Virus record (IMG/VR): IMGVR_UViG_3300009419_000066
Coordinates: 1 to 29,470 of that record
Strand: one strand, 5' to 3'
DNA: 29,470 bases
DNA from: a virus
In this document: positions 1 through 29,470 of the stretch, one piece after another
Layout: every line of letters starts with the position of its first letter
Numbering within the stretch: position 1 is the stretch's first letter
Notes under the pieces: generated by a model
Databases searched by the model: none
Seen by the model: only the letters and a program-made list of their open reading frames with translations
What the model was told of the DNA's origin: nothing
Translations under genes and position numbers: made by a program

Positions 1-354
1 CAGACCGCCCTCGCCAGTGTTTGCGCCTTCCGTTGCATATGCATCGGCATTGTTGGGCACGTTAAAATGATGCATTGTGCCTACAGTCTGCTCGATATAG
101 AGTGGCTGTGCGCTTGGGCTGCGCATTGTGTTTGATAGATCGGCAGATGCGCGGATGGCGCGTTCATCTGATATGGCTTGGTCTAAACCTGTGCCGCTTC
201 CGGCAATCAGCCGCATGGCTTTGGCCAGCGTTGGGTAAGTGCGGGCAAGTCGGCTGGTGACATCGGTCACATCATCGCCGTTTACTACTTGCTCCAAGGT
301 CAGCGCATCGGCACTGGCATCAATCAATTCTTGCTTTGTGATCGGCTCTAGCAT
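1..354 (-). CDS. Tail fibre/tailspike protein, N-terminal part (cut by window edge)
   Basis: An open frame of 118 codons starts at the ATG at 354 and runs off the left end of the window. The product begins MLEPITKQELIDASADALTL and continues with a TLEQVVNG-like segment and a run of RLARTYPTLAKAM type. This N-terminal sequence is typical of tail fibre or tailspike proteins of gammaproteobacterial phages, where it attaches the receptor-binding part to the tail tip. The receptor-binding part is outside the window. The gene follows the host-specificity protein and is separated from it by a terminator-like hairpin, so it may have its own level of expression. The start is supported by position and family resemblance; no strong ribosome binding site decides it. 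Confidence 0.8.
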   Translation of the reverse strand, partial: MLEPITKQELIDASADALTLEQVVNGDDVTDVTSRLARTYPTLAKAMRLIAGSGTGLDQAISDERAIRASADLSNTMRSPSAQPLYIEQTVGTMHHFNVPNNADAYATEGANTGEGGL

Positions 355-377
355 GATAAATCCTCAAATGACGGGCA

Positions 378-400
378 TAAAAAAACCCGCATCGGCGGGT
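378..400 (-). terminator. Intrinsic terminator after the host-specificity gene
   Basis: On the minus strand a 6-bp stem (GCGGGT at 395-400 pairs with ACCCGC at 385-390, loop of 4 nt) is followed directly by a run of seven T. It lies between the stop of the 855-residue tail protein and the tail-fibre start. Confidence 0.75.
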
Positions 401-416
401 CATGAATCGTGGTGGG

Positions 417-2984
417 CTAAGGGATCAACTCATCAATAAAATCAGAGTCGTTTTGATAGTACCGAGCATCGTAATTGACGCATTTCAAGCTGTTGGTCAT
501 GCGTCCAGCGTTAGACTTTTCGCCGACCAAAAATGCTTTTGCGCGGGTGTCATCGGTAGCGGTGATCATGTAGATGGTGCGTAGATACCGATCGTGCTCA
601 AGCACCAGCGGCAGCAGTGGTGCGCGTTCTAAAACCACGCTGTACGCATCAGCACCGGCAGTGCAGCCAATCGCATCAACCGAGCCATCATACAACTGCA
701 AGTGCATCGTGTAGCTCTTGGCCGGATCAAAAGTGCATGGCTGACTGGTTGTGACAATCAAGCCGGTTTGGGTTTCAATCTCCCCGTCCTGTGTGCCGGT
801 GCGCGTGTTGTCGGCAACCAAGATTCGGTCTTTGCGCACCAGCAAGTCAGACTCGCGCAGAGCTTCAAACTCGACCGATTCACGCTGGTACTTGAGTTTG
901 TTCCACGCCCGCCATGCCGAAAAATGCGCTTGCCAAGCATTACGCACCCCAACTGACGTGATCTTTTTCGGGTTCGTGATCAAGTCGTTTGGGATTTTCA
1001 GTACGGTCTTGGTGTCGTCTGCCGGATCGATCCATTCGTATTCAATGCCATCAAACGAGTTTTCAAGGCCAAATGTGATGGTACGCTTCTCGCTTTTCGG
1101 CACTTTGTTGCGGTGGTTAAATAGCAGCACCGAATCGTCAGTTTCGCGCTCAAAGCTCAGTTTGATCTGATTGCCTTGGCGGTACGCTTCGCAAAAAACC
1201 GCCTGCGCGATGGTCGTGGCGATTTCTTCAAAGCTCTGGTTTTCGCGGTCGAACGTGTAGCAAAACTCAGCCGCGCTGGGTGTGCCGAAATACTCCTCCA
1301 CATCAGCAATGGCCTGATAAATACCCGCCAAATCGACCTCAGACACATCGCGCCGACCAATAAACGCATCCAAACAGACCGATGCAAACGCATCAGCCGC
1401 GCTGTTGGTGGCCGTGCGTGTCGTGGTCATTGTGCCGGTGGCCACGTCATAAGTCGGCAATTTGCGCTGGACTAAAAAGTTCAGCTTGCGCTCTTTGACT
1501 GACAGTGCGCCCGATGTCGCTTGTGTACGCGCACGAGCAATGGTCACATCGCCGTATTGCTTGCGATCCAGTTCACGCGCAGAGTACAAATCGCGCCACT
1601 TCACTTCATCAACAATCGTTCCGGCAAAGTCAAAATCCGTTTCATTGGTGCGCCGAATCTTGATCTTGCAGCGACCCGTAAAGCCCGTGAACAAGTAGAT
1701 GGTCTTGGCAATCGTGTCCTTGACCGTCGATGACCCCTCTATCGAGAAAATGGTGGTTTCTGAAAAACCGTTCGGCTCGTCATCCAGATCCACCGGCGTG
1801 ACCACGACCTCAAAGTCATTGCGCCACGAGTATTGAGCCGACCCGTTTTCAGCGTACAAGCCATTCAGCGCGACAAAATTCAGGATGAAATGGGTGCGCT
1901 GTGGATCTTCAACAACAAAATCACCGACCCATCGAAAACTGACCAGCGAAAAAGTCGGTGACTTGAGGTTTGTACGTTGATCGGTGCGGCCGTCGATTGA
2001 CTCAGGCAAGCCCAGTTTGTCCCAAGCACCATTGACAGCCGCCGGATCGGACAAAACAATCGTGCGCTGGGCAACAGAAGCAACAACATAGCTGCCGTTT
2101 AGGTTTAGGCTGTTGGGTTGATAGCCCTCGTCTATCCACTCAAACGGTGCATCACGTACTCGAATGACATCGCCAACTTTAAACGATGCCCGAAAATCTC
2201 GGCTTGATCCTGTGTCAAGACAGATCTGATTCGGGTATTGAAAATACACGTCATTCGATCCGCCAAAGTCGATGGCGTTCGGCGCTCGCAGCACTTGGCC
2301 GTTGACCGAGTTTGACTTGATGACCTGATACGGTGGCTCCTCGATCAGTTCGCCGTATTGCTTAAAAGGTGTGCCGGTGTCGATATTCTCGTTCAGCTCA
2401 TAAAGCTGGACTGACGCGCCCTCGATGTCAGCAATGCGGGTTTCGCCATCGTATGCGTCTTTGATATCAAATGTTCCACGACCAACAACGCCGATCATAT
2501 GTTCGATTTCAATATTGTTTTCAAACACCGAGTACGGCACTGCGATCAAGTCCGGCGTGCTACGCACAGTCCCAAAAATATCAGGGATTCTGCCGTTCGG
2601 CCTTGGCTTATTGCCACGGCTGGATAGCTCATTGTTCGGGCTGCCCTGCGTCTGATTGCGTGCGGTCGGTATCGCTGGTACTGGCATTAACAGCGCAACA
2701 GCCACCGACACGACCACAGACACGGCAATCACGATCAGGGTAAAAGGGTCGGCAGGATACACGACAACGTAGAACACGCCATCCAACGTCCGCAGGTGAT
2801 CAAGATCGGCTTGGCTGTCTGGTGTCACGTCATGATCGAGTGCAACGTAATGGTGATATAGCCGTGCGGTGTCTGGCCAAACGTCAAACTGAGTCTTGAG
2901 ATAATCAAAAACATCGTCAACTGTGGCGCGTGTCCAACTGTCCGGCGCGTACACATCCCGCGCAATAACCACTTGCTTAATCAT
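417..2984 (-). CDS. Tail tip host-specificity protein (lambda gpJ-like)
   Basis: The 855-residue product is the size of a central tail tip protein. A hydrophobic stretch lies near residues 80-100. It is followed by PRPNGRIPDIFGTVRSTPDL, a segment typical of the phage tail attachment protein J family in gammaproteobacterial siphoviruses. The rest has repeated beta-rich segments, compatible with fibronectin-like and tip-attachment domains. The role is inferred to be forming the tail tip and contacting the host surface, together with the fibre encoded downstream. It overlaps the upstream NlpC/P60-like gene by ATGA, showing translational coupling in the late operon. The usual gpI-like gene between the K-like and J-like genes is absent. 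Confidence 0.85.
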   Translation of the reverse strand: MIKQVVIARDVYAPDSWTRATVDDVFDYLKTQFDVWPDTARLYHHYVALDHDVTPDSQADLDHLRTLDGVFYVVVYPADPFTLIVIAVSVVVSVAVALLMPVPAIPTARNQTQGSPNNELSSRGNKPRPNGRIPDIFGTVRSTPDLIAVPYSVFENNIEIEHMIGVVGRGTFDIKDAYDGETRIADIEGASVQLYELNENIDTGTPFKQYGELIEEPPYQVIKSNSVNGQVLRAPNAIDFGGSNDVYFQYPNQICLDTGSSRDFRASFKVGDVIRVRDAPFEWIDEGYQPNSLNLNGSYVVASVAQRTIVLSDPAAVNGAWDKLGLPESIDGRTDQRTNLKSPTFSLVSFRWVGDFVVEDPQRTHFILNFVALNGLYAENGSAQYSWRNDFEVVVTPVDLDDEPNGFSETTIFSIEGSSTVKDTIAKTIYLFTGFTGRCKIKIRRTNETDFDFAGTIVDEVKWRDLYSARELDRKQYGDVTIARARTQATSGALSVKERKLNFLVQRKLPTYDVATGTMTTTRTATNSAADAFASVCLDAFIGRRDVSEVDLAGIYQAIADVEEYFGTPSAAEFCYTFDRENQSFEEIATTIAQAVFCEAYRQGNQIKLSFERETDDSVLLFNHRNKVPKSEKRTITFGLENSFDGIEYEWIDPADDTKTVLKIPNDLITNPKKITSVGVRNAWQAHFSAWRAWNKLKYQRESVEFEALRESDLLVRKDRILVADNTRTGTQDGEIETQTGLIVTTSQPCTFDPAKSYTMHLQLYDGSVDAIGCTAGADAYSVVLERAPLLPLVLEHDRYLRTIYMITATDDTRAKAFLVGEKSNAGRMTNSLKCVNYDARYYQNDSDFIDELIP

Positions 2985-3331
2985 CTGTAAAACCTCACGC
3001 GGTCAAAGCCGATTGCAGCAACATCAAGCGGCATGTACTGCACACCCTGCTCGGTGATATGCAAAACCTTGCGACGATAAAAAAGCCCGACATGTGGGCT
3101 TTGTTTGCGTCCGTGCATCAGCACAATGCAAGGGGATTCTGGTTCGGTCAGTCGCTCAAAAGCTCTGGTGTCGTCACGCTGCAACCCGCTGCCATCGCTG
3201 ACCGCCCTGAGGATGCCTGCTGTACGCGCTGACAAATCATCACCAGTGATCAACTGCCAACCCTCGCACACAAGATGCACGCAGTTGTAACGCTGCTTGT
3301 GATACGTCCGGTCAAATAGGGCATCAATCAC
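2981..3331 (-). CDS. NlpC/P60-like tail tip peptidase (lambda gpK-like)
   Basis: A 116-residue protein with a Cys in YNCVHLVCEGWQ near residue 17 and a His in PHVGLFYR near residue 80. This is the Cys...His spacing of NlpC/P60-type cysteine peptidases. In siphoviruses a protein of this fold sits next to the J protein and helps the tail tip cross the peptidoglycan. The gene lies between a DUF1833-type tail protein and the J-like protein, overlapping both by 4 bp. The short length fits the compact versions seen in this tail type. The third catalytic residue cannot be assigned by eye. Confidence 0.8.
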   Translation of the reverse strand: MIDALFDRTYHKQRYNCVHLVCEGWQLITGDDLSARTAGILRAVSDGSGLQRDDTRAFERLTEPESPCIVLMHGRKQSPHVGLFYRRKVLHITEQGVQYMPLDVAAIGFDRVRFYR

Positions 3332-3831
3332 AGATAGCCACTCAGCGACGGATAATCGACAAAGCTATAAATCTGACCCGTTTTCGTGTTGTTGAGCTGC
3401 TGCGCCATAGCAACAAACGTGGTCGATCCGCTGTTGTCCCGACTCATGTTCGACACTTCGAGCGTCTTGAGCGTGTAAATCGGCGCGCTCAAGTCGTCAT
3501 GCCGATACAGCCGATACTTGATCGTTGGCTTCACGTCTGCAAATGCACCCGACAACACCGCGTCAATATCGTCAGCAAGTTGGTTACCCATGTCCGCGAT
3601 GCTGACCCGCAGCGACTGATCAAGATCATCTGTCGTGCTGCCGCGCTCGATGAGCAAAGGCACATACTGATAGGCATGCGTGGTTGCATCTTCATGCGTC
3701 ACAGTCACACCTGCCGTCGCATTGCGCACAACGTAATACGTTTGCGCAAACGATGGATGGGCAACTTCAAGGCATTCAAGCTGCACCACACTACCGGCGC
3801 GATTCAAGAAAAACTCGGCATACTCACTCAC
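3328..3831 (-). CDS. DUF1833-type minor tail protein
   Basis: A 167-residue protein beginning MSEYAEFFLNRAGSVVQLEC. The N-terminal segment, a central LDQSLRVSIADMG segment and a C-terminal SFVDYPSLSGYL fit the DUF1833 family of phage minor tail proteins. Such proteins occur between the tape measure and the peptidase/J pair, as here. The function is probably structural at the tail tip; there is no catalytic motif. It shares 4-bp overlaps with both neighbours. Confidence 0.75.
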   Translation of the reverse strand: MSEYAEFFLNRAGSVVQLECLEVAHPSFAQTYYVVRNATAGVTVTHEDATTHAYQYVPLLIERGSTTDDLDQSLRVSIADMGNQLADDIDAVLSGAFADVKPTIKYRLYRHDDLSAPIYTLKTLEVSNMSRDNSGSTTFVAMAQQLNNTKTGQIYSFVDYPSLSGYL

Positions 3832-4313
3832 GTCATCGACTCCACGTTTTCGAGTGCATCCGGCAGATCCACGTTCACCAGCTGCTCAAGCTCTGGCACG
3901 CCGCCAACAATGCCAGATTCCCAAGCATCGACAATCGCCTGATCGAACGCGTAATCAGGCGTGATTGCGCGTGCTTCGATCTGTGCTGTCACCGTGTGCG
4001 CCTTGCCAGTCTTTGCCGCCAGCATCAATGTGGCGGGCACAAAATGGCAGTCGTAATCCTGCATCTGGTGATCATCAATAATAAGACGCGCGACAAACGG
4101 CTGTGATGGATTGCGCTGCCAGATCCGGTAAAACGCCATAAGATACTGATAACCAGCCTGATCAGTTGTCCAGCTTAGATTGACCATATGGCTTGCGCCC
4201 AGCACATCGACCTCAAAACGACTTGCGCCGCCGTTCAATTGCTGGGCATTTACACCATTGCCGAACTGCACAGAGTACCCAGCCTGAGTCGGCTTTAGCA
4301 TCAGACGATTCAT
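3828..4313 (-). CDS. Putative minor tail protein
   Basis: A 161-residue protein that I cannot place in a named family. It begins MNRLMLKPTQAGYSVQFGNG and is rich in short beta-prone segments without membrane spans. It is the first gene after the second late promoter-terminator module and is coupled by a 4-bp overlap to the DUF1833-type gene. That position, just before the tip proteins, suggests a distal tail or tail-tip structural role comparable to lambda gpM/gpL. The assignment rests on context. Confidence 0.65.
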   Translation of the reverse strand: MNRLMLKPTQAGYSVQFGNGVNAQQLNGGASRFEVDVLGASHMVNLSWTTDQAGYQYLMAFYRIWQRNPSQPFVARLIIDDHQMQDYDCHFVPATLMLAAKTGKAHTVTAQIEARAITPDYAFDQAIVDAWESGIVGGVPELEQLVNVDLPDALENVESMT

Positions 4314-4332
4314 TTTTGAGTCCCTGTAAAGA

Positions 4333-4361
4333 CAAAAAAGCCCGCAAGTGCGGGCTTTTTA
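4333..4361 (-). terminator. Strong terminator downstream of the second late promoter
   Basis: A perfect inverted repeat (AAAAAGCCCGCA at 4335-4346 and its complement at 4349-4360) gives a GC stem with T runs on both strands, so it could work in both directions. On the minus strand it lies about 40-60 nt past the expected start of the promoter at 4404-4432. It also lies after the antirepressor gene. This is the arrangement of a Q-dependent tR' terminator. Confidence 0.85.
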
Positions 4362-4403
4362 AATTGTGGCTGTGATCAACTGACAGTTAGTCACAATAGA
4401 GAA

Positions 4404-4432
4404 AAGATACCCTAAAGCTGCAGGGATGGCAA
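4404..4432 (-). promoter_or_regulatory. Second copy of the late (Q-type) promoter
   Basis: On the minus strand the -35 is TTGCCA (4432-4427), the spacer is 17 bp, and the -10 is TATCTT (4409-4404). From the -35 through the T run after the -10, 26 of 31 bases match the promoter at 19419-19447 just downstream of Q. The ATCCCTGCA part of the spacer is identical in both. It directly abuts the stop of the antirepressor gene and is followed by a terminator. I infer that Q acts here to restore late transcription of the tail-tip genes. Confidence 0.7.
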
Positions 4433-5275
4433 TTAGTTACGCTTGCGGAAAAATGCAGCCACTTCAAGCATGCCATTGCTTCGCATCATATCCATCATGG
4501 CCTTCTGGTGATCAACAATTGGTGCAACATCAATCAGCATCTCAGTATCAATCAGGCTTCTGGCATACACTCGCTGCTCACGCAAATTCAGATTCACAAA
4601 AAAGCGATGCTCAGAAGCGTCAGGATTTTTTGCAAGCAATGGCACAAGCTGACTGGTAATCAACAAAGACACCTCAGATGCAAGACAAGCATACATCGGC
4701 TCGGCCTTCAGTTTTGGTGCTGGCTGTGCTGTCAGTTCCATATCGGTCAGCAGCTTCTTTGCATCATCAAAATGCACTTGTAGCAACTGGCTATATTTTG
4801 CAATGTTGAAATGTCGGTTATGACGCGACCACATAGACGCATAGATTTTACGGTTGCCCTGTGCGCGACGATCTACGATTTTGTGTAGCTCGGCCTGCTG
4901 CTCTGGTGTGATTGCTGCACGGTGGTTAATCGCTTGGCCTTTTGTCCAGTAGTCCCACAATACATCATCACATTCATTTTGATATTTGATGATGGTGTCA
5001 CGCAACTCTGGACGTACTTTGTTGGCACTGATAGTCATCAACCAGCCAAACAGCTTGCGCACGGGAAGGCAGATCATTGATTGAATGCCACCGTTTGAAG
5101 GTATGGTGATTTCCACCATACCCTGAGCAAAGCGTTGTTTAATCTTTACAAATTGCGATTTCCAATCCAAACCCATACCTTCAACAATGGGTTTCATGGG
5201 TGTGTATGGCTGACCATTGCACTCGACAATGTACAATTCTGCGCCGTGGAAAGGAACGGTGATAGCTGAAGTCAT
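4433..5275 (-). CDS. ant: Phage antirepressor with P22_AR_N domain
   Basis: A 280-residue protein starting MTSAITVPFHGAELYIVECN and continuing with a PMKPIVEGMGLDWKSQ segment. Together with VRKLFGWLMTISANKVRPEL and the QNECDDVLWDYW segment (residues about 1-115), this is the P22_AR_N domain of antirepressors. The C-terminal half (about 125-280) is a different, helical domain that I do not recognise. Antirepressors of this kind bind and inactivate the phage CI repressor, promoting induction. The start is supported by AGGAG 9 nt upstream. The gene has a long structured leader and its own promoter and lies inside the tail module, so it is probably controlled separately from its neighbours. The target is inferred to be the CI at 23.7 kb. 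Confidence 0.85.
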   Translation of the reverse strand: MTSAITVPFHGAELYIVECNGQPYTPMKPIVEGMGLDWKSQFVKIKQRFAQGMVEITIPSNGGIQSMICLPVRKLFGWLMTISANKVRPELRDTIIKYQNECDDVLWDYWTKGQAINHRAAITPEQQAELHKIVDRRAQGNRKIYASMWSRHNRHFNIAKYSQLLQVHFDDAKKLLTDMELTAQPAPKLKAEPMYACLASEVSLLITSQLVPLLAKNPDASEHRFFVNLNLREQRVYARSLIDTEMLIDVAPIVDHQKAMMDMMRSNGMLEVAAFFRKRN

Positions 5276-5540
5276 GCTGACTTACTCCTGTGTATGAGAT
5301 TTAGCCCTACTTTTGGATAGGGCGGACGGGAGCCAAAAACCGTACACAGTCGGCGGGCGTATTCCCTGACAAGTCAGGTGTTGTATTAGCCGCACTCCCG
5401 TCCATAACCTCATAACCACCAACGGCCTCGCAAGCTCGAAGTGGATGATCAGAATAAGACGGACTTCACCTTTTTACAGGCAAAATAATAGCCACGATGA
5501 CGCTGTGACAAAACGCTATACAGGGTGTTTTCAGCACCTG
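5276..5540 (-). ncRNA. Structured antirepressor leader RNA, C4-like antisense RNA candidate
   Basis: About 265 nt without an ORF lie between the promoter and the antirepressor start. On the minus strand I see: a hairpin at the 5' end (GGTG/CACC); an 18-nt segment GCTTGCGAGGCCGTTGGT (5435-5418); a 9-bp long-range helix GGACGGGAG (5403-5395) with CTCCCGTCC (5332-5324); an inner hairpin CCTGAC/GTCAGG (5378-5365); and a hairpin GCCCTA/TAGGGC (5323-5304) just before the ribosome binding site. C4 antisense RNAs are known upstream of antirepressor genes in P1/P7-like and many other proteobacterial phages. I infer the same class from position and architecture, not from a covariance-model match. The exact 3' end of any processed RNA is unknown. 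Confidence 0.65.
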
Positions 5541-5545
5541 ACAAC

Positions 5546-5574
5546 AATGTATGATAGATAGACTATTTAGTCAA
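5546..5574 (-). promoter_or_regulatory. Antirepressor promoter with palindromic operator
   Basis: On the minus strand the -35 is TTGACT (5574-5569), the spacer is 17 bp and the -10 is TACATT (5551-5546), a near-consensus sigma-70 promoter. The 12-bp palindrome GACTA-AA-TAGTC overlaps the -35, where a repressor could bind. It differs from the CI operator motif elsewhere in the window. Confidence 0.7.
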
Positions 5575-5579
5575 CAGTG

Positions 5580-6038
5580 CTAAAAATCAAGATGACTTGG
5601 CAACTTTAGCTTTACCCCATACTGACCCTCGCCATCATCATCTTTCCAGCCGCCGACAATCACAGCGTCAACTTGATAAATGGCATGCAAGTCCATTTTT
5701 TTAGATGTTAAAAACTCTTTAAATTTGATGGCATCTTTGCTAGAAAAATAGCCAACTGTCTGATTGCTGATAGATACCTTAAAAGCATTACTGTCATAAG
5801 GATTTTTTGGCTCATGCTGCACGGTTGCGCCCAAAAAAACCTTTTTGCTGTCTTCGGTCTTTTTTCCTGCAATGCTTTTTAAGGCTGTCTGATAACTTGC
5901 TTCACCGACAATCTCAAAATTGTACAGATCAATATCAGGCATACCAGATGCAGAACCTAAAGCCGGAAGACGCGCCTTTCTTTGGGATACAAAAAACAAT
6001 GTCGCCGCCGCCAAACCAATCAAAATCAGCCAAATCAT
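5580..6038 (-). CDS. Membrane-anchored HIRAN-domain protein
   Basis: A 152-residue protein with an N-terminal hydrophobic segment (residues 2-18, MIWLILIGLAAATLFFVS) followed by a basic stretch, so it is probably anchored in the inner membrane. Residues about 38-110 resemble the HIRAN fold: IVGEASYQ at the start, HEPKNPYDSNAFKVS in the middle and VGYFSSKDA near the end. HIRAN domains bind DNA 3' ends when fused to helicases, but free-standing versions are poorly understood. The gene lies with a DUF4468 gene between tape measure and antirepressor, a typical moron position. It is visibly richer in A+T than the tail genes. The role in the phage is unknown; an effect on the host cell surface or exclusion is conceivable. 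Confidence 0.75.
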   Translation of the reverse strand: MIWLILIGLAAATLFFVSQRKARLPALGSASGMPDIDLYNFEIVGEASYQTALKSIAGKKTEDSKKVFLGATVQHEPKNPYDSNAFKVSISNQTVGYFSSKDAIKFKEFLTSKKMDLHAIYQVDAVIVGGWKDDDGEGQYGVKLKLPSHLDF

Positions 6039-6050
6039 TTAGATCATCTC

Positions 6051-6563
6051 CTACCAGTTGTCGCCTGACGAGCCATCGCCAGACTCAAGATAGGATTTCA
6101 TCTCTTGATTGAGCTTATTTACATAATTTGTGGTTTCTGTTTTCCCGTACTCGATAAATATTGGAGTTGGTGGAATAGGGAATCCCATGCTGACCTGTGC
6201 TGCTGGTCGCTGTACCTGCAAAAAATCACTGTAGATTGTCCGAACCCGACCATCTTTTGTGTCGATCTTGATTGTAAAAGAGATTCGGTAATCAGAAAGT
6301 CCGATGCACCGCCAGCCACTACAAGGAAAATCCGCCATACCTTTTACAAGCATAGAGCCTGTTTCCTTGTCATCAAACTGAATCACATCATTTGCTGAAA
6401 CAAACTTCTTGGCAATCCATGCTTTTGATTTCGTATATATCTGCTCCTTGGTAAGATTTGGAACTTCTAATACCGATTCAATAGCCCCTAAAGGCTCTTT
6501 TGCTGCAAAAGAAGTTGCAGATACAATCAGGGCTGAAGCAGCAATAGCTAATCGGACTGACAT
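6051..6563 (-). CDS. Exported DUF4468-like protein
   Basis: The start at 6563 is chosen because MSVRLAIAASALIVSATSFA is a clean signal peptide with cleavage near TSFA-AKE, and AAGGA lies about 9 nt upstream; a longer frame begins at 6620. The mature protein of about 150 residues contains IYTKSKAWIAKKFVSANDVI and ETGSMLVKGMADFPC segments and a RISFTIKIDTKDGRVR strand pattern, as in the DUF4468 (TBP-like fold) family of exported proteins. The protein is predicted to be periplasmic or lipid-independent extracytoplasmic. It is the first gene of the accessory cassette behind its own promoter. Its benefit to the lysogen or virion is unknown. Confidence 0.75.
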   Translation of the reverse strand: MSVRLAIAASALIVSATSFAAKEPLGAIESVLEVPNLTKEQIYTKSKAWIAKKFVSANDVIQFDDKETGSMLVKGMADFPCSGWRCIGLSDYRISFTIKIDTKDGRVRTIYSDFLQVQRPAAQVSMGFPIPPTPIFIEYGKTETTNYVNKLNQEMKSYLESGDGSSGDNW

Positions 6564-6591
6564 TTTATAAATCCTTGTTGAATGAAGGCCA

Positions 6592-6620
6592 AAAATAACA
6601 CCTGATCTAAAACAGATCAA
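6592..6620 (-). promoter_or_regulatory. Moron-cassette promoter
   Basis: On the minus strand the -35 is TTGATC (6620-6615), the spacer is 17 bp and the -10 is TATTTT (6597-6592), starting 3 bp after the tape-measure stop. The inverted repeat TGATCT-N5-AGATCA overlaps the -35 and could be an operator. The expected transcript starts about 22 nt before the DUF4468 ATG. Confidence 0.6.
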
Positions 6621-6623
6621 ATG

Positions 6624-9257
6624 CTATCGCCGACGTTCAACTTGATAATTACGACCCATGCCCTTGCTCATCTCGCTATTCGCGTTGGACAAGTCAGCCG
6701 CCGCCGCTCGGCCAGCACCCTTCGCCACTTCATCACGAGCGATGATGCGCACCTCTGTTTCACTGATCTGCTGCACGTCGAATTGTTTAGACGTGCCGTA
6801 GTTTTGAATGCTGACGTTGACTGCCTTCGCCGACCCGCCGGACTGGATGCTTTCCAGCGTACTGTCTAAGCGTTTGGCTGTGTCTTGGGTAAGCACCCGC
6901 TCGCCTTTTTCAAGGTTCCATGTCCCGCTATTTGGCACGGACATGATGCCATCGTGCGCCTGACCAGCCATCTTGACCGACTGAATTGATGTGACAATGT
7001 TCATGGTTGCAGCAGCCACACTTGCCATTGCACCGATGTTCATCGGAAACGGATTGGCAGCAGCCATCGCAATACCAGTCTGAATCGCCATAATCGAACG
7101 AGCAATCGAGATGCCCTTTTCAATAGCAAACATGGCCTTGTAAGCGGTGGACTGCTCACCAGCAAGGCTTTTCATGATGCCAGACATGCTGCCGAGCAAC
7201 TCTTCGCCCTGACTCAGCATCAATTCATTGCGTGATGCGGCATAGTCGCGCTCGACTTGTAAGCGCCGCTCGGCTGCATCTTCCTCGGCCAATACCTCAG
7301 CGTCCAATGCTTCTTGGATAATCGCCAGACGGTCTTCACGCTCAAGCCGCAACTGCTCAAACTCGCTCGTGCCTTCCATCTCGGCAGCCAAGCCACCCAT
7401 GCGACCCGCAGCGCCGTCCTGCAAGTCGCCGATTTCGTTCTGTTCGTTACTGTTGATCGAGTCGATCTTTTGCACTGACTCGCTGTCAGTTAACAATGGG
7501 TCGGCTGCAACTGCCTTGCGCTCAAACTCATAACGCTCACGAATCAGATCAATCGCGGTCTTGGTATGCGCCCGCAGTGCCGCAAGTTTTTGCTCCTCGC
7601 CCAACTTATAATTCGCGACTGCGGCATTGCGCTCGATATTAAGCGCTTCGATTGCCGCTGTTTGCTCATCGACAGATAGCTGAGTTGATGCCTTGATCAG
7701 ATCAACTTCACGATCATACTGCCGATTAATTAACTGTTCTTGCGATTCAAAATACTGGCGATAGCGATCAAGCGACTGGTCACGGCTGATCTGCTCTTGA
7801 ACTTCACGCTCGTGGATCAGTCCGGCTTGTTCGTTTGCCCAGTCCAGCGCTAGTTGATTCAGCCGGTCATATTCAGCTTTGTTGCCGACTGTAAACTCAG
7901 CAATTAATGCCTGCCGCCGATCCAACTCAGCAGCAACAACATCGGTTTCCGACATGTATGAATCGCGCATAGAGATAAACAGCGACTCACGCGCCTGACG
8001 CTCAGACTCCATCTGAGCTGCGATTGCATCAGCTTGCGCCTTGGCTTCGTCAGCAGCTTTCTTGCCAAGTGACCCGCTGGTTCCACTGCCAGCCCGCGCC
8101 TCTGCTTCACGGGCTTTTCGCTGATCTAAAGCTTTTACATACATATCTATCACAGTCTGCCGCTCGGCATCGCTTTTGCCGTCTACCATCGCAAGGCTCT
8201 TTGCGATCTTCTCGACCTCCGCCTCAATATCTACATTCGCTTCTTGCAGAGCAGCCCGCACAGCTTCTTTATTGCCAGCAATTTTGCGCAGCACGTCCTT
8301 GCTGCCAAAGGTCATCCAGTCAGACCAAGTAACCCCTTCAAATGCAGCACCAGCACCCGCGGCCATACCGCCGATGGTCTTGCCGAGCAGATTGACAGCA
8401 CCAGACGCGCCGATTGCGATCTTGATCACGCCACGCAGACCACCGACCAAAATATCTGCCGCCATCTCAGCCGCGCCAGTGTCCTTGGCAAGACCAAGCA
8501 AATCACTGCCAAGCCCTGCCAGTTTTGGCATAAGCTCGGTTGCAATCTCGTTTTTTAGCCCCTGCAATTGCAGATCGAGCATATAGCCCGCCGCTTCCAT
8601 TTCGTTGGCAGACTTAATGGTTTCTTCGCTTAAAATCGCACCGGCCTTTCTGGCTTCCTCGCCAAAAAATGCCATTTCTTCGCCGCCGTTGCGAAACATG
8701 GGGATAAGTTGCGATGATCCGCTTGCCACTGCCTCCATATGAAAGATCATCTCATTCATAGAAAGACCGGCTTTTTCTAGCGAAGTAAAAAGCAGTTGTA
8801 GTGCGTCCGCACCACCTAACGCTCGAAACTCCTCAGCAGCTACGCCAGTTTTTTCAGCAATCTGCTCAAAAAAGTCGATTGCCCCACCGCCTTCAACCGC
8901 GATAAATTCCCCGAACTTTTCTTGGGTATCTTTTAAGATGTCAGCAAGCGCGTCTTGCTCGATGCCGTACACCTTGGCACCCGCCGCCATCTCTTGAAAC
9001 GCATCGGTAGACATGCCAGCAATCGCTGACAAGCGGGTGATTTCGTTGGCCTGTTCTGCGGTTTGCATCGTCAGCGTGACCATCGCCGCGCCGACTGCTG
9101 CAACAGTACCCGCTACAGCAGCACCATAGTTGTTAATGCCTTCGCGCATCTTGCCAAACGAGCTTGATGCCTCCTGTTCCGCTTGTCGCAACGGATCAAC
9201 AAAGCCGCCAATTCTGGCAACCAGATCAAGCGTCAGTGTGCCTAGAGAATTGGACAT
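6624..9257 (-). CDS. Tail tape measure protein
   Basis: An 877-residue protein, mostly alpha-helical, with a hydrophobic segment near residues 45-65 and a second hydrophobic, Ala/Met-rich region near residues 730-790. Long charged coiled-coil stretches rich in Glu, Arg and Gln (about 390-700) lie between them. The C-terminal AHDGIMSVPNSGTWNLEKGE segment is common in tape measure proteins of lambda-like and Mu-like tails. The position after the G/GT chaperone genes agrees. At about 0.15 nm per residue the tail would be near 130 nm, if the usual ruler relation holds. It is the last gene before the accessory cassette. Confidence 0.95.
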   Translation of the reverse strand: MSNSLGTLTLDLVARIGGFVDPLRQAEQEASSSFGKMREGINNYGAAVAGTVAAVGAAMVTLTMQTAEQANEITRLSAIAGMSTDAFQEMAAGAKVYGIEQDALADILKDTQEKFGEFIAVEGGGAIDFFEQIAEKTGVAAEEFRALGGADALQLLFTSLEKAGLSMNEMIFHMEAVASGSSQLIPMFRNGGEEMAFFGEEARKAGAILSEETIKSANEMEAAGYMLDLQLQGLKNEIATELMPKLAGLGSDLLGLAKDTGAAEMAADILVGGLRGVIKIAIGASGAVNLLGKTIGGMAAGAGAAFEGVTWSDWMTFGSKDVLRKIAGNKEAVRAALQEANVDIEAEVEKIAKSLAMVDGKSDAERQTVIDMYVKALDQRKAREAEARAGSGTSGSLGKKAADEAKAQADAIAAQMESERQARESLFISMRDSYMSETDVVAAELDRRQALIAEFTVGNKAEYDRLNQLALDWANEQAGLIHEREVQEQISRDQSLDRYRQYFESQEQLINRQYDREVDLIKASTQLSVDEQTAAIEALNIERNAAVANYKLGEEQKLAALRAHTKTAIDLIRERYEFERKAVAADPLLTDSESVQKIDSINSNEQNEIGDLQDGAAGRMGGLAAEMEGTSEFEQLRLEREDRLAIIQEALDAEVLAEEDAAERRLQVERDYAASRNELMLSQGEELLGSMSGIMKSLAGEQSTAYKAMFAIEKGISIARSIMAIQTGIAMAAANPFPMNIGAMASVAAATMNIVTSIQSVKMAGQAHDGIMSVPNSGTWNLEKGERVLTQDTAKRLDSTLESIQSGGSAKAVNVSIQNYGTSKQFDVQQISETEVRIIARDEVAKGAGRAAAADLSNANSEMSKGMGRNYQVERRR

Positions 9258-9263
9258 GCTTTA

Positions 9264-9952
9264 TTACTTCCATTGTTCTATCGCTTGTTCAAGCGTGATT
9301 TCGGGTTCATCTTCGTGCGGCATAAAGTCATACCGACTAAGGTCTGTCTGCTTAAAATTGGCTTGGGCAAACATCAGGCAAAGACTGGCCAGCGACTGCT
9401 CAACTCGCCGCCCAACATTCAGCGATCCGCGCCGCTGAATGTATGAGCGCCAAATCAAGGACTCGGTGTAGCTGATGCTGGCTTGCGCTTCTTCGATGGT
9501 TTTGCCGCCGATGCCGCTGAGGACAAGCTCGCACCAGAACTCATCGTTTCGGTCGATGTCGTCTGGGCTTGGGGCTTTCCCAAGTTATTCACCCGATAGA
9601 TGGCACCCAGCAACGCCATCGTCAGTGACTGGCTTAAAGCCCCGCGCTCTGGCGATGCTTCGCCGGTGATGTCTTCAACCGTAAAAACTGGCACACCGTC
9701 TTCATCAACAATGGCTTTTGCAATGCGATGCGCCTGCGCCGAGTCGCCGCGACTGATGGCTTGCAAGTCAGCAACAGCAGTTTCATAGCTGTAACGACGC
9801 ACCCATACGTCAATCGAATAATCCTCGCCCTGATCTGACCAGACGATTGATTCTTTGACTGGCTTGCCACAAAAAACCACCTGAGCAGATGCCGACTTGA
9901 GGTCGGCAATGCTGAGTTTTTTGGGCTGCTTTGTTAAACCTTGCGCACCCAT
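9264..9952 (-). CDS. Tail assembly chaperone GT fusion made by -1 frameshift
   Basis: Frame 0 from 9952 is read to K126 at the slippery heptamer GGGAAAG (9581-9575). After a -1 slip the reading continues from 9575 to the stop at 9264, adding 103 residues and giving 229 in all. The added part begins APSPDDIDRNDEFWCELVLS and then LSGIGGKTIEEAQASISYTE, with no stop and natural-looking protein sequence, although most of that stretch overlaps the G reading frame. In lambda the same heptamer produces gpGT, which links gpG-coated tape measure to the tail tube protein. The ORF ending at 9264 has no credible own start: it could begin only at a TTG without a good ribosome binding site. Confidence 0.8.
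9455..9952 (-). CDS. Tail assembly chaperone G
   Basis: A 165-residue protein located between tail tube and tape measure, the standard place of gpG. It begins MGAQGLTKQPKKLSIADLKS, and its middle part resembles phage tail assembly chaperones. The C-terminal 40 residues after the slippery site are low complexity (Ser, Thr, Ala, Lys and Pro), as expected when the overlapping -1 frame is the one under selection. The start overlaps the tail tube gene by 19 nt. The product is expected to bind the tape measure during tail assembly and to leave before completion. Confidence 0.85.
   Translation of the reverse strand: MGAQGLTKQPKKLSIADLKSASAQVVFCGKPVKESIVWSDQGEDYSIDVWVRRYSYETAVADLQAISRGDSAQAHRIAKAIVDEDGVPVFTVEDITGEASPERGALSQSLTMALLGAIYRVNNLGKPQAQTTSTETMSSGASLSSAASAAKPSKKRKPASATPSP
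9575..9581 (-). promoter_or_regulatory. Programmed -1 frameshift site GGGAAAG
   Basis: On the minus strand the frame-0 codons are TTG GGA AAG, giving the heptamer G GGA AAG of the X XXY YYZ type. It is the same heptamer as in lambda G/GT. No obvious strong stimulatory hairpin follows. Confidence 0.8.
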
Positions 9953-10425
9953 GCCATGCCCCCACTACGCTGAATGGCGATCTGTCCGGTCACGATGCTG
10001 TTGGTTGCAAAGTCGAACGGAAAGTCAGAGATGTAGCCTTCAAAAACATTCCATGTACGACCAGTCGGCAAAACAAAGTCATCACCACCGACATTCAATG
10101 TGGCATGCACGTCTTTGCCATCTGACCAGCCGATTGCAAACTTGATGTTGGTGTTGCCGTCACGCTGGAACATGTCATGCAGCTTCCAGTGACTGTCATA
10201 TTCGCCGTCAGGATTAAGCCCCATCGTTGCAGCAGCAGGTGTTTTCAGGCCAGCCATGTACTGCTTAGAATCGACTTCTTCCAAACAAGTGACTTCGATC
10301 TGGTCTTTTGGATTCCCACCTGGTGTAAATGAGGTGACGCACTCGATGCGCACCACCTCCATCGCGTTTGCCGTACCAGTCGGCATCAGCGCATAGACTT
10401 GCGTACCCTGTGATAACTTTGCCAT
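9934..10425 (-). CDS. Major tail tube protein
   Basis: A 163-residue, beta-rich protein preceded by AGAGGA at a proper distance. It contains VVRIECVTSFTPGGNPKDQI near the N-terminus and VFEGYISDFPFDF near the C-terminus, which fit phage tail tube proteins of the lambda gpV N-domain type. No C-terminal Ig-like domain is present. The gene follows a terminator and precedes the G/GT genes, matching the canonical order. The product polymerises as hexameric rings around the tape measure. Confidence 0.85.
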   Translation of the reverse strand: MAKLSQGTQVYALMPTGTANAMEVVRIECVTSFTPGGNPKDQIEVTCLEEVDSKQYMAGLKTPAAATMGLNPDGEYDSHWKLHDMFQRDGNTNIKFAIGWSDGKDVHATLNVGGDDFVLPTGRTWNVFEGYISDFPFDFATNSIVTGQIAIQRSGGMAWVRKV

Positions 10426-10450
10426 GTGCCTGTCCTCTTAAAATAGGCGT

Positions 10451-10471
10451 AAAAAAACCGCCCTAAGGCGG
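10451..10471 (-). terminator. Terminator before the tail tube gene
   Basis: On the minus strand a CCGCC/GGCGG stem with a 4-nt loop is followed by seven T (10457-10451). It could partly stop transcription from the head-completion genes and raise control over the abundant tail tube mRNA. Confidence 0.7.
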
Positions 10472-10489
10472 CTACAAACTCAGTAAAAA

Positions 10490-10855
10490 CTAGCGTGTTA
10501 CAATCCAATCAACATCAAACGAATATCGGTATAACTTGGTTGCCACGTCACGACTATCACCACGCCATGCAACGATATGAGCGTGCGGCTCAATCGCATC
10601 ACGCAATGCTTGCGCTATATCGCGGCATTGCTGCGCTGACTCTGCATAACAGTCGATCTGCAAGCCGAACGTATCAACATCTGGCACATCACCGAGATAG
10701 TTTTCAGGTGATCCGCCGATGCTTTGCCAGACTGCATAGGGCTTTGCGCCATCTTGTGGCGCTTCGCCGAACGGATAAAACCGCACTGGTGACAAGCCCA
10801 AAACAGCCGTGACCGCAGCCGATGCCGCGCATACCTGAAAAATCGGTGCAAACAT
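10490..10855 (-). CDS. DUF3168 tail completion protein
   Basis: A 121-residue protein beginning MFAPIFQVCAASAAVTAVLG. The RFYPFGEAPQDGAKPYAVWQ segment near residue 30 and a C-terminal DVATKLYRYSFDVDWIVTR segment match the DUF3168 family. This family corresponds to tail terminator or tail completion proteins located after the HK97 gp10-like gene. The start directly follows the stop of that gene (TAAATG). The product is expected to cap the tail tube at the head-proximal end. Confidence 0.85.
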   Translation of the reverse strand: MFAPIFQVCAASAAVTAVLGLSPVRFYPFGEAPQDGAKPYAVWQSIGGSPENYLGDVPDVDTFGLQIDCYAESAQQCRDIAQALRDAIEPHAHIVAWRGDSRDVATKLYRYSFDVDWIVTR

Positions 10856-11326
10856 TTAAGCGCCCGCCATCGCTGCTGAAATTTCGTTGTTTAGCTCAGT
10901 CATAAACGTGTCAGTGACTTGCTGAATGTTGTCACGCAGCGCAGGCCGCATAAATGGGGTGGCGCGGTTATTGACCGTGCCAAGCTCAACCATTCGCCAG
11001 TGCCGTGTATCACCACCGCTCAAATGGTCGCGGCTGGTGCTGTGCTTATTGACACCTGCACCACCTTTAACGCCGACTTTCATCACGATGCCGCCGACCC
11101 GTCTACCTGCGTTCCCAGATTCCTGCAATACAATGTTTTTAAAAATCCGCTCACGAGTGTCTGGATCATCAATGGCTTTGGCATTTTTACGCGCCGCATT
11201 GCGAACGATGGTCATTGCCTTGCGTGCTGCACGTTTGACGCTGCGCTTTTGGGTACGCACCGCCAGAGACTGCAATCGCTGCAAAACCTCATCAGCACCG
11301 GTCAGACTAAACGATACATCAGCCAT
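10856..11326 (-). CDS. HK97 gp10-like neck/tail protein
   Basis: A 156-residue protein of the HK97 gp10 family. It starts MADVSFSLTGADEVLQRLQS, has a basic helix RSVKRAARKAMTIVRNAARK, and ends in a MVELGTVNNRATPFMRPALR segment, the most typical mark of the family. It overlaps the upstream head-tail adaptor gene by 8 nt. It acts in joining head and tail. Confidence 0.9.
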   Translation of the reverse strand: MADVSFSLTGADEVLQRLQSLAVRTQKRSVKRAARKAMTIVRNAARKNAKAIDDPDTRERIFKNIVLQESGNAGRRVGGIVMKVGVKGGAGVNKHSTSRDHLSGGDTRHWRMVELGTVNNRATPFMRPALRDNIQQVTDTFMTELNNEISAAMAGA

Positions 11327-11648
11327 CGTTTACGCCCTCAGCAACTGGAATGGTCAGATACTCCAAACCTGATCCGGTGTCAGGCAGGCCATCAACCAGA
11401 GAAAACACTTGCCCTCGATGCAACAGCCGATACGTTGGCAAAATCTCACGATGCCGAATAGTCACCCGCGCCGTCATCTCTGACTGATTCGCCCGTGCTG
11501 CAATCAGATCACGCACGGATAGTGGCTCAACAGATGCCCAAACCTTGGCCACATCAGACCAAGACTCAGCCATTGCGCCGCTGACCGGATCTTGTGTCAG
11601 TGTTTTGGTTTGTATAGTGACCCGATGCCGTAGTTTGCCCGCTTGCAT
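11319..11648 (-). CDS. Head-tail adaptor (SPP1 gp16-like)
   Basis: The start at 11648 (MQAGKLRHRVTIQTKTLTQD) is chosen over an upstream in-frame start because it overlaps the stop of the previous gene as TAATG and gives the family N-terminus. The product has 109 residues. The pattern of RHRVTIQ, a central WASVEPLSVRDLIAA and a YRLLHRGQVFSLVDGL strand is that of phage head-tail adaptor proteins. It sits between the gp6-like connector and gp10-like protein, as in HK97-type neck modules. Confidence 0.9.
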   Translation of the reverse strand: MQAGKLRHRVTIQTKTLTQDPVSGAMAESWSDVAKVWASVEPLSVRDLIAARANQSEMTARVTIRHREILPTYRLLHRGQVFSLVDGLPDTGSGLEYLTIPVAEGVNDG

Positions 11649-12121
11649 TAGACCCCCAGCTGCGCACGGAAAGGCCATAGCATGCTATGAGCACCTTTCG
11701 GCAACTCGGCCATGCTGACCCCAACGTCTTCGCGGTTTTCGTATAGATGCCCGAATGTCAGCAGCACTGCGCCTTTGATGTCGGTGGTGACAACAATGCC
11801 CAGCAAAATCTGGTTGATTGCTGCTTTGGCTTCCAAATACATCGACTCAGCAGCATCAATCAGCAACTGACGATACTCAAGATCAGTGATGATCTCAGCA
11901 TCTTGTAACGCTTGATCACGCGCCAATACCGCAGCTGCATGCAACGCTGGTACCGTGGCACGCGCCGCACTTAATGCAGCCGGATCAGCGTAAAAATTGC
12001 GGTTTAAAAACTGCATTGCAGCTTGTTCTGCTGCGTCTAGTTTTAACTGCGCATCGTCCAGCGAATCATCAGCATCGATGCGCTGATGATCAAGCGCGGT
12101 CTGAATATCAATTACCGACAT
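11648..12121 (-). CDS. Head-tail connector (HK97 gp6-like)
   Basis: The start at 12121 (MSVIDIQTALDHQRIDADDS) is preferred to one nine codons upstream, since an AGGGG lies just before it. The 157-residue product has a helical C-terminal segment with HLYENREDVGV. That HLYxNRE segment is the hallmark of gp6-like head-tail connectors. A Ala/Glu-rich middle part is somewhat longer than in the short members of the family. The product forms the ring below the portal. The gene follows the capsid gene after a hairpin. Confidence 0.85.
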   Translation of the reverse strand: MSVIDIQTALDHQRIDADDSLDDAQLKLDAAEQAAMQFLNRNFYADPAALSAARATVPALHAAAVLARDQALQDAEIITDLEYRQLLIDAAESMYLEAKAAINQILLGIVVTTDIKGAVLLTFGHLYENREDVGVSMAELPKGAHSMLWPFRAQLGV

Positions 12122-12152
12122 AAAAACCCCTAGACAGTGCCGAAACACTGTC
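12122..12152 (-). terminator. Hairpin between capsid and connector genes
   Basis: On the minus strand a perfect 7-bp stem GACAGTG/CACTGTC (12152-12133, loop 6) is followed by TAGGGGTTTTT. The five T and the four-base G run suggest a partial terminator that also carries the ribosome binding site of the next gene. Confidence 0.55.
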
Positions 12153-12165
12153 CGAATCGATGCGA

Positions 12166-13362
12166 TTAAACTGGGAACGTGCCTTTGATGAAGGCTTCAG
12201 GCCGATACACTGCCAAGGCCAGACGTTCTTCACAGCGAATGCTGATCATGTTCTTTTCAAAGTCATCAGCGTTTTCAGTCGAGATGATGATGTTGGCATC
12301 TTCACGATCAAAAATCTGCGCACCTTGGCCGAACGAACCAGTCAAGAACTTACCAAGCATTGCAGCGTGATTGGTTTCAGCGACTGGCAAGCCCCACATC
12401 ATCGGCATGGTGTTAGCCATCGGGTTCGCAAACAGATAGCGACCTTCTAGGTCTTTGGTCAACTCAATCGCCGCCCAGTCAGCACGGTGTAACGCATGAC
12501 CGGTAGCTGGCAAATCAGCAAGCTCGGCCTGCAACATCGCCAGACGCAAAATATCGACCCATGTTGCACCAGCAATAACAATCGGTGCCACATAAGCCGT
12601 GGCTTGCGTAAAGATGCCGTTCAGGTTCTGGCCAGTGCCGCTACCAAACAACAGCTGCTCATCTTCCTTGCGCTTTAAACCAGTCATCATCCGGCCATTG
12701 ATGAAGCTCTGCAACTGAGGCAAATCATCCATGATCTGCTTCGACTGCTTGAGCAAATGCGCGATGGTACGCACTGGCGAGTTGACCTCGGTCAGTGTGA
12801 TTTCGCTGTATGCCTTGGTCGTGTTTTCAGCAGCTGGCGCGGCATTGTTGGTATAGCCAGTTTCTTTGATGTAGAAAATGGTGTTGTTTGCAGTCTGCCC
12901 TGGTGCAATCAGATCACGAATGTTCAGACGCGGTTCAGCACCAGCGATCACGCGACTTGTCGCATCAACTTTGGTGCCAAAAGTGGTCAGCGCATTGCGA
13001 ATATCGACTGGAATAGCACAACGCTTGCCGCCTTCGATTGCCGCTGCAAATGCAATCAAGGCTTCATTGTTGATAACAATATCACCAATGTCTTGCTTGG
13101 CAGCACGGCCGCCAGAATTCGGCAGACGTGCATACAGCTGCTCTGCTTCACCGAGACGCACTTCAAGGTTGTTTTGCGCTTGACGGATCAGGTTGGTATC
13201 AGTCAGCAACTGATCAACCTTGGTCTTGGTTTCAGCAGACAAAGTGCCGGATTTCTGCGCCTCTGTCATCGCATTTTCAGCAAGCACTTTCAGCTGCTCA
13301 GATGATGCTTTGACGTTCGCGTTGACTTCTGCCAACAGTTCTTGGGTGGTCTTCTCAGCCAT
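12166..13362 (-). CDS. HK97-fold major capsid protein
   Basis: A 398-residue protein with an N-terminal coiled-coil scaffold domain (about residues 1-95, MAEKTTQELLAEVNANVKAS) that the prohead protease probably removes. The mature part starts near residue 100. The SPVRTIAHLLKQSKQIMDDL segment, the ELTKDLEGRYLF segment and the C-terminal RCEERLALAVYRPEAFIKG segment are classical for HK97 major capsid proteins. It follows the ClpP-like protease gene, as expected. A terminator lies between them. Confidence 0.95.
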   Translation of the reverse strand: MAEKTTQELLAEVNANVKASSEQLKVLAENAMTEAQKSGTLSAETKTKVDQLLTDTNLIRQAQNNLEVRLGEAEQLYARLPNSGGRAAKQDIGDIVINNEALIAFAAAIEGGKRCAIPVDIRNALTTFGTKVDATSRVIAGAEPRLNIRDLIAPGQTANNTIFYIKETGYTNNAAPAAENTTKAYSEITLTEVNSPVRTIAHLLKQSKQIMDDLPQLQSFINGRMMTGLKRKEDEQLLFGSGTGQNLNGIFTQATAYVAPIVIAGATWVDILRLAMLQAELADLPATGHALHRADWAAIELTKDLEGRYLFANPMANTMPMMWGLPVAETNHAAMLGKFLTGSFGQGAQIFDREDANIIISTENADDFEKNMISIRCEERLALAVYRPEAFIKGTFPV

Positions 13363-13373
13363 GGTCTTGCTCC

Positions 13374-13401
13374 AAAAAATAAACCCGCATCAGTGCGGGC
13401 T
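13374..13401 (-). terminator. Terminator between protease and capsid genes
   Basis: On the minus strand a CCCGCA/TGCGGG stem (13399-13384) is followed by GTTTATTTTTT. It may separate the maturation genes from the capsid gene. Confidence 0.7.
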
Positions 13402-13425
13402 TTGGGTATGTCGGTTTGGGTGTGG

Positions 13426-14295
13426 TTAGGGTTTCAACATCAAGCGACTGTTGGCCAGCAGCTCATCTAGCATTGCAGGATCAATAGCAGAATCTGACCC
13501 GGTGTTTTCAATGACAATCTTTTTTTCAGGCGGTGGTGCTGACTGCAAAGCACTGATCATCGACCGACGCTGCGCAACTGGCACGCCTTGCTTGGCCAGC
13601 AAAGCATCCATCTGTTTTGCTGCAATCTGGTGCGGTAAAAAATTACTTGCTGATTCATCAACCGCATCAACTTCTAGCAGTGCATCAGCAAAGCCCTGAT
13701 CAACTGCTGTCGTGCCGTTGATCCATGTTTCAGCATCCATCTGATTTGACATTTCGGCCAGATCATTGCCGGTGCGGATTGCATAAATGTCAGCAATCGT
13801 GCCATCGATCTGCCCTAAAAAATCGGCCATTTCAGTAAAGTCGTTGCGATTGCCACCCGCTACCGTCCATGCGTTGTGAATCATAAAAAATCCAGCGCGT
13901 GCAATCTCAATCCGATCTGCTGCCATAGCAATAAAGCTCGCAGCACTTGCAGCAATACCCAGCACGCGAACGGTCACCTGTCCTTTGTGCTGCCGCAGCA
14001 GGTTATAAATCGCCAAACCTTCCCAGACATCGCCACCCGGTGAATTGATATTGACGATGACATCCTTGTCCGCGCCAATTGACCGCAGCGCCCCGCTGAT
14101 CCGCTTTGCTGTAACACCCTCGCCAGTCCAATAGTCATAACCAATCGGTTCATAAATGCTAATCGTATTGTCTGTGGTTTCAGCAGCAGCAGGAGCAACT
14201 CTGTTCCATAATTCCAAGGCCTTTACAGATAAATCCGCTTGGCCTGCCAGATTCTTGAGTGCTGGCGGTGACGGCAGCAATGCACGCTTACTCAT
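13426..14295 (-). CDS. ClpP-like prohead protease
   Basis: The start at 14295 (MSKRALLPSPPALKNLAGQA) overlaps the portal stop by 8 nt and is preferred to the longer frame at 14337. The product has 289 residues. The ClpP/S14 serine protease signature is visible: INSPGGDVWEGLAIYN for the oxyanion region, IAASAASFIAMAADRI with the nucleophile Ser, and FFMIHNAWT with the catalytic His. The C-terminal 80 residues are helical and lack motifs. Such proteases cleave the scaffold domain from the capsid during maturation. The gene order portal-protease-capsid is canonical. Confidence 0.95.
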   Translation of the reverse strand: MSKRALLPSPPALKNLAGQADLSVKALELWNRVAPAAAETTDNTISIYEPIGYDYWTGEGVTAKRISGALRSIGADKDVIVNINSPGGDVWEGLAIYNLLRQHKGQVTVRVLGIAASAASFIAMAADRIEIARAGFFMIHNAWTVAGGNRNDFTEMADFLGQIDGTIADIYAIRTGNDLAEMSNQMDAETWINGTTAVDQGFADALLEVDAVDESASNFLPHQIAAKQMDALLAKQGVPVAQRRSMISALQSAPPPEKKIVIENTGSDSAIDPAMLDELLANSRLMLKP

Positions 14296-15541
14296 CTGTA
14301 GGGTTCCCCGTATTAAAATTTCGACCAACCTGATCAAGCGGGATCAAAGCCGCCTGCACTGTATAGATGTCACCACCCGCAACTGGCGGCATATCTTCTT
14401 TGCTGCGCACCTCATTGCGACTCATCCAGCCGTTGTTGACCGCAGCGTTGTAAAAGTTTGACCGGCCTGTGCTGTCTGCCCTGAGCAAACCTTCGACCGC
14501 AAAAGACACAAAGTATTTTTCAAAGTCAGCAGCACCGATCAAGCACCGCGCAATCTCCTGCTCGATGTTCACCAGCATTGGCCGCAGCGTATTGCTTAAA
14601 AATTGCAGGTTCATGCCTTCGACCGATGATGCCCAGCTGCTCTGCTTGTCGAGATGCCCAACCATGAAAGGTGGCACACGGAACCAGCGGCAAATTTCCT
14701 CGATGGCAAATGCACGGGTTTGCAGCAGCTGCGCCGCTTCGGGATTCATCGTGATGCCGTGATACTCAAAGCCGTTTTCAAGCACCATGATCTTGCCAGC
14801 GTTCTTGCTGCCGCTGAATTTCTCAATGCTGCCACGCACCTTATCGCGCTGATCTGGCTTAAGTGTCGCCTCGGTGGACAAGAAACCGGACGACTGCAAG
14901 CCGTTTGCAAAAACCTTGCTCGATGCTTCATCAGCCGCTTGCGCTGCGCCGAATGTTTCCTTTCCGACACTCACTGTCGACAAGCCAACCACGCCATCAA
15001 GACCAAAGCCGCGCAGGTGCATCATGTTTTTTTCAGAGATGGTGCGGGTCTTGCCCGCTTCCATCACCACATATTCAAGCGCCCCAGTCGTTTTATTGCG
15101 CTGTGGCTTGACGGTCTGTGGCTTGATTGGCTGCAAAGACACTAAGCGCGATCCGATGTAGATCTTTTCGACGTAGGCATTACCCCACAAGCAGATGCTG
15201 GCAACGATCTGCAACATAAACCGGCTGGGTGTCTGCTCGATATTTGGTGATCGGCATAGCAGCGCATACAGCGGGTGGTTGTTGGCCACCTGTCGTGACC
15301 CGTCCGGCAACCGCTCATAAATCTTGAGCGGCAATGTCGAAACCGTTTCGCTGACCAATCGCACACAAGCCCACGTTGTGGACAGCTGCAAAGCACTGTT
15401 GACCGTGACAGACTTGCCAGCAGCACTTGAGCCACCGCCACCCATCCACCATGTCAGATCATCAGTTGGACTGATCGGCACACCCAGCCAGTTCAGCAAA
15501 GCCGCTTTGACTATGCCCACTGGCTTACTATCTTTGCTCAT
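14288..15541 (-). CDS. HK97-family portal protein
   Basis: A 417-residue protein. It has NSALQLSTTWACVRLVSETV near residue 50, VASICLWGNAYVEKI near residue 115, and RWFRVPPFMVGHLDKQSSWA near residue 280, all typical of HK97-type portals. The length is normal. It forms the dodecameric ring for DNA passage and docks the terminase. The gene overlaps the large terminase gene by ATGA and the protease gene by 8 nt, so the three are translationally coupled. Confidence 0.95.
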   Translation of the reverse strand: MSKDSKPVGIVKAALLNWLGVPISPTDDLTWWMGGGGSSAAGKSVTVNSALQLSTTWACVRLVSETVSTLPLKIYERLPDGSRQVANNHPLYALLCRSPNIEQTPSRFMLQIVASICLWGNAYVEKIYIGSRLVSLQPIKPQTVKPQRNKTTGALEYVVMEAGKTRTISEKNMMHLRGFGLDGVVGLSTVSVGKETFGAAQAADEASSKVFANGLQSSGFLSTEATLKPDQRDKVRGSIEKFSGSKNAGKIMVLENGFEYHGITMNPEAAQLLQTRAFAIEEICRWFRVPPFMVGHLDKQSSWASSVEGMNLQFLSNTLRPMLVNIEQEIARCLIGAADFEKYFVSFAVEGLLRADSTGRSNFYNAAVNNGWMSRNEVRSKEDMPPVAGGDIYTVQAALIPLDQVGRNFNTGNPTDE

Positions 15542-17256
15542 GCGCCCACCATAATTGGATCATCATAAAAGTCATTGCCGCTCGGCTCACCTGCCAACAC
15601 CATCGCGCGACTCACACCCATCAACAGTGCAACCGCACCGTCGATTTTTTTGGATGATTTTTCCTTGCGCGGAAAGTCTTGGTCAAAACCATCTGGCTTA
15701 TTGGTCACATTGCCCATCATCCAACCCAAAATAGGATTACCATCATGATGAAATCTACCTGCCAGAATCGCTGCATTTAGCTCTTTCATGGCTGGACTAA
15801 AAACCTTAGTAGTTGGCCGCAACAAGACAGGCTGCAAGCCTTCTGCCGATAGTTCTTGTGCCATCTGCGCACCGAACCACTCATCCATCGGCAACTCAAC
15901 TGGCGAAATAATCTTGCAGTCGCTGATAAGGTCATCACGAAAAGCAACAAATGAGATTTCAGCACCATCATGTGGTGTTAAAAGCCCCATATTGACCCAG
16001 CGCTGATACCTTTCAACAACATCGCGCTCAGTACCATATTCAATTGTTTGACTAGGCAAATAAAACTCTGGACTAATACAGTAATAATGTAGCCGCCCGT
16101 CATCTTCATAACGATAAAACAGATTAATTCGACCGCAAATATCGATCTTTTTTGCCAGATCAATAGCAATCAGACAAGATTCGCCAATAAAATCCTCTAT
16201 ATTTAAAGAGGTATCAGCGCATTTTTGGTAGGCTTGCATGTTGAAATAAGCCGACCGTGCCGAAACCCATACGTTTAAATGCTTTGTTTTGAACGTGTTT
16301 TGAAAGCTGGCGTTCTTGATTGCCTTGCGCTGCTGGCTTTCCAAGTATTCTTGGTACACCGACACGCCGATATTTGGGTTTGCTTTGGCCAAAACCGCTG
16401 GATCAGTCCAGTCGTCACCCTCATCAATCGTCCAAATCCAGCCGAAAAGCTCATCATCGGGAACCGTGCCATCAAGCATTGCGATGACTCGACCGCGCAT
16501 GTCATAGCAAGGGCCTTCGATGTTGCTGCCTGCTGTGGTGATGACGAACATCAGTGGCTGTTTACGCGCACCCATCCCCGTCAACATGGTGTCATACAGT
16601 GCTGCGGTCGCGTGCTCGTGATACTCATCGACGATTGCGCAGCTTGGTGATGCACCGTCACCAGGTGTGCCGATCACTGGTTCAAACCGTGATCCGTCAG
16701 CTGGCAAGTTTAGATTCGACGCGTTGACCTCGATGCCCGCCGCTTCGATCAGTGGCTGAGTACGCTTGACCATGAGCCGCGCTGGTCTAAAAACTTCCCA
16801 TGCCTGTTTTTCGGTAGTCGCACCTGAGTACACCTCAGCACCAAACTCATCATCAGCAACAAACATGCCGATGCCAACCGATGCCGCGATGACTGACTTG
16901 CCGTTTTTTCGTGGCACTTCCCAATATGCTTCACGATATCTGCGCAACCCGCTGCGCTTTTTGACCCAGCCGAACATGACTACCAAGCCAAACCGCTGCC
17001 AGTCTTCTAGCAAGATCAGCTTGCGCTGTAATGCCCACTCACCCTTGACGTGGGGCAGCAGCTGCAACAGCGATATTTTCCGCTCTGCCGCAGCAGCATC
17101 AAACTTGTATTGAAATGCAGCAGTACGACTGGCAACCAAATCATCGAGATGACGCTGGCATGCTTGACGCACATATTTGCAAGCTGGCACAGCACCACGC
17201 ACAACACGCCGCGCCCACTTGTTCGCCGCATCGACGTTGGGATATTTAGTGGCCAT
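15538..17256 (-). CDS. terL: Terminase large subunit
   Basis: A 572-residue protein of the HK97-type (Terminase_1) family. The YWEVPRKNGKSVIAASVG segment holds the deviant Walker A motif near residue 115. CAIVDEYHEHATAAL near residue 205 is Walker B plus motif. The nuclease domain in the C-terminal half includes SCLIAIDLAKKIDI with an acidic residue in place. It packages DNA through the portal using ATP and cuts at the packaging site. It overlaps the small subunit gene (TGATG) and the portal gene. Confidence 0.95.
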   Translation of the reverse strand: MATKYPNVDAANKWARRVVRGAVPACKYVRQACQRHLDDLVASRTAAFQYKFDAAAAERKISLLQLLPHVKGEWALQRKLILLEDWQRFGLVVMFGWVKKRSGLRRYREAYWEVPRKNGKSVIAASVGIGMFVADDEFGAEVYSGATTEKQAWEVFRPARLMVKRTQPLIEAAGIEVNASNLNLPADGSRFEPVIGTPGDGASPSCAIVDEYHEHATAALYDTMLTGMGARKQPLMFVITTAGSNIEGPCYDMRGRVIAMLDGTVPDDELFGWIWTIDEGDDWTDPAVLAKANPNIGVSVYQEYLESQQRKAIKNASFQNTFKTKHLNVWVSARSAYFNMQAYQKCADTSLNIEDFIGESCLIAIDLAKKIDICGRINLFYRYEDDGRLHYYCISPEFYLPSQTIEYGTERDVVERYQRWVNMGLLTPHDGAEISFVAFRDDLISDCKIISPVELPMDEWFGAQMAQELSAEGLQPVLLRPTTKVFSPAMKELNAAILAGRFHHDGNPILGWMMGNVTNKPDGFDQDFPRKEKSSKKIDGAVALLMGVSRAMVLAGEPSGNDFYDDPIMVGA

Positions 17257-17744
17257 CAGCCACCACCAACCAAACGCGCAAACGGATTAGCCGCCGCTGG
17301 TGCTTTGTTGCCCAGCAGTCGAGTGCGACTCGATGGGTCAAGACCTAGCAGCGCACCGAATTGGACCATCTGTTTTTTGGTTTCGTTGATCGCAGTCAGT
17401 GCTGGGTTTTTGATTGGTCCACCCTGCGAACCTGTCATCACGATACCATTGATGGTGACGTGCTCTTCTGCTTCACGCCACCGACAATATGCCAGGCAGA
17501 ATGCTTCGACGTTGTGCAGGTCAGTAACTTTTAGAACCTTTTGCGCCAGCAGCTCAGGCACCAGATGCCCCCACATATCTTGCGCCAGCTGTGGCATCCA
17601 TTCGGGTGGATCGATGTTGGTCACATCGCTGAATTGTGGCTCGTTTTTGTTGATTGTACGCTTGCCAGCATTGCCATTTGCAACGCGCTGGGCTGTCGGT
17701 TTTGGCTTGCGACCACGACCAGAAACCGCTGCAACTCCGGTCAT
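17256..17744 (-). CDS. terS: Terminase small subunit, P27 family
   Basis: A 162-residue protein with GRGRKPKPTAQRVANGNAGK at the N-terminus, typical of P27-family small terminases. It continues with a PPEWMPQLAQDMWGHLVPEL segment, a helical middle and a C-terminal LLGLDPSSRTRLLG motif that also marks the family. It recognises the packaging site and regulates the large subunit. The order HNH-terS-terL is common in cos-type HK97-like phages. Confidence 0.95.
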   Translation of the reverse strand: MTGVAAVSGRGRKPKPTAQRVANGNAGKRTINKNEPQFSDVTNIDPPEWMPQLAQDMWGHLVPELLAQKVLKVTDLHNVEAFCLAYCRWREAEEHVTINGIVMTGSQGGPIKNPALTAINETKKQMVQFGALLGLDPSSRTRLLGNKAPAAANPFARLVGGG

Positions 17745-17862
17745 CGTGCGCCCACCCGTTGAATTTTTAATTTCGCGGCCGTAAAAATGTGACTAAGGAG
17801 GCGGTCAGGGACGATTTCGGCCTGAGGTCTGGATATACCCCCTGCCATCAGACCCAAAAACC
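17745..17862 (-). other. Gene-free stretch, candidate packaging (cos) site
   Basis: The 118 bp between the HNH gene and terS contain a GC-rich stretch with AGGGGGTATATCC on the minus strand, and CGGCCGCG followed by an AT-rich run. In HNH-P27 terminase phages the cos site usually lies here. I cannot identify the nick positions or overhang. Confidence 0.35.
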
Positions 17863-18474
17863 TTAAAGGATTTTGTCTGATTTTATGTTGTTGCAAGACC
17901 GGCATAAGCACTGCGTGTTTTCAATCGTGTGTGTGCCGCCCTTCGACAATGGGACAACATGATCAAGCTCTGGTGAGTTTGCCAGACCCAGACCCCTAGC
18001 ATCTTTAGGCGTGCTAACCCCACAAATCCTGCAAAGCCAACCATCTCTTTCGAAAATAAAAAAAGGATCAAAGTCTTCTGTCTTGGTTGATCGCACTAAA
18101 GCCCTTCGCTTGGACTTACTCGACCTGTTCCAAGCCTTGTAAGACTCAGTATCCTTTGTTCTTTTTCGAGAATCTTTTTTGGATTCCTCAGCACATGACG
18201 GGCAATAGCATCTATATTTTAAATAGACAACCTTATTACAAGACTTGCACGTCCTTACCTTGTTCCAAGCGGCCTTGATTCTTTTCAAAGCCAACACCTC
18301 AGCTTTGACAATATCCAAAGCCAATACCTGATTGAGCTTGCTCTTGCTGATTGATGACCTGTGCTCAAATGCGCAGCCGCGAGAACAAAACAGTCCTGCA
18401 TCCTTTGACGACCTGACCTTTCTCTCGACAGTTTTTTTGCAGCAAAGACACTCAATAGATTTAATTGCTGGCAT
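17863..18474 (-). CDS. HNH endonuclease with zinc fingers (possibly a homing endonuclease)
   Basis: The start at 18474 (MPAIKSIECLCCKKTVERKV) is preferred because it overlaps the previous gene by only 14 nt; longer starts lie inside that gene. The product has 203 residues. Two Cys-rich zinc-binding segments come first: CLCC...CSRGC near residues 9-38, and CKSC...CPSC near residues 75-95. They are followed by a C-terminal HNH domain (CRICG, ELDHVVPLSKGG, NTQCLCRSCNN). It is rich in Lys and A+T compared with its neighbours and lies between the HNH typical of this position and terS. This suggests a later insertion such as a free-standing homing endonuclease. A packaging role is also possible. 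Confidence 0.8.
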   Translation of the reverse strand: MPAIKSIECLCCKKTVERKVRSSKDAGLFCSRGCAFEHRSSISKSKLNQVLALDIVKAEVLALKRIKAAWNKVRTCKSCNKVVYLKYRCYCPSCAEESKKDSRKRTKDTESYKAWNRSSKSKRRALVRSTKTEDFDPFFIFERDGWLCRICGVSTPKDARGLGLANSPELDHVVPLSKGGTHTIENTQCLCRSCNNIKSDKIL

Positions 18475-18820
18475 GACTATCTCTGGCCGTTTTTGCTTTG
18501 TGACAATCAGAACACAAAGACTGTAGGTTTTCGTGCTCATCCGTGCCGCCTTGTGCTTTGGGCAAGATATGATCCACCTCGGTTGCTGTCACGAACCGGC
18601 CAGTGCCACGGCATGAAACACAAACATAATCATCGCGCTTGAGTATCAGCTTGCGCAGCTTTTGCCACTGCCAACCATACCCGCGCGATGTGGTGCTGCC
18701 CGACCGATCAGGACGTTTTGACCATCCCGTGCGCTCGCTGGCGTGTGTGTCACAGTAGCCGCGTTGATCAGGGCTGGTGACTAGGTTTGCACAACCAAAA
18801 TGACGGCAGGGCCTAGCCAT
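18461..18820 (-). CDS. HNH endonuclease, terminase-associated
   Basis: A 119-residue protein starting MARPCRHFGCANLVTSPDQR at the ATG that overlaps the preceding stop (TGATG). It has CYCDTH-type N-terminal metal ligands, then LILKRDDYVCVSCRGTGR, TEVDHILPKAQGGTD and NLQSLCSDCH. This is the complete HNH motif set of the phage HNH nuclease next to terminase genes, such as HK97 gp74. Such enzymes assist the terminase in DNA cleavage at cos and in head maturation. Confidence 0.9.
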   Translation of the reverse strand: MARPCRHFGCANLVTSPDQRGYCDTHASERTGWSKRPDRSGSTTSRGYGWQWQKLRKLILKRDDYVCVSCRGTGRFVTATEVDHILPKAQGGTDEHENLQSLCSDCHKAKTARDSHASN

Positions 18821-19032
18821 CAATCATCCAAGTAACGTGGCTTGACTGCCATGTCATCGTCTTCAAGGTCTTCACCATCGAGAAACGCTTGCACCAGACG
18901 CTCATTGGTCTTGGTCAGTTGCTGGTTGGTCGCAATCAGATCCTGATTGGCCTTGATCAGATGATTGAGTAGCTTGGCCTGCGCCGCCATCTGCTTGCGC
19001 AGGTTGGCTAGTTCTTTGGTTTGATCTGTCAT
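18820..19032 (-). CDS. Small coiled-coil protein
   Basis: A 70-residue protein starting MTDQTKELANLRKQMAAQAK. Heptad-like hydrophobic spacing runs through residues 5-50 with many Gln, Asn and Lys, followed by an acidic patch EDLEDDDM. It is probably an alpha-helical oligomer with unknown function. It overlaps the HNH gene and lies after the Acb2-like gene in the late operon. I do not recognise a family. Confidence 0.65.
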   Translation of the reverse strand: MTDQTKELANLRKQMAAQAKLLNHLIKANQDLIATNQQLTKTNERLVQAFLDGEDLEDDDMAVKPRYLDD

Positions 19033-19093
19033 GTGCTATGCCCAACCATTTCTTTATCCATTGCCGCCGCTGCTCGCAACCCTTGCAGATCAT
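18902..19093 (-). CDS. Possible overlapping small CxxC protein
   Basis: A 63-codon frame starts MICKGCEQRRQWIKKWLGIA 9 bp after the Acb2-like stop. This first part, with CxxC and a basic helix, looks like small zinc-binding phage proteins of about 20-50 residues. The rest overlaps the coiled-coil gene in another frame and is low complexity (Gln, Ser, Asp). There is no good ribosome binding site. Either the protein is real with an unconstrained tail, or only a relic remains. Confidence 0.3.
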   Translation of the reverse strand: MICKGCEQRRQWIKKWLGIAHDRSNQRTSQPAQADGGAGQATQSSDQGQSGSDCDQPATDQDQ

Positions 19094-19101
19094 GCTGATG
19101 T

Positions 19102-19326
19102 TTAAAACGTGGTCGGCTGTGCTACAGCACGAGTCAGTGCCATTAAGCCGGTCCGTAGATCTGTTGCGCCAATCTCAGCCCAGCGCTGGTCAACTGTTTG
19201 TGTGCTTTGCAATTCAGCAACCAGCTCGCCTAGCTCTACGCCTTTGGCCTTAATCTTGTTCATCAGATCAATTTCGGTCTGTGACAGTTCGCGGTAGCCG
19301 CTGATTTTGCGATGCTGGTTTTCCAT
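19102..19326 (-). CDS. acb2: Acb2-like anti-CBASS cyclic nucleotide sponge
   Basis: A 74-residue protein with start at ATG 19326 (MENQHRKISGYRELSQTEID), preceded by TTTGGAG; an in-frame TTG at 19338 is not needed. The pattern HRKISGYRELS, LMNKIKAKGVELGELV, an RWAEIGATDLRTG segment and GLMALTRAVAQPTTF follows the Acb2 family as I remember it. Acb2 binds and sequesters the cyclic di- and trinucleotides made by CBASS and related systems, so the host effector is not activated. It is the first gene after the late promoter and terminator, thus expressed strongly late; other early expression cannot be excluded. Confidence 0.8.
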   Translation of the reverse strand: MENQHRKISGYRELSQTEIDLMNKIKAKGVELGELVAELQSTQTVDQRWAEIGATDLRTGLMALTRAVAQPTTF

Positions 19327-19350
19327 CTGATACTCCAAATCTAGGCAACA

Positions 19351-19380
19351 AAAAAGCCCAGACCGTTAGGACTGAGCTTT
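19351..19380 (-). terminator. Terminator downstream of the main late promoter (tR'-like)
   Basis: On the minus strand a 10-bp stem with one mismatch (AGCTCAGTCC pairs with GGTCTGGGCT, 19378-19355) is followed by six T. It lies about 35-60 nt after the predicted start of the promoter at 19419-19447. It is the expected target of Q antitermination. Confidence 0.8.
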
Positions 19381-19418
19381 GTTTGAAAGATATTGGCGGG
19401 ACTTCCCACCATGTGAAA

Positions 19419-19447
19419 AACATACCTCAAAGTTGCAGGGATAGCAA
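19419..19447 (-). promoter_or_regulatory. Main late promoter (pR'-like) with probable Q site
   Basis: On the minus strand the -35 is TTGCTA (19447-19442), the spacer is 17 bp, and the -10 is TATGTT (19424-19419). It lies between the Q operon and the late genes, followed by a short leader and a terminator. From the -35 through the T run after the -10, 26 of 31 bases match the module at 4404-4432, including much of the spacer, where lambdoid Q proteins bind DNA. Confidence 0.75.
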
Positions 19448-19459
19448 GTGGCTGGCTGT

Positions 19460-19693
19460 TTATTGTCTCAAGTGGTACTGATATTCGAACTGCTGGCCTT
19501 CAAAATCTCGAAGCTTAACGAGCATGTAATCCACAGTTGCAGGCATACCTGTTGGCAATGGCGGCCGCGTTGGGTCTAACGCACGCCAATAATCGTAATG
19601 AGGCAGTGGTTTGCCAGATCCATCGCAAGGGATGTTGACCCAACCACCATCCATTGAGCCACCATAAAACTTAACCTTTGCACAAATAGTCAT
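19460..19693 (-). CDS. Hypothetical protein, last early gene
   Basis: A 77-residue protein starting MTICAKVKFYGGSMDGGWVN and overlapping the Q stop by ATGA. The GGSMDGGWVNIPCDG and YDYWRALDPTRPPLP segments occur in small phage proteins that I cannot name. It lies just upstream of the late promoter, is soluble with no membrane span, and has no known motif. Confidence 0.65.
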   Translation of the reverse strand: MTICAKVKFYGGSMDGGWVNIPCDGSGKPLPHYDYWRALDPTRPPLPTGMPATVDYMLVKLRDFEGQQFEYQYHLRQ

Positions 19694-20307
19694 ACATGCA
19701 CCACCACTTGATCATAACGATAAAAGTATTGCAGCAAGTGCTGATCCAACACAACCCGCCAATCTTCCAGCACAACGCTTGCCTGCAATTCAAACCGCTC
19801 GCAGCTATCCACATAAGACTGCCGCGCAATAGTCAAACCAGACAACCGCCACCGCTCGGCCTGCGTGTAACGTGCATCACCACAGCCACCGCATGAAGAA
19901 CACATGTGGCCACGACCAGTCAGCGGGTCTTTGGTAATGCCCGATCCGTCACACCGCTTGCACTTGCCCTTGTTGAATAGGTACTGATGCACAGCTGCAC
20001 GAGCAACACCCTTCGCCACTGCTTTGACTTTAGCATCATCAAAGCGCGTGCCAGCCTCAGCAATACTAAGCCGCACATGGTTGGTCAGCATCAAGTGCAG
20101 CAGACCAAAATGCCGGTCAGTCGGCTCACTTGACCGGATCAACGCCCACAACAAAGCGCAGATATGTGGCGGCATACCGGCCATCATCTCAGCAGCACGA
20201 TTGCCGCCTGTTGACATGACCGTGGTCTTGATGCCGCCGTCTTTGTTTCCGTCCATCACTTCTTGAGCCAAGTCGATCAGCTCATGAGTATCATCATAAA
20301 ACGACAT
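19690..20307 (-). CDS. Q: Late antiterminator Q (Q82-type)
   Basis: Start at 20307 (MSFYDDTHELIDLAQEVMDG) with GAGGG upstream; the frame is open further up but overlaps rusA. The 205-residue product has a central zinc-binding module CKRCDGSGITKDPLTGRGH then CSSCGGCG (residues about 118-142), followed by RWRLSGLTIARQSY. Size and this DnaJ-like Cys set match antitermination protein Q of phage 82 type (Antiterm family). Q binds DNA at the late promoter and lets RNA polymerase pass terminators. It ends the early operon and lies directly upstream of the late promoter, as in lambdoid phages. Confidence 0.85.
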   Translation of the reverse strand: MSFYDDTHELIDLAQEVMDGNKDGGIKTTVMSTGGNRAAEMMAGMPPHICALLWALIRSSEPTDRHFGLLHLMLTNHVRLSIAEAGTRFDDAKVKAVAKGVARAAVHQYLFNKGKCKRCDGSGITKDPLTGRGHMCSSCGGCGDARYTQAERWRLSGLTIARQSYVDSCERFELQASVVLEDWRVVLDQHLLQYFYRYDQVVVHV

Positions 20308-20308
20308 A

Positions 20309-20614
20309 TCAAACCCTCGCCAACAATTCAGCAGCACCCATCGGCATATCACGATGCAAGCGCACCGCCATTTCGATGCGTCCCTTTTTTAGCACCTTAC
20401 CCATCATCACGACATTTAACTTGACCTGACTGTCATCAACCCAAAACCTTGCCTTGGTCAAGGCATCAAACAAAGCTTTGCAGTAGTTGTCACAGTCGTG
20501 GATATGATTGTTGGGTGGATGCAATATCAATGCAACATCAACCAGCGCTTTGCCACACTTGCCGCGCAACTCTTGACGCGCGATTAACTCGACTACTTTT
20601 TGCCGGAACACCAA
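20309..20614 (-). CDS. rusA: RusA Holliday-junction resolvase core (5' part out of frame)
   Basis: The frame from GTG 20614 encodes 101 residues with the RusA core: HDCDNYCKALFDALTKARFW, DDSQVKLNVV and KGRIEMAVRL. These contain the acidic active-site residues and the C-terminal basic strand. However, the N-terminal strand that RusA needs is present upstream in the same frame (DLPFAPSVNEYWERAKNGH, about 20692-20638), without ATG, GTG or TTG start before it; the frame is open back to about 20870. So the true gene most likely began at 20888 and was shifted by the 22-bp duplication at 20768-20819. Either this is a broken gene, or it uses an unusual start or a frameshift. Confidence 0.7.
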   Translation of the reverse strand: MVFRQKVVELIARQELRGKCGKALVDVALILHPPNNHIHDCDNYCKALFDALTKARFWVDDSQVKLNVVMMGKVLKKGRIEMAVRLHRDMPMGAAELLARV

Positions 20615-20726
20615 GCCACGCTTGCCGATGTAGACGTGTCCGTTCTTTGCCCGCTCCCAATACTCATTGACGCTGGGTGCAAATGGCAGATCAATGATAA
20701 TAGTTTCACCATCTTCAATTGGCTGC

Positions 20727-20888
20727 TCAGTATCGACCAGCAGCCGTGGTGGTATTGCTGGCCGTGCGCTTGGCCTGCTGGTGCGCTTGGCTTGGCCTGC
20801 TGGTGCGCTTGGCTTGGCCAGTCTGAAAGCCGCTATACATCGGGCTTTCCCGAAACTCCTCAGCAGTCATGCGAATGGTCTGATTCAT
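20727..20888 (-). pseudogene. 5' fragment of split rusA (53-codon ORF)
   Basis: The frame starts MNQTIRMTAEEFRESPMYSG at ATG 20888, overlapping the Lar-like gene by ATGA. It runs through the tandem repeat and ends in a low-complexity tail at 20727. Removing one 22-bp repeat unit shifts the reading by exactly one base and joins this ORF in frame to the RusA core. The joined product would have about 185 residues, ...KRTSRPSARPAIPPRLL... bridging both parts. The MTAEEFRE-type start is common in phage nucleases. As it stands the ORF could also be a small free protein. Confidence 0.6.
20768..20819. repeat. Tandem repeat, 22-bp unit, 2.4 copies, inside rusA
   Basis: Two perfect copies lie at 20772-20793 and 20794-20815 (plus strand GGCCTGCTGGTGCGCTTGGC followed by TT). 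The 22-bp period extends from 20768 to 20819. A unit of 22 bp is not divisible by three, so each gain or loss changes the frame. Confidence 0.9.
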
Positions 20889-21097
20889 ACACCCTCCGCC
20901 GTAACACCTTGCTGACGATTCCAACGACTTGCTACCACCTGCACCCCTGTGCCAGACACGATGCCGCGCGCACAGTGACGCGATGTGCAATCTGCATTGC
21001 CGCAATGCACCAAGTAACCAACGCCACATGGTGCAAGGTATGCGACCGCTTGGCTGCCGCATGCCGAACATGGCTGCAAAACTGGTGTGTGACTCAT
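20885..21097 (-). CDS. Lar-like restriction alleviation protein
   Basis: Start at 21097 (MSHTPVLQPCSACGSQAVAY) by ATGA overlap with the helicase-loader gene; the product has 70 residues. It has CSACG near the N-terminus, YLVHCGNADCTSRHC in the middle and VASRWNRQ at the C-terminus. The CxxCG...C...WNRR-type layout is that of the Lar/restriction alleviation family, small zinc proteins in phages that modulate host type I restriction in Rac. The function here is inferred from the fold alone. Confidence 0.75.
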   Translation of the reverse strand: MSHTPVLQPCSACGSQAVAYLAPCGVGYLVHCGNADCTSRHCARGIVSGTGVQVVASRWNRQQGVTAEGV

Positions 21098-21864
21098 AGC
21101 TCCTCCACCGCAGCAACAAGCTGCCGATAACTTTGCCAAGTGCAACCTGCCCAGATACAGCGTTCCATAATGCGATCAAATGCACGGTCACCAAGATGCG
21201 CTGCCAATTCTTCACGGGTCAGGTTCGTGGTGATGATGGTCGGCAACCGCTGGCGATAACGACGATCAATGATGTTCGACCAGATGTCATGTGATCCGTT
21301 GATGCGATCCGCCACACCCACCTCATCGATCATCAGCACTGGCACGTTGCCCAGTAGGTTGATGATGTCAGCCTCACGCGGTGATCGGCTCTTGGTATCC
21401 CAACTGGCGCGTATGTCAGCCATGATTTCAGCGCCCGTGGTGTAACGACACCTGACCAGCTTGCCGTCTGACTTGATCAGCCCAGCAGCCTTGCGAACAA
21501 CACAAGCCGCGATGTGTGTCTTGCCTGTACCCGTAGGCCCTGCAAGTACCAGATTCGATGATTGCCCAGTCGCCAACTCTGATGCGTAGTCATATGCGCG
21601 AGTGATCATTCTCGGCTGACGGCTGTCTGTGGTTTTCCAGCCTGCAAAATCAACGTGGTCGTATAGCGACGGCAGGCCAATCGCTTCGACGTTTTCACGC
21701 TTATCACGAGCAATCTTGTTTTGGGCATCCTGCTTGGCCTGCTCATCGCTGCACACTGGGCAACCGTACCAACGCCCTAAAATCCCCCGCTCTTGCTGCT
21801 CGCCGTGTGTGTGGCAAACGATTGGCCGGTGCTGAGGTTCGAGCATTTTCAGTAAGTCGGACAT
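21094..21864 (-). CDS. DnaC-like helicase loader (AAA+ ATPase)
   Basis: Start at 21864 (MSDLLKMLEPQHRPIVCHTH) just after the stop of the replication gene (TGATATG); 256 residues. Cys/His pairs near the N-terminus (CHTHGEQQ, CPVCSDEQ) suggest zinc binding. The AAA+ domain has Walker A LAGPTGTGKTH near residue 115, Walker B VPVLMIDEVG near 190, and TIITTNLTREEL with sensor 1. This is typical of DnaC/IstB loaders. With the replication initiator upstream it should load the host DnaB helicase at the phage origin. Confidence 0.9.
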   Translation of the reverse strand: MSDLLKMLEPQHRPIVCHTHGEQQERGILGRWYGCPVCSDEQAKQDAQNKIARDKRENVEAIGLPSLYDHVDFAGWKTTDSRQPRMITRAYDYASELATGQSSNLVLAGPTGTGKTHIAACVVRKAAGLIKSDGKLVRCRYTTGAEIMADIRASWDTKSRSPREADIINLLGNVPVLMIDEVGVADRINGSHDIWSNIIDRRYRQRLPTIITTNLTREELAAHLGDRAFDRIMERCIWAGCTWQSYRQLVAAVEEL

Positions 21865-21865
21865 A

Positions 21866-22735
21866 TCAAGAACCCTCCGCAGCAACACGCGCTTTAAACG
21901 CTTCCATTTCAGCAAGTGCCTCGGCTGTGACTGGCTGTGGTGTGCCGACTTGATCTTGCCATTTGCTGTTCACGTCACCACCGCTGGCAACTGGCTTGGT
22001 GCTAACAGGCTTGCTGGTGGTGCGCTTGGCTTTGTCTTGGTCGCCTTTGACCCATGTCACCAACTTGCCAACAAGCTGGTTGTGAGTAAGTGCTTGGGTT
22101 TCGTAGTGAGGTGAGAACGTGACCAGCACTTGATCAAGCTGCTGCTGCGTGATTGCTTGACCACCGGCCATTTTTAACTTGGTGTTGAGCTGCTCAAGGT
22201 CTGGCAAAAACTCACCCGCGTTAGTGTGAGTGTTTTTAATAGATGACGATGAAGATGAAGGGCATTGCTCAAGCATGTTTTTGGCATTGCTTGTTGCATG
22301 CTCAAGCATATGCACTTGCATTGCATCTGCATTGCTTGCGCATTGCTCAGTTGATGCACTTGCATTGCTTGGCTTGTCGGTTGCATCGTCAGTTTTTGCC
22401 CAACGTGCCTGCGCAGCTTTGACCGCACGCTCTGACTTTTCCTTCTTATTCTCTGTGGCAGCTTCGCGCAGGCCATCAAGATAAGGACTGACCCATTGGC
22501 TATCGACCACTTCAAACACGCCACACGACAACAGCCCAGCACGAATGGTTTTGAACTTTGCTGGGGTCATCTTGGTGATGTTGGCAAGTACGCTCGCCAC
22601 GTCAGGCACAGCACCATTTTTCCAATAATCAAGGGTCAGCAGGTGCAATGCGCCGATCTGCAGTGTGTCGAGCCGAGTGGTCTTGCTTTGCATGTCGCCG
22701 ACATAAAGTGGCATCCAAATTGATACGTCGCTCAT
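21866..22735 (-). CDS. Replication protein with DUF1376 and DnaT-like domains
   Basis: A 289-residue protein. Residues 1-95 (MSDVSIWMPLYVGDMQSKTT, ALHLLTLDYWKNGAVPD) resemble DUF1376, a winged-helix domain of phage replication proteins. The middle, about residues 115-165, is low complexity and is encoded by the iteron array. Residues about 170-235 (EFLPDLEQLNTKLKMAGGQ, QALTHNQLVGKLVTWVKGDQ) fit the DnaT DNA-binding domain. Such proteins bind the origin or single-stranded DNA and recruit the DnaC-like loader encoded next. It corresponds by position to lambda O, whose gene also contains the origin. Confidence 0.85.
   Translation of the reverse strand: MSDVSIWMPLYVGDMQSKTTRLDTLQIGALHLLTLDYWKNGAVPDVASVLANITKMTPAKFKTIRAGLLSCGVFEVVDSQWVSPYLDGLREAATENKKEKSERAVKAAQARWAKTDDATDKPSNASASTEQCASNADAMQVHMLEHATSNAKNMLEQCPSSSSSSIKNTHTNAGEFLPDLEQLNTKLKMAGGQAITQQQLDQVLVTFSPHYETQALTHNQLVGKLVTWVKGDQDKAKRTTSKPVSTKPVASGGDVNSKWQDQVGTPQPVTAEALAEMEAFKARVAAEGS
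22262..22369. repeat. Iteron array, candidate replication origin
   Basis: On the plus strand GCATTGCT occurs at 22262, 22284, 22329, 22340 and 22362, with GCATTGCA at 22318. Degenerate forms (GCATGCT at 22296, GCATATGC at 22306) fill the gap. Most copies are about 11 bp or a multiple apart, so they would lie on one face of the helix. The array lies inside the replication gene, the place of the lambda origin. Confidence 0.65.
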
Positions 22736-22938
22736 GGCTGGATCTCCGACAAGACCACAGTCACACGCTGGTAACGATTGCCATCTAAACCAACGAGAGC
22801 CGTGCCAGTGACGGTGAGATTCAAGCCCTCGATCATTTCGATCTGACCGACTTGATAAGGCTGGGCTGGGTTATGGTTCCACAGCATGACGCTATGGCCA
22901 GCCGCCACCAGACCGCGCTGCTGCTGAGAAATAATCAT
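22732..22938 (-). CDS. Hypothetical small early protein
   Basis: Start at 22938 (MIISQQQRGLVAAGHSVMLW) by ATGA overlap with the membrane-protein gene; a longer frame to 22992 overlaps that gene more. The product has 68 residues, is beta-prone and shows no motif. It is coupled by another ATGA to the replication gene. The family is not recognised. Confidence 0.65.
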   Translation of the reverse strand: MIISQQQRGLVAAGHSVMLWNHNPAQPYQVGQIEMIEGLNLTVTGTALVGLDGNRYQRVTVVLSEIQP

Positions 22939-23285
22939 GAGCCACTCCCAATAACGGCCATCACCGCAATCAAGATACCGACTGCAAACCAAGCTGCCAC
23001 AAACACATCAGCGCGATTGGCCGACTGATCCAGCATCGGTGTGGTCAGTTCATCAGTTTTGGCAATCGACTGCTCAAGCGCTTTGATGATCTGAGTAGAC
23101 CGGCAGTTGTTCAGCGTCTGCTGCACTTCCCATGCTTCGTCTTCACGTTCAGCATCGCGCTGTGATTCGATCACGCTGGTGGTGTCGTTGATAAATGGAC
23201 AAGTACGGCATAATTCTTTGCCGTCGCTCTGTGAGCAGTGATTCAGGCACTGCTGCTGTTGGGTGGTTGCGTTTTGATCGGTCAT
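22935..23285 (-). CDS. Hypothetical protein with C-terminal membrane segment
   Basis: A 116-residue protein with GAAGGGA before the ATG. Four Cys lie in the first 30 residues (CLNHCSQSDGKELCRTCPF), suggesting a metal site. A helical charged middle follows, then one hydrophobic C-terminal segment (DVFVAAWFAVGILIAVMAVI), so it is a tail-anchored membrane protein. It is the first gene after cro and in the early operon. The function is unknown; host takeover or exclusion is possible. Confidence 0.7.
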   Translation of the reverse strand: MTDQNATTQQQQCLNHCSQSDGKELCRTCPFINDTTSVIESQRDAEREDEAWEVQQTLNNCRSTQIIKALEQSIAKTDELTTPMLDQSANRADVFVAAWFAVGILIAVMAVIGSGS

Positions 23286-23362
23286 GGTGTTTAATCCCTT
23301 CTGTATTCCTTTGCTTCGGAATGCTTGGTTGTTTATGTTTCGACGGCGAATCGAAACAGCGA

Positions 23363-23397
23363 AAGCCCTGTCAGGTTTCTGATAGGGCTTTTTGTTT
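23363..23397 (+). terminator. Hairpin with T run at the end of cro
   Basis: AAGCCCT/AGGGCTT with an inner CAG stem and GTTT loop (23363-23390), followed by TTTTTGTTT on the plus strand. The cro stop lies inside it. In the cro direction the T run is poor. It may block rightward antisense transcription, or act as an early tR1-like site. Confidence 0.5.
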
Positions 23398-23592
23398 GAC
23401 TAATGGTTCGATGTGCAATGTTTTGCACAGACTCAAGATGCTGTTGCCAAGCTCATGTGAAACCGCTTTGCGACGGCCAGTTATCAAAAATGAAATTCTT
23501 GGCTGAGATGTTTGCAGCTTCACAGCTATCTCTTCCTGAGTAAGCACTCCATTGATCTCTGACAAAGTGGCTTGCCAGTCGTAATCGCACAT
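23371..23592 (-). CDS. cro: Cro-like repressor
   Basis: A 73-residue protein starting MCDYDWQATLSEINGVLTQE with AGGAG before the ATG. The helix-turn-helix is visible in LTQEEIAVKLQTSQPRISFL. It is divergent from cI, with two palindromic operators between them, one directly before its ribosome binding site. It is inferred to repress cI and its own operon in lytic growth, like Cro of lambdoid phages. Confidence 0.8.
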   Translation of the reverse strand: MCDYDWQATLSEINGVLTQEEIAVKLQTSQPRISFLITGRRKAVSHELGNSILSLCKTLHIEPLVKQKALSET

Positions 23593-23604
23593 CGCGGCAT
23601 CTCC

Positions 23605-23620
23605 TATAACTTGTGTTATA
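23605..23620. promoter_or_regulatory. CI/Cro operator 1
   Basis: The palindrome TATAACTTGTGTTATA, of the form TATAAC-N4-GTTATA, abuts the cro ribosome binding site. Bound repressor would cover the cro promoter or start region. The minus strand upstream has plausible -35 TTGATT or TTGTCT elements. Confidence 0.8.
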
Positions 23621-23678
23621 AATTATCACTGAAGCAATAGACAATCAATAGCCCATGTTGTAATAATTAACTGTATTC

Positions 23679-23694
23679 TATAACAGGTGTTATA
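23679..23694. promoter_or_regulatory. CI/Cro operator 2
   Basis: The palindrome TATAACAGGTGTTATA lies 5 bp before the first in-frame ATG of cI and overlaps the likely cI -10. It fits autoregulation of cI and suggests a very short cI leader. Confidence 0.8.
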
Positions 23695-23699
23695 AATGA

Positions 23700-24425
23700 A
23701 TGGGCATTCACATGAACTGCTTAACCGTAGGCGACCACATCAGACGCAGACGACGCGAACTCAGCCTTAGCCAGCAAGATCTGGCAAAAAAGGCTTTTGT
23801 AAGTCAAGCAACTGTGTCCGACTTGGAAAGAGGTAGAAGCAACTCATCAAGAGAGCTGCCGAGCATTGCAACTGCGCTATTGCTTACAGTCGATGAGGTG
23901 TTGTCTGGCGAATGGGGCAATGAAACCCAGCAAAAGGCAAACGTCACGCTACCCTTTCGATCTGTGGCGACATGGGATTCTGTGGATGATTTAGGCGATG
24001 AATACATCACAATACCTCGACTAGATCTTGAGGCAAGCTGTGGCGGAGGACGATTGGTTATTGAAGTGAACGAAAAGGGACAAGGGCATGCTTTTCGAAA
24101 GTCTTGGTTCGAAAAAAGAAAAGCAAACCCTTTATTTTGCACGACTATAGAAGCCGCTGGCGACTCTATGGCCGAGCGCATCATGGATGGTGACACACTG
24201 GTTGTTGACGTGAGTCAGACCTTAATCAAAGACGGTCACGTCTATGCTTTTTGTATGTCTGACGAATGGTTCGTCAAAAGGATCTTTAAGCAAAGCTCAG
24301 GCGGTTTGATATTGAGCAGCGACAATCCGAACAAAAAGCTACACCCAGACCGTGAAGTTGCACCGGATGAAGTCAACAACATCATCATTTTTGGTCGAGT
24401 CATCGGCCTGTCTGGTGGCCTATGA
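23700..24425 (+). CDS. cI: CI-like repressor with S24 peptidase domain
   Basis: A 241-residue protein. The N-terminal HTH is in LSLSQQDLAKKAFVSQATVS (residues about 22-41). The C-terminal LexA/CI-like domain has EAAGDSMAERIMDGD with the catalytic Ser and WFVKRIFKQSSGG with the Lys, so it can probably cleave itself after DNA damage. The start may be 23700 or the ATG at 23712; neither has a clear ribosome binding site, which fits a leaderless or nearly leaderless message. It maintains lysogeny by binding the three operators. The antirepressor at 4.4-5.3 kb is its probable antagonist. Confidence 0.9.
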   Translation: MGIHMNCLTVGDHIRRRRRELSLSQQDLAKKAFVSQATVSDLERGRSNSSRELPSIATALLLTVDEVLSGEWGNETQQKANVTLPFRSVATWDSVDDLGDEYITIPRLDLEASCGGGRLVIEVNEKGQGHAFRKSWFEKRKANPLFCTTIEAAGDSMAERIMDGDTLVVDVSQTLIKDGHVYAFCMSDEWFVKRIFKQSSGGLILSSDNPNKKLHPDREVAPDEVNNIIIFGRVIGLSGGL

Positions 24426-24541
24426 TCAAGCAATCGAAAACATGGCAACAGCTTTGGATTGAGCATCTTTGCAGCAATGCCAAGCCGCTGACCGCAAGAT
24501 ATTGGCGCGTGGCCTGCCCTGCTGTACTGGGCAAGATTTAA
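24422..24541 (+). CDS. Small ORF coupled to cI
   Basis: A 39-codon frame starts by ATGA overlap with the cI stop: MIKQSKTWQQLWIEHLCSNA, then PLTARYWRVACPAVL. It ends before a terminator at 24563. The overlap suggests translational coupling. There is no similarity that I recognise. It may be a regulatory or immunity-associated peptide, or only chance. Confidence 0.45.
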   Translation: MIKQSKTWQQLWIEHLCSNAKPLTARYWRVACPAVLGKI

Positions 24542-24562
24542 GACCAAACCGCAACCCAATCA

Positions 24563-24586
24563 GCCCGCATCGATGCGGGCTTTTTT
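24563..24586 (+). terminator. Terminator of the cI transcript
   Basis: A perfect 8-bp stem GCCCGCAT/ATGCGGGC (24563-24580, tight loop) followed by six T on the plus strand. It separates cI from the int operon. Confidence 0.9.
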
Positions 24587-24639
24587 ATGGCTCGTGTTTT
24601 TAAAAAACGCCTATCCGATAAAAATTATAGTTTGGGCTG

Positions 24640-24668
24640 TTGCGCTATCTTATAACACAAGTTATATT
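24640..24668 (+). promoter_or_regulatory. int-operon promoter containing operator 3
   Basis: The -35 is TTGCGC (24640-24645), the spacer is 17 bp and the -10 is TATATT (24663-24668). The palindrome TATAACACAAGTTATA (24651-24666) covers the spacer and part of the -10; it is identical to operator 1 read from the cro side. Repressor binding should block this promoter. Confidence 0.75.
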
Positions 24669-24678
24669 TATCAGACCA

Positions 24679-24696
24679 ACCAACGGCCTCGCAAGC
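24679..24696 (+). promoter_or_regulatory. Leader segment complementary to antirepressor leader RNA
   Basis: ACCAACGGCCTCGCAAGC lies within the first about 20 nt of the predicted int-operon mRNA and 5 nt before its AGGAG. The same plus-strand sequence occurs at 5418-5435, where the antirepressor transcript is made from the minus strand. The two RNAs are thus complementary over 18 nt. Confidence 0.65.
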
Positions 24697-24715
24697 CAAC
24701 CAAGGAGCAAGACCC

Positions 24716-24835
24716 ATGCAATCTAACCTAGACACCATCACCCGCTCCCGCATCCACGCCAAAGACTTTGCCCGCCCGCCGGTCAAACGCATGGCCAGCC
24801 TGCGCCAGCTATTTCGCACCGCCACACGCAAATAA
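24716..24835 (+). CDS. Small ORF, first gene of the int operon
   Basis: A 39-codon frame, MQSNLDTITRSRIHAKDFAR then PPVKRMASLRQLFRTATRK, with AGGAG 9 nt upstream of the ATG. The product is basic and helical. It is preceded by the leader that can pair with the antirepressor RNA, so its translation may be the regulated step. Family unknown. Confidence 0.65.
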   Translation: MQSNLDTITRSRIHAKDFARPPVKRMASLRQLFRTATRK

Positions 24836-24862
24836 TCCCCCTCAAATACCAAGGATCGAACC

Positions 24863-25633
24863 ATGAACGTATTGATCGAAACCCGCTTTGTCCGCGCTTT
24901 GCTGCAATTCAACAAAAAGCCGGTTGTCCGCTCTTTTTCTGAGTCATCCCAGTCAGCACGCAAAGTTTTATTTATTGAACAAGCTGGCGACAAAATCCGC
25001 GCGTATGCCACCAACGGCCATATCGCAGCAGTCTACACCCAAGATGGCTTCGACATGCAGGCCAAGCGTGACAGCATGGTGATTGACCGTGAAAGCCTGA
25101 AAAATGCGCTGTGCATGTTGGATGGTGTCGAAGCGATCCGGCTGCAAAACTTCTCATCGTCAAGCCTGATCAAAATCAGCAGTGATGATGGAATCTTTAA
25201 TTGTTCTGCACTGAGCTTTGAAGATTACCCGATCTGCCCAATCGACAAGGTATTCGACCAGCTCAAAGAAAAGGTTTCGCTGGAATCGTTGAACTGGGTT
25301 AATCCTGACTACTTAATCCCAATGAGTCGTGTCGGTCAGATTCTTTCTGATGGCTATTCTGAGGCTGCGCCGTATCTTGAAACGCTTGGCCAGCGAGTCG
25401 GCCTGCTTGTCCAATATGTTGGCGTGCCGGAATTTAAGGCCATCATCTCGCCAATGCGATCACCCGTGCCTTATTGGTCACCAAGCTACATAAATGCAGT
25501 AGATGCGATGAAAAAGTTTATTGCCGAAGGCATGGACTACGCAGACGCACAGTACCGCGCATCGAGCGCATACGATGTCAGCGCCGAGAACCTGCAAAAA
25601 GCCTATGACGCTGAGTCGGCTGATGCTGTTTAA
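24863..25633 (+). CDS. Sliding-clamp-like phage protein
   Basis: A 256-residue protein with AAGGA before the start. AGDKIRAYATNGHIAAVY (about residues 41-58) resembles a clamp strand of the LTATDGHRL type. A segment VPEFKAIISPMRSP (about residues 193-206) recalls the conserved VVMPMR end of DnaN. Between them is a VIDRESLKNAL helix similar to the start of a clamp repeat. I infer a DnaN-like fold in a short, one- or two-domain version; this is by eye only. A C-terminal extension of about 50 residues is helical. The role may be in replication or in decoying the host clamp. Confidence 0.55.
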   Translation: MNVLIETRFVRALLQFNKKPVVRSFSESSQSARKVLFIEQAGDKIRAYATNGHIAAVYTQDGFDMQAKRDSMVIDRESLKNALCMLDGVEAIRLQNFSSSSLIKISSDDGIFNCSALSFEDYPICPIDKVFDQLKEKVSLESLNWVNPDYLIPMSRVGQILSDGYSEAAPYLETLGQRVGLLVQYVGVPEFKAIISPMRSPVPYWSPSYINAVDAMKKFIAEGMDYADAQYRASSAYDVSAENLQKAYDAESADAV

Positions 25634-26105
25634 GCGCCGCCCAAAGTGGCCTGAGCTGCAGCTGACCCAGCGTCAGCTTGCAGCACTGGCAAGGCGACCT
25701 GAGCGCCGAGCCAAAAAACTGCGTGAAAAACTGCCCTTGCTGGCTGACCTGATCGAACCTGAAACCATCGATGTTGAATCAGAGATCGACCGCCGCAGGG
25801 ACATGGAAGCGCAATCCGAGCGTGAATGGCGTGACCGCGATGCAAAGAACTGGCGTGAAGTCCGTGCCGAGTTTTTTGCAGCATCGCCAGATGTTCAGCT
25901 CAAGACGGCAATTCACTGGGCATTTTGGTGTCAGCGCCACTGCCCAGCCAACGCTGGCAACCTACGCTATGTGCTGCGCCAATACAGCAAGCCGTGGATC
26001 AGAGCGAACCAAAACATACCAAAGGTCAGGGTGCGTCAGGCTTGGCTTGACCTACTCAAAGATGCCAAACAAGGCAAAGCTGGTCAGCAAGACCAATTGA
26101 TTTGA
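25623..26105 (+). CDS. Hypothetical protein of the int operon
   Basis: The start at 25623 (MLFKRRPKWPELQLTQRQLA) overlaps the upstream gene by 11 nt; starts at 25521 and 25605 would overlap more. The 160-residue product is highly charged. It has RRPERRAKKLREKLPLLADL near the N-terminus, a long Arg/Glu helix, then an aromatic AIHWAFWCQRHCP segment. It looks nucleic-acid binding, but I recognise no family. Confidence 0.7.
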   Translation: MLFKRRPKWPELQLTQRQLAALARRPERRAKKLREKLPLLADLIEPETIDVESEIDRRRDMEAQSEREWRDRDAKNWREVRAEFFAASPDVQLKTAIHWAFWCQRHCPANAGNLRYVLRQYSKPWIRANQNIPKVRVRQAWLDLLKDAKQGKAGQQDQLI

Positions 26106-26115
26106 GGATACGGAA

Positions 26116-26313
26116 ATGAGCCACGAAATTGAAGCGGGTCAATCTTTTGCCGAAGTGATTGCAAGTGTCGTGAAAGGCATGGCTAAAAACAGAACATCAT
26201 CATGTTCAGTTGATGTTGATCTGGCTGACATGTTTCCAAACGCATCAGAAAAGCTCAAGGGCTATGTGGTCAAAGTGACTTTTGAAAGCAGCCGAGTCAA
26301 GCCACAAGAATAG
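26116..26313 (+). CDS. Small hypothetical protein
   Basis: A 65-residue protein, MSHEIEAGQSFAEVIASVVK, with a GGA-containing ribosome binding site (GGATACGGAA). It has the pattern of a small alpha/beta protein with acidic patches. It is followed by 163 bp before the excisionase-like gene, where the frame is open but no credible start is seen. Function unknown. Confidence 0.6.
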   Translation: MSHEIEAGQSFAEVIASVVKGMAKNRTSSCSVDVDLADMFPNASEKLKGYVVKVTFESSRVKPQE

Positions 26314-26476
26314 ACCTACTGCACAGCGCGAGCGAGAAAGGTCAGTCACGGCAAGGCAGTACACCCGTGACCTGCTACAGCAGCTAATCGTGTTTGAGGT
26401 CATCTACACACGTCAAGACTGTAGTCACACAACCCGATTTGCCCACGTTACGGGCTACCTAATTTTGGAGGTATCA

Positions 26477-26782
26477 ATGGGAACTAAAAAAACACCCCCA
26501 GCAGCTGCACTCAAGGTCAGCAACATTAAGGTGTCGGTCTATCTTGACCGCAACTTTCCTGATGCTGCCAGCCGACCATGTTCAAAGACGGTCATCAATC
26601 ACATACAGCAGGGTTTATTGTCCGGCAACAAGATTGGTGGTCTGTGGTACGTCACCTGCACTGAGTGGGGTCAGCCACTGTTTTACCACAGCGCACGGCC
26701 AGCCACCGGCAATGCACCAGTCAAGGCAGCAACCGGCAACAGCATAGCCGATAAGATCATCAAGCAGCATTTTGGTAAATAA
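26477..26782 (+). CDS. xis: Excisionase-like protein
   Basis: The start at 26477 (MGTKKTPPAAALKVSNIKVS) has GGAGG upstream; the frame is open from 26282, but without a ribosome binding site. The 101-residue product is small and basic. VINHIQQGLLSGNKIGGLWY resembles the winged-helix excisionase motif (helix, short turn, then beta wing with W/Y). It lies directly before int (stop and start 2 bp apart), the usual position of a recombination directionality factor. Confidence 0.65.
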   Translation: MGTKKTPPAAALKVSNIKVSVYLDRNFPDAASRPCSKTVINHIQQGLLSGNKIGGLWYVTCTEWGQPLFYHSARPATGNAPVKAATGNSIADKIIKQHFGK

Positions 26783-26784
26783 TC

Positions 26785-27933
26785 ATGTCACCGCGCAAAC
26801 GCAACAGCGACAACAGCGACCTGCCACCACATGTGCAAGTCAACACCGTGAATGGCACGAAATACTATCGCTATGTCATGCCGGATGGTGTGCGTTACGC
26901 GCTGGGCAAAGACAAGCGTGACGCGATTGCAGCAGCCCTATCGCTCAATGCCGAGCTGCAGCGCAACCCTGATATTCTGAGCCGCATATTAAAGCGTCAA
27001 GAGTCGCTTGCAGCCAAAAAGAACCCAATCCCCCACATCGAATTTGCAATCGAGAAATTCAAGGAGCGCATCGAGCAAAAGAAATACGCCAAAACCACGC
27101 TGACCAACATCAACCAGATGCTGCGCAACTACCTCGACCGCTGGGCTGGCATGCGTGTGAACGAGATCGAACACCTGCACATCACCGCATTGCTGAATGA
27201 GCTTTCGCCCCACGCATACGTCAAACACAAAAACCTGCTGACTGACCTGTGGGCATACATGATCCACCAAGGTTGGTGCCTTGAAAACTGGCCTGACAAG
27301 ACTATGCCAGCGATCCTACCCGACAAGCAGCGCACCCGACACACACTTGAAGCCGTCATGCAGATCCGCGCCATCGCACCAGATTACATTCAACGCGCGA
27401 TTGATCTGGCCTTGCACTCACTACAGCGCCGCGCCGACCTTGCCAAGCTGCAAAGATCGAGCGTCAACGTGGTTAAAAACACCATGACCGTGCTACAGCA
27501 AAAGACCCTGAAATATGCCAACCCGGTATACATCGAGATCGACATGCACCCAGAGCTTTCCGCAGCGGTTACCGCCTGCCTGAGCACCAGTCTAGCGTTC
27601 CAGTGTCCTTACCTGCTGCACTACCGACCCAAGCGAATGAATGACCAGATCGAGTCAGGCAAGCTGCATAAATTCGCCATGACCGAAGGGCTTTTGACTA
27701 AAGAGTTTGCAAAGTACCGCGACCAGTCCGGTGTGTATGACCACCTAGCGATTGGCCAGCGCCCCAGCTTTCACGACTTGCGCGCGCTGGGTATCGTCAT
27801 CATCACCGAGAAATACGGCAAAGAATACGCGATGGCATTGGCTGGGCATGCTGACGAAAGAATGTGGAAACACTATCTGAAAGGACATGAAGGCTACACC
27901 GAGTTAAAACCAGTGCAGATCAGTTATCGGTAA
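26785..27933 (+). CDS. int: Tyrosine recombinase integrase
   Basis: A 382-residue protein. The N-terminal part (about 15-60, VNTVNGTKYYRYVMPDGVRY) is the arm-binding domain; a SAM-like core-binding domain covers about 75-175. The catalytic domain shows an Arg in HSLQRRADLAKLQRSS, HDLRALG (HxxR) near residue 332, GHADERM (His), and KHYLKGH with the Tyr nucleophile near 365. It should integrate the phage at tRNA-Val, as the attP fragment lies about 120 bp downstream. It is expressed from the operator-3 promoter operon. Confidence 0.95.
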   Translation: MSPRKRNSDNSDLPPHVQVNTVNGTKYYRYVMPDGVRYALGKDKRDAIAAALSLNAELQRNPDILSRILKRQESLAAKKNPIPHIEFAIEKFKERIEQKKYAKTTLTNINQMLRNYLDRWAGMRVNEIEHLHITALLNELSPHAYVKHKNLLTDLWAYMIHQGWCLENWPDKTMPAILPDKQRTRHTLEAVMQIRAIAPDYIQRAIDLALHSLQRRADLAKLQRSSVNVVKNTMTVLQQKTLKYANPVYIEIDMHPELSAAVTACLSTSLAFQCPYLLHYRPKRMNDQIESGKLHKFAMTEGLLTKEFAKYRDQSGVYDHLAIGQRPSFHDLRALGIVIITEKYGKEYAMALAGHADERMWKHYLKGHEGYTELKPVQISYR

Positions 27934-27974
27934 TGGCGGGATGTTGGCGGGACAAGTGGTGCTTTAATATGCCA

Positions 27975-27996
27975 AAAATACACCCAAAATACACCC
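27975..27996 (+). repeat. Tandem 11-bp repeats, integrase arm sites
   Basis: AAAATACACCC occurs twice in tandem, followed by AAAAC. Spacing of one helical turn and position between int and the core are typical of arm-type integrase binding sites. Confidence 0.65.
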
Positions 27997-28000
27997 AAAA

Positions 28001-28035
28001 CAAAAAACCACTTAAAGCCGTAGCCGTAAGTGGTT
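28001..28035 (-). terminator. Terminator facing the lysis genes
   Basis: On the minus strand AACCACTTA/TAAGTGGTT forms a 9-bp stem with a 12-nt loop (28035-28006), followed by TTTTTTGTTTT. It would stop late transcripts from running antisense into int. Confidence 0.75.
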
Positions 28036-28051
28036 CTTGTACAACATAATT

Positions 28052-28097
28052 TGGTAGGCGCAACTGGATTCGAACCAGCGACCCCCACCATGTCAAA
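28052..28097 (-). other. attP core: 3' fragment of tRNA-Val(GAC)
   Basis: On the minus strand the fragment starts at the anticodon loop TTGACAT. It continues with GGTGGGGGTCGCTGGTTCG and the T arm, and ends in GCGCCTACCA. This is the 3' half of a tRNA with anticodon GAC. No D arm or 5' half precedes it (AT-rich sequence at 28098-28140). It lies just after int, so it is the attachment core that restores the tRNA after integration. Lysis genes follow on the other side, so it is attP, not attL or attR, unless two prophages are adjacent. Confidence 0.8.
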
Positions 28098-28108
28098 GGT
28101 TATCCCAA

Positions 28109-28151
28109 AAACATGCTATCTATATGATAGTAATAATAATTAAGCATGTTT
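28109..28151. repeat. Inverted repeat in the right arm of attP
   Basis: AAACATGCT (28109-28117) and AGCATGTTT (28143-28151) flank an AT-rich stretch that also contains CTATC...GATAG. The stretch 28098-28232 has no gene and probably binds integration or bending proteins. Confidence 0.5.
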
Positions 28152-28234
28152 TAAAAGGTTTTGCAGTGCTGAAAAATCGGAAAAACAAGAACCACTGGAA
28201 TATAAAAAACAACAACTTACGCTTGCGTTCACCC

Positions 28235-28259
28235 AAAAAAAAGACCCGCCGAAGCGGGT
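28235..28259 (-). terminator. Terminator of the lysis operon
   Basis: On the minus strand ACCCGC-TTCG-GCGGGT (28259-28244) with the stable TTCG loop is followed by a T run of eight. It lies 6 bp after the endolysin stop. Confidence 0.9.
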
Positions 28260-28264
28260 TTACA

Positions 28265-28816
28265 TCACGCCAACTCAAAATGAGGGCTATCACTTTCGCT
28301 TTTCTCACGCGGCCGACCATTCTGGTTCCAGTCTGCGCCCCAGCGGATCTTAACGCCCAACTCTGCCGCAGCCATAAATATCGCCTTGGCAATTGCGTCA
28401 AACTTCTTGCTATCGCTCCAGTCGATTTTTCCATTCACCACGGGTGCGAGATCGACAGCAAGGCCATCAATATGCTTTGAGTTCAATGTCCATGTCACGA
28501 TTGGGCCTTTGCTGGTGCGTCCCTGCGCATACAACTGTTGTTGACGTTGTTTGGTACGCAATCCCTCGACGACCATAAACTCGACAGTCGATAGCTCCAG
28601 CGCACGATGTACAAGCATCACCAGCCGCTCATTCACGCCTTGCAGCCGATCCAGTGAGGTTTGAGAGAGCTTAAACTGACTCTTGGTTTGGCTCAGTGAA
28701 ACTGGGTTCTTTGCAGCAGCCTTTGCTGCATCGAGCGCCGCTTGTGACTTAGTGCCCCAGATGCCATCGGCGGTTACGCCCAGCGCCCGCTGAATGTCTT
28801 TAATTGTCTTGCTCAT
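28265..28816 (-). CDS. Endolysin: L-alanoyl-D-glutamate peptidase (M15) with N-terminal binding repeat
   Basis: A 183-residue protein. Residues 5-33 (IKDIQRALGVTADGIWGTKS) form a short peptidoglycan-binding-like repeat. The M15C peptidase domain covers about 70-180, with zinc ligands in SKHIDGLAVDLAP (His and Asp) and in the C-terminal PHFEL (His); the EGLRTKQRQQQLYAQGRT segment is also typical. It cleaves the peptide in peptidoglycan, like T5 endolysin. No signal peptide is present, so it should need the holin. It is coupled by ATGA to the small membrane-protein gene. Confidence 0.95.
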   Translation of the reverse strand: MSKTIKDIQRALGVTADGIWGTKSQAALDAAKAAAKNPVSLSQTKSQFKLSQTSLDRLQGVNERLVMLVHRALELSTVEFMVVEGLRTKQRQQQLYAQGRTSKGPIVTWTLNSKHIDGLAVDLAPVVNGKIDWSDSKKFDAIAKAIFMAAAELGVKIRWGADWNQNGRPREKSESDSPHFELA

Positions 28817-29058
28817 AACCGCGACTCACTACTAAAGCACCGCTTACACACAATCAGCGCATAAACCGCAAAACATGACCCGACCAGCAACAACAGCACC
28901 GCCAGCCAAGTCACCCCGAACAAGCCGCCGATGACAGCAGCCACGCAATTGATGATCAGACCCGTTTGCATGTTGATACACGTTGTATCGACTTTTGAGG
29001 TCGGCAACGCAATCAACAGCCCACAGATCAAACCGATAACAGTCCACAAGATCAACAT
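28813..29058 (-). CDS. Small membrane protein of the lysis cassette, possible holin
   Basis: Start at 29058 (MLILWTVIGLICGLLIALPT), 4 bp after the stop of the holin-like gene; the longer frame to 29151 overlaps that gene. The 81-residue product has three hydrophobic segments (about 2-20, 34-52, 54-72). A GL..G repeat pattern resembles GlsB/YeaQ-type small membrane proteins. Sitting between the partial membrane protein and the endolysin, it may be a holin, antiholin or spanin-like component. Confidence 0.7.
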   Translation of the reverse strand: MLILWTVIGLICGLLIALPTSKVDTTCINMQTGLIINCVAAVIGGLFGVTWLAVLLLLVGSCFAVYALIVCKRCFSSESRL

Positions 29059-29062
29059 GACG

Positions 29063-29470
29063 TTATGCCCCGATCTTTGACTGCACAGCTTTGATAAGCC
29101 ATGCCCGCACAATTTCGACAATGGCCGGTGCGATAAACGCCACGCCGCCAACCCAAAGCGGATTAAGTAGTGTCAGCGATTTATCAATGTGGAGCACATA
29201 GATAAAAGCCATGATGCCGAAGCTGACCGAGACCAAAAACTTGATACTCAGTGACATCGGTTGTTTTTTAACGTCCTCAGGCACTGGGTAAAACGTACCC
29301 AACAGCGACCCCAGAATTAGACACAAGATTGACCCGCCAAAAATCAACTCGGTCGGATACTCTGCAACCAGATCAGTAAGTGGACTTGCAGCAAATGACC
29401 GCCGCAGCGTCAAAACCGGCACGCTCAAAAACACCGCCAATCGCCATGCCAGCGCCCAAAAAACTGTCAA
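29063..29470 (-). CDS. Holin-like membrane protein (5' end at window edge)
   Basis: The open frame reaches the right window end, where the first codon is TTG; the true start is probably outside or uncertain. The readable part of about 135 residues has hydrophobic segments near 7-20, 41-60, 75-95 and 104-125, and ends in a basic RAWLIKAVQSKIGA tail. Position before the endolysin and size suit a holin with several membrane spans. The family is not recognised. Confidence 0.65.
   Translation of the reverse strand: MTVFWALAWRLAVFLSVPVLTLRRSFAASPLTDLVAEYPTELIFGGSILCLILGSLLGTFYPVPEDVKKQPMSLSIKFLVSVSFGIMAFIYVLHIDKSLTLLNPLWVGGVAFIAPAIVEIVRAWLIKAVQSKIGA

Follow-up and report, generated by a model that had tools for sequence, protein, structure and literature searches.

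Introduction

The closest described counterparts of the gene analysed here are the RusA Holliday-junction resolvases of E. coli (structure 1q8r) and of lambdoid phages such as SfII and mEp460. They share with it a full-length domain, the catalytic aspartates (D70, D72, and D91 in E. coli RusA), and an early-region operon position. Compared with these proteins, the present gene belongs to an N-terminally extended subgroup, and its start codon and its domain are found in different reading frames. In Moraxellaceae genomes, RusA domains are commonly preceded by N-terminal extensions.

Tandem direct repeats in E. coli readily undergo deletion through template switching independently of RecA, as reported for repeats of 101 bp (PMC8378479). 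In fungi, small tandem duplications that arise between microhomologies and revert at a later time have been described (PMC13207564). The locus has in common with small duplications between short direct repeats an exact duplication of 22 bp, an 8-bp repeat at the ends of the unit, and the resulting frameshift. There is nothing unusual about it beside the known slippage and microhomology duplications, although neither formation nor reversion was observed here. With phase-variable genes that carry coding tandem repeats it shares a unit that is not divisible by three and can toggle the frame, but it differs from them in that the repeat comprises only about two copies, is not conserved, and showed no variation.

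In the present study we describe a rusA gene in an IMG/VR virus record of 29,470 bases, analysed at its full length and referred to below as the window. The gene was probably split by a single recent duplication of 22 bp in the linker that precedes the RusA domain, leaving a null or strongly lowered resolvase.

Source of the sequence and search for near relatives

The large terminase encoded in the window shares 65% identity with its counterparts in Acinetobacter phage AbIPP1 and Psychrobacter phage Psymv2, which makes a Moraxellaceae host likely; the virus is probably a prophage of Moraxellaceae. Searches of viral contigs, phages, and plasmids, from which records very near the window may be excluded, returned no near-identical record. 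Megablast gave no matches when the first 25 kb were compared with phages and the early region with plasmids, and the gene downstream of rusA and the DnaC-like gene had no relatives among the viral contigs. A scan of genome contigs identified only three distant Acinetobacter loci, and larger samples, with 369 genomes from the class and 391 from the order, yielded nothing nearer than one viral contig (L008, see below).

Two other parts of the window drew attention during inspection by eye. Two overlapping ORFs beside the small terminase gene (17863-18823) show HNH-like motifs, and one of the two is a possible homing-type insertion. At 4433-5275, among the genes of the tail module, is a protein resembling a phage antirepressor (P22_AR_N-like).

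Gene structure of the rusA locus

The features of the locus are listed in Table 1. The domain scored 46.2 bits against the Pfam profile PF05866, for which the curated cut-off is 22.8 and which has 124 positions, and it matched the E. coli RusA structure 1q8r (E 7e-16). Three aspartates, D90, D92, and D111, are invariant in the alignment of relatives and align with 1q8r, and the frame that encodes the domain contains no internal stop.

Table 1. Features of the split rusA locus, in window coordinates.
Feature	Position	Strand	Details
RusA-domain open frame, stop-to-stop	20309..20866	-	185 codons; no ATG, GTG, or TTG before 20614
RusA catalytic domain	20363..20686	-	PF05866 positions 1-123; D90, D92, D111 conserved (numbering of the translated query 20309-20764)
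Pre-domain segment 'RPAIPPRLLVDTEQPIEDG...'	20690..20766	-	Related to PxxPxxLVxG, a motif found in extended RusA proteins of Moraxellaceae
Candidate residual start	20695..20701	-	AUU/AUC codons in the RusA frame; moderate SD-like AAGATGGT upstream
rusA 5' part	20727..20888	-	ATG 20888, GGAGGG Shine-Dalgarno, 53 codons, shifted-frame TGA 20727-20729
Perfect 22-bp tandem repeat	20768..20819	-	2.36 copies, GGCCAAGCCAAGCGCACCAGCA twice followed by GGCCAAGC; within the linker that precedes the RusA domain
Small Lar-like zinc-finger gene	20885..21097	-	Its TGA overlaps ATG 20888 (ATGA)

The proper start of the gene is in a different frame. Among the correctly placed starts tested, the starts of the Lar-like and DnaC-like genes not being counted, ATG 20888 had the strongest anti-Shine-Dalgarno energy (-8.9). 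Its reading frame runs for 53 codons on the minus strand to TGA 20727, and the RusA domain is found in the +1 frame relative to it. The original prediction had coupled this start to an upstream Lar gene. The ATGA overlap was confirmed, but the identification of the neighbour as Lar is weak, at 19.2 bits against a curated cut-off of 28.6.

Upstream of the domain the RusA frame was indeed startless, as had been proposed, but the codon at 20614 given as GTG is a TTG, with GTG following at 20611. One continuous RusA protein that includes the LPxxPSxNxYW strand is therefore not predicted from the standard start codons, since the domain frame offers no ATG, GTG, or TTG before this point. A protein initiated at TTG 20614 would lose ∼30 residues of the domain, among them the LPxxPSxNxYW motif, which aligns with E. 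coli RusA, and keep the catalytic aspartates. A gene caller would probably report a truncated RusA of 101 aa from this codon together with a small hypothetical protein. In the third frame, an ORF at 20593-20718 opens with a cluster of TTG, ATG, and GTG codons just past TGA 20727 and could catch reinitiating ribosomes.

The ATG frame and the RusA frame overlap for 140 nt, and the overlap spans the tandem repeat. Tandem Repeats Finder (TRF) gave a period of 22, 2.4 copies, 100% identity, and a score of 104, the highest in the window. The exact self-match at an offset of 22 is 30 bp long; when the full window was simulated 30 times under a first-order Markov model, no self-match of at least 20 bp was seen. 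Both the predicted perfect repeat and the meeting of the two frames at it were therefore borne out, by TRF and by the ORF frames. Translation of the sequence with one unit fewer joined the frames into a single protein of 185 aa, in agreement with the expected ∼185 codons. Such a one-unit sequence would still hold the 8-mer GGCCAAGC twice, 22 bp apart, the kind of direct repeat on which slippage or template switching would typically generate a duplication like this one. An exact search for the repeat junction in the viral contigs, where the record of the window and those very near it may be excluded, gave no match.

Comparison with RusA in relatives

The nearest RusA was that of viral contig L008, with 47% identity; no relative above 50% was found. 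It is encoded in a single frame of 200 aa with a long extension, and there too the ATG shares bases with the stop codon of a small preceding ORF. In Acinetobacter and other Moraxellaceae, most RusA proteins carry an N-terminal extension of 50-70 aa in one frame, and others begin directly at the domain. All individually checked relatives from Moraxellaceae and viruses have their own in-frame start upstream of the domain. This comparison covers matches with a fetched locus; the more distant L136, L139, and L145 were not recovered by tblastn. Among the relatives checked there was neither a split nor a comparable linker repeat, the only self-match being one of 11 bp with a period of 10 in L096. 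The possibility of a conserved split or a programmed frameshift gene was rejected on the unsplit state of these relatives.

The extended proteins of Acinetobacter and other Moraxellaceae (L088-L138) and of L008 resemble the window gene in the length of the extension and, in one subgroup, in the PxxPxxLVxG pre-domain segment; unlike the window gene, they are unsplit and have no such tandem repeat. Within L088-L138 the extensions are of two types, one basic-helical (MRWSEQQL...) and one with PxxPxxLVxG. The distance from the initiating Met to PPSVN was 56-68 codons in 24 of the 25 extended RusA proteins tabulated, L008 not being matched by the motif search. In the one-unit version of the window gene, PPSVN would be 63 codons from ATG 20888, as counted from the translation.

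A profile built from 12 relatives, with the window left out, gave 72.7 bits for the startless frame and 66.2 for the domain alone. When the extension was shuffled (n=200), the score never exceeded 70.3 bits, so that the real order outscored all 200 versions. The 53-aa peptide of the ATG frame alone was not significant against the relatives' profile (-1.0 bits), and its assignment to RusA rests for this reason on position, spacing, start site, and the joined frame.

Origin and consequences of the split

Judged by these comparisons, the ancestral gene was unsplit and the split is a derived condition, because the relatives recovered are unsplit, have their own start, and lack a comparable repeat. 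The same evidence supports the view that the locus was recently inactivated, one of two options in the original prediction. We infer a one-unit ancestor of the window gene from relatives of at most 50% identity. This ancestor would have belonged to a temperate phage of the Moraxellaceae type and encoded a RusA Holliday-junction resolvase with an N-terminal extension, made up of a short N-terminal segment, a flexible basic linker, and the RusA domain. Slippage or template switching between two 8-bp direct repeats, GGCCAAGC, located 22 bp apart, may have produced the duplication in the linker. Through the resulting frameshift, ribosomes that initiate at the proper start would terminate after 53 codons and make no full-length RusA. 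The gene would then have lost all or most of its function, and there might be some polarity on the gene at 20307. The complete identity of the copies and the absence of stops in the RusA frame fit a young event.

It is unlikely, but conceivable, that the split gene still makes RusA at a low level, either from the near-cognate AUU codons at 20701 and 20695 or by +1 frameshifting within the 140-nt overlap, giving a short protein that lacks the extension, as in many phages. The RusA domain is uninterrupted, short RusA proteins starting at the same point exist, and the SD-like AAGATGGT precedes AUU 20701; if the gene is still weakly translated, the AUU/AUC codons at 20695..20701 are the most plausible residual start. 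However, AUU start codons are rare and weak, which counts against such translation, and the Shine-Dalgarno energy at AUU 20701 is -3.8 compared to -8.9 at ATG 20888. Moreover, TTG 20718, ATG 20712, and GTG 20709 in the third frame would compete for reinitiation, and inspection alone showed no classical +1 slippery site at TAC TGA.

Somewhat less likely again is an assembly error. In that case the real number of units, four for instance, would preserve the reading frame and leave the gene intact, and the 2.36 copies of the contig would reflect collapse of the array during assembly. The sequence comes from an IMG/VR contig, and by our reasoning a small-k de Bruijn assembler could collapse a longer array of period 22. 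By the same reasoning, an assembler with k above 8 would not be expected to output two copies for a genome that has one, so a real duplication would be needed in any case, and a linker with four copies would be longer than that of every relative tabulated.

Very improbable is the other option of the original prediction, a reversible slippage switch, kept by selection, with which a population of the phage would turn its Holliday-junction resolvase on and off. A tandem repeat within the coding region whose unit of 22 is not a multiple of three is compatible with it, a change of one unit being enough to toggle the frame, and tandem repeats are deletion-prone (PMC8378479). We found no positive support for it: there are two full copies only, in a single known occurrence; the linkers of relatives hold no comparable repeat at the same site; no near-identical viral record with another copy number was found; and we see no known reason for phase variation of a resolvase. 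Loss of one unit would leave only an 8-bp direct repeat, so change would be expected to run strongly one way. A switch in a recombination nuclease would, if true, be unusual.

A recent disabling duplication remains the preferred explanation, and loss of one unit could in principle restore the gene. Since template-switch deletion is well known in E. coli, revertants would be expected to arise now and then even if the repeat had no selected function; such reversion should be rare, is to be expected wherever a repeat of this kind occurs, and does not in itself make the locus a switch. For annotation, the locus calls for caution, as the two reported products would most likely be pieces of a single resolvase gene that a small duplication has disrupted.

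A second short repeat was noted elsewhere in the window: a perfect 11-bp tandem repeat (AAAATACACCC, 2.4 copies) is located at 27975-28000, just downstream of an integrase-like gene (26785-27933).
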